This document shows positions 1 to 64,000 of a DNA stretch of 64,000 nucleotides, piece by piece. The position numbers were made by a program, and so were the translations under genes. The stretch covers positions 62,001 to 126,000 of the forward strand of contig NZ_FMHU01000001.1 of NCBI RefSeq assembly GCF_900091415.1. The letters run 5' to 3'. The notes below the pieces were generated by a model. That model did not search any database. It was not told the DNA's origin and saw only the letters and a program-made list of their open reading frames with translations. Position 1 is the stretch's first letter. Each line of letters opens with the position of its first letter. The stretch comes from Micromonospora inyonensis. GTDB lineage: Bacteria; Actinomycetota; Actinomycetes; Mycobacteriales; Micromonosporaceae.

Positions 1-70
1 GACAGAACGCACGGGCGGAGCGGTCGGTTCATCCACACCCGGATGAATACCCCGGCCCCGCGTGAAGTAT

Positions 71-97
71 CCGCCCGCACCGTCGCGGGGCGGGCGG
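71..97 (-). terminator. possible terminator after murQ
   Basis: Arms CCGCCCG (71-77) and CGGGCGG (91-97) can pair just downstream of the murQ stop on the minus strand. There is no T-run, so this is a weak GC-rich candidate. A second small inverted repeat, TTCATCC/GGATGAA, lies at 28-47. I see no gene in 1-150. Confidence 0.3.
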
Positions 98-150
98 CCC
101 GGTAGCGAGTGGGGCGGGCAGCTCCCCAGGTGGCGAGGGAGCGAGCAGCC

Positions 151-1086
151 TCAGGTAGCGAGCAGGGCGATCGCGCCGCGTACCTGGTCGCCCGAGCGGG
201 CGAGCGCGGCCCGCGCCTTCGTCACGTCGGCACCGGAGACCAGGGAGACCAGGGCGGTCTTCAGGTCGCCGTCGGCCGCGTTCAGCGCCTGCCGGCAGAG
301 TTCCTCGCTGCACCCGGTCGCCTCGACCAGGATCGTGATCATCCGACCCCGGAGCTTGGCGTTGGTGGCCACCACGTCGATCATGAGGTTCGAGTAGACC
401 CGGCCGAGCCGGACCATGACGGCGGTGGAGAAGGCGTTGAGCACCAGCTTCTGCGCGGTGCCCGCCTTCATCCGGGTCGAGCCGGTCACCACCTCGGGGC
501 CGGTGTCGACCCCGATGAAGACGTCCACGTCCCGGGCGGCGTCGGCATCCGGATTGGCGCAGAGCAGCACCGTCGCGGCCTGCCGGGCCCGGGACGCGGC
601 CAGCGCCCCGAGAACGTACGGCGTACGTCCGCTGGCGGCCAGGCCGACCACGACGTCACCGGCGGCCACGCACTCGGTCGCCTCGGCGGACCCGAGCCGG
701 TGGTTGTCCTCGGCGTCCTCGACCGCCTGCCACATCGCGTCCTGCCCGCCCGCCAGGTGGGCGCAGAACCAGTGCCGCGGGGAGTTGAAGGTGGGGATGA
801 GCTCGACCGCGTCGAGGGCGCCGAGGCGACCGGAGGTGCCCGCACCGAAGTAGTGCACCCGCCGTCCCGTCCGCAGCGCCGTCACGGCGAGGTCGACGGC
901 AGCGGCGATCTCGTCGAGCACCTCGGCCACGGCCGCCGGTGCCCGCCGGTCCGCCTCGTTGATGACCGTGAGCATGTCCCGGGTGGGCATCAGGTCGAGG
1001 TCGGCGCTGAGCGGGTTACGCCGTTCGGTCGGCGCACCCACCCGGACCACCGGACGGACCTCGGACGGCACTTGGTCGGTGGTCAT
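151..1086 (-). CDS. murQ: N-acetylmuramic acid 6-phosphate etherase
   Basis: Cytoplasmic lyase that cleaves the D-lactyl ether of MurNAc-6-phosphate to give GlcNAc-6-phosphate in cell-wall recycling. The 311-residue protein has the family's usual length and a single SIS sugar-isomerase fold. Visible signatures are the phosphosugar-binding stretch HYFGAGTSGRLGALDAVEL, whose Glu corresponds to the family's catalytic acid, the following PTFNSP segment, and the later VTGSTRMKAGTAQK loop that is very typical of MurQ. The ATG overlaps the stop of the upstream RpiR regulator by 4 bases, so the two form one operon transcribed leftwards. The regulator most likely responds to a MurQ substrate or product; that is inference from gene order. 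Confidence 0.95.
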   Translation of the reverse strand: MTTDQVPSEVRPVVRVGAPTERRNPLSADLDLMPTRDMLTVINEADRRAPAAVAEVLDEIAAAVDLAVTALRTGRRVHYFGAGTSGRLGALDAVELIPTFNSPRHWFCAHLAGGQDAMWQAVEDAEDNHRLGSAEATECVAAGDVVVGLAASGRTPYVLGALAASRARQAATVLLCANPDADAARDVDVFIGVDTGPEVVTGSTRMKAGTAQKLVLNAFSTAVMVRLGRVYSNLMIDVVATNAKLRGRMITILVEATGCSEELCRQALNAADGDLKTALVSLVSGADVTKARAALARSGDQVRGAIALLAT

Positions 1087-2051
1087 GCCTTCCTCCGGGT
1101 GGAGCCGACCCGGTGGGACTTGACGGCGTCGGCGGTGACCTCCAGGGCCTTCCGGGCCCGGGCACGGTTGCGGGCGGCGACCCCGACGAAGAGGCAGTCG
1201 ACCACGGTGAGCTGGGCGAGGCGGCTGGCCATCGCCCCGGAGCGGTACGTCGTCTCACGGGCCGCCGTGGTGAGGACGAAGTCCGCGTCCTCGGTGATCG
1301 GCGACCGGGGGTAGTTGGTCAGGGCGACGGTGAGGGCACCCTGGGCGCGCGCCTGTTCCAGCACCTCGATCACGTCGGAGGTCGTCCCGGTGTGGGAGAT
1401 GCCCACCGCCACGTCACCCCGGCCGAGCAGGGCGGCCGAGGTGAGCGCGGTGTGCACGTCGGGGAAGTAGAAGGCGGTGCGACCGATACGGTGGAGCTTC
1501 TGCTGGAAGTCCGAGGCGACGAATCCGCTGGCCCCGGCACCGTAGATGTCGATCCGGCCGGCGTGGGAGATCGCCTCCACCACCTGCTCGCAGACGGCCG
1601 GGTCGAGCTGCTCGGCCGTCTCCTCGACGGCGCGGGCGTCGTTGAACGCGATGGTGGCGATGATCTGGGCGAGGTCGGCTCCGGGCGGGATGTCACCCCC
1701 GACGACCCGTGCGTCCAGTGGCTCGACCCGGCGTGCCGCCTCGGCGGCGAGTCGGATCCGCAGCTGCGGGTAACCGTTCATGCCGACCGAGCGACAGAAC
1801 CGGATGACCGTCGCCTCCGATGTCTCGGCGGCGGTGGCGAGGTCGGTGATGGTCCGGCGCGCGGCGTCGGCCGGGTCGGCGACGACCAGGCGGGCGACCC
1901 GCTGCTCGGCCGGCGAGAGCGAGGGCAGCAGGCCGCTGATGTGGACGATCAGGCCACCGGGCTCGTGGCTCTGGCCCACGGGGCCGCCCGGCCCGCTTCT
2001 CGCTGATCCGCCGGGCTCGTTCCTCGCGGAAATCTTCGGACTCTTCGCCAC
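1083..2051 (-). CDS. MurR/RpiR-family transcriptional regulator
   Basis: 322-residue regulator with an N-terminal RpiR helix-turn-helix (about residues 35-105, including TSEATVIRFCRSVGMNGYPQL) and a C-terminal SIS domain (about 150-280, with DIYGAGASGFVASDFQQKL and GISHTGTTSDVIEVL) that should bind a phosphosugar. It is the first gene of the murR-murQ operon. I keep the GTG at 2051 because a consensus promoter (TTGACG, 17 bp, TAAGTT) ends six bases before it, the geometry of a leaderless actinobacterial start. A perfect 19-bp inverted repeat overlaps that -10 box, so autoregulation is likely. The first 34 residues are Gly/Pro-rich and unlike the family, so an internal GTG start cannot be fully excluded. 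Confidence 0.9.
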   Translation of the reverse strand: MAKSPKISARNEPGGSARSGPGGPVGQSHEPGGLIVHISGLLPSLSPAEQRVARLVVADPADAARRTITDLATAAETSEATVIRFCRSVGMNGYPQLRIRLAAEAARRVEPLDARVVGGDIPPGADLAQIIATIAFNDARAVEETAEQLDPAVCEQVVEAISHAGRIDIYGAGASGFVASDFQQKLHRIGRTAFYFPDVHTALTSAALLGRGDVAVGISHTGTTSDVIEVLEQARAQGALTVALTNYPRSPITEDADFVLTTAARETTYRSGAMASRLAQLTVVDCLFVGVAARNRARARKALEVTADAVKSHRVGSTRRKA

Positions 2052-2052
2052 G

Positions 2053-2086
2053 GATGAAACTTACTTTCATCAGGCGTAGGCGTCAA
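2053..2086 (-). promoter_or_regulatory. leaderless promoter and operator of the murR-murQ operon
   Basis: On the minus strand the -35 TTGACG (2081-2086) and -10 TAAGTT (2058-2063) are separated by 17 bp, and six bases follow before the GTG at 2051. The perfect inverted repeat GATGAAAGTAAGTTTCATC (2053-2071; 7-bp arms, 5-bp spacer) covers the -10 box. A dimeric repressor bound there would block RNA polymerase. The adjacent RpiR protein is the obvious candidate (inference). Confidence 0.75.
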
Positions 2087-2124
2087 CCACGATCCGGCTT
2101 GTCGGGAAAACTCGTGCCGAGTGG

Positions 2125-3132
2125 TCACCGCCGACCGTCAGCGTGCCACTCCCGTAGAACGGCCGCCTCGGCCGCCGGGTCGAGTCCACCCTGCCGGACG
2201 GCCCCGGGCTCGGCGTCCATCCAGGCCAGGGTCCTCCGGGCGCTCTCCGCCACCGGACGGGTGACCAGTCCGGCCGCGAGCGCGGGACGGGCGTCCCGGG
2301 CGAGGAAGCCGACCCACTCCGCGCCGGGCACCCACAACGGGAGCGACCGCTCCCCCGACCAGGGACGGACGTCCCGGGCCTGGAGGAAGTCGGCATCCAC
2401 CCAGGTCAACTGCGGTTCGGGCGAGCCGACACCGGCCGCGATCCCGCGCAGCGCCTCCGCCCGGGGCACCGCCGCGCCGATGCCGTCGTAGGTGCCGGTC
2501 AGACCGGTCCCGGCCGCGTGCAGCAGCCAGGCCGCCAGGTCGTCGACGTCGACGTACTGCACCGGATCGTCCGGTGCGCCGGGGGCGAGGACCTCGCCGC
2601 CCGCTTTGAGCCGCCGCACCCAGTAGGGGAACCGGTCGCTCGGGTCCTCCGGCCCGACGATCAGGCCGGCCCGGCAGACGAAGAGCCGCTCCACCGCCTC
2701 GGCGTAAGCCCGCTCGATGCTGACCTTGCATTCGCCGTACCACTGGAAATCCGGGCCGGGGCCGGACACGCCGGCCGGGGCGGGTGGCAGCAGCGGGGTG
2801 TCCGCGACGCCCCCGCCCGGGGTCGCGAAGCGGGCGTAGACGGAGATGCTGGAGACGAAGGACCAGTGGTCGACCCGGTCGGCGAGCGCGGCGAGAGTGT
2901 GGTGGGCCTGGTCCAGCCAACGGGTCACGTCGATCGCCGCGTCGAACCGCTCGCCGTCGAGCGGAGCGAGCCCGGCGGGGTCGGACCGGTCCGCCGCCAC
3001 GAAGCGCACGCCCGGTACCGGCACACCGGAGGTGCCCCGGGCGACGCAGGTGACGTCGTGCCCCTGCACGAGGGCGAGCCGTGCCACCGCCCGGCCGAGG
3101 AATTGGGTACCACCGAGGATGAGGAGTCGCAT
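2125..3132 (-). CDS. NAD-dependent epimerase/dehydratase-family protein
   Basis: 335-residue extended-SDR protein. The N-terminus MRLLILGGTQFLGRAVARLA is a Rossmann GGxxFxG dinucleotide-binding motif, and WYGECK later in the chain supplies the YxxxK-like element. The family includes nucleoside-diphosphate-sugar epimerases and isoflavone-reductase-like enzymes; the substrate cannot be told from the sequence. I chose the ATG at 3132 because the Rossmann strand begins there, while the longer reading frame to 3210 adds a low-complexity N-terminus. The gene is divergent from the SDR gene at 4394, and the IS630-type element now separates the two. Confidence 0.8.
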   Translation of the reverse strand: MRLLILGGTQFLGRAVARLALVQGHDVTCVARGTSGVPVPGVRFVAADRSDPAGLAPLDGERFDAAIDVTRWLDQAHHTLAALADRVDHWSFVSSISVYARFATPGGGVADTPLLPPAPAGVSGPGPDFQWYGECKVSIERAYAEAVERLFVCRAGLIVGPEDPSDRFPYWVRRLKAGGEVLAPGAPDDPVQYVDVDDLAAWLLHAAGTGLTGTYDGIGAAVPRAEALRGIAAGVGSPEPQLTWVDADFLQARDVRPWSGERSLPLWVPGAEWVGFLARDARPALAAGLVTRPVAESARRTLAWMDAEPGAVRQGGLDPAAEAAVLREWHADGRR

Positions 3133-3234
3133 GGCGACGATGCTGCGCCCGGTGGACCGGACCCGCCAGGCCGGTTGGCCCTGGGCAGAAGGGTTACGCC
3201 CTGGGCGCAACCCCGGCCCGGACGGAAACCGCTA

Positions 3235-3265
3235 GTGTTGCGTCTCAGTTTTGGCTAGCCGTTTG
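3235..3265. repeat. left terminal inverted repeat of the IS630 element
   Basis: This end pairs, with mismatches, with the complement of about 4352-4381. Shared blocks in order are GTGTT, GTCTC, TGG and TAGCC. The outer edge abuts the TA at 3233-3234. Confidence 0.75.
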
Positions 3266-4345
3266 TTGGAGGGCGACGCGTCCACGCCGGACCTTGGCCA
3301 GGATCGATTCGGCGGTCGCGGTCCATACGAACGGCTTCGGGTCGTCGTTGTGCACCCGCAGGTACTCCTCGATCGCTCTGACGAGGTCATCCACGCTGCG
3401 GAACACGCCACGGCGGATCATCTTGTCGGTCAGTTCGGCGAACCAACGCTCGACCATGTTCAGCCAGGACGAGCTGGTTGGGGTGAAGTGCAGGTGGAAG
3501 CGCGGATGCTTGGCCAGCCAGGCCTTGACGTTCGGGTGGGTGTGGGTGCCGTAGTTGTCGACGATCATGTGGATCTGCAGCTTGCGGGGAACCGACGTGT
3601 CGATAGTGCGCAGGAAGCGCAGGAACTCGTCATGGCGGTGCCGGGCGAAGCACTTGCCGATGACCTTGCCGGTCAGCACGTCCAGTGCCGCGAACAGTGT
3701 CGTGGTGCCATGCCGTTTGTAGTCATGGGTCATCGTGCCGGCCCGACCGGGCTTGAGTGGCAGGCTCGGCTGGGTACGGTCCAACGCCTGGATCTGCGAT
3801 TTCTCGTCCATGCACAAGACCACGGCCTTGTCCGGCGGGTTCAGGTACAGGCCCACGACGTCGACGAGTTTCTCCTCGAACCGCTTGTCGTTCGACAGCT
3901 TGAACGTCTCCACCAGGTGCGGCTTGAGCCCCCGCGCGTCCCATACCCGCTGCACAGTAGCCTTCGACACGCCGACCCTGGCCGCCATCGACCGGCACGA
4001 CCAATGCGTGGCCCCCTCGGGCCGCGAATGCAGCGTCAGTTCCACGATCTGGTCGATCACCGCCTGCGGGATCGACGGCTTGCGGCCCCGACCCGCCGCT
4101 ACCTTGCCCAGGTCGGTGAGCCCACGCTCGGCGAACTCCGCCCGCCACGCCCTCACCGTCATCCGGGTCACCCCCGTCAGCACGGCGATGTCGGTGTTGG
4201 ACACCCCGGCGGCCGCGTGCAGCAGCACCTGCGCCCGCTGGACCAGACGGTGCTCCGCGGTCCGCGACCTAGCCAGAGACTCCAGCAGCTCACGCTGGCC
4301 CGGATCAAGCGCCAATGGCGCAGCGGCACGACTCACGACCAGCAT
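3245..4345 (-). CDS. IS630-family transposase
   Basis: 366-residue DDE transposase. The N-terminal third holds a helix-turn-helix pair (SNTDIAVLTGVTRMTVRAWR and GVSKATVQRVWDARG) that would bind the terminal repeats. The catalytic core shows the three acidic residues in typical context: CMDEKSQIQ, HMIVDNYGTHTH and SSWLNMVERWF, the last giving the Glu. The length is normal for a one-frame IS630 transposase and there is no frameshift. It fills the element almost end to end and is transcribed opposite to the SDR gene it interrupts. Confidence 0.95.
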   Translation of the reverse strand: MLVVSRAAAPLALDPGQRELLESLARSRTAEHRLVQRAQVLLHAAAGVSNTDIAVLTGVTRMTVRAWRAEFAERGLTDLGKVAAGRGRKPSIPQAVIDQIVELTLHSRPEGATHWSCRSMAARVGVSKATVQRVWDARGLKPHLVETFKLSNDKRFEEKLVDVVGLYLNPPDKAVVLCMDEKSQIQALDRTQPSLPLKPGRAGTMTHDYKRHGTTTLFAALDVLTGKVIGKCFARHRHDEFLRFLRTIDTSVPRKLQIHMIVDNYGTHTHPNVKAWLAKHPRFHLHFTPTSSSWLNMVERWFAELTDKMIRRGVFRSVDDLVRAIEEYLRVHNDDPKPFVWTATAESILAKVRRGRVALQQTASQN

Positions 4346-4351
4346 CGTACC

Positions 4352-4381
4352 AACTGGCTATCCATTTCAGAGACAGAACAC
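4352..4381. repeat. right terminal inverted repeat of the IS630 element
   Basis: Complementary, with mismatches, to the left end at 3235. The outer edge AACAC abuts the duplicated TA at 4382-4383, which is also the TA of the SDR gene's -10 box. Confidence 0.75.
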
Positions 4382-4387
4382 TAGCGT
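4382..4387 (+). promoter_or_regulatory. -10 box of the SDR gene, hit by the IS element
   Basis: TAGCGT lies exactly six bases before the ATG at 4394, the usual layout of a leaderless actinobacterial promoter. Its first two bases are the right-hand copy of the TA duplicated on insertion. The -10 is therefore intact, but everything upstream, including the -35 region, is now IS sequence. Confidence 0.6.
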
Positions 4388-4393
4388 GTCCTC

Positions 4394-5071
4394 ATGGCGG
4401 AGCGGAGCGTACTGGTCACGGGTGGCACGGGCGGGCTGGGTGGCGCGGTGACCGCCGCCTTCGCGGCAGCGGGCTGGCGGGTGGTGGTGGCCGATCTGCG
4501 TCCGGCCGAGGACGACGGATCGCTCGCCGTCGCCGCCGATCTCACCGACCCGGCCGGAGCGGCCCGCGCGGTGGAGGTGGCCGCGGGCGAGCCGGCGGCG
4601 CCGCTGCGCGCGGTGGTCAACCTGGTCGGCGGGTACGCCAGCGGCGGGCTGGTGCACGAGACGCCGATCGAGGAGTTCGACCGGATGCTCACCCTGAACC
4701 TGCGCCCGACGTACCTGGTCACCCGGGCGGCACTGCCCCGGCTGACGGCGGCCGGAGGCGGCGCGGTGGTCTGCGTGTCGGCACGGGCCGCGCTCGCGCC
4801 CTTCCCCGGGGTGGCCGGCTACGTGACCGCCAAGGCGGCGGTGCTGGCGTTCGCCAACGCGGTCGCGGTGGAGTACCGCGCGAGCGGGGTGCGCTGCAAC
4901 ACCGTCCTGCCGAGCGTGATCGACACTCCGGCCAACCGGGCCGCCCAGCCCGACGCCGACCACAGCCGGTGGGTCGCCCCGGCGGAGATCGCCCCGGTGG
5001 TGCGCTTCCTGGCCAGCGACGAGTCCGCGCCGACCAGCGGCGCGGCGGTCCCGGTGCACGGCCGCGCCTGA
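4394..5071 (+). CDS. short-chain dehydrogenase/reductase
   Basis: 225-residue classical SDR, an NAD(P)-dependent oxidoreductase. It shows the nucleotide-binding VTGGTGGLGGAV at residues 9-20 and the active-site Ser in CVSARAAL followed by YVTAK (the YxxxK motif). The substrate is unknown. The chain is slightly shorter than the usual 245-260 residues. The start is supported by TAGCGT six bases upstream. The IS630-type element sits directly upstream and has replaced the gene's -35 region, so expression may be altered. The downstream neighbour is convergent. Confidence 0.9.
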   Translation: MAERSVLVTGGTGGLGGAVTAAFAAAGWRVVVADLRPAEDDGSLAVAADLTDPAGAARAVEVAAGEPAAPLRAVVNLVGGYASGGLVHETPIEEFDRMLTLNLRPTYLVTRAALPRLTAAGGGAVVCVSARAALAPFPGVAGYVTAKAAVLAFANAVAVEYRASGVRCNTVLPSVIDTPANRAAQPDADHSRWVAPAEIAPVVRFLASDESAPTSGAAVPVHGRA

Positions 5072-5113
5072 CCGCTCCGCCGGGCGGTCAGGCGACGGGC
5101 ACCCGCGGCCCGG

Positions 5114-5839
5114 TCACGGGTGGGCGGGGGCCGCCAGCGGGGTGAGCAGGGGTGTCCGGGTCACCGGCGACCCGGTCGCCCGGAGCCAGGCCGCCAGGTG
5201 GTCGCGGATCTGCCGGGTCACCTCGTCCGGGGTCCGGTTGGCGTCGATCACCACGAACGTCGGGAACTCCGGCAGCGACCGGTACGCCGCGTCGGCCGCC
5301 CGGAGGTAGTCGATCGGTTCGTGGTCGGTGCCGCGCCGTTCGATCCGCCGGTACGCCTCCCTTGGATCGACCGTGAGCAGGAAGGTGACCTGCGGCGACG
5401 GAAAGAGGCGGTAGGCCAGTCGGGCCAGCCGCTCACCGCGCCGACCGTCGTGGGCGCGGATGCTGGCGTACTGGCAGACGGCGTACCGGTCCATCACCGC
5501 CGTCCGGCCGGTGAGCAGGGCGCCGAGCAGCGCCCGCGCGATGGCGAGCCACCGCAGCACCGATTCGACGGCGAGCATGCCGCGGTTGCCGAGCAGTCCC
5601 TGGGCGTCCCGGCGACCGAGCCGCTGGGCGAGCCGGCCGAGCCAGGCGCGTCCGCCCGCGTTGCGGTGGTAGGTGGCCGGCAGCCCGGCCACGGTGAGGG
5701 CGTCGGCGAGCCGGTGCGCCTGGGTCGTCTTGCCCGAGCCGTCGATGCCGATCAGAGCGACGGCGCGCAGCCGGGCCCCGCCGCGCCGCGCCCGCAGTGA
5801 TCTGGCCACCCTCCCGAGGATATCCGACCCGTGCTTCAT
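5114..5839 (-). CDS. thymidylate-kinase-like P-loop protein
   Basis: 241-residue nucleotide kinase related to dTMP kinase (Tmk). It has the Walker A motif GIDGSGKTTQAHRL, the substrate-site motif VMDRYAVCQYASIRA and a lid-like RIERRG. Compared with housekeeping Tmk it carries about 25 extra Arg-rich N-terminal residues and lies alone, so it may be a paralogue acting on another nucleotide or an acceptor. A small inverted repeat, GTAGG-N3-CCTAC, lies at 5842-5854 just before the ATG and could be an operator. A housekeeping role is not established. Confidence 0.75.
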   Translation of the reverse strand: MKHGSDILGRVARSLRARRGGARLRAVALIGIDGSGKTTQAHRLADALTVAGLPATYHRNAGGRAWLGRLAQRLGRRDAQGLLGNRGMLAVESVLRWLAIARALLGALLTGRTAVMDRYAVCQYASIRAHDGRRGERLARLAYRLFPSPQVTFLLTVDPREAYRRIERRGTDHEPIDYLRAADAAYRSLPEFPTFVVIDANRTPDEVTRQIRDHLAAWLRATGSPVTRTPLLTPLAAPAHP

Positions 5840-5990
5840 AAGTAGGCAACCTACGGTCAGAGTAGGACGATGCGGACTTAGATCGCATTTTGTGCAGGCT
5901 CCGCCCGGGTGACAGGTGTGGCCGATCGGAATGCCGGGTACGCAACTTCACTGCGAGCACCTGTTCCGCCCACCGACCAGGGAGACTTCG

Positions 5991-6507
5991 ATGGCACAAA
6001 ACGGGGACGCCAGTCTGTTGCACACCCTCAAGCGGGTCGCCGCTGTGCTGAAGCAGTCCGACATCCCCTTCGCCCTGGGCGGCAGCTTCGCCGTCTACGC
6101 GCACGGCGGACACTCCAGCGAGCACGACGTGGACTTCCTGATCCGTCACCAGGACGTCGAGCCGGCCCTCGAGGCTCTGGTGGCCGACGGCTTCACCGCC
6201 GAGCGCCCACCGGAGGACTGGCTGGTCAAGGTCTACGACGACGGGCGGATGGTGGACCTGATCCACCGGCCGATCGAGACCCCGGTCACCGAGGAGACGT
6301 TCGCCGACACCGTGGTGCGGCCGGTGGACGCGATCCACATGCCGGTGCTCTCGGCCACCCAGCTCATGGTGCACAAGCTGCTCAGCTTCTCCCAGCACTA
6401 CTGCGACTTCGCCCGTGGTCTCCCCCTGGCCCGTTCGCTGCGGGAGCAGATCGACTGGGAACGGGTACGGAAGGAGACCCAGCACTCCCCGTACGCTGGG
6501 AGTGCGG
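5991..6507 (+). pseudogene. nucleotidyltransferase-family protein, 3' end lost
   Basis: From the ATG at 5991 (ribosome site AGGGAGA 7-9 bases upstream) the product resembles small MNT-type nucleotidyltransferases: LGGSFAVYAHGGHSSEHDVDFLIR has the GGS and DxD-like (DVD) active-site pattern, and KVYDDGRMVDLIHRP the third acidic position. Similarity ends at ETQHSPYA (about residue 169), where homologues have about 20 more residues. No stop follows: the frame runs on out of phase through the whole permease gene to 7565. I read this as a deletion that removed the gene's end together with the DNA before the permease. A chimeric protein of about 524 residues could in principle be made. The end coordinate given is the junction region. 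Confidence 0.6.
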
Positions 6508-7560
6508 ATGAACTTCGACTTCGCCGACGAGTCACCGAAGCTCGTCATGTTGCTGTACGGCCTGGTGGCCTTCGTCGTGGTGGTGGGCGGTCTGCTCCTG
6601 CTGCTGGACGCGGTGCCGGCCTGGTTCGCCCGTCGTCGGGAGGCCCAGATGGTCGCCGCGGCGGCCAACGGCGTGCCGCTGCCCCGGCGGCGCGCGCAAC
6701 CGCGGGAGGGCGTCTTCGCGCTCTTCTTCCTGACGCCCGCCGTGCTGCTGCTCGTCATCGGGCTGGTCGTACCGGCGGTTCGCACCACGGTCCTGTCGTT
6801 CATGGACGGCGGCAGCGACAACTGGGTGGGGCTGCGCAACTACGGGTGGCTGTTCACCCAGGACGACATCCTGCGCGTAATCATCAACACCATGGTCTGG
6901 GTGCTGCTGGTGCCGCTGATCGCCACCATCATCGGCCTGCTCTACGCGGTCATGGTCGACAAGGCACGGCTGGAGGCGCTCGCCAAGTCGCTGATCTTCA
7001 TGCCGATGGCGATCTCCTTCGTCGGCGCCAGCATCATCTGGAAGTTCGTCTACGCCTATCGGGGCGAGGAGCAGGATCAGATCGGCCTGCTCAACCACAT
7101 CGTGGTGAGCCTGGGCGGCGAACCGAAGCAGTGGTTGCTCGAATCGCCGCTGAACACGCTCCTGCTGATCGTGATCATGGTGTGGATCCAGGCCGGCTTC
7201 GCGATGGTCGTGCTCTCCGCGGCGATCAAGGCGATCCCCGCCGAGATCGTCGAGGCGGCCCGACTGGACGGCGTCAACCCGTGGCAGATGTTCTGGCAGG
7301 TGACCCTGCCCAGCATCCGACCGGCGCTGATCGTGGTCGTGGTGACCATCTCGATCGCCACGCTGAAGGTCTTCGACATCGTCCGGACCAGCACCAACGG
7401 CAACTACGACACCAGCGTGGTCGCCAACGAGATGTACAACCAGGCGTTCCGGTACGGCCAGAACGGGCAGGGCGCCGCGCTGGCGGTCTTCCTCTTCGTC
7501 CTGGTCATCCCGATCGTGATCTACCAGATCCGCAACTTGCGGCAGCAGCGGGAGGGCTGA
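6508..7560 (+). CDS. sugar ABC transporter permease, MalF/AglF-like
   Basis: 350-residue inner-membrane permease of the carbohydrate-uptake CUT1 family. An N-terminal helix (about 10-32) precedes a cytoplasmic basic segment and then the six-helix transport core. The EAA loop that docks the ATPase is EAARLDGVNPWQMFWQVTLPS. The ATG at 6508 has GGGAG seven bases upstream. The second permease follows after one base. In related clusters a solute-binding-protein gene precedes this one; here it is absent and a truncated nucleotidyltransferase gene abuts directly. No ATPase is encoded nearby, which is common where one shared MsiK-type ATPase serves many importers. Confidence 0.93.
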   Translation: MNFDFADESPKLVMLLYGLVAFVVVVGGLLLLLDAVPAWFARRREAQMVAAAANGVPLPRRRAQPREGVFALFFLTPAVLLLVIGLVVPAVRTTVLSFMDGGSDNWVGLRNYGWLFTQDDILRVIINTMVWVLLVPLIATIIGLLYAVMVDKARLEALAKSLIFMPMAISFVGASIIWKFVYAYRGEEQDQIGLLNHIVVSLGGEPKQWLLESPLNTLLLIVIMVWIQAGFAMVVLSAAIKAIPAEIVEAARLDGVNPWQMFWQVTLPSIRPALIVVVVTISIATLKVFDIVRTSTNGNYDTSVVANEMYNQAFRYGQNGQGAALAVFLFVLVIPIVIYQIRNLRQQREG

Positions 7561-7561
7561 G

Positions 7562-8527
7562 ATGACCACCACCACTCCCCCGGTCGCCGCCGGCACGCAG
7601 GCCGGTGCCCGGCCGACGACCGCCGCCGCACGGGTACGCAAGCGGCTGAACAGCCGGACCGCGACGCTGGTCTCGATCGCCATCGCGGTGGTCTGGACCA
7701 TCCCCACCTTCGGGCTGTTCATCTCGTCCCTCCGTCCGGAGGACGAGATCAAGAGCAGCGGCTGGTGGACGTTCTTCACCGACCCGCAGATCACCCTGGA
7801 GAACTACCAGCAGGTTCTCTTCGGGCGGTCGTCCTCCTCCGGCCAGTTGGCGAGCTACTTCATCAACTCGCTGGTGATCACGCTGCCCTCGGTGCTCTTC
7901 CCGCTGGCCTTCGCGGCGCTCGCCGCGTACGCCCTGGCGTGGATCAACTTCCGCGGTCGGGACTGGGTCTACATCGCCATCTTCGCGTTGCAGATCGTGC
8001 CGCTCCAGATGGCCCTGGTGCCACTGCTGAGCTTCTTCTCCAACGGGGTCAGCCTCGGCGGCGTCACGCTGATGCCGGCATGGGACCTCGTCGACGAGCA
8101 GAAGTTCGTGCAGGTCTGGTTCGCGCACACCTGCTTCGCGCTGCCGCTGGCGGTGTTCCTGCTGCACAACTTCATCTCGCAGCTGCCGAAGGACCTGATG
8201 GAGGCGGCGCGGGTCGACGGGGCGACCCACCCCAAGATCTTCCGCACCGTCGTACTGCCACTGATCACCCCGGCGCTGGCGGCCTTCGGCATCTTCCAGT
8301 TCCTCTGGGTCTGGAACGACCTGCTCGTCGCGCTGATCTTCGCCGGTGGCGGCGACGAGACGGCGCCACTCACCGTCCGACTGGCCGAGATGGCCGGCAC
8401 CCGAGGCAACGAGTGGCAACGGCTCACCGCCGGCGCGTTCGTCTCGATCGTCGTACCGCTGATCGTGTTCCTGTCCCTGCAGCGCTACTTCGTGCGGGGT
8501 CTGCTCGCGGGTAGCGTCAAGGGCTGA
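7562..8527 (+). CDS. sugar ABC transporter permease, MalG/AglG-like
   Basis: 321-residue second permease of the CUT1 importer, partner of the 6508-7560 product. It has an extended cytoplasmic N-terminus, six predicted helices and the EAA loop EAARVDGATHPKIFRTVVLPLI. Its ATG follows the previous stop by one base, so the two are surely cotranscribed and probably translationally coupled. Context (LacI regulator, GH13 glucosidase) suggests an alpha-glucoside such as maltose, trehalose or sucrose. With the binding-protein gene missing the transporter may be non-functional unless another binding protein is used. Confidence 0.93.
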   Translation: MTTTTPPVAAGTQAGARPTTAAARVRKRLNSRTATLVSIAIAVVWTIPTFGLFISSLRPEDEIKSSGWWTFFTDPQITLENYQQVLFGRSSSSGQLASYFINSLVITLPSVLFPLAFAALAAYALAWINFRGRDWVYIAIFALQIVPLQMALVPLLSFFSNGVSLGGVTLMPAWDLVDEQKFVQVWFAHTCFALPLAVFLLHNFISQLPKDLMEAARVDGATHPKIFRTVVLPLITPALAAFGIFQFLWVWNDLLVALIFAGGGDETAPLTVRLAEMAGTRGNEWQRLTAGAFVSIVVPLIVFLSLQRYFVRGLLAGSVKG

Positions 8528-8532
8528 CCCCG

Positions 8533-8572
8533 ACGTCGGCCGCCGTCCGCATCCAAGGACGGCGGCCGACGT
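8533..8572 (+). terminator. hairpin after the permease genes
   Basis: Perfect 16-bp stem ACGTCGGCCGCCGTCC (8533-8548) with its complement at 8557-8572 and an 8-base loop, starting 6 bases after the permease stop. There is no T-run. It separates the permease pair from the LacI gene. Confidence 0.7.
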
Positions 8573-8590
8573 GGGCGGATCGGGGAAACC

Positions 8591-9616
8591 GTGACCAGGA
8601 TTGATGACGTTGCCCGACTCGCGGGGGTCTCCACGGCCACCGTCTCCCGGGCGCTGCGCGGGCTTCCCACGGTCTCGGCGGCGACCCGACGACGGGTGCT
8701 CGCCGCCGCGGAGCAGCTCGACTACGCCGTCTCACCGAGCGCCTCCCGCCTGGCCGGGGGTCGCACCGGGACGGTCGCCGTGGTCGTCCCCCGGATCACC
8801 CGGTGGTTCTTCGGCACCGTGGTCGAGGCGGTCGAGGCGGTCCTCCACTCCGCCGGGTACGACCTGCTCCTCTACAACCTCGGGGGCCGGGCGCAGGCCC
8901 GGCAACGGGTGCTGCGGACCGCCAACCTGCACAAGCGGGCCGACGCGGTCCTGCTGGTCGCCACCCCGCTACGGTCCACCGACCTGACCGCCCTCACCGA
9001 ACTCGACCTGCCCGGCGTCATCGTCAGCTCCGGCACCGTCGTCCCCGGCTGGCCGTGCGTACGGATCGACGACGTGGCCGCCGCCCGGTCCGCCACGACA
9101 CACCTGCTCGACCTCGGCCACCGGCGGATCGCGCACCTCTCGGGCGATCCGGAGGACGAGTTGGCGTTCATCACCCACATCGACCGGCGGCGCGGCTACC
9201 AGGAGGCGCTGCGGTCGGCCGGGGTGCAGCCGGACCCGCGCCTGGACGTGGAGTCCCACTTCACCATCGACGGCGGCCACCAGGCCACGGTCGAACTGCT
9301 GCGCCGGGGCGACGCGCCGACGGCGATCTTCGCCGCCTGCGACGAGATGGCGATGGGCGCGATCGCCGCGCTGCGCGAGGCCGGACTGCGGGTGCCGCAG
9401 GACGTCAGCGTGATCGGCATCGACGACCACGACCTCTCCGTCGCGCTGGGGCTCAGCACGGTGGCGCAGCCCGCCGCCGAACAGGGCCGGCTCGCTGCCC
9501 GGATCGTGCTCGACCCGCTCGTCGGCACCGCCGGGACCGGTCCGCCCGCCTCATCGGTGATTCTCCCCACTCGCCTGGTGGTACGTGATTCCACCGCCCC
9601 TCCGAGGGCACACTGA
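8591..9616 (+). CDS. LacI-family transcriptional regulator
   Basis: 341-residue repressor. The N-terminal helix-turn-helix is TRIDDVARLAGVSTATVSRALRG, followed by the hinge and a periplasmic-binding-protein-like sugar domain (about 60-335, with IDDVAAARSATTHLLDLGHRRIAHLSG in typical LacI context). The GTG start places the helix-turn-helix at its normal distance. It lies between the permease genes and the glucosidase and probably controls both in response to the imported sugar (inference). The operator would normally sit upstream of the lost binding-protein gene, and I did not find a convincing LacI palindrome in the remaining DNA. Confidence 0.93.
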   Translation: MTRIDDVARLAGVSTATVSRALRGLPTVSAATRRRVLAAAEQLDYAVSPSASRLAGGRTGTVAVVVPRITRWFFGTVVEAVEAVLHSAGYDLLLYNLGGRAQARQRVLRTANLHKRADAVLLVATPLRSTDLTALTELDLPGVIVSSGTVVPGWPCVRIDDVAAARSATTHLLDLGHRRIAHLSGDPEDELAFITHIDRRRGYQEALRSAGVQPDPRLDVESHFTIDGGHQATVELLRRGDAPTAIFAACDEMAMGAIAALREAGLRVPQDVSVIGIDDHDLSVALGLSTVAQPAAEQGRLAARIVLDPLVGTAGTGPPASSVILPTRLVVRDSTAPPRAH

Positions 9617-9692
9617 ACGGATCGACCGCCCCGGCCGGGCAGCGTGGCGACGGCCGGTGGGAACCGTCCGGCTCGAGACTCGGGAGAAGGCC

Positions 9693-11348
9693 CTGAACAC
9701 CCACCACGAACCGCAGGAGTCCCCCGGTGGCCCGGCTGCCGGCTGGTGGACCGAAGCCGTCATCTACCAGATCTACCCGCGTTCCTTCGCCGACTCCGAC
9801 GGCGACGGCATCGGCGACCTGCCGGGCATCACCGCCCGGCTCGGGCACCTCGCCGACCTCGGGGTGGACGCGGTCTGGCTGTCCCCGTTCTACCCGTCGC
9901 CGCAGGCCGACGCCGGCTACGACGTGGCCGACTACCGGGACGTCGAGCCACTGTTCGGCACGCTCGCCGACGCGGACCGGCTGATCGCCGACGCGCACGC
10001 CCGGGGCATCCGGGTGATCGTCGACCTGGTCCCCAACCACACGTCGTCGGCGCACGCCTGGTTCCGGTCGGCGCTCGCCGCCGGGCCCGGCAGCCCGGAA
10101 CGGCAGCGGTACGTCTTCCGCGACGGCCGCGGCCCGGACGGCACGGAACCGCCGAACGACTGGGAGAGCGTCTTCGGCGGGCCGGCCTGGACCCGGGTCG
10201 ACGACGGGCAGTGGTACCTCCACCTGTTCGACACCGCCCAGCCCGACCTGAACTGGGACAACCCAGACGTCCGGGCGGAGTTCCTGGACGTGCTGCGGTT
10301 CTGGCTCGACCGGGGCGTCGACGGCTTCCGGGTCGACGTCGCGCACGGGCTGATCAAGCAGGCCGACCTGGCGGACTGGCAGGAACCGCAGGAGATCCTC
10401 TCCGGCCAGGAGGTCGACAAGCCCCGCCCGCCGATGTGGGACCAGGAGGGCGTGCACGACATCTACCGGGAGTGGCGTCGGCTCCTCGACGGCTACGACG
10501 GCGACCGGATCCTGGTCGCCGAGGCGTGGGTGGAACCGGCCGAACGGCTGGCCCGCTACGTCCGCCCCGACGAGATGCACCAGGCGTTCAACTTCGAGTA
10601 CCTGCTCGCCTCCTGGACCGCGCCGGCCCAGTACGCGGTGATCACCCGCTCGCTGGAGGCCACCGACGCGGTCGGCGCGCCGACCACCTGGGTGCTGTCC
10701 AACCACGACGTGGTCCGGCACGCCTCCCGGCTCGGGCTGCCGATCGGCACCAAGCGCCCCAACGGCATCGGCGCGGACGACCCGCAGCCGGACGCCGCGC
10801 TCGGCCTGCGCCGCGCCCGGGCGGCCACCCTGCTGATGCTCGCCCTGCCCGGCTCGGCCTACCTCTACCAGGGCGAGGAGCTGGGGCTGCCGGAGCACAC
10901 CTCGCTCCCCGACGAGGTGCGCCAGGACCCGACCTGGGAGCGCAGTGGGCACACCGAGCGGGGCCGGGACGGCTGCCGAGTGCCGATCCCGTGGGAGGCC
11001 GACGCCCCGTCGTACGGCTTCGGACCGACCGACGCGAGCTGGCTGCCGCAGCCACCCCTCTGGTCCGAGTACGCGGTGGACCGGCAGCGCGGGGTGCCCG
11101 GCTCGACGTACGAGCTGTACCGCACGGCGCTGCGACTGCGCCGGGAGCACGGGCTCGGCCGGGGCACGTTGCGCTGGCTCGCCGCCGGTGACGAGGTGCT
11201 GCACTTCGGCAACGGCCCGGTGGGCGTGCTGACCAACTTCGGCGCGGCGGCGGTGCCGCTGCCCGACGGCGTCGAGCCGCTGCACGCCAGCGGTCCTCTC
11301 GACGACGGCCGGGTGCCGACGGACGTCACCGTCTGGTACCGCGTCTGA
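9693..11348 (+). CDS. alpha-glucosidase, glycoside hydrolase family 13
   Basis: About 551-residue cytoplasmic GH13 enzyme cleaving alpha-glucosides. It starts with WWTEAVIYQIYPRSFADSDG, and the catalytic set is visible: DGFRVDVAHGL (nucleophile Asp), ILVAEAWVEP (acid Glu) and VLSNHDVVRH (transition-state Asp). It has no signal peptide. The best ribosome site, GGGAGAAGG (9682-9690), points to an unusual CTG start at 9693. GTG at 9657 and ATG at 9585 (overlapping the LacI gene) are in-frame alternatives with poor ribosome sites. The stop is followed immediately by a repeat that looks like an intrinsic terminator. Confidence 0.92.
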   Translation: MNTHHEPQESPGGPAAGWWTEAVIYQIYPRSFADSDGDGIGDLPGITARLGHLADLGVDAVWLSPFYPSPQADAGYDVADYRDVEPLFGTLADADRLIADAHARGIRVIVDLVPNHTSSAHAWFRSALAAGPGSPERQRYVFRDGRGPDGTEPPNDWESVFGGPAWTRVDDGQWYLHLFDTAQPDLNWDNPDVRAEFLDVLRFWLDRGVDGFRVDVAHGLIKQADLADWQEPQEILSGQEVDKPRPPMWDQEGVHDIYREWRRLLDGYDGDRILVAEAWVEPAERLARYVRPDEMHQAFNFEYLLASWTAPAQYAVITRSLEATDAVGAPTTWVLSNHDVVRHASRLGLPIGTKRPNGIGADDPQPDAALGLRRARAATLLMLALPGSAYLYQGEELGLPEHTSLPDEVRQDPTWERSGHTERGRDGCRVPIPWEADAPSYGFGPTDASWLPQPPLWSEYAVDRQRGVPGSTYELYRTALRLRREHGLGRGTLRWLAAGDEVLHFGNGPVGVLTNFGAAAVPLPDGVEPLHASGPLDDGRVPTDVTVWYRV

Positions 11349-11432
11349 GGTGGTAGGAGGGGTCCCCTGTTACCGCTTTTTGTACTGCAGGGGGCCCCTG
11401 CTTCCACGCGACGGTTGCAGGGGCCCCTGCAA
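11349..11432. repeat. palindromic intergenic repeat, copy 1
   Basis: Begins at the base after the glucosidase TGA. It holds an imperfect hairpin (GGTAGGAGGGGTCCCCTGTTACC) followed by GCTTTTTGT, then the palindrome GCAGGGGGCCCCTGC and an 18-bp perfect palindrome (TTGCAGGGGCCCCTGCAA, 11415-11432). The first two parts recur almost unchanged at 52635. The hairpin plus T-run makes it an intrinsic terminator for the plus strand. It also encodes the last residues of the MFS gene on the other strand. Confidence 0.85.
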
Positions 11433-12845
11433 ACACGCGGGTGAGAGGCGTTCGGCGCGGGTGTGCAGGAGGGCGTGCACGTCGGCGATGTCCCGGGCTG
11501 AGGTCCGGGAGGCGAGCCAGTACATGATCCCGGTCGGGATGAAGAAGAGCTGGAACGCGGCCAGCCCGACGGCGAAGTTCAGCGGCGGCGGGAAGGCTCC
11601 CCGCAGGGCGTGGAAGGCCACCCCCACCAGCCCGTTCCCGGCCGCCCGGCCGACCCCGTTGACCAGGTTGCCGAGACTGTAGACGGTGCCCCGGTGCTCG
11701 GGCGGGTTGACGTCGGCGATCAGCGCAAACCAGTTCGGTGAGTTCGCCGAGGTCAGGGCGAGCGCCAGGACGGCGGTGAGCAGGCTCAGCCCGACGGTCG
11801 GTTCGGTGAGGACACTGGCGAGCACCGCGGCGATCACCGCACCGGCGCCCGCGCCGTCCGGCACGTCGATCCGGAGCGGCACGAAGAAGAGCACCAGGTA
11901 CAGCGGGACGGCCGCGAGGATGCCGACCGAGGCGACCAGGGCCCGGCCGCGCGGGGTACGCCGTTGCAGCGCGTCGCCGGCCAGTCCACCGAGGATGGAG
12001 AAGACCCCACCGAGCTGGAACAGGGTGGCGAAGACGCTGCCCACCACGACCGCGGTCGTTTGGGAGTAGCCCTGGTCCTCGGCCCGCTCGGTGAAGAGCA
12101 CCGGCAGCCAGACCAGCGAACCGAAGGCCGCCTGGGCGGTGAGTCCCTGGAGGACCAGCCAGCGGTTGGTCCGCCGGTCCAGGATCCGGGGCAGGTCGGC
12201 GCGGCTGATCCGGTAGTCGTACTCGGCACCGTGGGCGAGCGCGCCGGCCAGTTCCGGTTCGCTCTGTCCACGGCGGACGTCGTAGGTGAACAGGTAGGCC
12301 GCCGTGGCAGCCAGGCCGACCAGACTGAGCAGCAGGAACGGCCGTCGCCAGTCCGCCGCGCCGAGGATGCCGCCGACCAGGGTGCCGGCGAGCGTGCCGA
12401 TGCCCTGGGAGAGACCCCAGAAGCTCATCACCAGGCCCCGGCGGCGAGGCGAGATCAGGTCGGTGACCACCGAGAAGCCGACCGAGCCGACCGCACCGAG
12501 CCCGACCGCCGCGACCAGCTGCGCCGACAGGAAGACCGGGTAGCCGGGGGCGAACGCGCTGCCGGCCGTGCCGGCCGCCCAGAGCAGCGTGCCGGCCATG
12601 AGCAGCGGCTTGCGGTTGGTCCGGTCGCCGACGTACGCCCAGCCGACCGCGGCCACCGCGCTGACCAGGAAGCTCACCGCGGTGACCAGGCCGACCAGGC
12701 GCTGCGGCACGTGCAGCGAGTCGGCGATCGGGCCGTACAGCGGGGGGACCAGTCCGATGGCGACGTTGTCCAGCGAGGCGAGGAGCACGAAGACGACGAC
12801 GCTGTAGAGCCGGTGTGCCCGCGTACCGCCGCTGGTGGTGGTCAT
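11370..12845 (-). CDS. MFS transporter
   Basis: 491-residue major-facilitator protein with about 12 predicted helices. The signature between helices 2 and 3 is WAYVGDRTNRKPLLMAG, and the first helix region SLDNVAIGLVPPLYGPIADSL fits the Spinster-like/sugar-phosphate-antiporter type. The substrate is unknown. I chose the ATG at 12845 because it begins a normal MFS N-terminus (MTTTSGGTRAHRLYSVVVFV); the open frame extends further only as low-complexity sequence. The last 20 or so residues and the TAA stop come from the intergenic repeat, so the original C-terminus has probably been replaced. Confidence 0.9.
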   Translation of the reverse strand: MTTTSGGTRAHRLYSVVVFVLLASLDNVAIGLVPPLYGPIADSLHVPQRLVGLVTAVSFLVSAVAAVGWAYVGDRTNRKPLLMAGTLLWAAGTAGSAFAPGYPVFLSAQLVAAVGLGAVGSVGFSVVTDLISPRRRGLVMSFWGLSQGIGTLAGTLVGGILGAADWRRPFLLLSLVGLAATAAYLFTYDVRRGQSEPELAGALAHGAEYDYRISRADLPRILDRRTNRWLVLQGLTAQAAFGSLVWLPVLFTERAEDQGYSQTTAVVVGSVFATLFQLGGVFSILGGLAGDALQRRTPRGRALVASVGILAAVPLYLVLFFVPLRIDVPDGAGAGAVIAAVLASVLTEPTVGLSLLTAVLALALTSANSPNWFALIADVNPPEHRGTVYSLGNLVNGVGRAAGNGLVGVAFHALRGAFPPPLNFAVGLAAFQLFFIPTGIMYWLASRTSARDIADVHALLHTRAERLSPACLQGPLQPSRGSRGPLQYKKR

Positions 12846-12898
12846 GTCGGGCACTGAACCAGGGCCAGATAACGACCGGGTGACGACGCGCGGACGCC

Positions 12899-14065
12899 TC
12901 AGAGGTATCCGCCCGGATCGTGCCGGTCGGTCGGCGGGGTGGGGGCTCCGGCGCGCAGCGCGTACAGCTCGGCGAGGGTGACCCCGCCGGACGGCACCGC
13001 CGGGACCGCGCCGGCCGGCGTCCCGGTGCCACCACCGAGCCAGCCAGTCGCCTCCGGGTACGACAGCGGGCCCACCTCGATCCGGGCCAGGCACCGGCCG
13101 GGACGGGTGACCGCCGGATGCAGCCGGGACAGGTCCTCGTTGGTGGTGATCGCGACCAGCACGTCCCGCCCCTGGCCGAGCAGCCCGTCGGTGAGGTTGA
13201 GCAGCCGGGACAGGGCCTGCCCGGAGGTCTGCCGGGCCTCACCCCGGATCAGCTCGTCGCAGTCCTCGACGATCAGCAGCCGCCAGCGGGGGCCGCCGTC
13301 CGGTTCGTCCTCGTTGCCGACCGCCACCTCGGAGAGGTACCCGGCGTCGGAGAAGAGGACGTCCGGGTCGAGGACGCAGTCGACCTGGCACCACTGCCGC
13401 CAGGCGTGCGCGAGGGCGCGCAGCGCGGTGGTCTTGCCGGTGCCGGGCGCGCCGTGCAGGAGCACCAGCCGACCGACCACGCTCTCCGGGGTGACGGCCA
13501 TCAGCAGGTCGAACCCGCGCTGGGCGGTGGCGGTGTAGTTGCCCCGGATGGTGGCCCACTCGGGGGTGGCGATGGTACGCACGTCCCGCTGCGCGCCCCG
13601 GCGTGGGTTCTGGTGCCAGAACCCGATCCGGCCCACTCCGGCGTCGTCGGGGACGGTCGCCCCGGCCACGATCCGGTCCAGCGCGGCCTGGCCGATCTCG
13701 CCGCTGACGGCGGTGACGGTGACCTCCGCGCCGTAGCCCTTCCAGGCGACCACCCGGGCGGTCCAGCCGTCGCCGCCGAGCAGCTGGGAGCGTTGCCGGG
13801 CCTCGATGGCGGTACGCAGCAGCCGCCCGTCGGCGGGGACGAGCCGCACGTCGGGACGGGCCCGGGGCAGTCGGACGGTGTGCGACCAGGGATGCCGGCC
13901 GGTGATGAAGTCGGCGAGTGCCAGCGCGTCGATGACGTCACACGGACTGTCGGTGTCGTCGTGGCGCAGGACGGACTGGAGCGCCGCGACAGGTTCCACC
14001 GTCGGCGGGGGCGCAGGCGGGTGGGTCAGGTCGAGTGGCGGGGTGGGGAGGTCGAGCGACGACAT
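12899..14065 (-). CDS. AAA-family ATPase (DUF5925-type architecture)
   Basis: 388-residue protein. The first half (about 1-190) is a mixed domain seen in actinobacterial AAA proteins. The second half is a classic AAA module with Walker A LLHGAPGTGKTTALR, Walker B LLIVEDCDEL, sensor 1 VAITTNED and the following PGRCLARIEVGPLSYPEA typical of AAA arginine-finger regions. It should use ATP to remodel a protein partner, which is unknown. The start at 14065 gives MSSLDLPTPPLDL; longer upstream frames are shadow of xylB. It lies between the MFS gene and xylB on the same strand with modest gaps. Confidence 0.85.
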   Translation of the reverse strand: MSSLDLPTPPLDLTHPPAPPPTVEPVAALQSVLRHDDTDSPCDVIDALALADFITGRHPWSHTVRLPRARPDVRLVPADGRLLRTAIEARQRSQLLGGDGWTARVVAWKGYGAEVTVTAVSGEIGQAALDRIVAGATVPDDAGVGRIGFWHQNPRRGAQRDVRTIATPEWATIRGNYTATAQRGFDLLMAVTPESVVGRLVLLHGAPGTGKTTALRALAHAWRQWCQVDCVLDPDVLFSDAGYLSEVAVGNEDEPDGGPRWRLLIVEDCDELIRGEARQTSGQALSRLLNLTDGLLGQGRDVLVAITTNEDLSRLHPAVTRPGRCLARIEVGPLSYPEATGWLGGGTGTPAGAVPAVPSGGVTLAELYALRAGAPTPPTDRHDPGGYL

Positions 14066-14105
14066 CTGTCGATAATCGCCACCCGGGCCTCCCCCGTACA
14101 GTCGA

Positions 14106-15533
14106 TTACCCGTCAGCGAGGCGCGCGAGATGGTGTTCCCGCGCCTCGGCGTAGCGCTGGCGGATCGTCGGGACCGGGTCGGCGGCGTACTCCCCGATCC
14201 CGCCGACCGACCACTGTGGTGCCACCGCGCCACCGAGGGCGACCCAGGCGGCCTGCCGCGCCGCGCCGTCGGCGACGTACTCGCCGGGTGGCGGCACGAG
14301 CACCGGGCAGCCGAAGACCTGCGGCGCGATCCGGCGGACGGCCTCCGACCGCGCGCCCCCGCCGACCAGGACGACCCGGTCGACCCGGGCGCCTTGGGCG
14401 AGCAGGGCGTCGAGCCCGTCGGCGAGCGCGCAGAGCATCCCTTCGACGGCGGCGCGGGCCAGGTGCGCGGCGGTGGAGGTGCGCAGGGTGAGCCCGTGTA
14501 CCGCCCCGCTGGCGTCCGGTCGGTTCGGGGTCCGTTCCCCCTCCAGGTACGGCACCAGGACCAGCCCGTCCGCCCCGGGCGGGGCGGAGAGCGCCAAATC
14601 GGCCAGGCCGGCCAGATCCACCCGGAGCAGCGCGGCGGCGGCGTCGAGCACCCGGGCGGCGTTGAGCGTGCAGACCAGGGGCAGATAGCGGCCGGTGGCG
14701 TCGGCGAAGCCGGCGACGGTGCCGGTGGCGTCGGCGGCCGGGGTGTCGGCGACGCTGAACACGGTGCCGGAGGTGCCGATGGACACGACCACGTCGCCGG
14801 GGCGGGCCCCGACGCCGAGCGCGGCTGCGGCGTTGTCTCCCGCGCCGGGCCCGAGCAGCGCGCCCCCGGGCAGTGCGCCGAGGGTGCCGGCGGACTCGGC
14901 GGGCCCGAGCACCACGGGCAGCTGCGGCCGCCGGCCGAGGGCCTGTTCCAGCAGGTCGGGCCGGTACTGTCCGGTGGCCGGCGACCAGTAGCCGGTGCCG
15001 CTGGCGTCGCTGCGGTCGGTCCGCAGGGCGGCCGGGTCGCCACTGCCGCCGAGCCGCCAGGTGAGCCAGTCGTGCGGCAGGCAGACCGCCGCCACCCGGT
15101 CGGCGTGGGCCGGCTCGTGCCGGGCCAGCCAGCGCAGCTTGGCGACGGTGAGGCTGGCCACCGGCACGGTGCCGACCGCCTCGGCCCAGAACCGCCGGCC
15201 CGCCTCCCCCGCCCCGGCCTCGGCGACCAGGTCGGCGGCGGCGCGAGCGGAGCGGGTGTCGTTCCAGAGCAGCGCCGGCCGGACCACCCGGCCGGTGTCG
15301 TCCAGGCAGACCATGCCGTGCTGCTGCCCGGCGACCGAGACGGCGGCCACGTCGCCCAGCCCACCGGCGGTGCCGACGGCCGCGGTGAGGGCCTGCCACC
15401 AGGCTTCCGGGTCGACCTCGGTGCCGTCCGGGTGCCCGGCGCGCGCCTGCCGGATCAGCGCGCCGGTCTCCGCGTCCCGGACGACGAGTTTGCAGGACTG
15501 CGTCGAGGAGTCGACGCCCGCGACGAGCGGCAT
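14106..15533 (-). CDS. xylB: xylulokinase
   Basis: 475-residue FGGY-family kinase that phosphorylates D-xylulose to xylulose-5-phosphate. The N-terminal phosphate-binding loop is [28 protein letters not shown] and LLWNDTRS are xylulokinase substrate-site motifs, and the C-terminal [22 protein letters not shown] is the FGGY ATP-site signature. The start at 15533 follows the xylA stop by 11 bases, so xylA-xylB is an operon. It is controlled from the promoter/operator at about 16765-16805. Confidence 0.95.
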
Positions 15534-15544
15534 CGGCTGCCGCC

Positions 15545-16732
15545 TCAGCGCGCGCCGAGCAGGTGCTCGACGGCGAGCTGGTTGAGTCGGACGAAGCCGA
15601 AGCCCTTCGCGGCCACCGCGTCGACGTCCAGGTCCTCGAAGGCGGAGCGATCGGCGAGCAGGTCGGTGACGCTCTCGCCGGGGGCGAGGGTGGGCTCGGC
15701 CAGTTCGGCGACCCGGCTGGCGGCGAGCGCCGCGGCCACCTCCGGGTCGGCCCGGAACGCCGCCGCCCGCTCCTTGAGCAGCAGGTACGTCCGCATGTTC
15801 GCCTCCGCCGACGCCCACACCCCGGTGACGTCCTCGGTGCGGGAGGGCTTGTAGTCGAAGTGGCGGGGACCGTCGTAGCCGGGGGCACCGGTGACGCCGC
15901 CGTGTTCGAGCAGGTCGACCAGGGCGAAGGCGTTGAGCAGGTCGCCGTGGCCGAAGACGAGGTCCTGGTCGTACTTGACGCCACGCTGCCCGTTTAGGTC
16001 GATGTGGAACAGCTTGTCCTGCCAGAGCGCCTGGGCGATGCCGTGCACGAAGTTCAGCCCGGCCATCTGCTCGTGCCCGACCTCGGGGTTGAGGCCGACC
16101 AGCTCGGGGTGGGCCAGCGTGGAGATGAAGGCCAGCGCGTGCCCGACGGTGGGGAGCAGGATGTCCCCGCGCGGCTCGTTCGGCTTCGGTTCGAGGGCGA
16201 AGCGCAGGTCGTAGCCGGAGTCGACGACGTACTGGGTGAGCAGGTCGACGGCCTCCCGGTAGCGGTCCAGCGCGGCCCGGACGTCCTTGGCGACGTCGTA
16301 CTCGCCGCCCTCCCGGCCACCCCACATGACGAAGGTCTTCGCCCCCAGCTCGGCGGCGAGGTCGACGTTGCGCAGCACCTTGCGCAACGCGTACCGCCGG
16401 ACCTGGCGGTCGTTGCTGGTGAAGCCGCCGTCCTTGAAGACCGGGTGGGTGAAGAGGTTGGTGGTGACCATCGGCACCACCAGGCCGCTGTCGGCCAGGG
16501 CCGTGCGGAACCGGGCGAGGTGCCGGTCGCGGGTGGCGGCGTCCGCGCCGAACGGCATGACGTCGTCGTCGTGGAAGGTGATCCCGTACGCGCCGAGGTC
16601 GGCCAGCCGGTGCACCGCCTCGACCGGGTCCAGCTCCCCTCGGGTGGCGTCGCCGAACGGGTCGCGCCCCTGCCAGCCGACCGTCCAGAGGCCGAAGGAG
16701 AACTTGTCGGCGGGGGTGGGACGGGGCGCCAT
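15545..16732 (-). CDS. xylA: xylose isomerase
   Basis: 395-residue TIM-barrel enzyme interconverting D-xylose and D-xylulose, of actinobacterial class I length. Landmarks are [18 protein letters not shown] at the N-terminus, [11 protein letters not shown] with a catalytic-site His-Asp, [19 protein letters not shown] (metal-ligand Glu and the Lys) and [16 protein letters not shown] (metal-ligand Glu and His). GGAGG lies 6 bases before the ATG. First gene of the xylAB operon, with a near-consensus promoter about 40-70 bp upstream. Confidence 0.97.
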
Positions 16733-16764
16733 GGCGGACCTCCGGGGGGGGACGGGGATATTTG

Positions 16765-16805
16765 TTCAGCGGTTGAATTATTTGATCGCGGTGTGGCAGT
16801 GTCAA
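16765..16805. promoter_or_regulatory. xylAB promoter, ROK-gene promoter and shared operator
   Basis: On the minus strand TTGACA (16800-16805), 17 bp and AATAAT (16777-16782) form a near-perfect xylAB promoter. On the plus strand TTGAAT (16773-16778), 18 bp and CAGTGT (16797-16802) precede the ROK GTG at 16810 by 7 bases, a leaderless layout. The inverted repeat TTCA-GCGGT-TGAA (16765-16777) lies at the expected xylAB transcription start and touches the -35 of the ROK gene, so one bound repressor could control both directions. Confidence 0.7.
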
Positions 16806-16809
16806 GGCC

Positions 16810-18048
16810 GTGAGCACCCCCGCCGACACCGCGCCGGCCGGGGCGGTCCGCCAGGCCAGCCTCCGCGAGATCAACCTCGCCCTGCTGCTCGGACGGATCG
16901 CCGCCGCGCCCCGGCCACCGTCCCGCGCCGAGCTGGCCGCCGCGACCGGGCTCACCCGGGCGACCGTCTCCGCCGTCGTCGACGACCTGATCGGCGGCGG
17001 GCTGGTCACCGAGGTCGACCCGACGCCGCGCGGCGGGGCGGGCCGCCCCGCCCGGGGCCTGCTGCTCGCCGGGCACGGTCCCGCCGGCCTCGGCCTGGAG
17101 ATCAACGTCGACTACCTGGCGGTCTGCGTGCTCGACCTGGCCGGCGCGGTCCGCCACCGCGCCGTGCACCGGGCCGACCTGCGCCCGGTCTCCCCCGCCG
17201 AGACGCTCGCCCTCGCCGCCGGACTGGCCCGGCAGGCCCGTGCCGACGCGCACGGACAGGGACTCACCCTGGCCGGCGCGGCGCTCGCCGTACCCGGCCT
17301 GGTGGACGCCGACGGCGTGGTCCGGCTCGCGCCGAACCTGGGCTGGCGGGAGGTGGACGTGCCGGCACTGCTCGCCGCCCATCCCCCGCTGACCGAGGCG
17401 GTCCCCGGCCTGCCCACCCTGGTGGTGGAGAACGGGGCCAACCTGGCCGCCCTGGGCGAACTGCACACCGGCGACCCGGGGACCACCAACTTCCTCTACG
17501 TCTCCGGCGAGGTGGGCATCGGCGCGGGCATCGTGCTGGACGGCACCCTCTACCGGGGGGTCCGCGGGTTCAGCGGCGAGATCGGCCATCTCCCGGTCCA
17601 TCCGGAGGGTCGTCCCTGCCGGTGCGGTGGGCGAGGCTGCCTGGAGACGTACGCCGGCCAGGAGGCGATCCTCACCGCCGCCGGCCTGACCGGGGTGGAC
17701 GTGGCCGGCGACGCCGTACGGCTGGCCCGGCTCGCCGCCGGGGGCGACCCGGCGACCCTCGCCGCGCTGGCCGGGGCGGGGACGGCGCTCGGCGTGGCGG
17801 TGGCCGGGGTGGTGAACCTGCTCGACCTGGACACCGTGGTCCTCGGCGGCACCTACGCCCCGCTCGCCCGCTGGCTGGTCCCCCCGGTGACCGCCGAGGT
17901 CTCCCGGCGGGTGCTCGCCGCCGCCTGGTCCCCGGTCACCGTCCGCCCGGCGGTGCTCGGTGGCGACGCCGCTGCGGTGGGCGCGGCGGGATCGGTGGTA
18001 CGCCGGGTCGTCGCCCGGCCCACCGCCTGGCTCACCCGTGCCGGCTGA
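16810..18048 (+). CDS. ROK-family transcriptional repressor, probable XylR
   Basis: 412-residue ROK protein. The N-terminal winged helix-turn-helix is [29 protein letters not shown]. The ROK sugar domain follows, with the zinc motif [14 protein letters not shown] and the phosphate-loop-like [20 protein letters not shown] repressors with this architecture usually bind the pathway sugar and leave DNA, and the divergent xylAB operon makes xylose the likely ligand (inference). The GTG start is supported by the -10 box CAGTGT seven bases upstream. Confidence 0.92.
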
Positions 18049-18138
18049 TGCCGCGTCGGCGGATGGGCGATCGGCCGGCACGCTCGGTACGCTTGCCGTC
18101 GAGCAACTTTCCGGACGCAAGGAGTTCCTCCCCAGCAT

Positions 18139-19866
18139 GTGCAGAGGTCAGCACGCCAGGGCTTCCGGCACCCGACGGTGACCGCCACCCGAAGCGGAGG
18201 GCAGGCCGGTCCGGTCAGCGGCGCCGGCCGGGCCCCCCGCTCCGCCGACCGGCCCCGGGACGTCCCCGTCGACGCCGCCCTCGCCCGTGAACTGCTCGAC
18301 GGGCTGGCCGAGGCGGTCGTCACCGCCGACGCGCGGGGCGTGGTGACCCTGGTCAACGCGATGGCCGCCGACCTGCTGCCCGAGGTCACCCGGGGCGGCA
18401 AGCTGACGCTGGTCGGCGTACCGGCACTGGCCGACGCGGCCGGCGGCGGGGCGACCACCTTCGAGGCCGAGCACCGGGGACGGCGGCTGGCCGGGGTCCG
18501 TCGCACGCTCCGGGACGGCGGCTGCGCCTGGTACGTCCGGGACGTCACCGAGGAGCGGGCCCGCACCGACGCGCTGCTCGCCGAGCGCTCCCGCACCGCG
18601 TTCCTCGCCCGGGCCGGCAGCCGGCTCGGGCTCTCCCTGCACCGCGAGCAGACGCTGCGGACGTCGGTCACGCTGGCCGTGCCGTACCTCGCTGACGCCG
18701 CCGTGGTCGTCCACCGTCCGCCGCCGCCGGCTCCGGCCGACGCCGGTCCACACTGGGTACGGTTCACCGACGGCGATCCCGCGCCGGTCACCGGGAACGG
18801 CCCGGCCGGACTACCCGGCGCGGTGCCGGGACTCGCCGAGGCGCTCGACGGTGACCGTACCGACGCCAGTCCGTGGCTCGACGCCGAACTGGCCGACCTC
18901 GGTGGCGTGCTGCCGGAGGACTTCGGCCGCCCCGGCACGGTCCTGGTCACCACGATGCTCGGGGCGGGCGGCGCGACCGGGGCGTTGGTCCTGGTGCGCC
19001 GGCCGGGCCGGGCCGGCTTCGACCAGCGCGACGTCAACGTGGTCCGGGAGTTCGCCGCGCGGGCCGGGGCGGCCCTGGCCACCGCCGACCTCCACGGCGA
19101 GCAGACCCACCTGGCCCGGGTGCTCCAGACCAGCCTGCTCCCGCCCGAACTGCCCGAGATCCCCGGCGTGTCGCTGGCCGGTGGCTACCGGGCGGCCGGC
19201 GACAGCCTACGGATCGGGGGCGACTTCTACGACGTCTCGGCCACCGCCGACGGGGGCACCTTCGCCCTCGGCGACGTCTGCGGCAAAGGCGTCGGCGCGG
19301 CCGTGCTCACCGGCCGGGTACGCCAGTCCCTACAGACCCTGCGTCTGGTCGAACGGCGTCCGCTGGAGTTGATGGCGCTACTCAACCGGGCCCTGTTCGA
19401 CGCGCCCGGGGCGGCCCGGCGCAACCAGTTCACCACGTCGCTGCTCGGCACCCTGACGGTGGAGCCGGACGGCGCGCTGTGCCTCTGCGTCGCCGGGGGC
19501 GGGCACCCGTCACCGCTGGTCGTCGGGGTCGACGGTGCGGTCCGCCCGGCCGTCGTCGGCGGGATGCCGGTCGGGGCGCTCAGCGCCGCGCGGTTCGTCG
19601 AGACGCGGATCCGTCTCGCCCCCGGCGAACTGCTGCTGGCGTACACCGACGGGGTCACCGAGGCGCGCGGCGGCCCGGGGGTGCTGGAGATGTTCGGTGA
19701 AACCCGGTTGCGTCAGGCACTCGCCTCGGGGGCCGGACTCCCGCCCCGGGCCATGATCGACTGGATGCTGCAACTGGTCGACGAGTGGCTGGGCGGGCAG
19801 AGCCAGGACGACATCGCCATGCTCGCCATCGCCCCGGCGTCGACCCGGCCCGGCGCACGGCCGTGA
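18139..19866 (+). CDS. PAS/GAF/SpoIIE protein serine phosphatase
   Basis: 575-residue PP2C-type phosphatase of the SpoIIE/RsbU class, which dephosphorylates anti-sigma-factor antagonists. Order of parts: basic N-terminus, PAS-like domain (about 48-135), GAF-like domain (about 150-325) and SpoIIE catalytic domain (about 345-565). The metal-binding motifs are complete: IGGDFYDVS, FALGDVCGKGVGAAVLTG, AYTDGVTEARG and GQSQDDIAMLAI. The GTG start at 18139 follows AAGGAG at some distance; GTG at 18178 is possible. The stop overlaps the GTG of the B12-binding gene by 4 bases, so the two are translationally coupled and probably work together. Confidence 0.88.
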   Translation: MQRSARQGFRHPTVTATRSGGQAGPVSGAGRAPRSADRPRDVPVDAALARELLDGLAEAVVTADARGVVTLVNAMAADLLPEVTRGGKLTLVGVPALADAAGGGATTFEAEHRGRRLAGVRRTLRDGGCAWYVRDVTEERARTDALLAERSRTAFLARAGSRLGLSLHREQTLRTSVTLAVPYLADAAVVVHRPPPPAPADAGPHWVRFTDGDPAPVTGNGPAGLPGAVPGLAEALDGDRTDASPWLDAELADLGGVLPEDFGRPGTVLVTTMLGAGGATGALVLVRRPGRAGFDQRDVNVVREFAARAGAALATADLHGEQTHLARVLQTSLLPPELPEIPGVSLAGGYRAAGDSLRIGGDFYDVSATADGGTFALGDVCGKGVGAAVLTGRVRQSLQTLRLVERRPLELMALLNRALFDAPGAARRNQFTTSLLGTLTVEPDGALCLCVAGGGHPSPLVVGVDGAVRPAVVGGMPVGALSAARFVETRIRLAPGELLLAYTDGVTEARGGPGVLEMFGETRLRQALASGAGLPPRAMIDWMLQLVDEWLGGQSQDDIAMLAIAPASTRPGARP

Positions 19867-20867
19867 CCGTGGACGGCGGGACGGCACTCGGGGAGGCGGC
19901 GGCCGACGGAGGCGCCGTCGGGGCGTACCTCGACCACCTGGACCGGGTGGACCCGGAGGGCGCCACCCGGCTCGTGCTCGACCTGCTGGACCGGGGCTGG
20001 TCGGTCGCGGACGTCCTGGTGGACGTGGTGTCCGTCGCACAGCGGGAGATCGGCCGGCGCTGGCTGGCCGGAGGGTGGAGCGTCGCCCAGGAGCACGCGG
20101 CCACGCACGTCAGCGAGCAGGTGGTGGCCGCCGTCGGCCGCCGGACCGGCCGGTCGGCCGGACGCGGTCACGTGGTGCTGGCCTGTGTCGAGGGCGAGTG
20201 GCACGCGCTGGCCGCGCGGATCGTCGCCGAGGTGGTCCGGGCCAGCGGCTGGCGGGTCACCTTCCTCGGTGCCAGCGTGCCGCCCCGCCACCTGGTCAGC
20301 TACCTGCACCAGACCGGGCCGGACGCGGTGCTGTTGAGCTGTGTGCAGCCGAGCCGGCTGATCCGGGCCGCCCGGATGATCGAGGCGTGCCGGGCGACGG
20401 GCGTCCCGGTCGTCGCCGGTGGCCCCGGCTTCGGCGCGGGCGGCCGTTGGGCCACGGCGGTGGGTGCCGCCGCGTGTGGCGCCTCCGCCCGGGACGCGGT
20501 GGAGCTGCTGGACCGGCACGGCCACCTGGCTTCGGCGGGTGAGCCGGCACCGCCTCCGCCCGACGACGAGCACGTCGCGGTGCTGCGCCGCCGCCGTGAG
20601 GTGGTGCAGGGGGTCACCCGCGCCCTTGTCCCCGCCGGAGCCGACGCGGACCCGGTGGCGGACGCCGCCGCCCAGGTGCTGGACTCGCTCGCCGCCGCGC
20701 TCCTGGTCGGCGACCCGGAGCTGCTCGACGAGTTCGTCCGGTGGCAACGTCAGGCCCTCGGCACGCGTGACTCCCTGCTCGACGCGATCCTGGCGGGCTG
20801 CGCCACAGGGCTCGCCGAACACCCCCGGGCCATCCGGTACCTGCGCCTCGTCGGCCCCGGCGGATGA
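19863..20867 (+). CDS. cobalamin-binding sensor-like protein with W-x9-EH motif
   Basis: 334-residue soluble protein. Residues about 20-95 form a helical bundle carrying W67-x9-E77-H78, the motif of CarH/LitR light sensors that shields adenosylcobalamin. Residues about 100-215 are the Rossmann B12-binding domain, with the axial-ligand region EGEWHALAARIV (His114), LLSC and VVAGGPGFG. It has no MerR DNA-binding domain, so it cannot act as CarH does on DNA. The last 110 residues are a helical region I do not recognise. The 4-base overlap with the SpoIIE phosphatase gene suggests the two signal together. The light or B12 sensing role is inference. Confidence 0.8.
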   Translation: MTVDGGTALGEAAADGGAVGAYLDHLDRVDPEGATRLVLDLLDRGWSVADVLVDVVSVAQREIGRRWLAGGWSVAQEHAATHVSEQVVAAVGRRTGRSAGRGHVVLACVEGEWHALAARIVAEVVRASGWRVTFLGASVPPRHLVSYLHQTGPDAVLLSCVQPSRLIRAARMIEACRATGVPVVAGGPGFGAGGRWATAVGAAACGASARDAVELLDRHGHLASAGEPAPPPPDDEHVAVLRRRREVVQGVTRALVPAGADADPVADAAAQVLDSLAAALLVGDPELLDEFVRWQRQALGTRDSLLDAILAGCATGLAEHPRAIRYLRLVGPGG

Positions 20868-20900
20868 CGGCCCTCGGGGCACGGTCCGCCTCGCCGGTGG

Positions 20901-21641
20901 TCAGGCGGGCCGGGCGGTGGGCGGCGTCCGGGGTGGCACGGCGACCAGCGGAGAACGCGCCGGACCCGGCCCGGGTGCCGGAGCGCGGAACGCCGACGAG
21001 GGTCCGCGCTGATCGATCATCGGACGCGGTTCGTGGGTCGCGGACGGGGTCGGCGACTGGTACGCCGGGCCCGGATCGGAGGGCGCACCGCTGGACCGTT
21101 CCGCAGGACCGGTCGGGCGCCGGTGCGGCCCGTCGCCGGGCCGGCGCGGGTCGGGCGGTCCGGCCGAGGGCGGGGGCGGCTCGGCCGGCGGTGACCGGCG
21201 CGCGACCTCCTGGAACTCGGCCAGCCCGCGCCGCAGCGCCTCCCGTCCGGCCGGGCTCATCCCGGCGAGCACCTCGGCCAGGCGCGCCTGCCGTTCGGCC
21301 CGCAGTTCGGCGAGGAGACGCATGGCCTCCGGAGTGAGGTGCAGCGAGATCTCCCGACGGTCGTACCGGCCGGGCTCGCGCTCCAACATGCCGGCGGCGA
21401 CCAGCCGGTCGCACAGTCGGCTGGCCGAGGAGAGCAGCATCCCCAGGAGCGTGGCCAGTCGCCGGAGGTTGATCCCGTCGTACTGCTCCACCACGACGAC
21501 CGCCCGTAGCTGTGCGGTGGAGAGCCGGTTCGTCGTCCGCTCCCGTGTTTCCTCCCACGCGGACAGCAGGGTGGCCGCCGCATCGTCGAGCGCGGCGACC
21601 ATACTCGCTTCTGGTCCGAGCGGACGGTGTTCTTCGGCCAT
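20901..21641 (-). CDS. MarR-family transcriptional regulator with long Pro-rich tail
   Basis: 246-residue protein. Residues about 15-145 are a MarR winged helix: STAQLRAVVVVEQYDGINLRRLATLLGMLLSSASRLCDRLVAAGMLEREP, then DRREISLHLTPEAMRLLAEL, the wing with the DRR signature. The remaining 95 or so residues are Pro/Arg/Gly-rich and probably disordered, unusual for MarR proteins. It is divergent from the phosphatase gene at 21699 and convergent with the B12 gene. The divergent intergenic DNA (21642-21698) is the likely site of action. Confidence 0.85.
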   Translation of the reverse strand: MAEEHRPLGPEASMVAALDDAAATLLSAWEETRERTTNRLSTAQLRAVVVVEQYDGINLRRLATLLGMLLSSASRLCDRLVAAGMLEREPGRYDRREISLHLTPEAMRLLAELRAERQARLAEVLAGMSPAGREALRRGLAEFQEVARRSPPAEPPPPSAGPPDPRRPGDGPHRRPTGPAERSSGAPSDPGPAYQSPTPSATHEPRPMIDQRGPSSAFRAPAPGPGPARSPLVAVPPRTPPTARPA

Positions 21642-21698
21642 CGTGTGCCTGAGACTACCCCGGAACCGCTGGTGGGCGGATCGTCAGAAGGAGCGACC

Positions 21699-22829
21699 AT
21701 GAGCGAGCCGGTCAACCGGGCACGACGGATTCTGACCGACGCACCGGCGGATCTTCTGCTGGACCGGGTCGCCGCCGAGCTGGCCCGGTCGTACGGGATC
21801 ACCGGCGCCGAGTTGTTCCAGGTGGACTACCGGTTGTCGGTGCTGCTGCCGCTGGGCGAGGGGAAGTCGCTGACCGAGCCCGGCCACCCGGCCTGGCGCT
21901 GCTTCGACCACCAGGAGCCGGTCCTGGCCGCCGGGACGGGCTACTTCCCGGTGAGCATGCGGGGCGAGCGGCGCGGCGTGCTCCAGCTGACCCCGGTGCC
22001 GGAGGACCCGGTGGTCGTCTCCGAGCTCGCCGAGGTCGCCACCGTGCTCGGGCACGAGTTGGCCGCCGTGTCGGCCGGCATCGACGTCTACCGCACGGCG
22101 CGGCGCACCCAGCGGCTCACCCTCGCCGCCGAGATGCAGTGGGAGCTGCTGCCCGGGCGCAGCCGGATCCGCCCCTCGTTCAGCCTGGCGGGGCAGCTCG
22201 AACCGGCGTACGCGGTGCGGGGCGACAGCTTCGACTGGTCCGACGACGGCACCCGGCTCTGGCTGTCGGTGATCAACGGGACGGGTGAGGGCGTCGCCGC
22301 CTCGATGCTCACCTCACTGGCCGTGCACGCGCTGCGCAACGCCCGGCGGGCCGGGCTGTGCCTGGCCGACCAGGCGGCGCTGGCCGACCAGGCGATCTAC
22401 GCGGTGCACCGCGGTGACCAGCACCTCTCCGTGCTCCTGCTGGAGCTGGACCTGCGTGACGGGACGATGACCGTGGTCGACGCGGGATCGCCCCGGCTGG
22501 TCCTGCTGCGCGGGGGCGAGGTGCACGAACAGCCGCTGGAGGCACAGTTCCCGCTCGGCATGTTCGACGGGACCGACTACGAGTCCCAGCAGTTCCGGCT
22601 GGAGCACGACGACCGGCTCTTCGTGGTCAGCGACGGGGTGATCGAAGCCGCCGGGCAGGAGGTCCGGTACGGCGACACGGCGCTGGCCCGGTTCCTGCGC
22701 CGGACCGGCCCGATGGCACCGCTGGACGCCGTCCGGTCGCTCATCGGCGACCTGCGCGCCTTCGTCGCCGGGGACCTGGTCGACGACGCGGTCGTGGTGT
22801 GTCTCGACTGGACCGGCCCCCAGCCGTGA
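21699..22829 (+). CDS. PP2C/SpoIIE-like phosphatase with altered metal site
   Basis: 376-residue protein with an N-terminal GAF-like region (about 20-135) and a C-terminal PP2C-like domain (about 150-370). Motifs resemble SpoIIE phosphatases: YAVRGDSFDWSDD (equivalent to GGDFYD), VVSDGVIEAAG and VDDAVVVCLDW. The usual GDxxGxG is INGTGEG, so the metal-binding Asp is replaced by Asn. It may be a weak phosphatase or a regulatory pseudoenzyme. The ATG at 21699 has AAGGAG six bases before it. Divergent from the MarR gene, and possibly part of the same signalling island as the SpoIIE/B12 pair. Confidence 0.8.
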   Translation: MSEPVNRARRILTDAPADLLLDRVAAELARSYGITGAELFQVDYRLSVLLPLGEGKSLTEPGHPAWRCFDHQEPVLAAGTGYFPVSMRGERRGVLQLTPVPEDPVVVSELAEVATVLGHELAAVSAGIDVYRTARRTQRLTLAAEMQWELLPGRSRIRPSFSLAGQLEPAYAVRGDSFDWSDDGTRLWLSVINGTGEGVAASMLTSLAVHALRNARRAGLCLADQAALADQAIYAVHRGDQHLSVLLLELDLRDGTMTVVDAGSPRLVLLRGGEVHEQPLEAQFPLGMFDGTDYESQQFRLEHDDRLFVVSDGVIEAAGQEVRYGDTALARFLRRTGPMAPLDAVRSLIGDLRAFVAGDLVDDAVVVCLDWTGPQP

Positions 22830-22845
22830 CGCCGGCCGGGACCGG

Positions 22846-24327
22846 TCAGTACGCCCCGCGGCTGCGCAGGACCGCGCCGAAGGTCTTCCACATGATGGTC
22901 AGGTCCGCCGCCAGGGACCAGTTCTCCACGTAGTAGAGGTCGAGGCGGATGCCGTCCTCCCAGCTCAGGTCCGAGCGTCCGCTGACCTGCCAGAGCCCGG
23001 TCATGCCCGGCTTGACCAGCAACCGGCGGGCGACGTCGCCGTCGTAACGGGCCACCTCGGAGGGGAGCGGCGGGCGCGGGCCCACCAGGCTCATGTCCCC
23101 GATCAGCACGTTGGCGAGCTGGGGCAACTCGTCGAGGGACCACTTGCGCAGCAACCGCCCGACCTGGGTCACCCGGGGGTCGTCGCGCATCTTGAACAGC
23201 AGCCCGTCGGTCTCGTTGCGGGCCGCCAGCTCGGCGAGCATCACGTCGGCGTTGACCACCATGGTGCGGAACTTGAACACGCCGAACTCGCGTCCGCCCT
23301 GCCCGACCCGGACCTGCCGGAACAGCACCGGGCCCCGGCTGCCCAGCCGGATCGCCACGGCGATCAGCACCAGCAGCGGCGCGAGCAGCGTCAGCCCGAG
23401 GAGGGAGATCGAACGGTCGACGAGTCCCTTGACCAGCTTGCGGGCCCCCCGGAACTCGGGGGCCTCCACGTGGATCAGCGGCAGGCCGGCGACCGGCCGG
23501 GTGTGGATGCGCGGACCGGCCACGTCGGTCAGCGCGGGGGCCAGCACCATGTCGATCCCGGTGCCCTCCAGCTGCCAACCGAGCCGGCGCAGCCGGGTCG
23601 CGGTCAGCTCGGCGGAGGCGGTGATCGCCACGGTGTCCGCCCCGATGGCCTCGGCCGCCTCCACGATGCCCCGGAACGAGCCGATTACCGGCACCTCCCC
23701 CAGCCGCTGCGGCACCGGGGCGAGCAGGGCGTCCGGGATGCAGGCACCGACCACGTGGTAGCCGGCGTACGGCTCGCGGCGCAGCGTGTGCACGAGCTCC
23801 AGCACGTGCGGGGTGTCCCCCACCGCCAGCACCCGCCGTGACCAGCCGGCACCCCGGCACCGGTCGAGGTGCAGTCGCTTGCGGGCGGCGAACCGGGCCA
23901 CCAGCAGCCCGAGGGTGCCGACCGCCAGGGTGATGGCGAGGAAGCCGCGCGAGACGCCCACGTCGGCGATGTAGCCGGTGATGGCGATCGTCGCGGCCAG
24001 CCGGAGGCTCGCCGAGGTGACCCGGCGGTACTCGTCGGCACCATAGCCCAGGAGTCGCTCGTCGTAGCAGCGCAGGACCTTCAGGGAGAGCAGCCAGGCG
24101 ATCATCAACCCGGGGGCCACCAGGACGTACGGGACCTCCGAGCCGCGCGGTTCGTACTCGCCGAACCGGGTGACGTACCCCACCAGCACGGCGACGGCGA
24201 CGATGGCGGTGTCGAGCACCACCAACGTCCGGATGTAGGCCCGTTCGTCAGCTCGGATCGCCCTCGTCGGCCGCCCACCGGCGGACGCGGCCGAGGTCGA
24301 GGCGGGGGTCAACAGCGCCGAGGTCAA
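22846..24327 (-). CDS. polyprenyl-phosphate sugar transferase (exopolysaccharide priming)
   Basis: 493-residue membrane enzyme that moves a sugar-phosphate from a UDP-sugar to undecaprenyl phosphate, starting an exopolysaccharide or glycan repeat. It has about four N-terminal helices (about 30-145), a Rossmann-like central domain (about 160-275), a further helix (about 305-335), then the bacterial sugar-transferase domain with FKFRTMVVNAD, RKWSLDELPQLANVLIGDMSLVGPRP and KPGMTGLWQVSGRSDLSWED. The frame opens with TTG preceded by GGGGAGGG, a good ribosome site, so I keep that rare start. It stands alone with no glycosyltransferase cluster nearby. Confidence 0.92.
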   Translation of the reverse strand: MTSALLTPASTSAASAGGRPTRAIRADERAYIRTLVVLDTAIVAVAVLVGYVTRFGEYEPRGSEVPYVLVAPGLMIAWLLSLKVLRCYDERLLGYGADEYRRVTSASLRLAATIAITGYIADVGVSRGFLAITLAVGTLGLLVARFAARKRLHLDRCRGAGWSRRVLAVGDTPHVLELVHTLRREPYAGYHVVGACIPDALLAPVPQRLGEVPVIGSFRGIVEAAEAIGADTVAITASAELTATRLRRLGWQLEGTGIDMVLAPALTDVAGPRIHTRPVAGLPLIHVEAPEFRGARKLVKGLVDRSISLLGLTLLAPLLVLIAVAIRLGSRGPVLFRQVRVGQGGREFGVFKFRTMVVNADVMLAELAARNETDGLLFKMRDDPRVTQVGRLLRKWSLDELPQLANVLIGDMSLVGPRPPLPSEVARYDGDVARRLLVKPGMTGLWQVSGRSDLSWEDGIRLDLYYVENWSLAADLTIMWKTFGAVLRSRGAY

Positions 24328-24598
24328 CGACCCTCCCCACTAGCGTCGATGGCGCCCCGCCCGCACCGGCTCCCGGGTGGCCGGTGCCGCAGGGCACCCG
24401 GACATCTTCCCCCGACAGCCGTCGATCCCGGTAGCCACGGACGGAATGCCGTCAGTAGGACTTTCCGATGTGGACGCCCGGGTCCGCGCACACAGCCATC
24501 CGTCGGAGGTCCGGCCGCTCAGCGCGGCGCGTTCGGCCGGAGCCCGAGCTGCCGTTATTCGCGAATCATCACGCTGCGTGAGTAACAAGCGGCACCCG
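24328..24598. other. intergenic region without a gene
   Basis: 271 bases between the sugar transferase start and the lactonase end. It contains a 10-bp perfect palindrome ATTCGCGAAT (24557-24566) inside a larger imperfect inverted repeat whose outer arms are GTTATTC and GAGTAAC. I see no supported reading frame. Confidence 0.5.
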
Positions 24599-25636
24599 TC
24601 AGAGCAGGACGCAGCTCGGGCTCGGCACCGGCACCGGCTCGCCCGCCGGCTCCGGCACTCCGGTGGCCGGGTCGACGCGGAAGGCCCGGACCATGTCGGC
24701 CCGCTGATCGGCGACGTAGAGGTCCCGCCCGGACCAGGCGAAGTGCCGGGGCCACTCTCCGCCGGTGTCCACCTCGGCGACGAGTTCCGGCAGCGCACCG
24801 TCGAGGGCGAAGACCGCCAGCGTGCCGACGCCCCGGTTGGCGACGTAGAGGAACCGGCCCTGCGGGCCCACCGCGACCTCCGCCGGCTGGACGTGACCGC
24901 TCCGTCCGCTCGCCGGCACCCGCCCCCGCTGGTGCAGCGCCCCCTCGGCGTCCCGGTCCAGTGCGGTGACCGTGCCGTCCAGCTCGCCGGCCAGGTAGAC
25001 CCGGCGTCCGTCCGGGTGGCGGGCCAGGTGCCGGGGGCCGGTTCCGGCATGGGCCCGCACCCGGGGCGCGCGAGGCACCAGCCGACCGGTGGCGACGTCC
25101 AGGTCGTACCGGTACACCGAGTCGGTGCCGAGGTCGACGACGTACAGCGGCCCGCCGTCGGGGTCCGGCGAGACCATGTGCGCGTGCGCCGCCTCCTGCC
25201 GCTGCGGGTCCGGGCCGTGCCCGGAGTGCACCACCAGGTCGCTCCGCCCGCCCGGCACCCCCGCGCCGTCGAGCGGAAAGACCGCCACGCTCCCCCCGCC
25301 GTAGTTGGCGGCCACCAGGTGACGGCCGTCCGGCGTGACCGCCAGATGGCAGGGCTCCGCCCCACCCGTGTCGCCGGTGCCCAGCGGGGTCAGGTCGCCG
25401 TCCGGCGCCACCCGCCAGGCGCTGACCTGCCCCTCGGGCAGTTCGTTCGCCGCGTACAGCACCGGCAGGGTGGGATGCCGGACCAGGAACGACGGCGACG
25501 CGGTGACCGCCACCGTGCCGAGCGGCGTCAGCGTGCCCGTCCGCGGGTCCCGCCGGGCGGCGACGATGCCGTCGCCGTTGCCGTCGCTCTCCCTGGTGTA
25601 GCCGCCGATGTGGACGACATCCCCCTGGTCGGTCAC
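24599..25636 (-). CDS. lactonase-family beta-propeller protein
   Basis: 345-residue seven-bladed propeller of the YbhE/6-phosphogluconolactonase family. Repeating blades are visible as HLAVTPDGRHLVAANYGGGSV, HLARHPDGRRVYLAGELDGTV and EVAVGPQGRFLYVANRGVGTL. Members hydrolyse 6-phosphogluconolactone or related lactones; the substrate here is not proven. I use the GTG at 25636 (VTDQGDVVHIGGYT) because GAAAGGTGG lies just upstream and the first blade begins there. No signal peptide, so probably cytoplasmic. No pentose-phosphate genes adjoin it. Confidence 0.85.
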   Translation of the reverse strand: MTDQGDVVHIGGYTRESDGNGDGIVAARRDPRTGTLTPLGTVAVTASPSFLVRHPTLPVLYAANELPEGQVSAWRVAPDGDLTPLGTGDTGGAEPCHLAVTPDGRHLVAANYGGGSVAVFPLDGAGVPGGRSDLVVHSGHGPDPQRQEAAHAHMVSPDPDGGPLYVVDLGTDSVYRYDLDVATGRLVPRAPRVRAHAGTGPRHLARHPDGRRVYLAGELDGTVTALDRDAEGALHQRGRVPASGRSGHVQPAEVAVGPQGRFLYVANRGVGTLAVFALDGALPELVAEVDTGGEWPRHFAWSGRDLYVADQRADMVRAFRVDPATGVPEPAGEPVPVPSPSCVLL

Positions 25637-25741
25637 GGCGCCACCTTTCCTCTCGTCCGCAGTCGGTCCCACCAGCCTTCCCGCGATCACCCGACGGTGA
25701 ACCCGGTGCCCCGGACTTTCCCCCGCCGCGGGCCGGAGAGG

Positions 25742-26338
25742 TCAGGCCGCCGGCTCGCCCCGCTGCGCGGCGACGTGCTCCACCAGGGCCACCAGCACCA
25801 GCTTGCCGGACTGGCGGTCGCGGGCGTCGCAGAGCACCAGCGGCACGTCCGGGTCGAGGTCCAGCGCGTGGCGTACCGAGTTCAGACTGAACCGGCGGGA
25901 GCCGTCGAAGCAGTTCACCCCGACCACGAACGGGATGCCCCGCTGCTCGAAGTAGTCCACCGAGGGGAAACAGTCGGCCAGCCGCCGGGTGTCGGCGAGC
26001 ACCACCGCGCCGAGCGCGCCGAAGGCCAGCTCGTCCCAGAGGAACCAGAACCGGTCCTGCCCCGGCGTACCGAAGAGGTAGACCTGGAGGTCCTCGTTGA
26101 TGGTGATCCGACCGAAGTCCATGGCGACCGTGGTGGTGGACTTGCCCTCCACGCCGGAGGTGTCGTCGGTGCCGATCCCGGCGTTGGTGAGCACCTCCTC
26201 GGTCTGCAACGGACGGACCTCGCTCAGCGCACTCACCAGGGTCGTCTTGCCGGCCCCGAAGCCCCCGGCGATCAGGATCTTCAGTGCCAACGGAACCCGC
26301 CGGCCGGATCCGTCACGGTCAGAGTGCACGGAGTCCAT
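25742..26338 (-). CDS. conservon GTP-binding protein (CvnD-type)
   Basis: 198-residue Ras-like GTPase of the actinobacterial conservon family. It has the P-loop ILIAGGFGAGKTTLVSAL, a switch-II-like VYLFGTPGQDRFWFLWDEL and VVLADTRR. The guanine-specificity loop is VNCFDGS rather than NKxD, as usual in this family. Last of four genes transcribed leftwards; its ATG at 26338 overlaps the DUF742 gene by 20 bases. In the family these GTPases cycle with a roadblock protein beside a membrane kinase-like protein, a system linked to development and antibiotic control in Streptomyces (family knowledge). Confidence 0.93.
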   Translation of the reverse strand: MDSVHSDRDGSGRRVPLALKILIAGGFGAGKTTLVSALSEVRPLQTEEVLTNAGIGTDDTSGVEGKSTTTVAMDFGRITINEDLQVYLFGTPGQDRFWFLWDELAFGALGAVVLADTRRLADCFPSVDYFEQRGIPFVVGVNCFDGSRRFSLNSVRHALDLDPDVPLVLCDARDRQSGKLVLVALVEHVAAQRGEPAA

Positions 26339-26708
26339 TCGCCACCGCCTTGAGGATGTTGTCGTCGGGAAGGAACGCAGTGGACGACGGCTCGTGCACG
26401 GTGACGAGTCCGCCGGTGAGCAGGTCACCGAGGAGCACCCGGACCACGCCGACGGCGAGGTCGAGGTGCGCGGCGAGTTCCGCCACCGACACCGGCTCGA
26501 CAGCCAGCGCGACCAGGTGGCGGTGCTCCGGGTGCAGGTGGGGGTGGTCGTGCGGGTCGGTGTCCCGGGTCGCCAGCACGAACGCGACCAGGTCGAAGTC
26601 ACCGGCGGCCGAGGCCACGCGTCCACCGGTGACGGCGTACGGGCGGACGACCGGGCCGGCCTCGTCGTCCAGCCACTCGTGCCGGGGCCCCGGCGGTTCA
26701 GCCCGCAT
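26319..26708 (-). CDS. DUF742 protein (CvnC-type)
   Basis: 129-residue protein of the DUF742 family, a winged-helix-like fold found almost only in conservons. Typical features are VRPYAVTGGR near the N-terminus, VSVAELAAHLDLAVGVVRVLLGDLLTGGLVTVHEP in the middle and the FLPDDNILKAVANGLRAL end. Third gene of the operon. It overlaps the roadblock gene by 11 bases and the GTPase gene by 20, which implies coupled translation and fixed stoichiometry. The biochemical role is not established in the family; it is thought to be part of the complex. Confidence 0.93.
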   Translation of the reverse strand: MRAEPPGPRHEWLDDEAGPVVRPYAVTGGRVASAAGDFDLVAFVLATRDTDPHDHPHLHPEHRHLVALAVEPVSVAELAAHLDLAVGVVRVLLGDLLTGGLVTVHEPSSTAFLPDDNILKAVANGLRAL

Positions 26709-27120
26709 CGGCCACGACCGTCGAGCCCCGGGACGGGGTGCTGAGCGTCTCGCCGACCCGGGTCACCAGCATCGCCATCTCGTACGCGACCAGGCCAATG
26801 TCCGTGTCGGCGTCGCTGAGCACGGCCAGACACGCGCCCTGGCCGGCGGTGGTGACGAAGAGGTACGCCGACTCCATCTCCACCACCGTCTGGCGCACCG
26901 GCCCGGCCGCGAAGTGCCGGCTGGCTCCCTTCGCCAGGCTCGCGAAGCCGGAGGCCATGGCGCAGAAGTGCTCGGCCGCGTCCCGTTCCAGTCCGGCGGA
27001 GGCGCCCATGAGCAACCCGTCCGCGGAGAGCACCACCGCCTGCTGGGCGGCCGGCACCCGGTCCACCAGTTCGTCGAGCAGCCAGTCGAGATCGGCGGCC
27101 TGCCTCGTGGGTTGCACCAC
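26698..27120 (-). CDS. roadblock/LC7-domain protein (CvnB-type)
   Basis: 140-residue single-domain roadblock protein. DLDWLLDELVDRVPAAQQAVVLSADGLLMGASAGLERDAAEHFCAMASGF is the canonical actinobacterial roadblock start. Such proteins dimerise and act on the cognate Ras-like GTPase, probably as GTPase-activating or scaffold subunits. Second gene of the conservon; its ATG overlaps the end of the kinase gene by one base. Confidence 0.94.
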   Translation of the reverse strand: MVQPTRQAADLDWLLDELVDRVPAAQQAVVLSADGLLMGASAGLERDAAEHFCAMASGFASLAKGASRHFAAGPVRQTVVEMESAYLFVTTAGQGACLAVLSDADTDIGLVAYEMAMLVTRVGETLSTPSRGSTVVADAG

Positions 27121-29495
27121 TACCCGTCCCTTCCCGTTCCGGTGACAGTTTCGTTGGACGCTCCGCCGGGTCGCACCCGGGGTAGCTCCGTGGTCGGTTG
27201 GTCCGCCATCGACACGGTCGGGCCGACCGGCACCGTGGGGGCGTCGACCGCAGTGGACGGCAGGGCGTCGGGCTCCGCCGGGTACGTTCCCACGCGTCGC
27301 CCCCGGGCGGTGCCCGCCTGGAGCGCCGCCATCGCCGCCCGTACCTGCTCCGGGCTGCGCGGCGACGGCTCGCCGCCCGGACGGCGCGGCTGCCGGGCCG
27401 GGCCCCGCTGCCGGATCCGGCGGGGCAGCCCGTCCGGGCCGACCGGAACCTCGGCCAGACCCGGTCGCGCCGTCGCCAGCGGCACCACCGAGGGCGGCTC
27501 CGTGCGCCTGCGGGCCGAGCGGGCCGAGCGGGCCGAGCGGGGCCGCGGCAGTGTGCTCAGCTTCGTCACCTTGGCCATCCGGGCGCTGGAGCGGTCGCTG
27601 GGCGGCCGGGGCGGCTCGGTGGTCACCAGGTCGGACGGCAGGAGCACCACCGCGGTCGTTCCGCCCTGCGAACCGGGGCGCAGCCGCACCCGGACGCCGT
27701 GCCGGGCCGCGAGCCGGGCCACCACGAAGTGCCCGAGGCGGGCGCTGACCGCCGGGTCGAACTCCGGGGACCGGGCCAGCTGGCGGTTGGCCTCCTCGAT
27801 CGCGTCGGCGGTCATGCCCAGGCCCCGGTCGGAGACCTCGACGGCGTACCCGTTGGGCAGCAGTTCACCGCGGACCACCACCCGGGTGTCCGGGGCGGAG
27901 AAGACGGTGGCGTTCTCGATCAGCTCGGCCAGCAGGTGCATCACGTCGCCGACGGCCCGGCCGACCACCGCCGTGGGCCGCACCGGGGCGATGTCGACCC
28001 GGTCGTACGCCTCGACCTCGGAGATCGCGCCCCGGACCACGTCCAGCACGGCCACCGGGTTGCGCCAGCCCCGCCCCGGCGCCGCTCCGGCGAGGATGAC
28101 CAGGTCCTCGGCGTGTCGGCGCATCCGGGTGGCGAGGTGGTCGACCCCGAACAGCTCGGCCAGCTCCTGCGGGTCCTCGGTACGGCGCTCCATCCGGTCG
28201 AGCAGGGCGAGCTGTCGGTGCACCAGGCCCTGGGTGCGCCGGGCGATGTTGAGGAAGACCTGGTTGAGCCCGTGCCGCAGGGCCGCCTCGTCGACGGCGG
28301 ACCGGACCGCGGTCCGTTGGACGGCACCGAACGCCTGCCCGACCTGACCGATCTCGTCGGTACCGAACTCCAGGAGCGGGGCCTCCCGGGCGACGTAGAC
28401 CTCCTCGCCCCGGCGCAGTCGGGACACCACGTCGGGCAGTCGCCGCTCGGCCAGCTCGGTGGCGGCCGTCCGGACCCCGGTGAGTCGCCGGATCAGCGAG
28501 CGGCCGACCCGCAACGCCACGACCAGGGAGGCCACCACGGCCACCAGTCCGAGCAGCCCGGCGGCGGCGAGCCGGGCGAGGATGCCGACGGCCGCCGGCA
28601 CCGACCGCTCGGTCAGCGCCTCCGCCTCGGCCAGTTCGAAGTCGCGCAGGTGGCGCTGGACGACGTCGTACGTGGTCCGCCAGGTCCGCGCGTCCACCGA
28701 CGGCGGGTCGCCCGGATCGGCGGCGACCAGGTCGTCCTGCATCCGCCGCAGCCGGAGGAAGTCCTCCCCCTCGGCCAGCCGCTGGAAGGCGCTGCGGCTG
28801 GCGCCCGGCAGGTCGTCCACGGCCACGGCGGTCGCGTACCGCTGGTTGCCGATGGTCTGCACCAGCGCGGTGTGCTCACCCCGGGCGTACCGGCCGGCGG
28901 CGAACGCCCCGGCGGCCAGCGAGTCGGCCTGGCTGAGCAGCTCCCGGGCGTGCCCGAGCGAGCCCAGCGCCCGGGCCTGCCGGGTGAGGCCGTCGTCGGG
29001 GCCGGCGGCCATGGCGGAGAAGGTCTGGAACGCCGCGGTGAGCATCCCGGTGTAGAGGCCGTGCGCGCCGGCCCGGTCCATCTGCCGCCGGTCGATGAAC
29101 CGCCGCCCGGCGGGGAGCGCCTCCACGGCGGTGAGGAGCCGGTCGAGACGGGCGTCGAGCAGGTCGTCGGCGGCGTCCCGCAGGTCCTTGCCGTCGGCCC
29201 GGCGCCGCAGCTCGGCCACCGCCGCGTCGGTGCGCACCCGCTGGTCGCGCAGCTCGGTCACCTCGCCACCAGCGGCGAGTTGGACCACCGAGAGCCGGCG
29301 CTCCCGTTGCAGCTCGATGACCACCCGGTCACCGGGCAGGCCCAGGTCCCGCAGCAGGGTGCCGGCGGCGAGCAGGTCGAGGGCCGGGCCGAGGGCCAGG
29401 GTGGTGGCGAAGATCCACAGTGCCAGCAGTGCGGACAGCGGAACGACGACCAGCGCGGTCAGCTTGGTGCGGATCGGCCAGTCGCGGGAGTTCAT
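27120..29495 (-). CDS. conservon sensor kinase-like membrane protein (CvnA-type)
   Basis: 791-residue membrane protein. An N-terminal helix (about 12-34) and a second near 305-330 flank an extracytoplasmic nitrate/nitrite-sensing-like helical domain. A HAMP-like region follows, then a degenerate histidine-kinase unit whose ATPase boxes are clear: LAELIENATVFSAPDTRV (N box) and VEVSDRGLGM (G1). The C-terminal 170 residues are disordered and rich in Arg and Pro. The ATG at 29495 has GAGGTG upstream and begins MNSRDWPIRTKLTALV, the family's usual start. It heads the four-gene conservon; no response regulator is encoded nearby, as is normal for conservons. Confidence 0.92.
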   Translation of the reverse strand: MNSRDWPIRTKLTALVVVPLSALLALWIFATTLALGPALDLLAAGTLLRDLGLPGDRVVIELQRERRLSVVQLAAGGEVTELRDQRVRTDAAVAELRRRADGKDLRDAADDLLDARLDRLLTAVEALPAGRRFIDRRQMDRAGAHGLYTGMLTAAFQTFSAMAAGPDDGLTRQARALGSLGHARELLSQADSLAAGAFAAGRYARGEHTALVQTIGNQRYATAVAVDDLPGASRSAFQRLAEGEDFLRLRRMQDDLVAADPGDPPSVDARTWRTTYDVVQRHLRDFELAEAEALTERSVPAAVGILARLAAAGLLGLVAVVASLVVALRVGRSLIRRLTGVRTAATELAERRLPDVVSRLRRGEEVYVAREAPLLEFGTDEIGQVGQAFGAVQRTAVRSAVDEAALRHGLNQVFLNIARRTQGLVHRQLALLDRMERRTEDPQELAELFGVDHLATRMRRHAEDLVILAGAAPGRGWRNPVAVLDVVRGAISEVEAYDRVDIAPVRPTAVVGRAVGDVMHLLAELIENATVFSAPDTRVVVRGELLPNGYAVEVSDRGLGMTADAIEEANRQLARSPEFDPAVSARLGHFVVARLAARHGVRVRLRPGSQGGTTAVVLLPSDLVTTEPPRPPSDRSSARMAKVTKLSTLPRPRSARSARSARRRTEPPSVVPLATARPGLAEVPVGPDGLPRRIRQRGPARQPRRPGGEPSPRSPEQVRAAMAALQAGTARGRRVGTYPAEPDALPSTAVDAPTVPVGPTVSMADQPTTELPRVRPGGASNETVTGTGRDG

Positions 29496-30006
29496 CAGCA
29501 CCTCGCCCGGACGGTGTGGCAGGAGTGGCGCCGGCAGCCGGCCGGGCAGCGACGCCCGGCGCACCGGGCACCGGTACGAGCGCCTTCGGCAGGATACGTA
29601 ATCGTGCGCTGATGCACTACCGTCCGTTCCGTCCGCTCAGGTTCCCACCTGACCTCGTCCACCGTGGACGAACGTACGCGGGCACCCCGCCGGTGATGCG
29701 ACGGGGTGACCGGTGACGCGTCCCGGACCGGATCGGGCGGCGCGGGATCGGGTGGCGCGGGATCGGGTGGCGCGCGTCCGGCGCGGGGGCAGAGGCGGCA
29801 CGCGGGCCGGGCCTCGCGGTGTGCCCTGTCCTGAGGGCCGCGCCCGGCACGGTGCGCACCCGATCCAGCTCTCTTGAATCGATCAAGTTTTCGCTCGAGA
29901 TCGGCATGCGGGCCCGGTCATGTCGGCCACCTCAGCGGGAAAGTAGGCGCAATCGGGATTGGCGATCAGGTCGACGCGGGAATAGCAGGTGACGAAGGAG
30001 GAGGCC
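29496..30006. other. divergent intergenic region with 15-bp tandem repeats
   Basis: 511 bases between the conservon and the next operon. It holds three head-to-tail copies of a 15-bp unit (GATCGGGTGGCGCGG with small changes, 29731-29775) and the inverted repeat CTTGA-ATCGA-TCAAG (29873-29887), a plausible operator. The ribosome site AAGGAGGAGG at about 29995 belongs to the next gene. No reading frame here is convincing. Confidence 0.6.
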
Positions 30007-30609
30007 ATGTCGCCCACGCAGGTAGTCGTCATCGTTCTCGTCGTACTCGTGATCGCCGCCGGGATCGCGCTGGCCGTGGTCGCCGGACGCCGTCGGCAGC
30101 TGCGCCAGCGGTTCGGACCCGAGTACGACCGGGTCGTCGCCGAGCGCGCCAGCCGCAGCGAGGCGGAGAAGGAACTCCGTGCCCGTGAGCGGCGGCACGC
30201 CGAGTTGACCCTGACCCCGCTCAGCCCCGAGTCGCGCACCCGTTACGCCGCCGCCTGGGAGGAGGTCCAGCTCCGCTTCGTCGACACCCCCGCCGAGGCG
30301 GTCGGCGACGCCGACGCGCTGGTCTCCCGTCTGGTCGCCGAGCGCGGCTACCCGACCGGGGACTTCGACGAGCAGGCCGCGCACCTCTCCGTCGACCACG
30401 CCCGTACGCTGGCCCGCTACCGCGAGGCCCACGACATCCACCTGCGCAACGAGCGCGGCGAGGCCAGCACCGAGGAACTGCGGCAGGCCGTCGTCCACTA
30501 CCGGGCCCTCGTCGCCGACCTGCTCGGCACCGAGCCGGTCGCGGCCCAGCCGCCGGCACCGCGCCACGCCGAGGAGACCGAGACCCCGCACGACGTCACG
30601 AGCCGCTGA
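30007..30609 (+). CDS. membrane-anchored hypothetical protein
   Basis: 200-residue protein with an N-terminal membrane helix (about 6-27: VVVIVLVVLVIAAGIALAVVAG) followed by an Arg-rich stretch and a soluble helical domain. The ATG has AAGGAGGAGG 5-8 bases before it. The motif WEEVQLRFVDTPAEAVGDADALV and the later EELRQAVVHYRALVADLLG recur in the next gene, so the two share a domain. Function unknown. The positive residues after the helix predict a cytoplasmic domain. It is 13 bases upstream of its paralogue and surely cotranscribed. Confidence 0.8.
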   Translation: MSPTQVVVIVLVVLVIAAGIALAVVAGRRRQLRQRFGPEYDRVVAERASRSEAEKELRARERRHAELTLTPLSPESRTRYAAAWEEVQLRFVDTPAEAVGDADALVSRLVAERGYPTGDFDEQAAHLSVDHARTLARYREAHDIHLRNERGEASTEELRQAVVHYRALVADLLGTEPVAAQPPAPRHAEETETPHDVTSR

Positions 30610-30622
30610 GGAGGCCGCCGCC

Positions 30623-31615
30623 ATGCGCCAGCAGGAGCAGCAGACCGACCAGACCGAGGTGGTCCGCTCGGAACCGGTACCGGTGCCGCCGCCGGACGCC
30701 ACCGCCGGCCGGCACGGGGACCGCGCCGGGCGGACCGAGGTGCCCGAGGACGCGCTCGACGACCGGGGCACCTTCGACGACCCGTCCGTCGCCCAGCGGC
30801 GGGACGGGGGCCACCACCGGACCGGGGAGAGCCCGGAGAACCCGCGTGGAGCCGGAGCCGACCGGAGGGCGGACTTCCACCAGCCCGGCCCGGTGCCGAC
30901 CGCCTTCGGGGCGACCACGGTCGGCGGTGCGGTCGCCGCGTCGGCGCTGGCCAGCCCGATCCCCGCCGACGAGCCGGACCCGCGCGAGGAACGCACCGCC
31001 CGCCCCGGCGACGGCGCCGTCGGCCAGCGGGGAGCCGGCCGGCGGGCGGACCCCACCGCGCTGCTGCACGGCCACCACCGCGAACAGACCGTCGACGAGG
31101 CCGAGACGACCGGGCGGCACCCGGACGGGACGCCCGGGGCCCGGACCGACCACCGGGAGACCGGGCAGGACCGGGAGACCAGGCGGAACCCCGACACCGG
31201 CGTCGTGGTCGGTGGTGCCGGCTACGGCAGCCCGGACCCGGCGCTGGTGGACCCGGACGCCGCCCCGGCGACGGCCGTCCCCACCGGCACCCCGGACACG
31301 CTGACCGCCGCCGGTACGACCGGGTCCTCCCCGTCCGCCCTCGCCGAGCCGGCCACGCTCCTCGCCCCGGGGACCGCGCAGGGCTTCCGGGACCGCTGGC
31401 GGGACGTCCAGCTCCGCTTCGTCGACGATCCCAAGGCAGCGGCCGGGCAGGCCCAGGGGCTGGTGGAGGAGGCGATCCACGCGCTCGCCGCAGCCCTGGC
31501 GGAACAGAAGAACCGGATCGGCGGCTGGCAGGACGACGGCTCCGTCGACACCGAGCAGCTCCGCCAGGCGGTACGCCAGTACCGCGACTTCCTCGACCGG
31601 GTCCTCGGCCGCTGA
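30623..31615 (+). CDS. hypothetical protein, paralogue of the preceding gene product
   Basis: 330-residue protein without a membrane helix. About 240 N-terminal residues are hydrophilic, rich in Asp, Arg, Gly and Pro, and probably disordered. The C-terminal 75 residues repeat the domain of the preceding product: RDRWRDVQLRFVDDPKAAAGQAQGLV then TEQLRQAVRQYRDFLDRVLG. I do not recognise a function. Cotranscribed with the preceding gene and followed by a strong hairpin terminator. Confidence 0.75.
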   Translation: MRQQEQQTDQTEVVRSEPVPVPPPDATAGRHGDRAGRTEVPEDALDDRGTFDDPSVAQRRDGGHHRTGESPENPRGAGADRRADFHQPGPVPTAFGATTVGGAVAASALASPIPADEPDPREERTARPGDGAVGQRGAGRRADPTALLHGHHREQTVDEAETTGRHPDGTPGARTDHRETGQDRETRRNPDTGVVVGGAGYGSPDPALVDPDAAPATAVPTGTPDTLTAAGTTGSSPSALAEPATLLAPGTAQGFRDRWRDVQLRFVDDPKAAAGQAQGLVEEAIHALAAALAEQKNRIGGWQDDGSVDTEQLRQAVRQYRDFLDRVLGR

Positions 31616-31618
31616 ACC

Positions 31619-31665
31619 ACACCCGGAACACCCCGACCACGACCCGGTCGGGGTGTTCCGGGTGT
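31619..31665 (+). terminator. 20-bp perfect hairpin terminator
   Basis: Arms 31619-31638 and 31646-31665 are perfectly complementary over 20 bp (left arm starts ACACCCGGAACACC) with a 7-base loop. It lies 4 bases after the stop of the paralogue gene and separates it from the symporter gene. There is no T-run. Confidence 0.85.
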
Positions 31666-31737
31666 ACACGGGGAGTAACAGGACGATTCCCGGGGTAGTA
31701 CCGGCCCCTATCGAACCTCACCGAAGGGGACGGGGGC

Positions 31738-33396
31738 ATGGACGGTGGCGGCCTGCGACTCGACATGGACGTGCTGGACTACGGCATCCTCGTGCTGTAC
31801 TTCGTCACCGTGCTGGGGGTCGGCTTCGCCGCCCGCCGGGCGATCCGCACCAGCGTCGACTTCTTCCTCTCCGGGCGCTCCCTGCCGGCCTGGGTGACCG
31901 GCCTCGCCTTCGTCTCGGCCAACCTCGGTGCACTGGAGATCATCGGGATGGCCGCCAACGGCGCGCAGTACGGCATGATGACCCTGCACTACTACTGGAT
32001 CGGCGCCGTGCCGGCGATGGTCTTCCTGGGCATCGTGATGATGCCCTTCTACTACGGCTCGCGGGTCCGCAGCGTGCCCGAGTACCTTCGGCTGCGGTTC
32101 AACCGCCCCACCCACCTGCTCAACGCGCTGAGCTTCGCCGTCGCCCAGGTGCTCATCGCCGGAGTGAACCTGTACGCGCTGGCCCTGGTGATGCAGGCCC
32201 TGCTCGGCTGGCCGCTCTGGGTGGCGATCGTGGTCGGCGCAGCGATCGTGCTGGCCTACATCACCGTCGGCGGGCTCTCCGGCGCGATCTACAACGAGGT
32301 GCTCCAGTTCTTCGTCATCCTCGCCGGGCTGATCCCGATCACCGTCGTCGGGCTGGTCAAGGTGGGGGGCATGGACGGCCTGATGGACGCGGTCCGCGAC
32401 TCGAAGCTGGGTGAGGCCGGTCTGCACACCTGGGCGGACACCGGGAGCACGGCCAACCCGCTCGGCGCGCACTGGATCGGGATCGTCTTCGGGCTCGGTT
32501 TCGTGCTGTCGTTCGGGTACTGGACCACGAACTTCGCCGAGGTGCAGCGGGCGCTCTCCGCGCGGAACATGAACGCCGCCCGGCGTACGCCGATCATCGC
32601 CGCCTACCCGAAGCTGGTCATCCCGGTGGTCACCGTGATCCCCGGCCTGATCGCGCTGGTCACGGTGCAGGGGCTCGGCGCGGAGACCGGCGGCCTCCAG
32701 TACAACAACGCGATTCCGCTGCTGATGCGGGACCTGCTCCCCAACGGCGTGCTCGGGGTGGCGGTGACCGGTCTGATCGCCTCGTTCATGGCCGGCATGG
32801 CGGCCAACGTCAGCGGCTTCAACACCGTCTTCACCTACGACATCTGGCAGGCGTACGTCCACCGGGACCGCTCCGACGAGTACTACCTGCGCGTCGGGCG
32901 GCTCGCCACCGTCGGCGGCGTGGTGGTCGGCATCGGCACCGCGTTCATCGCCGCCGGCTTCAGCAACATCATGAACTACATCCAGGCGCTCTTCTCGCTC
33001 TTCAACGCCCCGCTCTTCGCCACCTTCATCATCGGCATGTTCTGGAAGCGGATGAGCCCGGCCGCCGGTTTCCTGTCGCTGCTGTCCGGCACGGTGGCCT
33101 CGCTGGCGACGTACCTGCTCTACAAGGGGGGCGTGCTGGCGTTCGACTCCGACCTGGAGGAGAGCTTCTGGGGTGCCGGCATCGCGTTCGTCACGGTGGC
33201 CGTGGTCGCCGTCGTGGTCACCCCGCTCACCCGCCCGAAGCGCGACGACGAACTGCGCGGCCTGGTCTACGGCGCCGGCGGGGTCGACCTGACCGCCGAC
33301 GGGCTCGTCGGGGACACCGCCTGGTACCGCTCGCCGATCCTGCTCGGCGGGATCGCCCTGCTCCTGTCCGTCCTGTTCTACCTGCCGGTCCTCTAG
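31738..33396 (+). CDS. sodium:solute symporter family protein
   Basis: 552-residue SSS-family membrane transporter with about 14 predicted helices. Landmarks are DFFLSGRSLPAWVTGLAFVSANLGALEIIGMAANG (helix 1-2 region that forms the sodium site), GGLSGAIYNEVLQFFVILAG and the NFAEVQRALSARNMNAARRTPIIAAYPK loop. Substrates of this family include sugars, monocarboxylates and amino acids; this one is not assigned. The ATG has GAAGGGGACGGGG upstream. A small membrane protein gene follows after 12 bases and is probably cotranscribed, an arrangement often seen with SSS genes. Confidence 0.93.
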   Translation: MDGGGLRLDMDVLDYGILVLYFVTVLGVGFAARRAIRTSVDFFLSGRSLPAWVTGLAFVSANLGALEIIGMAANGAQYGMMTLHYYWIGAVPAMVFLGIVMMPFYYGSRVRSVPEYLRLRFNRPTHLLNALSFAVAQVLIAGVNLYALALVMQALLGWPLWVAIVVGAAIVLAYITVGGLSGAIYNEVLQFFVILAGLIPITVVGLVKVGGMDGLMDAVRDSKLGEAGLHTWADTGSTANPLGAHWIGIVFGLGFVLSFGYWTTNFAEVQRALSARNMNAARRTPIIAAYPKLVIPVVTVIPGLIALVTVQGLGAETGGLQYNNAIPLLMRDLLPNGVLGVAVTGLIASFMAGMAANVSGFNTVFTYDIWQAYVHRDRSDEYYLRVGRLATVGGVVVGIGTAFIAAGFSNIMNYIQALFSLFNAPLFATFIIGMFWKRMSPAAGFLSLLSGTVASLATYLLYKGGVLAFDSDLEESFWGAGIAFVTVAVVAVVVTPLTRPKRDDELRGLVYGAGGVDLTADGLVGDTAWYRSPILLGGIALLLSVLFYLPVL

Positions 33397-33408
33397 GAGG
33401 CGCACGCC

Positions 33409-33711
33409 ATGGACGACCAGACGGCCCACGACCCGTTGGTGGACGAGACCGAGCGGGAACGCGGCCGGTCGGCCGCCGCCCGGCTGTTCGACATCCGCCG
33501 GGTGATCGGTGGGCTCTTCGTCGCGTACGGGCTCATCGTGGGCGGTACCGGACTCCTCGACGACCGGGCGGCGATCGAGAAGGCCGAGGGGGTCCGGATC
33601 AACCTCTGGGCGGGCCTGGGGATGCTCCTGCTCGGGTTGGTCTTCCTGGTGTGGCAGTGGCTGCGGCCGGCCGAGGCCCCGGCGGAGTCCGGTTCCGACC
33701 CGGCACGCTGA
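33409..33711 (+). CDS. small two-helix membrane protein
   Basis: 100-residue protein with two predicted helices (about 32-51, VIGGLFVAYGLIVGGTGLLDD, and 67-87, LWAGLGMLLLGLVFLVWQWL) and charged ends. It lies 12 bases after the symporter gene with AGGAGG before the ATG, so it is likely translated from the same mRNA and may be a symporter accessory subunit. That role is inference; no family is recognised. Confidence 0.8.
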   Translation: MDDQTAHDPLVDETERERGRSAAARLFDIRRVIGGLFVAYGLIVGGTGLLDDRAAIEKAEGVRINLWAGLGMLLLGLVFLVWQWLRPAEAPAESGSDPAR

Positions 33712-33839
33712 CCGCCGGGGAGCCCGACCCCCGACCGGTCACCGGTTCGGCCGGGCGACCCGGCACGGCGCATGGGGTGGGCTCTGCGGGGTACGCGGGA
33801 GGGATCAGGGAACGCGCCTGGGGACAGGAGGGCAGCACC

Positions 33840-34208
33840 ATGACCGATCGCGACCGTAACGCCGACCGGCCCCTGGAGGAGAGCCCCGAGATGGCCGCCG
33901 CGGCGGACGACGAGACGACGGTGCCGCAACTGGTGACCGGCGGTGGCCCGGACGACGAGACTCCGGACTTCGTGGCACCGGGCGAGTCACCGGCCGGGAG
34001 CGGCGGCACCGACGAGCTGGTCGGCGACGCGTACGCCGGCACCAGCGGCGTGGGCCGCACGACTGTCCGTACCGGTGGGGAGCAGCCCTGGGATCCGGCG
34101 GACCTGGCGGTGGCCCGGGGCCAGGACCCGGATCCGGAGAACGTCGAACGGGCCCGGCGCGACCTGGAGCGGGACGGCCGGGCGGCGGTCGAGCGCACCG
34201 TGCCCTGA
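33840..34208 (+). CDS. hypothetical acidic protein
   Basis: 122-residue protein rich in Asp, Glu, Gly and Pro with no hydrophobic core, probably disordered in its first 90 residues. The last 30 (PWDPADLAVARGQDPDPENVERARRDLERDGRAAVERTVP) form a likely helix and resemble small actinobacterial proteins of unknown function. AGGAGGGCAGCACC before the ATG at 33840 supports the start. A large hairpin terminator follows the stop. Confidence 0.7.
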   Translation: MTDRDRNADRPLEESPEMAAAADDETTVPQLVTGGGPDDETPDFVAPGESPAGSGGTDELVGDAYAGTSGVGRTTVRTGGEQPWDPADLAVARGQDPDPENVERARRDLERDGRAAVERTVP

Positions 34209-34218
34209 GCAGACGGGC

Positions 34219-34258
34219 GGGGCCCCCGGCCGACCGCGTGGGTCGGGCCGGGGGCCCC
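34219..34258. terminator. GC-rich hairpin between convergent genes
   Basis: Arms GGGGCCCCCGGCCGACC (34219-34235) and GGTCGGGCCGGGGGCCCC (34241-34258) pair with one bulged base. It sits between the convergent acidic-protein gene and the cellulase, so it can serve both strands. Confidence 0.7.
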
Positions 34259-34316
34259 GGGAGGCCCGCCGCTCAGGCGCCTCACAACCTGGGGGCGGCG
34301 GACAGGCCGCGGAGGT

Positions 34317-35785
34317 TCAGGACAGCGGCGGGTACGCGTTGCGCATGAGCTCCTGGAACTGCGCGGAGAACCAGGCACCGGAGATGGGCGCGTTGGGCAG
34401 CGCACCGCTCATGTTGTTGCCGTTACGCGCGTTACCGGTGTAGGTCGGGTCGCACATCTGGTCGAAGCCCTTGCCCTCGTCGTTCGGGGTGTACTTGCTG
34501 GAGCCGTCCGACTCGCCGGGGGGCTTGACCCAGACGTAGGCGTCGATGCCCGGCTCGGGCGCGACCTTCGGCCGCTCGCCGAGGCCCGCGCTGGCCTGGT
34601 TGCACCAGTTGCCGGCGTGGAGCCGGCGGTCGACCCGGCCGCCGTTGACGTAGGTGTCCACACTGGTCGTCGCACCGGACCGGTGGGCCGGGCGGCGCCG
34701 CCCCAGCCGTTGCGCGAGGTGTCGATCAGCATGCCGATGCCGGAGTCGAAGCCGACCCGGACCAGCTCGTTGCGGAACGCCTGGGCGAAGGAGAGCTCGT
34801 CGACGTACTGGTTCCAGTCGACCCACTTGGACTGGCGCACGGTCTGGCCGTTCACACTGTCAGTGATCTTGACGTACGGCTCCCTCAGGGCGGAGTAGTT
34901 CGCCGTGTTGACGATGAAGCCGTGCACGTTGTTCACCGTGCTGCCGGAGGCCACCGCGGCCTCCTTGAGCTGGTTGGCGGTGGGGGTGAAGTTGCTGTCC
35001 CAGCCGATCCAGCCGTGGTGGGCGGCGTCGACGTAGTTGTAGACGTTGCCGAGCACGCCCAGCTTGGCCAGTGCGTAGCCGACCCCGTTGACGTACGCGC
35101 CGTTCGCCTTGACGGTGCCGCACATCGAACCGTTGGAGCTGCTGTCGTCGGTGCCCTCGATGGCGGCGATCCGGTCCAGCCAGACGGCGGTCGGGTTGTT
35201 GGAGATCCGGCTACCGCCGGGCTCCGCGTCCGCCTTGGCCTTCCACTCCGGATTCACGTACCCCTTTACCCCGGCGAACGGATTGTCCACCTTGGGGCCA
35301 CCGGGCGGCGGGGTGGTCGGCGGCGGCGTCGAGGGAGGCGGGCTGGTGGGGGGCGTCCCGCCGTTGCAGGCCGTGCCGTTGATGGTGAACGACGTCGGCT
35401 TCGGGTTGCTGCCGCTCCAGGATCCGTTGAAGCCGACGCTCGTGGTGGCCCCGGTGGCGAGCGCACCGTTGTAGGACTCGTTCTGCGCGGTGACGTTCTG
35501 GCCCGACTGCGTCCAGCGCGCCGACCAACCCTGCTGCACCCGCTGGTTGGCGTCCGGGAAGGCGAAGCCGAGCGCCCAGCCGTTCAGCGGGTCGCCGAGG
35601 TTCTTGATGGTGATGGAGGCGGTGAACCCGCCCTGCCAGTCACTGGACGTGTAGCTGACGCCGCACTGGGTCGCGGCGTGCGCCACGGTGACCGGAATGG
35701 TCACCAGGCCGCCGGCGACCAGGGCGCTCGCACCGGTCAGCGCCAGTGCCCGCCGCCTGGCGGACAGACTTCTCCACAGATTCAT
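34317..35785 (-). pseudogene. secreted GH6 cellulase with CBM2, frameshifted
   Basis: Remnant of a secreted cellulose-degrading glycoside hydrolase family 6 enzyme. The ATG at 35785 (AAGGAG upstream) begins a signal peptide ending AHAATQCG. A family 2 cellulose-binding domain (about 40-140, DWQGGFTASITIKNLGDPLNGW) and a Pro/Thr linker follow, then the GH6 domain from KVDNPFAGVKGYVNPEW, with IGMLIDTSRNGWGG near the active site. After RPTGP (about 34678) the frame shifts: the conserved continuation TTSVDTYVNGGRVDRRLHAGNWCNQ and the end NAYPPLS lie in another frame, open to the stop at 34317. One extra base near GGTCCGGTGC would restore the gene. It could be a real mutation or a sequencing error. 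Confidence 0.85.
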
Positions 35786-36280
35786 GCCACTGATCTCCTT
35801 GGGCGGGACCGGGCCACGGAACGGCCCGGCTGCTTTCAGGCCCGGGAAACGGTGTTCCACAAGGGCCCTCGGGGGTGATGGGGGGTGCCCGACCCGGACG
35901 GGCAGCGGTGGTGCCGTGCGGGCGAGCGAGCCGGTCGACGGTGCGGCCGCGACGTCGTCCGGTGGGGACCGGCTGCCCTCGACGCTCCGGCTAGGCGGTG
36001 TGGCTCCTCGTACGCAGTGCAGTGATTCTTGCATGGGAGCGCTTCCATGACAACCTCTCGATACCTGCGCGTCGCGTCGACCGGGAATTTCCGGGCGATC
36101 CGCCGGTAACGACGCGGGCGGGAGGCGACGCCGCGAACGCCCCCTACCACCCGGGACGGCCGGTAGCCGACACACTCCTAAACGCGAATCTTTCCCCGCA
36201 TAGGTCGCGAATCGGTCTAACGTCTGCCTTAGCTCGGCTTCCGCCGGGCCAGGACGAAAAGGGATGGAGTGACGCAGGTC
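35786..36280. other. divergent intergenic region of cellulase and surface-protein genes
   Basis: 495 bases. Besides the cellulase promoter it holds the long cellulase leader (35786 to about 36018) and, on the other side, a direct repeat CGCGAATC (36181-36188 and 36209-36216) before a possible -10 TAACGT of the surface-protein gene. No other gene is seen. Confidence 0.5.
36025..36053 (-). promoter_or_regulatory. cellulase promoter with CebR/CelR-type operator
   Basis: On the minus strand TTGTCA (36048-36053), exactly 17 bp, then AAGAAT (36025-36030). The spacer contains TGGAAGCGCTCCCA (36034-36047), which differs by one base from the TGGGAGCGCTCCCA operator of the LacI-family cellulose-utilisation repressors CebR/CelR. 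It lies about 250 bp upstream of the cellulase ATG, implying a leader of about 230 nt. Confidence 0.85.
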
Positions 36281-37312
36281 ATGGCTACCAACAAGCTCGG
36301 GAAGGTCGTCGCAGGCGCCGCCCTCGGCGGGGCCTCCTTGCTGGTCTTCACGCCGGGGATCGCCTTCGCCGACAACGGCAACGGGCACCACGACCACCAC
36401 AAGGGCAAGGTCTACGTCGATCCGCACGCCGTGCAGCCGGGCCACGATGTCAAGTTCATCGAGGTCTGCGCGGACCGCCAGGAGCACGCCTTCGTCTGGT
36501 CGAAGGTGACCGGGAAGGTCAAGCTCCACGCCCGGGACCACCACAAGAAGGAGCACGAGCGCGACGCGCGGGGCGAGGAGTCCGGGAGCGACGAGTCGCG
36601 GAACGGCTCCGGCTCGGAGAACGGCGGCTGGAACGGCAAGGACAAGGAATCCGACGGCGGCTGGAACGGCAAGGACAAGGAATCCGACGGCGGCTGGGAC
36701 CGCAAGGACTCCGGGTCCGACGGCGGCTGGAACGACCACGGCTCGAAGAACGGCAAGGACTCCGAGTCCGGCGACAAGTCCGGCAACGGCTGGGACAGCC
36801 ACGAGGACGAGGCCGGACAGCCGGGTATGAACGGCGACTCCAAGTCCGGCGGCTGGGGTGGCGGCGACGAGGCCAAGGACGAGGCCAAGAAGAAGGCCGA
36901 GGAGGAGGCCGCCAAGAAGAAGGCCGACGAGGAGGCCGCGCGGAAGAAGGCCGAAGCCGAGGCCGCCGCCGAAGAGGAGGCCGCTGCCGAGGAAGAGGCG
37001 AACGGCAAGGACAAGGGCGCCGCGGAGGAAGAGGCGGCAGCCGAGGAGGAGGCCCGGCACAAGGGACCGAAGTTCGTGTACTACGGCGAGGCCGAGATCC
37101 CGGCGGACGCCGAGCCCGGCACGTACAAGGTCAAGGGCTCCTGCGGCGAGGGCACCCTGGTCGTCCTGCCGACGGGGTCGGTCGACGGCGGTGACGGTGG
37201 CGCCACCGGCGGCGACCGCGGCATGGCGGTCAGCGGGGCGGCGATGCTCGGGGCCGCCGCGCTCGGCGGCATCGTGCTGATGCGGCGTCGTCGGGCCGAT
37301 GAGCTGGTCTGA
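36281..37312 (+). CDS. repeat-containing secreted surface protein
   Basis: 343-residue exported protein. A signal peptide (about 1-30, ending GIAFADNG) is followed by a small domain with HHDHHKGKVYVDP, a Gly/Trp/Asp/Lys repeat region (GGWNGKDKESD in 2 exact and 1-2 degenerate copies), a long Ala/Glu/Lys helix (about 202-262), a second small domain (KFVYYGEAEIPADAEPGTYKVKGSCGEGTLVVLP), and finally a membrane helix with RRRR and a short tail. A classic LPXTG is absent; LPTGS lies about 20 residues before the C-terminal helix. GTG at 36269 has the better ribosome site and is an alternative start. The stop overlaps the sortase gene by 14 bases, so this is probably its substrate. Confidence 0.8.
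   Translation: MATNKLGKVVAGAALGGASLLVFTPGIAFADNGNGHHDHHKGKVYVDPHAVQPGHDVKFIEVCADRQEHAFVWSKVTGKVKLHARDHHKKEHERDARGEESGSDESRNGSGSENGGWNGKDKESDGGWNGKDKESDGGWDRKDSGSDGGWNDHGSKNGKDSESGDKSGNGWDSHEDEAGQPGMNGDSKSGGWGGGDEAKDEAKKKAEEEAAKKKADEEAARKKAEAEAAAEEEAAAEEEANGKDKGAAEEEAAAEEEARHKGPKFVYYGEAEIPADAEPGTYKVKGSCGEGTLVVLPTGSVDGGDGGATGGDRGMAVSGAAMLGAAALGGIVLMRRRRADELV
36623..36721 (+). repeat. 33-bp in-frame tandem repeat
   Basis: Two identical 33-bp units (36623-36655, 36656-36688), each starting GGCGGCTGGAACGGC, a third degenerate one (36689-36721), and the start of a fourth. Each encodes an 11-residue block GGWNGKDKESD. Unit number may vary between strains. Confidence 0.9.
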
Positions 37313-38012
37313 CGCGGGGAAGCCCGCCGGCGGCCGTCACGGGAGACCGTGGCGTGCCGCCGGCGCGGCCGTGGTGACCCTCGGTGTACTCGGGGCCGGG
37401 CTGCTCGGGGTGGGACTGACGGAGCCGGAACCGCCCCGGCCCCCGCAGCCGGCGGTCGGGATCGGCGTGCCGGTCACCGACACCCCGCCGAACCCCGCCG
37501 ACCGGGCCGCGGGCGACCCCGACACGGAAGCGGGCGCCAGCGGCCCGGTCGGGATGGAGCGGTCCGAACCCACCACCATCACCATCCCCCGGATCGGGGT
37601 GAACGCCCCGGTCATGTCGCTGGGGGTGGCGGCGGACGGGACCGTCGAGGTGCCCCCGTTGGAGCAGGCGCAGCGCGCCGGCTGGTACCGGCCCGGCCCC
37701 TCCCCCGGCGAGATCGGCAACGCGGTGATCGTCGGCCACGTCGACTCCAGCTACATCGGGCCGGCCGTCTTCTTCGACCTGGGCGCGCTGCTGCCCGGCG
37801 ACACCATCTCCGTCGCCCGTCAGGACGGCAGCTCCGCCACCTTCCGGGTCGACGCGGTGCGGTCGTACCCGAAGGCGGAGTTCCCCTCCGCACTGGTCTA
37901 CGGCCCGAGCGACCGGGCCGGGCTACGGGTGGTCACCTGCGGTGGCCAGTTCGACGAGCGGAACCGCGACTACCCGGACAACGTGATCGTCTTCGCCACC
38001 CTGGTGACCTGA
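37299..38012 (+). CDS. class E/F sortase
   Basis: 237-residue membrane-bound transpeptidase. An N-terminal helix (about 20-40) anchors it, then a Pro-rich linker leads to the sortase fold (about 90-237). The catalytic residues are visible: His in NAVIVGHVDSSYIG, Cys in LRVVTCGGQFD and Arg in RNRDYPDNVIVFA. Class E/F enzymes in actinobacteria often have a single neighbouring substrate. The ATG lies inside the last 14 bases of the surface-protein gene, so the enzyme and its probable substrate are translationally coupled. Confidence 0.92.
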   Translation: MSWSDAGKPAGGRHGRPWRAAGAAVVTLGVLGAGLLGVGLTEPEPPRPPQPAVGIGVPVTDTPPNPADRAAGDPDTEAGASGPVGMERSEPTTITIPRIGVNAPVMSLGVAADGTVEVPPLEQAQRAGWYRPGPSPGEIGNAVIVGHVDSSYIGPAVFFDLGALLPGDTISVARQDGSSATFRVDAVRSYPKAEFPSALVYGPSDRAGLRVVTCGGQFDERNRDYPDNVIVFATLVT

Positions 38013-38028
38013 CGACCGGTGGCGGACG

Positions 38029-38078
38029 CCACACGCCGCGCGCCCGGTGGGAGCTCCCACCGGGCGCGCGGCGTGTGG
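38029..38078. terminator. 50-bp perfect palindrome between convergent genes
   Basis: Two 25-base arms (38029-38053 and 38054-38078), perfectly complementary and without a spacer, centred on GAGCTC. It lies between the convergent sortase and glutamate dehydrogenase genes, ending 7 bases before the latter's stop. It would form a very stable hairpin on either transcript. Confidence 0.85.
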
Positions 38079-38085
38079 ACCCGCC

Positions 38086-41000
38086 TCAGCTCGCCGAGGA
38101 GGTACGCACCAGCGTCCGGATCTGCCGCAGCAGGACGGAGAGCGCGGCCAGGTCCGCCCGGGACTCGTCGAACTCCCCCATCGCCCGGTGGGCCCGGTGG
38201 ATCGACACGGCGTTGGACTGCTCCCAGACCTGCACCCGCTCCTGCGACGGCAGGGCCGCGTCGGTGGAGTCGAGCACCTCGTTGGTGAGCGCGGCCAGGG
38301 CGGCGTAGAGGTCGTACCGCAACGCCATCCGGGCCAGGGTCTGCCAGCGGTCCTCCCGGGGCAGCAGGGAGATCTTCGACAGCAGCGAGTCGACCCGGAA
38401 CCGGTCGGAGAGGACGAAGTAGACCGAGGCCACCTCGCCGACGTCCTTGCCGGTCTGCGCCGCCGTCTCCACCACGTCCAGCAGGCCGAAGCTGTACATC
38501 AGCCGGGTCGCCTGCTCGGCCAGCTCCCGGGGGAGCCCCCGCTTGCTCATCGTGTCGACGTGCGCGGCCAGCGCCTCCCGCTCGGCACCGAAGAAGAGGT
38601 TCTCCAGTTCTGGCAGGAGCCGGGCCACCCCGTCGCGCAGGCGGGCGATCTCGGCGGGCACGTCGATCGGCGAGCGCCGGTTGGTGACCAGCCAGCGCAC
38701 CGCCCGGTCGAGCAGCCGCCGGGTGTCCAGGTAGCCACTGGTCTGCAACTCCGGGGCGACCCGGTTGTCCAGCGCCTCGATCGCGTTCCACAGCTCCCGG
38801 AGCCCGAAGACCTCCCGGACCACCACGTACGCCCGGATCACGTCCGCCGGGGACGCCGCCGTCTCCTCGACCACCCGGAACACGAACGAGATGCCACCCC
38901 GGTTGACCGCCTCGTTGACCAGCACGGTGGTGACGATGTCCCGGCGCAGCCGGTGCCGCTCCATCCGGTCGGCGAAACGCTGCCGCATCGGCGTCGGGAA
39001 GTAGTTGACCAGGACGTCGGTCGTCCACTCCTCGTCGGCCAGCCCGTCGGTGAGGATCTCCCGCTCCAGCGCGATCTTCACGTACGCGAGCAGCACCGCG
39101 AACTCCGGCGCGGTCAGCCCGGTCTCCGTCCGGGCGGCCAGTTCCTCGTCGGACGGGAGCGCCTCCAGCGCGCGGTTCAGCGCACCGGAGCGTTCCAGGT
39201 CGCTGATCATCCGGCGGTGCACCGGCAGCAGCGACGCGGACTGGGCCTGGGCGTTGTTCAGCGCCCGTGCCTGGTCGTAGTTGTCCCGCAGCACCAGCTC
39301 GGCGACCTCGTCGGTCATCTCGGCGAGCAGCTCGTCCCGGTCCGGGACGGTCAGCTCCCCGTCGGCGACCGCCGTGTTGAGCAGGATCTTGATGTTCACC
39401 TCGTGGTCGGAGCAGTCCACCCCGGCCGCGTTGTCGATGAAGTCGGTGTAGATCCGGCCGCCGGACTGGGCGTACTCGATCCGGCCGAGCTGGGTCCAGC
39501 CCAGGTTGCCGCCCTCGCCGGCCACCCGGCAGCGCAGGTCCTTGCCGTTGACCCGGATCGCGTCGTTGGACTTGTCCCCGACCTCGGCGTTGGTCTCGCC
39601 GGAGGACTTGACGTAGGTGCCGATGCCGCCGTTCCAGAAGAGGTCCACCGGGGCGGTCAGGATCGCCTTCATCAGCTCCGGCGGTGACATCTGGGTGACG
39701 TCGCCGTCGAGGCCGAGCGCCGCCCGGACCTGCGGCGAGATCGGCACCGACTTGGCGGTACGCGGGTACACCCCACCACCTGCGGAGATCAGGCCGGCGT
39801 CGTAGTCCTCCCACGACGACCGGGGCAGCTCGAACAGCCGTCTCCGTTCGGCGTACGAGGTCGCCGCGTCCGGCTCCGGGTCGAGGAAGATGTGCCGGTG
39901 GTCGAAGGCGGCCACCAGCCGGATGTGCTCGCTGAGCAGCATTCCGTTGCCGAACACGTCGCCGGACATGTCGCCCACGCCGACCACGGTGAAGTCCTCG
40001 GTCTGGGTGTCGTGCCCCAGCTCCCGGAAGTGCCGTTTGACCGACTCCCAGGCGCCCCGGGCGGTGATGCCCATCTTCTTGTGGTCGTAGCCGGCCGAAC
40101 CGCCGGAGGCGAACGCGTCCCCCAGCCAGAACTGGTGCGCGGTGGAGATCTCGTTGGCGATGTCGGAGAAGGTCGCCGTCCCCTTGTCCGCCGCGACCAC
40201 CAGGTACGGGTCGTCGCCGTCGTGGCGCACCACGTCGGTCGGGGGCACCACCGCACCGCTGACGATGTTGTCGGTGACGTCGAGCAGGGCGGAGATGAAC
40301 TCCCGGTAGCAGGCCACCGCCTCGTCCCGGTCCCCCGGCTTCTGCTTGAGCACGAAGCCGCCCTTGGCCCCCACCGGCACGATCACGGCGTTCTTCACCA
40401 TCTGCGCCTTGACCAGGCCGAGCACCTCGGTACGGAAGTCCTCCCGCCGGTCGGACCAGCGCAGCCCGCCGCGGGCCACCGGCCCGAACCGCAGGTGCAC
40501 GCCCTCGAACCGGGGCGAGTAGACGAAGATCTCGTACTTCGGGCGGGGCGCGGGCAGATCCGGGATGGCCTGCGGGTCCAGCTTGAACGCCACGTACGAC
40601 TTGGGTCGCCCGCCGTCCACCCGCTGGAAGAAGCTGGTCCGCAGGGTGGCCCGGACCAACGTCAGATACGCCCGCAGGATGCGGTCCTGGTCGAGGCTGG
40701 ACACGTCGTCCAGGGCCGCGTTGACGGTGTCGGCCAGTTCCGTGCCGCGCCGGTCCCGTTCCTCGGGGGTGAGCCCGACGGTCGGGTCGAAGCGCACCTC
40801 GAAGAGTTCCACCAGCAGGGTGGCGATCCTCGGGTACGCGATGAAGGTGGACTCCATGTAGTCCTGCGAGAAGACCGTGCCCGCCTGGCGCAGGTACTTC
40901 GCGTACGCGCGCAGCACCACCACCTGCCGCCAGGTGAGCCCGGCGCGCAGCACCAGCTCGTTGAAGCCGTCCACCTCGGCCTCGCCCCGCCACGCGGCGG

Positions 41001-43164
41001 CGAAGGCGTTCTCCACGTGCGGGCGCACCTCGGACAGTTCCTGGTGCCCCTCGGGCAGTTGCAGGCCGAAGTCGTAGAGGTAGATCCGCCCGTCGATCCG
41101 GTCCACCTCGTACGGGTGCTCGTCGACCACCCGCACCCCGAGGGAGTGCAGCACCGGCAGCACGTCGGAGAGGAGCATCGGCTCGCCGTTGCGGTAGACC
41201 TTGAAGCGGACGTCCATCGCCTCGGCCGGATCGCCCGCGCCCCGCGTGCCGTTGCGCGGCGCGAGCTGCTTGCGGAACAGGTGCATCTCGAGCTGGCCGG
41301 GCTCCTCCAGCAGCTCCAGCTTGGCCAGGTCCTTCATCGCCTCGTACGGCGTGTGCCCGTCCTTGTAGCCCTCGGGGAAGGCGTCGGCGTACCGGGTGAA
41401 CAGGTGCTTGGCCTGTTCGTCGCCGAGCTTGCGCTCCAGCACCAGCCGGTAGTCGTCGTCCCAGAGCCGGGTCGCGTCGGCGAGTTCCTCGGCGAGCAGG
41501 TCGGCGTCGACGTCACCAGGCGGGTTCGCCGGGTCGGTCCGGACGATGAAGTGCACCCGGGCCAGCATCGACTCGGTGACCCGGGTGGTGTAGTCCACCC
41601 CGACCCCGTTCAGCTCGCGCAGCAGGATGTCCTGCATGCGCAGCCGGTTCTGCGTGGTGAACCGGTCCCGGGGCAGGTAGATCAGGCAGGAGATGAACCG
41701 GCCGTAGCCGTCCCGGCGCAGGAACACCCGCAGCTGGCGACGCCCGGCCATCCGGAGCACGCCGATCACCGCGTGGTAGAGGTCGTCGGTCTTGATCTGG
41801 AACAGCTCGTCGCGGGGGTAGGTCTCCAGGATCTGGAGCAGGTCCTTGCCGGAGTGGCTGCGCGGGCTCAGCCCGGAGCGTTCCATCACCTCGGCCACCT
41901 TGCGGCGGACCACCGGCAGCTCGCGCACGCTGGTCCGGTACGCGGCGGTGGAGAAGAGCCCGAGGAAGCGCCGCTCCCCGACCACCTCGCCGTGCTCGTT
42001 GAAGACCTTGAAACCGATGTAGTCGAGGTACGCCGAGCGGTGGACGGTCGCCCGGGAGTTCGCCTTGGTGATGATCAACAGGCGCTTCTCCAGCACCTTC
42101 TCGTGCGCCTCCGGCGGCATCGACGACAGCGTCCGGGGCTCGGTGCGGTCCTGCCGCAGGATGCCCAGGCCGGTGCCGAGCCTGGCCTCCAGCGCCTGGC
42201 CACGCGGTTCGTCGGGGGTCCCGCCCTCGTCCACCTCGACCAGGCGGTACTCCCGGTAGCCGAGGAAGGTGAAATGGTCGTGGGCCAGCCAGCGCAGCAG
42301 CTCCACCGAGTCGGTGATGTCCTTCTCCGGCACCGGCGGACGGTGGTCGGAGGTCCGCGCGGCGGAAAGCTCCTCGGCGAGGTCGAGGGCCTGCTGGCGC
42401 ATCCTCGGCCAGTCCTCGACGGCCTCCCGGACGTCGGTGAGCACCCGCTGGAGTTCGGCGCGGAGCCGGTCCCGCTGGGCCGGGTCCCGGATCGGGTCGA
42501 TCTCGATGTGCATCCAGCTCTCGACGATGTCGCCGTCGATCGCGTCGTCCGGCTCGACGTCCGCCGCCACCTCGGCGAGCCGACCCGACGGCTCCCGCCG
42601 GACCACCACCAGCGGGTGCACCAGCAGGTGCACGTCCAGGTGGTGGGAGTTGAGCAGGGCGGTCACGGAGTCGACCAGGAACGGCATGTCGTCGGTGACG
42701 ATCTCGATCACCGTGTGGTGCTGTTCGGCGTCCGGCTCGTGGATCCGCAGCTTCAACTCACCCCGGACCCGCTGCTCGGCCAGCTCGCGGTGGGCGCGGG
42801 CGGCGTCGAGCATCTCCTCGGCGGCGAACCCGATCAGCTCCTCGTCCGGCGCGAACCGCCAGAAGCGGTCGACCAGGGTGGCCGCGCCGTGGTCGTCGCC
42901 GGCCAGCGCGACCGCCTGGGCGACCAGGCGCTCCGCGTTGGGCACCGGCTCGTCGAGTTCGGCGTCCTCCACGTCGTCGCCGAGCGCCTCCACCGGCAGG
43001 CCGAGGTCGTACAAGGTGTCGATACTAGAACCGGACATACCGGTTACTCCTGCATGAAGGCGGCCGGACCCATCGCGGTCGGTCGCCGACTCGAAACTGT
43101 CGTCGCGGCCGGAGCCTCCCGGCCGGAGGTCGGGTCCCGGTTTGATCGCCGGACGCCGGTCCAT
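38086..43164 (-). CDS. NAD-dependent glutamate dehydrogenase, large type
   Basis: 1,692-residue enzyme converting glutamate to 2-oxoglutarate and ammonia, of the 160-180 kDa class known from Streptomyces and Pseudomonas. The N-terminal half carries ACT-like regulatory regions (for example VIEIVTDDMPFLVDSVTALLN). The catalytic core shows GPVARGGLRWSDRREDFRTEVLGLVKAQ, NAVIVPVGAKGGFVLK with the active Lys, and FTVVGVGDMSGDVFGNGML for the dinucleotide. The ATG at 43164 has GGGGAGTGG upstream; an internal ATG at 43038 is a weaker alternative. A hairpin (GACCCAC/GTGGGTC, 43181-43200) lies in the leader. It is a single-gene unit, divergent from the penicillin-binding-protein gene. Confidence 0.96.
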   Translation of the reverse strand: MDRRPAIKPGPDLRPGGSGRDDSFESATDRDGSGRLHAGVTGMSGSSIDTLYDLGLPVEALGDDVEDAELDEPVPNAERLVAQAVALAGDDHGAATLVDRFWRFAPDEELIGFAAEEMLDAARAHRELAEQRVRGELKLRIHEPDAEQHHTVIEIVTDDMPFLVDSVTALLNSHHLDVHLLVHPLVVVRREPSGRLAEVAADVEPDDAIDGDIVESWMHIEIDPIRDPAQRDRLRAELQRVLTDVREAVEDWPRMRQQALDLAEELSAARTSDHRPPVPEKDITDSVELLRWLAHDHFTFLGYREYRLVEVDEGGTPDEPRGQALEARLGTGLGILRQDRTEPRTLSSMPPEAHEKVLEKRLLIITKANSRATVHRSAYLDYIGFKVFNEHGEVVGERRFLGLFSTAAYRTSVRELPVVRRKVAEVMERSGLSPRSHSGKDLLQILETYPRDELFQIKTDDLYHAVIGVLRMAGRRQLRVFLRRDGYGRFISCLIYLPRDRFTTQNRLRMQDILLRELNGVGVDYTTRVTESMLARVHFIVRTDPANPPGDVDADLLAEELADATRLWDDDYRLVLERKLGDEQAKHLFTRYADAFPEGYKDGHTPYEAMKDLAKLELLEEPGQLEMHLFRKQLAPRNGTRGAGDPAEAMDVRFKVYRNGEPMLLSDVLPVLHSLGVRVVDEHPYEVDRIDGRIYLYDFGLQLPEGHQELSEVRPHVENAFAAAWRGEAEVDGFNELVLRAGLTWRQVVVLRAYAKYLRQAGTVFSQDYMESTFIAYPRIATLLVELFEVRFDPTVGLTPEERDRRGTELADTVNAALDDVSSLDQDRILRAYLTLVRATLRTSFFQRVDGGRPKSYVAFKLDPQAIPDLPAPRPKYEIFVYSPRFEGVHLRFGPVARGGLRWSDRREDFRTEVLGLVKAQMVKNAVIVPVGAKGGFVLKQKPGDRDEAVACYREFISALLDVTDNIVSGAVVPPTDVVRHDGDDPYLVVAADKGTATFSDIANEISTAHQFWLGDAFASGGSAGYDHKKMGITARGAWESVKRHFRELGHDTQTEDFTVVGVGDMSGDVFGNGMLLSEHIRLVAAFDHRHIFLDPEPDAATSYAERRRLFELPRSSWEDYDAGLISAGGGVYPRTAKSVPISPQVRAALGLDGDVTQMSPPELMKAILTAPVDLFWNGGIGTYVKSSGETNAEVGDKSNDAIRVNGKDLRCRVAGEGGNLGWTQLGRIEYAQSGGRIYTDFIDNAAGVDCSDHEVNIKILLNTAVADGELTVPDRDELLAEMTDEVAELVLRDNYDQARALNNAQAQSASLLPVHRRMISDLERSGALNRALEALPSDEELAARTETGLTAPEFAVLLAYVKIALEREILTDGLADEEWTTDVLVNYFPTPMRQRFADRMERHRLRRDIVTTVLVNEAVNRGGISFVFRVVEETAASPADVIRAYVVVREVFGLRELWNAIEALDNRVAPELQTSGYLDTRRLLDRAVRWLVTNRRSPIDVPAEIARLRDGVARLLPELENLFFGAEREALAAHVDTMSKRGLPRELAEQATRLMYSFGLLDVVETAAQTGKDVGEVASVYFVLSDRFRVDSLLSKISLLPREDRWQTLARMALRYDLYAALAALTNEVLDSTDAALPSQERVQVWEQSNAVSIHRAHRAMGEFDESRADLAALSVLLRQIRTLVRTSSAS

Positions 43165-43437
43165 CGGTGCCACTCCCCTCGACCCACCGCGTTGTGGGTC
43201 ACTCACCGTCCAGCCTAGGCCCTGTCGATCACGTTTCTCCTTGGCGGACCACAGGCTGGACTTCCGGTTCGGGACTGTGCCCATCCACCCGTTGCGGGTT
43301 CGAGGTGGCCGGGGCTGGAGTACCCCGACCCGCGATGTTCATCACACCACCGCCGGTCCCACTTCGTGGCCCGGCACGGGGCCCCCGGTGGACGGTTCGC
43401 GTACTACCGTGCAGGTCAGGCCGAGATCGGAGGGTCC

Positions 43438-45393
43438 ATGTCCCTGTCCTACCCGCCCCGCCGCCCGCGTACCCGCCGCATGCGGAACGCCGTTTTCGCG
43501 GCGGTCGTCACCGCAGCGACACTGGTGGGGTGTTCCGGCGGTGACGGACCGGAGGAGAGCGTCGACGCGTTCCTCGCCGGCTGGCGTTCCGGTGACCTGC
43601 ACGCGGTCGGCTTCCGCGACCCGACCGGGGCCCGGATCCCGGCGGAGCGGGTGACCGAGGAGATCCGGGAGCTCTCCGGAGAACTGGCCGACCGGCCACC
43701 CGCCCTGCGCCGGTCCGGGGAACCAAAGATCACCCGGGATTCGGCCGAGGGACGGATCAGCGTGGAGTGGACGCTGCCCGGCGACACCCGGTGGCGCTAC
43801 GAGCGTCCGGTCCGCCTGGCCCGCAGCGGGGACGGCGCGTGGCAGGTGGCCTGGGAACCCGCCCTGGTACAGGAGCAGTTGCTGCGCGGCGACCGCCTGG
43901 CCGTACGCCGGGTCGCCGCGCCCCGCGCCGCGGTGCTCGACGCGGCCGGCGCACCGATCGTCGCTCCTCGGCCCGTGGTCCGGGTGGGGGTGCAACCGAG
44001 CGAGGTCACCGACGCCGCAGGCCTGGCCCGCCGGCTCGACGCCGCGTTCAAGGCGGTACGCCCGGCGATCACCCCACCGGTCGACCTGTCCGACCTGCCG
44101 AAACGGCTGGCCGACGCGAAACCGGACGCCTTCGTCGAGGTGGTCACCCTGCGGGAGGAGGCATACCGGCAGATCCGCGCCCGCATCTACGACCTGCCCG
44201 GCACGAAGTTCCGCAGCGAGAAGCTGGAGTTGGCCCCCACCCGGGAGTTCGCCCGGGCCCTGCTCGGCTCGGTCGACCCGGCCACCGCCGAGGACCTGGC
44301 CGCCAAACCCGGCGTCTACGCCGAGGGCGACCAGGTCGGCCACGGCGGCCTCCAGGGCCGGTACGACGAACGGCTGCGCGGCGCCGCCGGGATCAGCGTG
44401 GTCACCGAACGCCGGGGGCCGGAGGGCACGTGGGCACCGACCGGCACCGAGGTGTTCCGGAAGGACCCACAGCCCGGACAGGCCGTGAAGACCACCCTCG
44501 ACCCGGCGGTGCAGAACGCGGCGGACGCCGCCCTGCGCGGGGAGCGACGCCGCTCCGCCCTGGTCGCGGTACGCGTCAGCGACGGCGCAGTGCTCGCGGT
44601 CGCCAACGGCCCCGGCCCGGCCGGGGAGAACCTCGCGTTCACCGCTCAGGTGCCGCCCGGCTCGACCTTCAAGATGGTCAGCGCGCTCGGGCTGCTCGAC
44701 CGGCAGGCGGTGACCCTGGACGCCCCGGTCGACTGCCCGAAGACGTTCACCGTCGACGGCCGCTCCTTCAAGAACTCGGAGAACTTCGCCCTGGGGAAGG
44801 TGCCGTTCCGGACCGACTTCGCGAAGTCCTGCAACACCGCCTTCGCCGCGCTCGCCCCGAAGCTCGGCGACACCGGCCTCGCCGAGACCGGCCGGATGCT
44901 CGGCCTGGAGGCAAAATGGGACCTCGGCGTGGACGTCTTCACCGGCAAGGTCTCCACCGGCGGCACCCCCGCCGAGCGGGCCGCCGCCGCCTTCGGCCAG
45001 GGCACCACCCTGGTCAGCCCGGTCGCCATGGCCGCCGCCACCGCCGCCGTCGCCCGGGGCCGCTGGGAACAGCCCAAGCTGGTCCTCGACCCGGCTCCCG
45101 GGCAACCCGCACCGGCCGGGCCGCAGCTCAAGCCGGAGTCGGTCGAGCCGCTGCGCACGATGATGCGCGAGGTGGTCACCTCCGGCACCGCCACCGCCCT
45201 GCGCGGCGTTCCCGGCAAACCCGTGCACGGCAAGACCGGCACCGCCGAGTACGACGACAACCCGGCCAACACGCACTCCTGGTTCGTCGGCTGGCAGGGT
45301 GACGTCGCCGTCGCCGTCTTCGTGGAGAAGGGCGGCTCCAGCACCGAGTCGGCCGTCCCGATCACCGCCCGATTCCTCCGCGCCCTCGCCTGA
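43438..45393 (+). CDS. lipoprotein class B penicillin-binding protein
   Basis: 651-residue transpeptidase that cross-links peptidoglycan outside the membrane. The signal peptide ends in the lipobox LVGC, so it is probably lipid-anchored rather than held by a helix. An NTF2-like/MecA-type N-terminal domain (about 30-140) and a dimerisation domain precede the transpeptidase. The catalytic motifs are complete: STFK (Ser409, Lys412), SCN (Ser464) and KTGTAEY (Lys599). GGAGGG precedes the ATG. The MecA-like N-terminal domain occurs in some low-affinity PBPs, so reduced beta-lactam sensitivity is possible but unproven. Confidence 0.93.
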   Translation: MSLSYPPRRPRTRRMRNAVFAAVVTAATLVGCSGGDGPEESVDAFLAGWRSGDLHAVGFRDPTGARIPAERVTEEIRELSGELADRPPALRRSGEPKITRDSAEGRISVEWTLPGDTRWRYERPVRLARSGDGAWQVAWEPALVQEQLLRGDRLAVRRVAAPRAAVLDAAGAPIVAPRPVVRVGVQPSEVTDAAGLARRLDAAFKAVRPAITPPVDLSDLPKRLADAKPDAFVEVVTLREEAYRQIRARIYDLPGTKFRSEKLELAPTREFARALLGSVDPATAEDLAAKPGVYAEGDQVGHGGLQGRYDERLRGAAGISVVTERRGPEGTWAPTGTEVFRKDPQPGQAVKTTLDPAVQNAADAALRGERRRSALVAVRVSDGAVLAVANGPGPAGENLAFTAQVPPGSTFKMVSALGLLDRQAVTLDAPVDCPKTFTVDGRSFKNSENFALGKVPFRTDFAKSCNTAFAALAPKLGDTGLAETGRMLGLEAKWDLGVDVFTGKVSTGGTPAERAAAAFGQGTTLVSPVAMAAATAAVARGRWEQPKLVLDPAPGQPAPAGPQLKPESVEPLRTMMREVVTSGTATALRGVPGKPVHGKTGTAEYDDNPANTHSWFVGWQGDVAVAVFVEKGGSSTESAVPITARFLRALA

Positions 45394-45923
45394 GGGAACC
45401 CGTTGTCCGACTGCGTCGCCAGCTGGTCGCCTCCGGCGCCTCCGCGCTCGCCCGGGACCCGGTCCCGTCCACCCTCCCGAAGGCGGGCCGGCGCTCCGGG
45501 TCCGACGTTGGCCGAGACGCTGGGCCCGATGCGGTCCGCCACGACCGGTCGGTCCCGGCAGACAGGTGGGAGTGCGCGGAGACTGTCGAGCTGCCCGCAC
45601 AGACGGGGCAGGCACTCCGCGTGACGTACGTGGTGTCGCCCTCCCGCCTGGCAGTCGCACGAGTTGCAGTCGCCCTCGTGGAGGTAGCCGGAGTGGCGCC
45701 CGGCCGGATGGCGGTCGCGGGAGTGGCGGTCGGTCTAGGCGCACAGACGGGGCAGCTCGACAGCGTCCGAACCGGAACCAGGGTGTTCCGTCCCGACCCG
45801 CGCGACGTCGCGCCCCGACCGGGTGGAGGAGACCACGTGGACCGGGCCGGGGTCGCACCGGCACGGGAGGAGCGAAGGCCGCGGCCGGTGCCGCACGTCG
45901 GAGCACGGCGTCGGCACCGCAGG
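45394..45923. other. gene-free region with direct and inverted repeats
   Basis: 530 bases between convergent genes. CGCACAGACGGGGCAG occurs twice (45596-45611 and 45740-45755), and TGTCGAGCTGCCC (45584-45596) is inverted at 45750-45762, so the segment 45584-45762 has inverted ends of 13 bp. Between them run short related units such as GGCGGTCGCGGGAGTGG. The open frames here lack ribosome sites and resemble nothing known to me. Confidence 0.55.
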
Positions 45924-47024
45924 TCAGCTGGCGACGATCGGACCCAGGTCGTCGGCGTCCCCCGGAGACAGCCGGCCCACGACGCCGGAAGCCGACGGGT
46001 CCACGGTGGGCGGGAGCGACCGCTCCGCAGGTGCCTCGGGGAAGACGGCGGCGGCCGGGCGGGGCGGCGGGACCGGGCGGGGCGGCAGCAGCTTGGGCGG
46101 GACCGCGTTCGGGGCGGTGACCGGGGCCAGGCCGGCGACCAGCGTGTTGACGATCTCGGCGGCGTACGCGCCGTCCGGGTCGTAGTCGGGATCGAAGACG
46201 GTCAGCTCCACCCCGAGGCAGTGCGGGGTGTCGACCAGCCCGGCGATCAGGATCTCCAGCTCGGCGAAGGCGATCCCGCCCGGGTCAGGGGCGTCCACTG
46301 CCGGCATCACCGCCGGGTCGAGCACGTCCACGTCGACGTGCAGCCAGTAGCCGGCGCAGTCGGCCAGTTGCTCGTGGGCCCACTGCGCGGTCCGGGCCGC
46401 CCCCTCGGCGCGCAGCGCCGGCACCGGCCGGTTGACGATGCCGGCCGCCTGGAGGTCCAGGCGGTACTCGTCCTGCGCCCGGATGCCGAGCACCACCACG
46501 TCGACGTCCCGGAAGTACGGTCGGCGGCCCTCGATCGCGGCCAGGTCGGCCTGCCCGCGGCCGGTCACCAGGGCGAGGTCCTCACCGGCGGCGGCTCCGA
46601 CGTAGGAGGCGTTGCCGGGGTGGCGGAAGTCGGAGTGACCGTCGACGAAGACCAGGCCGATCCGGCCGCCGACCGACTCGCCGAGCCGGTGCATGGCCAG
46701 TGCGGAGCCGAGCAGGACCGAGCAGTCTCCGCCGAGCACCACCGGGAACTCGCCCCGGTCGATGATGTCCCCGATCCGCCCGGCCAGGGCGGCCGAGTAC
46801 TCCGCGATCTCCCGGGAGTGGCAGACCCCGTCACCGGGACGCCAGTCTCCCGGGTCGTACCGGGGTGCGGTGAGACAGCCGGCGTCCCGGGCCCGCAGCC
46901 GGGCGAGGAGGCCGTGGTCGCGCAGCGCCCCCGGCGCCTTGCCGCACCCCGGCACGGAGGTGAGCGTGGGGGGCCGCAGGCCGAGGTTTGTCGGCGCGTC
47001 GAGGACGGCGATCCGGCGCGTCAT
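45924..47024 (-). CDS. arginase/agmatinase-family protein
   Basis: 366-residue ureohydrolase-fold protein that should release urea or formamide from a guanidino-type substrate using two manganese ions. Ligand motifs are DGHSDF and HVDVDVLDP, as in arginases. The first motif reads GGDCSVLLG where classical members have GGDHS, so a metal-binding His is replaced by Cys. About 65 C-terminal residues after the fold are Pro-rich and probably disordered. GGGAG before the ATG supports the start. No arginine-pathway genes adjoin it, so the substrate is open. Confidence 0.85.
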   Translation of the reverse strand: MTRRIAVLDAPTNLGLRPPTLTSVPGCGKAPGALRDHGLLARLRARDAGCLTAPRYDPGDWRPGDGVCHSREIAEYSAALAGRIGDIIDRGEFPVVLGGDCSVLLGSALAMHRLGESVGGRIGLVFVDGHSDFRHPGNASYVGAAAGEDLALVTGRGQADLAAIEGRRPYFRDVDVVVLGIRAQDEYRLDLQAAGIVNRPVPALRAEGAARTAQWAHEQLADCAGYWLHVDVDVLDPAVMPAVDAPDPGGIAFAELEILIAGLVDTPHCLGVELTVFDPDYDPDGAYAAEIVNTLVAGLAPVTAPNAVPPKLLPPRPVPPPRPAAAVFPEAPAERSLPPTVDPSASGVVGRLSPGDADDLGPIVAS

Positions 47025-47088
47025 TGGCTCCCGTCCTCGTGAGGTCGGGCGGGCCGGCCACCGCCGGCCCGCGCGGGCGTGGGGGTGG

Positions 47089-48006
47089 TCAGAACAGGGC
47101 GCTCGCCAGGGCTCGGCGGGCCTTGCCGGCCGCGGGGTCGTCCGGGCCGGCGATGGTGAACAACGAGACCAGGTGCTGGCGGGCCTTCTCCCGGTCGTCC
47201 CCGGCCGTCCGCCGGACCAGGGCGACCAGTCGAGCGTACGCCGCCTCGGCCTGACCGCTGAGCACCTCGACGTCGGCGGCGAGAAGTTGCGCCTCGACGT
47301 CGTCGGGGTCGGTCTGGGCGGCGGCGAGCGCGGCGGCCGGGTCGATGGCGCCGACCCGGCGGACCAGCCCGACCTGGGCCAGACCCGCCTCGGCCGCGGC
47401 GTCCGCCGGGCTCTCAGCCAGGATCTTCCGGTACGCCGCCTCGGCCGCGTCCAGGTCGCCGGTCATCAACGCGTCGTCGGCCTCGTCGAGGCGGGGGTCA
47501 CCGGCCGGCTCGGCGGTGACGCCGCCGGCCTTGAGTACGGCCTGGATCCACTGCCGCAGCTGCGCCTCCGGCACCACACCGGAGAAGGCGTCGATCGGCT
47601 GTCCGCCGACGACCGCGAAGACCATCGGGATGCCCTGCACCCGGAACATCTGGGCCAGCCGGGGGTTGGCCTCGACGTCGACCTTGGCGAGCACCCACGC
47701 GCCGCCGCCCTCGGTGGCGAGTTTCTCCAGCACCGGGGAGAGCTGCTTGCAGGGCTCGCACCACTCGGCCCAGAAGTCGATCACGACCGGTGTGGTCAGC
47801 GAACGCTCCAGCACCTCGGACTGGAAGGTCGCTTCGGTCACGTCGATCACCGCTACCCCGGCGCCCGGTGTGGCACCGCCCGGTACACCGGCGGGCGGGC
47901 CGCCCTGGGCGGGGGCGGCGGGACGGGACGGGGTGGACGGGCGCAGCGCGCTGAGGTCGACCGCGCCGCGGGTGAAGATCGACGAGGTGATCCGTGGGTC
48001 GCTCAT
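47089..48006 (-). CDS. thioredoxin-TPR co-chaperone-like protein (YbbN/CnoX type)
   Basis: 305-residue protein. After a Gly/Pro-rich N-terminus (about 1-48) comes a thioredoxin domain with the redox centre [19 protein letters not shown] and the cis-Pro QGIPMVFAV. The second half is helical with degenerate TPR-like repeats ([22 protein letters not shown]). The family protects or holds client proteins under oxidative stress. Both Cys are present, unlike E. coli YbbN, so it may be redox-active. It is 64 bases upstream of the arginase-family gene on the same strand. Confidence 0.9.
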
Positions 48007-48083
48007 GGTTATCTAGTCTCGCACGTACCCGGTCCGGAACAGATCAGCCGACGTGCCGACACATGTGACTTCCACGGCTGGTC

Positions 48084-48124
48084 GCGGGCGGTGCGGAGGG
48101 CCGGTGGAGCCCCGCACCGCCCGC
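48084..48124 (-). terminator. hairpin terminator of icmA
   Basis: Perfect 13-bp arms, GCGGGCGGTGCGG (48084-48096) and CCGCACCGCCCGC (48112-48124), with a 15-base loop, ending 9 bases past the icmA stop in its direction of transcription. Confidence 0.75.
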
Positions 48125-48132
48125 GCCGGTTG

Positions 48133-49821
48133 TCAGAACCGGGCCGGTTCCCGGTAGACGCCCCACTCGGCGCGCAGCGCGTCGCAGATCTCGCCGAGCG
48201 TCGCCTCCGCGCGGACCGCGTCGAGCATCGCCGGGACCATGTTCTCGTCGGTACGGCTGACCGCCACCATGTGCGCGATGGCGGCGGCGACCGCGTCGTT
48301 GTCCCGGCCGGCCTTGCGCTCGGCGAGCAGCTTGCGCTGTTCCAGCTCCACCTCGTGGGAGATGCGCAGGATCTCCAAGTCCTTGGCGACCGTGCCGGTG
48401 TGGCAGTTGACGCCGACGATTTTCTTCTCGCCCTTCTCCAGCGCCTGCTGGTAGACGAAGGCCGCCTCGGCGATGTGGCCGGTGAACCAGCCGTCCTCGA
48501 TGCCCCGCAGGATGCCGGAGGTCATCGGGCCGATCGTGTGGGGACCGTCCCCGCCCAACTGCCGGATCCGGGCGAAGATCTCCTCCGCCTCGGCCTCGAT
48601 CCGGTCCGTGAGCGCCTCGACGTACCAGGAGCCGCCGAGCGGGTCGGCGACGTTGGTCACCCCGATCTCCTCCATCAGCACCTGCTGGGTACGCAGGGCG
48701 ATCTCGGCGGACTCGTCGGTGGGCAGCGCGAGCGTCTCGTCGAGGGCGTTGGTGTGCAGCGAGTTGGTGCCACCGAGCACCGCCGCCAGGGCCTCGACCG
48801 CGGTACGGACGACGTTGTTCACCGGCTGCTGGGCGGTCAGCGACACCCCGGCGGTCTGGGTGTGGAACCGCATCCACATCGCCTTCTCGCTGGTGGCGCC
48901 GTAGACGTCGCGCAGCCAGCGCGCCCAGATCCGCCGGGCGGCGCGGAACTTGGCGATCTCCTCGAAGAAGTCGACGTGCGAGTCAAAGAAGAAGCTCAGC
49001 CCGGGGGCGAAGACGTTCACGTCCAGGCCCCGGGAGAGTCCCAGCTCGACGTAACCGAATCCGTCGGCCAGGGTGTACGCCAGCTCCTGCGCGGCGGTCG
49101 AGCCGGCCTCGCGGATGTGGTAGCCGGAGACCGAGAGCGGCTTGTAGCGCGGGATGTCCCGGGCGCAGTACTCCATCAGGTCGCCGATCAGGCGCAGGTG
49201 CGGCTCGGGGTCGAAGAGCCACTCCTTCTGCGCGATGTACTCCTTGAAGATGTCGGTCTGGAGGGTGCCGTCGAGGCTGCCGATGTCGGCGCCCTGCCGC
49301 TCGGCTGCGACCAGGTACATGCAGAACACCGGCACCGCCGGACCGGAGATGGTCATGCTGGTGGTGACCCCGGCCAGGTCGATGCCGTCGAAGAGCGCCT
49401 CCATGTCGGCGGCGCTGTCGATGGCGACGCCGCAGTGGCCGACCTCGCCGAGCGACTGCGGGTCGTCGGAGTCCCGCCCCATCAGGGTCGGCATGTCGAA
49501 GGCCACGGAGAGCCCACCACCGCCCGCGCCGAGGATCATCTTGTAGCGCTCGTTGGTCTGCTGGGCGTTGCCGAAGCCGGCGAACTGCCGGATCGTCCAG
49601 GTGCGCCCCCGGTAGCCGGTCGGGTACAACCCCCGGGTGTACGGGAACTCCCCCGGCCAGCCGATGCGCTCGAAGCCCGGGTAGGCGACCCCCTCCGGCG
49701 GGCCGTACACCGGCTCGACCTCCAGCCCGGAGAGCGTGGTGAAGTCCGCATCCCGCTTGCGCGCGGCGTCGTACCGGGCCTGCCAGCGGGCCCGTCCGGC
49801 GGCGATCTCGTCGGCGTTCAT
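48133..49821 (-). CDS. icmA: isobutyryl-CoA mutase large subunit
   Basis: 562-residue substrate-binding subunit of a coenzyme-B12-dependent acyl-CoA mutase that interconverts isobutyryl-CoA and n-butyryl-CoA. The length and lack of a C-terminal B12 domain fit IcmA (about 566 residues in Streptomyces) rather than methylmalonyl-CoA mutase. Specificity residues agree: TIRQFAGFG has Phe where the methylmalonyl enzyme has Tyr, and EYIAQKEW has Gln where that enzyme has the carboxylate-binding Arg. The small B12-binding subunit IcmB is not in the window. The ATG at 49821 is normal for the family; longer frames upstream are shadow. A conserved palindrome (49876-49898) lies in its promoter region. 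Confidence 0.9.
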   Translation of the reverse strand: MNADEIAAGRARWQARYDAARKRDADFTTLSGLEVEPVYGPPEGVAYPGFERIGWPGEFPYTRGLYPTGYRGRTWTIRQFAGFGNAQQTNERYKMILGAGGGGLSVAFDMPTLMGRDSDDPQSLGEVGHCGVAIDSAADMEALFDGIDLAGVTTSMTISGPAVPVFCMYLVAAERQGADIGSLDGTLQTDIFKEYIAQKEWLFDPEPHLRLIGDLMEYCARDIPRYKPLSVSGYHIREAGSTAAQELAYTLADGFGYVELGLSRGLDVNVFAPGLSFFFDSHVDFFEEIAKFRAARRIWARWLRDVYGATSEKAMWMRFHTQTAGVSLTAQQPVNNVVRTAVEALAAVLGGTNSLHTNALDETLALPTDESAEIALRTQQVLMEEIGVTNVADPLGGSWYVEALTDRIEAEAEEIFARIRQLGGDGPHTIGPMTSGILRGIEDGWFTGHIAEAAFVYQQALEKGEKKIVGVNCHTGTVAKDLEILRISHEVELEQRKLLAERKAGRDNDAVAAAIAHMVAVSRTDENMVPAMLDAVRAEATLGEICDALRAEWGVYREPARF

Positions 49822-49919
49822 GCGCAGGGCTCCTCCTCGAGTCCTCGACTGCACGTCGAGTGTAAGACGCACACCTGAACGATCGCTAAGGAATCTGCTA
49901 CCGGCGGGTAGTCGCAGGC

Positions 49920-50909
49920 TCACCGCTCCAGTTCGGCGAGGAGTTCGCCAGCCGCCGCGTACGGGTCGAGGGCACCCTCGGCCACCCGCCCGGCGAGCGC
50001 CGCGAGGCCCGTACCGTCGCGGAGCGAGCCGATCCGGGCGCGGAGCACCCCGAGCGCGATCGCCTCGATCTCGGCGGCGGCCCGCGCCTCGCGGCGGCGG
50101 CGCAGCTCGCCGTGCTCGACCAGCCAGCCCCGGTGCTTGTCGATCGCGGCGGCGATGTCGTCGATCCCCTCGCCCCGCGCGGCGATCGAGCGCACCACCT
50201 GGGGTCGCCACTCGCCCGGCCCGCGCTCGCCCAGCGCGATCATGCCGTTGATGTCGCGGACGGTGGCGTCGGCGCCGTCCCGGTCGGCCTTGTTGACCAC
50301 GAAGATGTCGGCGATCTCCAGGATGCCGGCCTTGACCGCCTGGATCGCGTCGCCCATGCCGGGGGCGAGCAGCACCAGCGTGGTGTCGGCGAGCGAGGCC
50401 ACCTCCACCTCGGCCTGCCCGACCCCGACCGTCTCCACCAGCACCACGTCGCAGCCCGCGCCCTCCAGCACCCGCACCGCCTGCGGGGTGGCCGCCGATA
50501 GGCCGCCGAGGTGTCCCCGGCTGGACATCGAGCGGATGTAGACGCCCGGGTCGGTGGCGTGGTCCTGCATCCGGATCCGGTCGCCGAGGATCGCCCCACC
50601 GGTGAACGGGCTGGACGGGTCGACCGCGAGCACCCCGACCCGGTGGCCCCGGGCCCGCAGCGCCCGGACCAGCTCGTTGGTGGTGGTCGACTTCCCCACA
50701 CCGGGCGAGCCGGTCAACCCGACGACCTGGGCCTGCCCGGCGTACGGCGCGAGGGCCGCCGCGACCTGCGGCAGCACCTCGTCGCCGGACTCGACCAGGG
50801 TGATCAGCCGGGCCACCGCGCGGGGGTCACCCGCGCGGGCCCGTTCCACCAGCATCGGTACGTCCCGACTGCGCCGGATCGACGGCGCGGCGGTGCCCAG
50901 CTCACTCAC
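49920..50909 (-). CDS. meaB: methylmalonyl-CoA mutase-associated GTPase MeaB
   Basis: 329-residue G3E-family GTPase that guards B12 loading and protects acyl-CoA mutases from inactivation. The P-loop is [19 protein letters not shown], then [22 protein letters not shown], a MeaB hallmark, [17 protein letters not shown] and the guanine-binding [11 protein letters not shown]. The GTG start overlaps the thiolase stop by 4 bases. It is about 100 bases upstream of icmA on the same strand, so IcmA is its likely client. Confidence 0.95.
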
Positions 50910-52105
50910 TGAGCGTTCTCGCCCTCGGCCGGCACGTGGATGATCAGCGCGTCGCCCTGGCCGCCGCCACCACAGAGCGCCGCCGCCCCGGTGCCGCCAC
51001 CGCGCCGCTTCAGTTCCAGTGCGAGGGTGAGCACCAGCCGGGCGCCGGACATGCCGATCGGGTGACCGAGCGCGATCGCGCCGCCGTTGGGGTTGACGAT
51101 CGCCGGGTCCACCCCGAGGTCGCGGGTGGACTGGATACCGACCGCGCCGAACGCCTCGTTGATCTCGATGAGGTCGAGATCGGAGATGCTGAGCCCGCCC
51201 TTCTTCAGGGCGTGCACGATCGCGTTGGCGGGCTGCGAGTGCAGGGAGTTGTCCGGACCGGCCACGTTGCCGTGCGCGCCGACCTCCGCCAGCCAGGTCA
51301 GCCCCAGCTCCTTCGCCTTGGCCTTGCTCATGACCACCACGGCGGCGGCCCCGTCGGAGATCGGCGACGCGCTGCCCGCGGTGATCGTGCCGTCCTTGGC
51401 GAACGCCGGGCGGAGCTTGCCCAGCGATTCGACGGTGGTGTCCGGACGGATGCCCTCGTCCTCACTGATCACCAGCGGGTCGCCCTTGCGCTGCGGGATC
51501 AGCACCGGGGTGATCTCGTCGGCGAAGTGGCCGTTCTTCTGCGCGGCGGCGGCCCTGGTGTGGCTGGCGGCGGCGAAGGCGTCCTGCTCCTCACGGGTGA
51601 TGCCGTGCCGCACGCCGTGCCGCTCCGTGGACTCCCCCATCGAGCAGCAGTCCCAGGCGTCGGTGAGCCCGTCCAGCGCCATGTGGTCCTTGATCGTCAC
51701 GTCGCCGTACTTGTAGCCGGCGCGCTGGCCGAGCAGCAGGTGCGGGGCGTTGGTCATCGACTCCATACCGCCGGCCACCACGATGTCGAACTCGCCGGCC
51801 CGGATGAGCTGGTCGGCCAGGGCGATCGCGTCGAGCCCGGAGAGACAGACCTTGTTGATGGTCAACGCCGGCACGGACATCGGGATGCCCGCCTCGACCG
51901 CCGCCTGCCGGGCGGGGATCTGCCCCGTACCCGCCTGGAGCACCTGCCCCATGATCACGTACTGCACCTGCTCCGGGGCGACCCCCGCACGCTCCAGGGC
52001 GGCCTTGATCGCCACCCCGCCGAGCTGGGTCGCGGAGAGGTCCTTGAGATTGCCCAGCAGGCGCCCCATCGGGGTCCGCGCGCCGCTGACGATCACCGAA
52101 GCCAT
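50906..52105 (-). CDS. acetyl-CoA acetyltransferase (thiolase)
   Basis: 399-residue thiolase II that condenses two acetyl-CoA or cleaves acetoacetyl-CoA. The nucleophile Cys is in [14 protein letters not shown], the general base His in [18 protein letters not shown] and the second Cys in [13 protein letters not shown]. Coupled to meaB by a 4-base overlap and divergent from mce. The same gene order (mce, thiolase, meaB near FilP/Scy genes) is found in Streptomyces, as I recall it, which supports orthology. Confidence 0.95.
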
Positions 52106-52138
52106 ACTCTGCCTCCGAAGGGGTGGGCGAACCTGTAC

Positions 52139-52163
52139 GCCTTAACGACTGTTCGGTCAGACT
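52139..52163 (+). promoter_or_regulatory. mce promoter with shared palindrome
   Basis: CCTTAACGACTGTTCGG (52140-52156) matches the sites before icmA and the hydroxyacyl-CoA dehydrogenase gene, in the same orientation relative to the gene. The -10 candidate CAGACT (52158-52163) sits six bases before the ATG at 52170, a leaderless layout. The thiolase operon starts on the other side, so one regulator could act on both. Confidence 0.55.
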
Positions 52164-52169
52164 AGCGTC

Positions 52170-52634
52170 ATGGCTGAGAACTCCCCTGTCGAGCCCGCTG
52201 CGGACTACGTCACAGACATCGGTATCCGCCGAATCGATCACGTCGGTGTGGCGGTCGCCGACCTGGACGCGGCGATCGACTTCTACCAGCGCACCTTCGG
52301 CATGCGCTGCGTACACATCGAGACCAACGCCGAGCAGGGTGTCCGCGAGGCGATGCTGGCGGTCGGCCCGACCACCGAGGGGGGCTGCCTGCAACTGCTC
52401 GCCCCGCTCACCGGCGAGTCGACGATCGCGAAGTTCCTGGACCGTAACGGGCCGGGGGTGCAGCAGGTCGCGTACACCGTCACCGACATCGACGCGGCGT
52501 GCGCGGCGCTGCGCGAGCGCGGCATGCGGGTGCTCTACGAGACCCCGCGCCGGGGCACCGCCGGCTCCCGGGTCAACTTCGTCCACCCCAAGGACGCCGG
52601 CGGCGTCCTCGTCGAACTGGTCCAACCCGCGTGA
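52170..52634 (+). CDS. mce: methylmalonyl-CoA epimerase
   Basis: 154-residue vicinal-oxygen-chelate protein interconverting (2R)- and (2S)-methylmalonyl-CoA in propionate metabolism. IRRIDHVGVAVADLDAAIDFYQ begins the first beta-alpha-beta-beta-beta unit with the metal-ligand His, and GVLVELVQPA gives the terminal Glu ligand. The length is normal. Its start is backed by the CAGACT box six bases upstream. The stop is followed at once by copy 2 of the palindromic repeat that acts as a terminator. Confidence 0.95.
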   Translation: MAENSPVEPAADYVTDIGIRRIDHVGVAVADLDAAIDFYQRTFGMRCVHIETNAEQGVREAMLAVGPTTEGGCLQLLAPLTGESTIAKFLDRNGPGVQQVAYTVTDIDAACAALRERGMRVLYETPRRGTAGSRVNFVHPKDAGGVLVELVQPA

Positions 52635-52689
52635 GATGGTAGCAGGGGTCCCCTGTTACCGCTTTTTGTCGAGCAGGGGGCCCCTGCAA
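52635..52689. repeat. palindromic intergenic repeat, copy 2
   Basis: Begins at the base after the mce stop. The core GTAGCAGGGGTCCCCTGTTACCGCTTTTTGT region is nearly identical to copy 1 at 11349 (positions 52640-52669 against 11354-11383), followed by the palindrome GCAGGGGGCCCCTGC (52673-52687). The hairpin plus CTTTTTG makes an intrinsic terminator for mce. The 18-bp third palindrome of copy 1 is missing. Confidence 0.85.
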
Positions 52690-52760
52690 CCACCCAGGAC
52701 CGGCATTGGCTTTCGTCGGTGCTCGACCGGCACCGAACTGATCGATACCCACGGTGACCC

Positions 52761-52795
52761 GGAAAAGGGCGGCCGGTCGGTGGCCGCCCTTTTCC
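52761..52795 (+). terminator. 14-bp hairpin terminator
   Basis: GGAAAAGGGCGGCC (52761-52774), a 7-base loop, and the complement GGCCGCCCTTTTCC (52782-52795). The T-rich descending arm gives partial intrinsic-terminator character. It is the second terminator-like structure after mce. Confidence 0.8.
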
Positions 52796-52870
52796 ACACG
52801 CCCGACGGCCAGGCCCCGGCGCCCCGTCCCGGACCTGCCAAGATCGCGCGTCCCGGACGGCCTCCGGGGC

Positions 52871-52913
52871 GGGCGGAGGTGACCATGTAATCGGGCGGAG
52901 GTGACCATGTAAT
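52871..52913 (+). repeat. 22-bp-period direct repeat with ribosome site and ATG-TAA
   Basis: Two exact 21-base copies of GGGCGGAGGTGACCATGTAA(T), at 52871-52891 and 52893-52913, one base apart. Each reads as a perfect Shine-Dalgarno (GGAGGTGA), two bases and ATG-TAA. The 22-bp period places both copies on the same face of DNA, upstream of the FilP-like gene's promoter. Confidence 0.85.
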
Positions 52914-52939
52914 GAGGACACGAAAGCTCCGCACCACTC

Positions 52940-52970
52940 TTGCGAAGCACCCCGGGGCGTCTGCGAGTAT
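52940..52970 (+). promoter_or_regulatory. leaderless promoter of the FilP-like gene
   Basis: TTGCGA (52940-52945), 19 bp, then GAGTAT (52965-52970) exactly six bases before the ATG at 52977. If the transcript starts at the ATG, the direct repeats upstream are operator DNA rather than leader. Confidence 0.55.
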
Positions 52971-52976
52971 GGGCGA

Positions 52977-54239
52977 ATGCCCCAGCAGCAGTCCTCCCCT
53001 CTCGCGTTCTTCGATAACGCGAACTCCCAGCCGGACTTCACCGTTGGCCTGCGCGGATACAACACCGGCCAGGTCGACGACTTCATCGGCCGGCTGACCG
53101 CCGCGCTGACCCAGTCCGAGCAGGCCCGCGCCGAGGCCGAGCAGCGGATGAACGACGCGCAGCGCCGGCTCCGGCAGGCCGAGCAGCGCCTCGCGGCGCT
53201 GGAGCAGAAGCTCGCCGAGACCAACAAGCAGCTCGAGGAGAACAGCCGGCCGACCCTCTCCGGCCTCGGGACCCGGGTCGAGCAGATCCTGCGGCTGGCC
53301 GAGGAGCAGGCCAACGACCACCGCAACGAGGCCAAGCGCGAGTCCGAGGGCATCCTCTCCGCGGCCCGCCTGGAGGCGCGCGAGATCACCGACAAGGCGC
53401 GGGCCGAGGCGGCGGCCATGAAGGCCACCGCGGAGCGCGAGGCGGGCAGTGTCCGCACCACCGCCGAGCGGGAGGCGGCCGAGGTCCGGGTGCAGGCCCG
53501 GCGGGAGGCCGACACGCTGCGCGCCGACGCCGAGCGGGAGACCAAGCAGCTCCGCACGGTCACCGCGCACGAGGTGGCCGAGCTGAAGTCCACTGTCGAG
53601 CGGGAGGTGGCCACCCTGCGGGCCACCGCCGAGCGGGAGATCACCCAGCAGCGGGCCAAGGCCGCCCGTGAGGCCGAGGAGAAGCGCGCCGAGGCGACCA
53701 AGCTGCTCACCGACGCCCGCGACAAGCGGGACAAGGACCTCCAGGCTCTGGAGCTCCAGCTCGCCGAGCGGCGGGAGAAGGCCGAGCGCGAGGAGTCCGA
53801 GCGGCACGCCGCGCAGGTCGCGCAGACCCAGAAGCTGGTCGGCGAGGCCGAGCAGCGGGCCCGCGCCGCGCAGGAGCGTGCCAAGGAGATCGAGCAGCGC
53901 GCCGAGGCCCGGCGGGTCGAGTCGGAGCGCACCGCCTCCGAGACCGTCGAGAAGGCCAAGTCGCTGGCCGAGAAGACGCTCGCCGAGGCCAAGGCCGAGT
54001 CGCAGCGCCTGCTCAACGAGGCCCGTACCGAGGCCGAGCTGACCACCCAGGCCGCCCGGCGCGAGGTCGAGGACCTCACCCGCCAGAAGGACGCGGTCAC
54101 CGCGCAGCTCGGGCAGATGCTCTCCGGCCTGGCCGGCATCGTGCCGGGCGTGCCGCAGCAGAAGGCGGAGCCGCCGGCGGCAGCGCCGGTGAAGGCCGAG
54201 GAGTCCGCCGAGCGGGTTTCCGCGGAGAAGTCCAGCTGA
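52977..54239 (+). CDS. FilP-like coiled-coil cytoskeletal protein
   Basis: 420-residue protein. A short N-terminal DivIVA-like segment (FTVGLRGYNTGQVDDFIGRL, about 20-40) is followed by about 340 residues of uninterrupted coiled coil rich in Ala, Glu, Arg and Gln, and a short Pro/Ala/Lys tail. The neighbourhood with mce and thiolase and the second coiled-coil gene parallels the filP-scy locus of Streptomyces, whose products form filaments near the hyphal tip with DivIVA. A role in polar growth is inferred from that. The start is supported by GAGTAT six bases upstream. Confidence 0.82.
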   Translation: MPQQQSSPLAFFDNANSQPDFTVGLRGYNTGQVDDFIGRLTAALTQSEQARAEAEQRMNDAQRRLRQAEQRLAALEQKLAETNKQLEENSRPTLSGLGTRVEQILRLAEEQANDHRNEAKRESEGILSAARLEAREITDKARAEAAAMKATAEREAGSVRTTAEREAAEVRVQARREADTLRADAERETKQLRTVTAHEVAELKSTVEREVATLRATAEREITQQRAKAAREAEEKRAEATKLLTDARDKRDKDLQALELQLAERREKAEREESERHAAQVAQTQKLVGEAEQRARAAQERAKEIEQRAEARRVESERTASETVEKAKSLAEKTLAEAKAESQRLLNEARTEAELTTQAARREVEDLTRQKDAVTAQLGQMLSGLAGIVPGVPQQKAEPPAAAPVKAEESAERVSAEKSS

Positions 54240-54272
54240 CGGCCCGCGGGGCGTCCGGGGCATGAGTCGTAC

Positions 54273-54310
54273 GGCGCGGGGTGTCATCTTGAACGGGTGC
54301 ACCCCGCGCC
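54273..54310 (+). terminator. hairpin between the two coiled-coil genes
   Basis: GGCGCGGGGTG (54273-54283) and CACCCCGCGCC (54300-54310), 11-bp perfect stem with a 16-base loop, 34 bases after the FilP-like stop. It suggests the second gene has its own promoter. Confidence 0.65.
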
Positions 54311-54409
54311 ATACGCTGCCCACCGACGCCGACCGACACGTCCCCCGCACCGGGTGAAGTGGGTCCCATCGTCGCCGTGCGTATCGCCGCACTGCGCGCG
54401 GACGCGTGT

Positions 54410-54415
54410 GAGGAT
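54410..54415 (+). promoter_or_regulatory. -10 box of the Scy-like gene
   Basis: GAGGAT lies exactly six bases before the ATG at 54422, the leaderless layout seen at several other genes here. No clear -35 is visible. Confidence 0.4.
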
Positions 54416-54421
54416 GGGGGT

Positions 54422-56443
54422 ATGTCGCACGGCGAGGAACTGTTCGCTCTCGGCGGGGAAGTGACCACGGAGCCCAGCTTCGAGTCCGCCCTGCGGGGGT
54501 ACGAGAAACGACAGGTCGACCGGTACGTGGCCCGTGCCGAACACGAGATCGCGGCGCTGACAGCCGAACGGGAACAGGCGTACACCCAGATACACAAGCT
54601 CGCCGGCCAGGTGGAGGTGCTCCAGCGCGACCTGGCGCAGGTGCGTAAGCAGGGCACCGTGGTGGACCGGGCCTCGTTCCGGCACCTGGGGCCCCGGGTG
54701 GAGCAGATCCTCACGCTCGCCGAGGAGCAGGCCGACGACATCCTCGTCGCCGCCAACGAGGAGATCGAGGCGCGTCGCGCGGCGGCCGAGCACATCATCG
54801 AGGAAGCCCGTGAGCAGGCCGCCAAGGCGCTGAAGGACTTCGAGCTGGCCCTCACCGCCCGGCGGGCCGAGGAGGAGCGGCACAGCGCCGCCCGGCGGGC
54901 CGAGGCGGAGCGGCACAGCGCCGCCCGGCGGGCCGAGGCGGAGGCGACGGTCACCGCCGCCCGCGAGGAGGCCGCCCGGCTCCGGGAGGCCGCGCAGACC
55001 GCGCTGGCCAAGGCCCAGCAGGAGGCCACCCAGCTCCGGGACGCGGCCAAGGAGATCCACAACCAGGCTCAGCAGGAGGCCGCCAAGCTGCGCGAGGCGG
55101 CCCGGGAGGCGCACGCGAAGGCCCAGCAGGAGGCGGCCCAGCTCCGCGACGCGGCCAAGGAGGTGCACCTCAAGGCCCAGCAGGAGGCGAAGCGCCTGAC
55201 CGAGCAGGCCACCGAGGCCGGCCGGGCGACGCACGCCAAGGCGCAGCAGGATGCCAAGAAGCTCACCGACCAGGCTGCCGCGGCGGCGCAGGCCACCCGG
55301 GCCAAGGCCCAGCAGGAGGCGAACCAGCTCACCACCCAGGCGGGCGAGGCGGCCAAGCGCAGTCGGGCCGAGACCGAGGCGTACGTCCAGCGCATGCGCG
55401 CCGAGACCGAGGCGTACGTGCAGCAGGCGCGGGCACAGACCCAGCAGGAGCTGGGCGCCTGGCGGGCCGGGGTGGAGAAGGAGGTCAGCGCGCAGCGGGA
55501 GGCGACCGAACGGGAGCTGACCCAGCTCCGCCAGACCGCCGACCGGGAGTTCACCACCCGCCGCGAGGAGTTGGAACAGCAGTACACCGCCCGTCAGGAC
55601 GAGCTGGAGCGGGATTACACCGCTCGCCGCGACGAGGTCGAGCAGGGGGCCGCCCGGATCCGGCAGGAGGCCGAGGAGGCGGCGACGACGCTGCGGCAGA
55701 CCGTCGAGCAGGAGGTCGCGACGCTGCGCCGGGAAACCGAGGAGCAGGTCACGACGCTGCGCCGGGAGGCCGAGGAGAAGGCCGCGACGCTGCTGAACCA
55801 GGCCGAGACGGAGGCCGCCGCCAAGCGGCGCAAGGCCGACGAGCGCGTGGCGACCTCGCGCCGACAGTTCGAGGAGTACGCGGCCACCACCCAGCAGCAC
55901 CTGGCGACGACCCAGCAGCATCTCGCCGCCACCCAGCAGGAGGTCGCCACCGGCCGGCAGCAGCTGGCCCAGGTCATGCTGGAGATCGCCCAGGCCCAGC
56001 AGGAGCTGGCCGACCTGCGGCAGGAGACCTGGAAGTCCCGGCAGGAGTCCGACGACCTCCAGCACGCCCTGGAGGAGATCCGCCAGCAGCTCGGCACGGA
56101 ACGGTCCCGGTTGGCCGAGACGGACGCCTCGGTCCGGCAGGCCGGCGAGTCCGCGGCCCGGGCCCAGGCGGAGGCCCGCCGGGTGGCCGAGGTGGCCGCC
56201 GACGGCGACGGCGGCAAGCCGAGGACCCGGCCGGTGGCCGAGCCGGTCACCACTCTGGACGGCGGTGCCGCCAGCGCGGGGGTCGACGGTGAACCGACGG
56301 TGGCGGCGGTTCCCGGCGCGGGGGGTCGTGGCGCCACCCCGACGAAGATCACCAGCACCGGTGAGGCCGGCAAGCGACCGACCAAGCCGACCACCGACGA
56401 GCGCAGCGCGAAGCCGGCCAAGGTCCGCGTCGAATCGGAGTAG
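54422..56443 (+). CDS. Scy-like long coiled-coil protein with DivIVA-type N-terminus
   Basis: 673-residue protein. The N-terminus (FESALRGYEKRQVDRYVARAEHEIAAL, about 20-45) resembles the DivIVA-like start of the preceding gene product, and VEQILTLAEEQADDIL is shared too, so the two are paralogues. Residues about 140-580 are a long coiled coil with irregular 16-22-residue repeats built on AKAQQEA-QLRDAAKE. About 90 residues at the C-terminus are disordered. In Streptomyces the adjacent Scy protein organises the tip-growth complex; this one is about half that length. The ATG start follows GAGGAT by six bases. Confidence 0.8.
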   Translation: MSHGEELFALGGEVTTEPSFESALRGYEKRQVDRYVARAEHEIAALTAEREQAYTQIHKLAGQVEVLQRDLAQVRKQGTVVDRASFRHLGPRVEQILTLAEEQADDILVAANEEIEARRAAAEHIIEEAREQAAKALKDFELALTARRAEEERHSAARRAEAERHSAARRAEAEATVTAAREEAARLREAAQTALAKAQQEATQLRDAAKEIHNQAQQEAAKLREAAREAHAKAQQEAAQLRDAAKEVHLKAQQEAKRLTEQATEAGRATHAKAQQDAKKLTDQAAAAAQATRAKAQQEANQLTTQAGEAAKRSRAETEAYVQRMRAETEAYVQQARAQTQQELGAWRAGVEKEVSAQREATERELTQLRQTADREFTTRREELEQQYTARQDELERDYTARRDEVEQGAARIRQEAEEAATTLRQTVEQEVATLRRETEEQVTTLRREAEEKAATLLNQAETEAAAKRRKADERVATSRRQFEEYAATTQQHLATTQQHLAATQQEVATGRQQLAQVMLEIAQAQQELADLRQETWKSRQESDDLQHALEEIRQQLGTERSRLAETDASVRQAGESAARAQAEARRVAEVAADGDGGKPRTRPVAEPVTTLDGGAASAGVDGEPTVAAVPGAGGRGATPTKITSTGEAGKRPTKPTTDERSAKPAKVRVESE

Positions 56444-56455
56444 TCGACACCCGGT

Positions 56456-57391
56456 ATGGACCCGACGAGACGTGTCCGACGGATGGTGGCGGCGTTCGCG
56501 GTGGCCGGGCTCCTCGGGTCGGCCGCCTGCGGCTCCGGGGAGCCCTCGTCCCCCGCTCCCGAACCGGCCAGCGCTGCCGCGTCGACGCCGACGCCCGCAG
56601 GCGCCCCGGTGGCGGACCCGGGGTTCGGGGCGCTGGAGGCGCGGTTCGGGGCGCGGCTCGGCGTCTACGCCGTCGACGCCGGCTCCGGTGCCACCGTCGT
56701 CCACCGCACCGACGAACGCTTCGCCTACGCCTCCACCTTCAAGGCGCTGGCCGCCGCCGCGCTGCTGGACGCGACCGCTGCCCAGGAACTCGACCGGGTG
56801 GTCCGCTACACCCGGGCCGACCTGTTGCCCCACGCGCCGGTCACCGGGCGGCACGTGGGGACCGGGATGTCCCTTCGCGACCTCGCCGAGGCGGCGGTCC
56901 GACACAGCGACAACACCGCGGCCAACCTGATCCTGGCCGAACTCGGCGGGCCGGCCGGCTTCGCCGGGCACCTGCGGGCCCTCGGCGACCGGACCACGAA
57001 GCCGACGCGCACCGAGCCCGCCCTCAACGAGGCCACCCCGGGCGACGACCGGGACACCAGCACGCCGCGGGCACTCGCCACCGACCTGCGGGCGTACGTG
57101 CTGGGCGACGCGCTGGACGCCGAGGACCGCGCGCTGCTCACCGACTGGCTACGCCGCAACACCACCGGCGGCGGGCTGATCCGGGCCGGTGTGCCGGCCG
57201 GTTGGCTGGTCGGCGACAAGACGGGCACGGGGGGCTACGGCACCCGCAACGACATCGCGGTGCTCTGGCCGCCCGGACGCGCCCCGATCGTGCTGGCGGT
57301 GCTCTCCAGCCGGGACGCCGAGGACGCCGACCACGACGACGCGCTGATCGCCGAGGCCACCCGGGTGACGCTCGACGCCCTGGGTCACTGA
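56456..57391 (+). CDS. class A beta-lactamase, lipoprotein type
   Basis: 311-residue serine beta-lactamase. A signal peptide with lipobox SAAC (about residue 25) suggests a lipid-anchored form, followed by a Pro/Ala linker. All class A motifs are present: STFK (Ser nucleophile), SDN, EPALNEA (the general-base Glu) and KTGTGGYG. It should hydrolyse penicillin-type antibiotics outside the membrane. It starts 12 bases after the Scy-like gene, so it may be partly cotranscribed with it. The penicillin-binding-protein gene is far away (43 kb), and no BlaI/BlaR regulator is nearby. Confidence 0.93.
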
Positions 57392-57408
57392 CCCCACCGG
57401 TCGGGTGG

Positions 57409-58209
57409 TCAGCCCGCGGGCGGGCCGGGAACCGGCCGGTCGGCGAAGGAGGCCACCGTCCGGTCGGCGTACGCGCTGACGTCGCCGGTCTCCATCGGGC
57501 CGTCCCAGGTGGTGGGCAGCGGCACCGGCACCGCCGGGTTCACCCGGCGGACCACCTCGTCGAGGACGGTCTCGGCGTCGCCCACCCAGAGGTGCTTCGC
57601 GCCCGGCACCCCCACCACCTCGGCCTGCGGCACGGCGGCGAACCGCTGCCGGGCCTCGTCCGGGCGGAGGTAGTCGTCGAACTCGGGCACCAGCGCGACC
57701 AGCGGCTTGCCGCTGTCGGCCCAGACCGCCAGGTCGTCCGGGGTGGAGAACCGCAGTGGCGGGGAGAGCAGGATGGCCCCGCCCACGGTGGGATCGCACC
57801 CGTACTTGAGCGCCAGGTCGGTGCCGAACGACCAGCCGAGCAACCAGATGTTCGGCAGCTCGGCGAACTCGGCGTACTCGACCGCGGCGGCGACGTCGTA
57901 CCGCTCGCCGACGGCGTTGTCGAACTCGCCACCGCTGGTGCCGCGGACGCTGGTGGTGCCCCGGGTGTTGAAGCGGAGCACGGCCAGGTCGGCCAGGGCC
58001 GGCAGTCGCCAGGCGGCCTTGCGCAGGACGTGACTGTCCATCATCCCGCCGTGCGTGGGCAGCGGGTGCAGGCAGACCAGGGTGGCCACCGGCTCGCGGT
58101 CGAGCGGCCGGGCCAGCTCACCGACGAGGGTCAGGCCGTCCGCGGTGTGCAGTTCGATGTCCTCGCGGTGCCCGGGCAGGATCGAGGAGGCACGGATCGG
58201 GGTGCTCAC
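57409..58209 (-). CDS. alpha/beta-hydrolase-fold protein
   Basis: 266-residue protein. Strand and turn order fit an alpha/beta hydrolase: TLVCLHPLPTHGGMMDSHVLRK (oxyanion region), LRFNTRGTTSVRGTSGGEFDNA and the nucleophile elbow LLGWSFGTDLAL, which has Ser in G-W-S-F-G. A late His appears in GAKHLWVGD. This resembles the YheT/dienelactone-hydrolase-like group of small esterases; the substrate is unknown. I chose the GTG at 58209 (VSTPIRASSILPGH); the longer frame is low-complexity. Confidence 0.85.
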   Translation of the reverse strand: MSTPIRASSILPGHREDIELHTADGLTLVGELARPLDREPVATLVCLHPLPTHGGMMDSHVLRKAAWRLPALADLAVLRFNTRGTTSVRGTSGGEFDNAVGERYDVAAAVEYAEFAELPNIWLLGWSFGTDLALKYGCDPTVGGAILLSPPLRFSTPDDLAVWADSGKPLVALVPEFDDYLRPDEARQRFAAVPQAEVVGVPGAKHLWVGDAETVLDEVVRRVNPAVPVPLPTTWDGPMETGDVSAYADRTVASFADRPVPGPPAG

Positions 58210-58322
58210 CCGTCCAGTCTCCCGCCTCGCCGGTCCGCCCGCCGGTCGGGGGCGGGTCCGGGGTGACCGGAATCGCTCGACCGGGTCGTGGGACGGCACG
58301 ACCGGTGGTTGGCGGCGATCGC

Positions 58323-58649
58323 TCAGCCGTGTCGAGGGGCGCCACGACCGCGCTGCACGGCCGGGCCCCGCCGGTCCCGCGCCCGCCAGCACCCGCTGTG
58401 CCAGTGCCGGCGGTCGGTCAGGTCGCCCCACCCGTCCGCCGGCCAGGCCACCAGGTGCGCCACCCCGGGGCGGATCTCCTGGTCGCACCCGGGGCAGCGG
58501 TACGTCTTGGTCGACGCGCCACCGCTGATGCCGCGTACCTGCCACTCGCCGTCCCGCCACCGCTCCACCGTGGGAACCCCCTGGCGGACCCGGTCGGAAT
58601 CCAGGTGGGCGGTGTCGTCACGGCGGGGGCGGTTGCGACGGGGGCTCAC
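58323..58649 (-). CDS. small probable zinc-binding protein
   Basis: 108-residue basic protein. YRCPGCDQEIRPGVAHLVAW followed by RRHWHSGCWRARD gives a CxxC...HxxC-like set of four potential zinc ligands. The N- and C-terminal thirds are Arg-rich and probably disordered. Small actinobacterial proteins with this pattern occur beside the alpha/beta hydrolase gene, but no function is known to me. It could bind nucleic acid (inference from charge and zinc site). Confidence 0.7.
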   Translation of the reverse strand: MSPRRNRPRRDDTAHLDSDRVRQGVPTVERWRDGEWQVRGISGGASTKTYRCPGCDQEIRPGVAHLVAWPADGWGDLTDRRHWHSGCWRARDRRGPAVQRGRGAPRHG

Positions 58650-58701
58650 GCGTTCCAGCGTACGGGCGCACGCCGGTCACCAGCGCCGCGGCCGGCGGGG
58701 G

Positions 58702-60492
58702 TCAGCGGGGGCTGTGGTCGCGGAATCCCCGGCCGCTGCTGCGGCCGAGGTGGCCGACGGTGACCAGGTGCTCCAGCAGCGGCGCGGGGGCGGCACCTGG
58801 CTCCCGCAGCTCGCGGTGGACCTCGCGCTGGATGGTCAGGGCGACGTCCAGCCCGACCTCGTCGAGCAGCGCGAACGGACCCGTCGGGTAGCCGCAGCCC
58901 AGCTTCATCGCGTGGTCGATGTCGTCGACCGTGGAGTAGTTCGCCTCCAGCATCTTCACCGCGTCGTTCAGGTACGGGAAGAGCAGCGCGTTGACGATGA
59001 ACCCGGCGCGGTCACCGCAGACCACGGCGGTCTTGTCGAGCTTGGCGGCCACCGCGCGGGCGGTCGCCACCGCCTCCGGCGAGGTGCGGATGGTCCGCAC
59101 GACCTCCACCAGCGCGGTCACCGGGGCCGGGTGGAAGAAGTGCAGGCCCACCACGTCGGCCGGGCGCCCGGTGGCCATCGCCAGACCGACCACCGGCAGG
59201 GAGGACGTGGTGGTCGCCAGCACCACGCCCGGCTTGCAGATCCCGTCGAGGCTGGCGAAGAGGGCCTTCTTCACGTTCAGGTCCTCGACCACCGCCTCCA
59301 CCACCAGGTCGACGTCGGCGAGGTCGTCGACCGTCACCGACCAGGTGACCCGGGCGAGGGCGGCGTCCCGGTCGGCCCGGTCGAGCCGCTCCCGGGTGAC
59401 GTCCTCGTCCAGCGACGTCGTGAGCGCCGCCCGGACCCGCGCGGACCGCTCCTCGCCCCGGGTCACCGACACCACCCGGTAGCCGGCGCGGGCGAGGGCC
59501 TCCACGATCCCGGTGGCCATCGTTCCACCGCCGACCACACCGACCGTGGCGACCGTCCGCGCGCCGTCGAGAAGCGCGGCGTCCGTCGCCACCGGCGTCC
59601 GCTCGTCCGGTACGACCACCGGGGAACCCGGCCGCTCGTAGGTGTAGAAGCCCCGACCGGACTTGCGGCCGAGCAGTCCCGCGGTCACCATCTGCCGCAG
59701 CAGCGGCACCGGCGCGTGCCGGCGGTCCCGCCCGCCCCGCCGGTACATCGTGTCCAGGATCTCGTACGCGGTGTCCAGGCCGATCAAGTCGAGCAGCGCG
59801 AGCGGCCCCATGGGCAGGCCGCAGCCGAGCTTCATCGCGGCGTCGATGTCCTCGCGGGTGGCGTAGTGCGCCTCGACCATCCCGATGGCCTGGTTGAGGT
59901 AGCCGAAGAGCAGATGGTTGGCGATGAAGCCGGCCCGGTCGCCGATGGTGACGCCGACCTTGCCCAGGCGGGCGCAGAGCGCCTCGACGTCGGCCACCAC
60001 CTCGGGCGCGGTCACCACCGTCCGGACCACCTCGACCAGCTTCATGACCGGCGCCGGGTTGAAGAAGTGGACGCCGATCACCTGGTCCGGCCGGTTGGTG
60101 GCCACCGCGATCTCGGTGACGCTCAGCGACGAGGTGTTGGTGGCGAGGATGGCCTCGGGCTTGCAGACCCGGTCCAGGTCGGCGAAGAGCCGCCGCTTCA
60201 GGTCGAGCCGCTCGGGAACGGCCTCGATCACCAGGTCCACCGAGTCCAGGGCGGCCAGCCCGACCGCGAAGTTCACCCGCCCCAGCAGGGCGTCCCGGTC
60301 GGCGGGGGCGAGCTTCCCCTTGGCCACCGCCCGGTCGGTCGACCGGGTCAGCGTCGCGCGGCCGCGTTCCAGCGCGTCCTCGGCGATCTCCACGGCGACG
60401 ACGTCGACGCCGTTGCGGGCGAAGACCTCGACGATCCCGGCACCCATGGTGCCCAGCCCGACAACGCCCACGCTGGTGAACTCGCGCGCCAC
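58702..60492 (-). CDS. double-domain 3-hydroxyacyl-CoA dehydrogenase
   Basis: 596-residue protein made of two tandem copies of 3-hydroxybutyryl-CoA dehydrogenase. Each copy has a Rossmann site (SVGVVGLGTMGAGIVEVFARNG and TVGVVGGGTMATGIVEALARAG), the catalytic-His motif (GVHFFNPAPVMKLVEVV and GLHFFHPAPVTALVEVV) and the helical dimer domain ending GRKSGRGFYTY or GRSSGRGFRDH. Both active sites look intact. The GTG at 60492 has GGGGAGG 7-8 bases upstream; ATG at 60507 is the alternative. It probably acts in fatty-acid or butyrate metabolism with the thiolase. Its promoter carries the palindrome shared with icmA and mce. Confidence 0.92.
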   Translation of the reverse strand: MAREFTSVGVVGLGTMGAGIVEVFARNGVDVVAVEIAEDALERGRATLTRSTDRAVAKGKLAPADRDALLGRVNFAVGLAALDSVDLVIEAVPERLDLKRRLFADLDRVCKPEAILATNTSSLSVTEIAVATNRPDQVIGVHFFNPAPVMKLVEVVRTVVTAPEVVADVEALCARLGKVGVTIGDRAGFIANHLLFGYLNQAIGMVEAHYATREDIDAAMKLGCGLPMGPLALLDLIGLDTAYEILDTMYRRGGRDRRHAPVPLLRQMVTAGLLGRKSGRGFYTYERPGSPVVVPDERTPVATDAALLDGARTVATVGVVGGGTMATGIVEALARAGYRVVSVTRGEERSARVRAALTTSLDEDVTRERLDRADRDAALARVTWSVTVDDLADVDLVVEAVVEDLNVKKALFASLDGICKPGVVLATTTSSLPVVGLAMATGRPADVVGLHFFHPAPVTALVEVVRTIRTSPEAVATARAVAAKLDKTAVVCGDRAGFIVNALLFPYLNDAVKMLEANYSTVDDIDHAMKLGCGYPTGPFALLDEVGLDVALTIQREVHRELREPGAAPAPLLEHLVTVGHLGRSSGRGFRDHSPR

Positions 60493-60514
60493 GACCGGCC
60501 TCCCCATCGCTTCC

Positions 60515-60544
60515 GGACCGTTTGAACGGTCGCTAAGGTTCTGC
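60515..60544 (-). promoter_or_regulatory. operator-like palindrome before the hydroxyacyl-CoA dehydrogenase gene
   Basis: GACCGTT-TG-AACGGTC (60516-60531) is a perfect 7+7 inverted repeat. Overlapping it, CCTTAGCGACCGTTC on the minus strand (60524-60538) matches the sites before icmA and mce. The pattern suits a TetR-type repressor of acyl-CoA metabolism (inference). Confidence 0.6.
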
Positions 60545-60593
60545 GCGCGAGTCTGCCATGTGACGCCCGGTTTCCGACATGCGGTGGGCCACG

Positions 60594-61061
60594 TCACCGC
60601 CCCCGGTCGGCGCCCTCGGTCGGGGTGGGCAGCGCCGGCGGATGGGCCGCCGGCCGGGCCGGCGGGCCGGTGACCGGCAGCGGCAGGGTGGGGCGCTGGT
60701 GCCGGCGCATCACGCCGAAGCTCAGCCCCACCGGGTCGGTCCGGGCCACACCGGGGTCGAAGAAGCGCAGTTCCGTCCGGCCGAGCCGGATGACGTCGCC
60801 GTCGGTGAGCGGCACGACGTCGACGATGCGGCGGTCGTTGAGCCAGGTCCCGTTCGTCGAGCCGAGGTCGTTCAGGGTCACCGTGTCGCCCTCGCTCCGG
60901 ACGACGGCGTGCCGCCGGCTCAGGTGCGCATCGTCGACGACGATGTCCACGGTCGATGCGCGGCCGATCACCAGTGGACCCGGGCGAAGCCGGAAGCGGG
61001 CGCCCCGCATCGGTCCACCGGCCACCGTCAGCACCGGGAGAAGTTCCGGGTGATCCTCCAT
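60594..61061 (-). CDS. FHA-domain protein
   Basis: 155-residue protein consisting mainly of one forkhead-associated domain (about 10-110) that reads phosphothreonine: LVIGRASTVDIVVDDAHLSRRHAVV and NDLGSTNGTWLNDRRI contain the conserved Gly-Arg, Ser-Arg-Arg-His and Gly-Ser-Thr-Asn-Gly residues. About 40 Pro-rich residues follow. The ATG at 61061 has GGAGGG upstream. No kinase gene is adjacent, so the partner Ser/Thr kinase must lie elsewhere. Confidence 0.88.
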   Translation of the reverse strand: MEDHPELLPVLTVAGGPMRGARFRLRPGPLVIGRASTVDIVVDDAHLSRRHAVVRSEGDTVTLNDLGSTNGTWLNDRRIVDVVPLTDGDVIRLGRTELRFFDPGVARTDPVGLSFGVMRRHQRPTLPLPVTGPPARPAAHPPALPTPTEGADRGR

Positions 61062-61370
61062 GGACTGTCCGCCCTCCGCCCCACCGGTACGCCCCGTGAC
61101 ACAGGCTGCCACCCAACGGCCGCCGGCCCCACCGCCGGCCGGACACCTCACCGACCACGGTCGGTCACCCCACGTTCACCGATTCGGTCGACCGGCCGCC
61201 GTCGACCACGAAGGCGGGCAGGACCGGGCGACGGCACCGCGCGGGCCCGAACCGGAAAGGCGGCGACGCACCGATGGTGAGCGGCACCTCAGGGTCGGAC
61301 ACCGTACGCGGTGTCCGCACCCCGGAACGCGACCCTACCGGTCGGTAAACCCCCGGTCTAGACTTCGTCC
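61062..61370. promoter_or_regulatory. divergent intergenic region; aldehyde dehydrogenase promoter and palindrome
   Basis: TAGACT (61359-61364) is six bases before the ATG at 61371, again a leaderless start. The inverted repeat TACCG-GT-CGGTA (61336-61347) covers the place where the -35 should be, so it is a likely repressor site. The rest of the 309 bases shows no gene. Confidence 0.55.
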
Positions 61371-62867
61371 ATGACGGTTGCGAACGCGCCGGGGACCCCG
61401 GTCGTCCACGATGGCCGACTCGTCTCGACCAGTCCGGCGACCGGTGCCGAGGTGGGCCACCTCCCGCTGGCCACCGCGGAGGACGTCCACCGGGCGGTGG
61501 AGCGCGGCCGCGCCGCGGGCGCCTGGTGGGTGGGGCTCGGGTTCACCGGCCGCCGCGCCCGACTGCTGCGCTGGCGGGCACTGCTGGCCCAGCGGATCGA
61601 GCAGTTCGCCGAGCTGATGCACGCCGAGGGCGGCAAGCCGATCGCCGACGCCGTCGTCGAGGTGGTCACCGCCATCGAGCACATCGACTGGGCCGCCCGC
61701 AACGCCGGGCGGGTGCTCGGGCCACGCCGCGTCCGCTCCCGGCTGATCCTCGCCGAGTTCTCCGGCCACCTGGAATACCAGCCGTACGGGGTGGTCGGCG
61801 TGATCGGCCCGTGGAACTACCCCGTCTACACCCCGATCGGCTCCGCCGCGTACGCCCTGGCGGCCGGGAACGCGGTGGTGTTCAAACCCAGCGAGTACAC
61901 CCCCCTGGTCGGGCAGTGGCTGGTCGACAGCTTCGCCGAGGTGGTCGGCGAGCAGCCGGTGTTCACCGCGGTGCACGGGCTCGGCGACGTCGGCGCGGCG
62001 CTCTGCCGGTCCGGGGTGGGCAAGGTGGCCTTCACCGGCTCCGCCGCGACCGGGAAGAAGGTGATGGCGGCCTGCGCCGAGTCGCTGACCCCGGTGCTGA
62101 TCGAGGCGGGCGGCAAGGACGCGATGATCGTCGACCGCGACGCGGACCTGGACGCGGCGGCCGAGGCGTGCGTCTGGGGCGCGCTGACCAACGCGGGGCA
62201 GACCTGCATCGGCATTGAGCGGGTGTACGCGGTCGAGCCGGTCTTCGACACCTTCGTGGCCAAGGTGGTGGAGCGCGCCGGCCGGCTGACCGTCGGCGCC
62301 GACGACGCGGACATCGGCCCGATCACCATGCCGTCCCAGATCGACGTCATCCGGCGCCACATCGACGACGCGCTCGCCCGGGGCGGCCGGGCCGTACTCG
62401 GTGGCGCGGACGCCGTCCGGCCGCCCTTCGTCCATCCGACGGTGCTGGTGGACGTGCCGGAGGACTCCGCCGCCGTGCGGGAGGAGACCTTCGGCCCGAC
62501 GCTGACCGTCAACCGGGTACGCGACGTGGACGAGGCGGTGGCCCGCGCCAACGCCGTCCCGTACGGCCTGGGTGGCGCGGTCTTCGGCCGGCGGCAGGCG
62601 GTGGCCGTCGCGCGGCGGCTGCGCTCCGGGATGGCCTCGGTGAACTCGGTGCTCTCCTTCGCCGGCATGTCCACCCTCCCCTTCGGCGGGGTGGGCGAAT
62701 CCGGCTTCGGCCGGATCCACGGCGAGGACGGCCTGCGCGAGTTCGGCCGACCGAAGTCGGTCACCCGGCGGCGCGGCCCGTCGCTGCTACCCGTGATGAC
62801 CTTCGAGCGGACCCCACGGGACGTCGCCCGACTGGTCAAGGCGATCAGGGTGATGTACGACCGCTGA
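61371..62867 (+). CDS. aldehyde dehydrogenase family protein
   Basis: 498-residue NAD(P)-dependent aldehyde dehydrogenase. GVVGVIGPWNYPVYTPIGSAAYALAAGNAVVFKPSEYTPL is the cofactor region, AFTGSAATGKKVM the nucleotide loop, LIEAGGKDAMIV gives the general-base Glu and NAGQTCIGIERVY the catalytic Cys (residue 279). The closest types are succinate-semialdehyde and medium-chain aldehyde dehydrogenases; the substrate is not fixed by sequence. It is the only gene of its unit, with a likely operator in its leaderless promoter. Confidence 0.93.
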   Translation: MTVANAPGTPVVHDGRLVSTSPATGAEVGHLPLATAEDVHRAVERGRAAGAWWVGLGFTGRRARLLRWRALLAQRIEQFAELMHAEGGKPIADAVVEVVTAIEHIDWAARNAGRVLGPRRVRSRLILAEFSGHLEYQPYGVVGVIGPWNYPVYTPIGSAAYALAAGNAVVFKPSEYTPLVGQWLVDSFAEVVGEQPVFTAVHGLGDVGAALCRSGVGKVAFTGSAATGKKVMAACAESLTPVLIEAGGKDAMIVDRDADLDAAAEACVWGALTNAGQTCIGIERVYAVEPVFDTFVAKVVERAGRLTVGADDADIGPITMPSQIDVIRRHIDDALARGGRAVLGGADAVRPPFVHPTVLVDVPEDSAAVREETFGPTLTVNRVRDVDEAVARANAVPYGLGGAVFGRRQAVAVARRLRSGMASVNSVLSFAGMSTLPFGGVGESGFGRIHGEDGLREFGRPKSVTRRRGPSLLPVMTFERTPRDVARLVKAIRVMYDR

Positions 62868-62920
62868 GTCCGCCGGCACCGGCCGCCGGCCCCGCGTCGC
62901 TGGTGCCGGCCACCGGCGGT

Positions 62921-63580
62921 TCAGAACAGGGTGAGGTCGTTGCGCTCGATGCCGCGCAGCTTGTCGTAGTCGACGACCACACAGCGGATGCCCCGGTCGG
63001 TGGCGAGCACCCGCGCCTGGGGCTTGATCACCTGCGCGGCGAAGACACCGGCCACCGGAGCGAGCAACGGGTCCCGGTTGAGCAGTTCCAGGTACCGGGT
63101 GAGCTGTTCGACGCCGTCGATCTCACCGCGCCGCTTCACCTCGACCGCGACGGCACCCTGGTCGGCGTCCCGGCAGAGCAGGTCGACCGGACCGATTGCG
63201 GTCATGTACTCCCGGCGGACCAGGGTGAACCCCTCGCCGAGGGTCTCCGGGTTGGCGGCGAGCAGTTCCTGGAGGTGCGCCTCCACGCCGTCCTTGCGCA
63301 GCCCCGGGTCGACACCCAGCTCGTACGAGGTGTCCTGGAAGATCTCCTCCAGGGTGATCCGCAGCTCCTCACCGGCCTTGTTGACCACCCGCCACACGCC
63401 GGGGGCCTCCTCCAGCCGGCACGGTGGGCTCATCCAGTTCAGCGGCTTGTAGGCGCGGTCGTCGGCGTGGATGGAGACCGACCCGTCCGCCTTCACCATC
63501 AGCAGCCGGGTCGCCGCCGGCAGATGGGCCGAGAGCCGTCCGACATAGTCCACCGAGCACTTCGCAATCACCAGACGCAC
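62921..63580 (-). CDS. nucS: mismatch-specific endonuclease NucS (EndoMS)
   Basis: 219-residue nuclease that cuts both strands at mismatches and replaces MutS/MutL repair in actinobacteria. The N-terminal DNA-binding domain includes [21 protein letters not shown] and [16 protein letters not shown]. The nuclease core has [26 protein letters not shown] (the Asp and the E-x-K of a PD-(D/E)xK site). The extreme C-terminus DLTLF is a probable sliding-clamp-binding motif. I use the GTG at 63580 because mycobacterial NucS begins there and TACCCT lies six bases upstream; the longer frame to 63625 is not needed. Confidence 0.95.
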
Positions 63581-63586
63581 CCGACG

Positions 63587-63645
63587 AGGGTAGCGGAGCG
63601 ACCGCCCGTCGCCACCGAGCACCACTGGCGCGCCGGTGCGATCCT
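63587..63645. promoter_or_regulatory. divergent leaderless promoters of nucS and the DUF4126 gene
   Basis: Minus strand: TACCCT (63587-63592) six bases before the nucS GTG. Plus strand: GATCCT (63640-63645) six bases before the GTG at 63652. Both genes would be translated from 5'-terminal GTG codons; no ribosome site is visible for either. Confidence 0.5.
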
Positions 63646-63651
63646 GGACGG

Positions 63652-64000
63652 GTGTTCGAAATCCTCACCGGATCCGGCCTGGCCGCGTCGGCCGGACTGA
63701 ACGCCTACATCCCCCTGCTCACCATGGGGCTGCTGGCGCGCTACACCGACGTGATCACCCTGCCCGCCGGCTGGCAGTGGCTCGGCGACGGTTGGGTCAT
63801 CGCGATCCTGGTCGTCCTGCTGGCCGTGGAGGTGGTCGCGGACAAGGTGCCGGTGGTCGACCACGTCAACGACGTCGTCCAGACGGTGGTCCGCCCGACC
63901 GCCGGTGGGCTCGCCTTCGGTGCCGGCTCCAGTTCGGAGACGGTCACCGTCAGCGCCCCCGGCCACTTCTTCTCCTCCAACGACTGGGTGCCGGTCGCGG
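63652..64000 (+). CDS. DUF4126 membrane protein, 5' part
   Basis: The first 116 residues of a protein that runs off the window. It starts [35 protein letters not shown], a typical DUF4126 opening, with a second helix at about 49-64 ([31 protein letters not shown]). Members have about 190-210 residues and several helices, and their function is unknown. Divergent from nucS. The GTG start is supported by GATCCT six bases upstream. Confidence 0.8.

Follow-up and report, generated by a model that had tools for sequence, protein, structure and literature searches.

Two overlapping genes of Micromonospora inyonensis raised the question of whether a possibly light-sensitive, B12-binding protein acts on partner switching by contact with a phosphatase. 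Both genes were found in the analysed window, a stretch of 64,000 nucleotides from the 6.9 Mb genome. They are co-directional and lie between ROK-family and MarR-family regulators; the four-base overlap claimed in the original prediction was confirmed as the shared bases GTGA. Features of the locus were as follows.

16810-18048: ROK-family regulator flanking the gene pair
18139-19866, plus strand: PPM phosphatase of the SpoIIE/RsbU type whose N-terminal part is a sensor region (575 aa, or 562 aa from a start at 18178)
18274-18543, plus strand: PAS-like segment, phosphatase residues 33-122 in 562-aa numbering (AlphaFold secondary structure; no Pfam PAS match)
18643-18999, plus strand: GAF-like segment, residues 156-274 (AlphaFold model; Pfam GAF E 7e-4, below the curated cut-off)
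19024-19137, plus strand: long helix, residues 283-320, at the junction of the GAF-like segment and the phosphatase domain (AlphaFold model); candidate signalling linker by analogy with RsbU
19168-19836, plus strand: PPM phosphatase domain, residues 331-553 (Pfam, AlphaFold model)
19863-19866, plus strand: stop and start codons overlapping in GTGA (sequence)
19863-20867, plus strand: B12-binding protein of the photocobilin family, 334 aa from GTG
19899-20147, plus strand: four-helix bundle capping AdoCbl, with W67 (20061-20063) and E77-H78 (20091-20096) (AlphaFold model, alignment)
20166-20522, plus strand: Rossmann B12-binding domain with lower ligand H114 (20202-20204) (Pfam PF02310, alignment to SasPcob His108)
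20568-20852, plus strand: photoglobin domain, residues 236-330, with Ala268 at 20664-20666 (fold match over residues 12-334, alignment columns)
20901-21641, minus strand: MarR-family regulator flanking the gene pair

The upstream gene encodes a SpoIIE catalytic domain (Pfam E 8.6e-36) with its metal-binding aspartates. The complete metal site expected from the original prediction was indeed present, and was conserved in the 99 paired phosphatases, with Asp at D1a, D2, D3, and D4b in all of these and at D4a in 98. Assignment of PAS and GAF domains held only in part: neither was supported by Pfam at the curated cut-off and a Pfam GAF match occurred in 10 of 35 phosphatase homologues, but the AlphaFold model, in our reading, contains PAS-like and GAF-like segments. 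In the 334-aa product, Pfam recognized B12-binding (E 3.5e-20, residues 102-214) and B12-binding_2 (E 1.7e-12, residues 22-90) and, as predicted, no DNA-binding domain. Its closest named relatives are Micromonospora proteins with 83 and 82% identity. All elements of the AdoCbl light signature GxxW, EH, GxxH, and GxxxP (PMC11796333) were found, at G64-W67, E77-H78, G111-H114, and G136-P140, in columns that were invariant or nearly so among 40 aligned sequences; W67, E77, H78, and H114, which had been placed correctly from the start, were fully invariant.

The C-terminus, at first not recognized, matched in sequence and fold a known domain, the photoglobin domain of photocobilins. The nearest relative is therefore a photocobilin rather than CarH/LitR, to which the protein had initially been likened. 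Photoglobins were named by Schneider 2022, as cited in PMC10979010. That paper also describes SasPcob of Saccharothrix syringae (PDB 8J2W, 8J2X), which has the same length, fold, and domain order as the M. inyonensis protein, 45–46% identity over 312–318 aligned residues, and the same AdoCbl residues. The copy in a congener (L071) likewise lies behind a SpoIIE gene and before a STAS gene. AbDPcob (PDB 8J2Y) differs in being fused to a GGDEF diguanylate cyclase, whereas the M. inyonensis photocobilin is separate and SpoIIE-paired. A second difference, from SasPcob, concerns the aspartate that holds biliverdin: Asp270 of SasPcob is replaced by Ala268 in the M. inyonensis copy, in which the eight preceding residues are also missing. 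Since the photocobilin fold and B12 site are present and an equivalent of Asp270 is absent, the protein was classified as a photocobilin but not as a bilin binder.

These characteristics are likely to reflect a light switch based on AdoCbl that works through contact with the phosphatase and, in this copy, probably operates without a bilin. The main alternative is an ordinary dual-chromophore photocobilin, in which the clade of the M. inyonensis copy would bind biliverdin or another bilin through other residues and also sense red light. Asp270 is a key bilin contact in SasPcob, and AbPcob, a named photocobilin with His in its place, still binds some biliverdin (ca. 20% occupancy), both according to PMC10979010. 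Among 114 non-redundant loci, retained after removal of duplicates, Asp occurred in 89 of the 95 outside the clade (exceptions L066, L146, L147, L150, L154, and L156) and in none of the 19 inside it, where it was replaced by Gly (11), Ala (4), Val (2), Ser (1), or Glu (1). A gap-free stretch links Ala268 to the conserved Trp294; the latter, equivalent to Trp296 of SasPcob, was retained in 19/19 clade members, as expected if a bilin were still bound. A protein-database set, which partly overlaps the locus set and was sorted by similarity rather than by tree, showed Asp in 1 of 41 close clusters (P0022, a real Asp on visual inspection) and in 69 of 74 others.

The 19 Asp-less loci formed a single branch (SH-aLRT 100) in a tree built without the globin-anchor columns under study; this was a quick tree with SH-aLRT as its only support measure. 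On it, the distribution of Asp required six changes, at least five of which were forced by well-supported branches. Beyond the anchor, the sister clade conserves 27 globin columns, of which 11 were changed; the corresponding figure for the B12 part was 9 of 80 (p 0.0015). Several changes were near-uniform: Phe277 was replaced by Ala and Tyr283 by Arg, each in 18 of the 19 clade members, the exception being the M. inyonensis copy (Ser and Leu). The globin domain nevertheless persisted. In either clade it diverged approximately twofold faster than the B12 part, with identities of 0.60 (globin) versus 0.80 (B12) within the clade and of 0.75 versus 0.87 among sister-clade copies from Micromonospora. 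With relative rates this similar, the domain appears rebuilt rather than decaying, although its retention at an unexceptional rate is also what a dual-chromophore protein would show.

A profile search of the M. inyonensis genome yielded no PF01126 heme oxygenase, which further weighs against bilin use, while two DUF2470 proteins (C2:730653-730850 and C2:1639473-1639697) represent a possible other route to a bilin. As a general correlate, heme oxygenase was not informative: PF01126 was present in 48 of the 65 family genomes that matched a photocobilin strongly, as against 49 of the other 85 (Fisher p 0.057), and no clear link between the two was observed. Taken with the loss of the anchor throughout the clade, a dual-chromophore function is considered unlikely, though it deserves more weight than the alternatives discussed below.

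A somewhat less probable explanation is that the protein reports AdoCbl supply rather than light, with AdoCbl loading setting the state of the phosphatase. The M. inyonensis genome encodes a cobalamin adenosyltransferase, so the organism uses AdoCbl, and binding of AdoCbl alone lowers the activity of a photocobilin-cyclase fusion in the dark (PMC10979010). Such a role would, however, leave unexplained why all four light-signature elements are present and why W61, E71, H72, and H108 (SasPcob numbering), including the Trp and Glu-His of the light pocket, were retained in 114/114 loci.

Whether the two genes form a functional pair was investigated by comparing loci across genomes. Genes were called with an in-house composition-based script, so that starts and exact overlaps are approximate; because this caller missed several low-GC or overlapped genes, pairing was counted by six-frame search. 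One batch of loci consisted of the best 80 of 520 and leans towards near relatives; the phylum sample comprised 396 genomes, 27 of which had a match at 1e-30, with weaker matches (G270, G496, G334, G479, and G452) set aside. In 100 of 114 loci, the gene immediately preceding the photocobilin in the same orientation was SpoIIE: 19/19 in the clade, 78/78 in its sister clade, and 3/17 in distant lineages, which also account for the remaining 14. The M. inyonensis genome contains just 14 SpoIIE-domain matches in 6.9 Mb, which argues against pairing by chance. Lack of conservation of the gene pair had been named in advance as one outcome that would refute the original prediction, and the prediction withstood this test. 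The overlap measured exactly four bases in 64 of 93 pairs, subject to the approximate gene calls. Pairwise distances of phosphatases and photocobilins were strongly correlated (r 0.93 over 99 pairs; permuted maximum 0.17), part of which is due to shared ancestry.

Among 7996 scored candidates, a search for fusions retrieved one 908-residue SpoIIE-photocobilin protein with both residue sets intact, a single record that may be an assembly frameshift, and one unrelated longer protein. Neighbouring frames were scanned for 10 of the 14 loci without an upstream SpoIIE gene (all except L140, L144, L155, and L156): four encoded GGDEF enzymes (L142, L148, L149, and L153), an arrangement resembling the known photocobilin-cyclase fusion, one encoded a heliorhodopsin (L154), and five had no Pfam match. 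No N-terminal homology between GGDEF and SpoIIE partners was detected over eight frames, a weak test since these stop-to-stop frames are partly non-coding. Sixteen plasmid records had partial matches, none covering more than 80% of the query.

Two distant loci showed other contexts. In an actinobacterial lineage (L154:6687-8469), a photocobilin-like gene is followed by an overlapping heliorhodopsin gene (PF18761, E 2.2e-101), which places two photoreceptors next to each other. At L155:823-2775, a photocobilin-like sequence forms part of a longer frame, and a near-identical database protein, P0001 (593 aa), is a fusion that includes GAF and ANTAR domains.

Pairing was less strict from the side of the phosphatase. 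The same chromosomal position was compared in 14 genomes selected for carrying the flanking second phosphatase gene (21627-22829) without this photocobilin, comprising all nine such congeners in a 150-genome sample and five picked others. Seven of the 14, all congeners (7/9), had kept the phosphatase alone, and both genes were absent from the other seven. At 13 of these sites (all but L169), tblastn hits were limited to fragments with E values of 1.1 or higher, and thus no sensor remnant was detected. A tree of the 19 paired and seven unpaired phosphatases called for five presence changes, at least three of them forced. The phosphatase can evidently work without the sensor, since seven congeners retain it alone. 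Conversely, in neither SpoIIE-linked clade (97 loci together) was a sensor encountered that lacked a SpoIIE neighbour, and the photocobilin therefore resembles an accessory input.

Survival of the phosphatase in 7 of 14 related genomes without its sensor is what would be expected if the genes shared no more than expression and the photocobilin acted on another protein. This is considered quite improbable in view of the SpoIIE neighbour in all loci of the two linked clades, the natural fusion, and the occurrence of GGDEF enzymes in 4 of the 10 scanned frames at non-SpoIIE loci. A CarH/LitR-type transcription regulator can safely be dismissed despite the common W-x9-EH and His-ligand residues, since the protein lacks the MerR DNA-binding domain of CarH, has a globin domain that CarH does not, and scored 49.6 bits with the NCBIfam CarH model, whose cut-off is 400 bits. 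AerR (PDB 7TE2) acts on a transcription repressor and has no globin domain either.

The flanking gene 21627-22829 was rejected as a part of the module: a match at 1e-40 occurred in 68 of 150 family genomes, as compared to 8 of 150 for the clade photocobilin. In 8/8 aligned orthologues, its second metal motif is NGxGEG, in which Asn replaces the usual Asp; judged from this motif, the gene may encode a phosphatase that lacks activity yet has been retained throughout the genus. The window also contains Roadblock and DUF742 genes between GTPase-like and sensor-kinase-like genes (25742-29501), presumably a conservon-type cluster.

Of the original prediction, the B12 light-sensing residues, the missing DNA-binding domain, and the conserved pair were upheld, so that it was partly supported, and contact between photocobilin and phosphatase is the best reading of the analysis. 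In the AdoCbl light switch proposed here, the stand-alone photocobilin would hold AdoCbl between its four-helix bundle and Rossmann domain. Light would cleave the Co-C bond, after which the adenosyl pocket (W67, E77-H78) would rearrange and the dimer open, as demonstrated for SasPcob. The altered photocobilin may then contact the phosphatase with which it is co-translated, the sensor segments or the linker helix of the latter being the probable site, and thereby alter how a STAS anti-anti-sigma protein is dephosphorylated and, through it, a sigma factor. Owing to loss of the bilin anchor in the clade, the M. inyonensis copy (19863-20867) most likely senses light through B12 alone, which covers wavelengths as far as green. 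Light control may also have the reverse sign in the clade, since SasPcob without biliverdin had the opposite sign on a test enzyme. Partners of a related kind occur in Bacillus subtilis, in which RsbT is a kinase-like protein and not a photoreceptor and RsbQ, unlike the photocobilin, is a hydrolase. As proposed for M. inyonensis, a separate protein there switches a partner-switching PPM phosphatase in the RsbQ-RsbP and RsbT-RsbU pairs (PMC5468089, PMC12143880). Moreover, PMC10979010 reports that cyclase activity is altered in vitro by stand-alone photocobilins that are separate from the enzyme.

M. inyonensis carries a second photocobilin (C2:2489087-2490049) that is 46% identical to the 19863-20867 copy and retains the bilin Asp. 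It has its own upstream SpoIIE gene, again with a four-base overlap, and two STAS genes divergently upstream. With a STAS profile made from 15 motif-chosen seeds in sister-clade loci, a STAS gene was detected within 3.3 kb in 58 of 78 sister-clade loci versus none of the 19 in the clade (L053 and L058 having short flanks), a point against the proposed mechanism. Seven of the eight family genomes with the clade (8/150) also had a strong match of the other kind, and the aligned second copies (L040, L050, L051, and L119 of M. humi) all keep Asp. A genome from another family (G187) similarly combines Asp-bearing L133 and Asp-lacking L150, on separate branches and both behind SpoIIE. Two copies per genome are not new, since Micromonospora yangpuensis is one of the species for which PMC10979010 lists multiple photocobilin hits, but their split by the bilin Asp appears to be. 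Tentatively, Micromonospora partner switching may contain two parallel B12 light channels: an older, STAS-adjacent pair using B12 and bilin (green to red) and a second pair with a globin pocket rebuilt for AdoCbl only (up to green) or for another ligand. Two phosphatases could thus tell colours apart, perhaps with opposite sign, and the sensor would be a plug-in input that evolution has moved between diguanylate cyclases and SpoIIE phosphatases.

Photocobilins and their possible link to SpoIIE and STAS, proposed from network analysis, are already in print (PMC10979010). The open-access literature yielded no paper joining cobalamin-binding, Micromonospora, and SpoIIE, and no description of the anchor-less clade, its Asp-bearing partner in the same genome, or recurrent loss of the anchor, although the supplements of PMC10979010 might hold such a survey. 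For actinobacterial partner-switching phosphatases, network analysis has suggested control by light through B12, with no demonstration found in open-access literature. Natural controls are available in the same phosphatase with and without the sensor and in sensors with and without Asp270. If the proposed contact mechanism is correct, these systems would offer green-only and broad-spectrum modules, and the idea that inputs are exchangeable between PPM phosphatases and diguanylate cyclases (PMC12143880) would extend to a photoreceptor.
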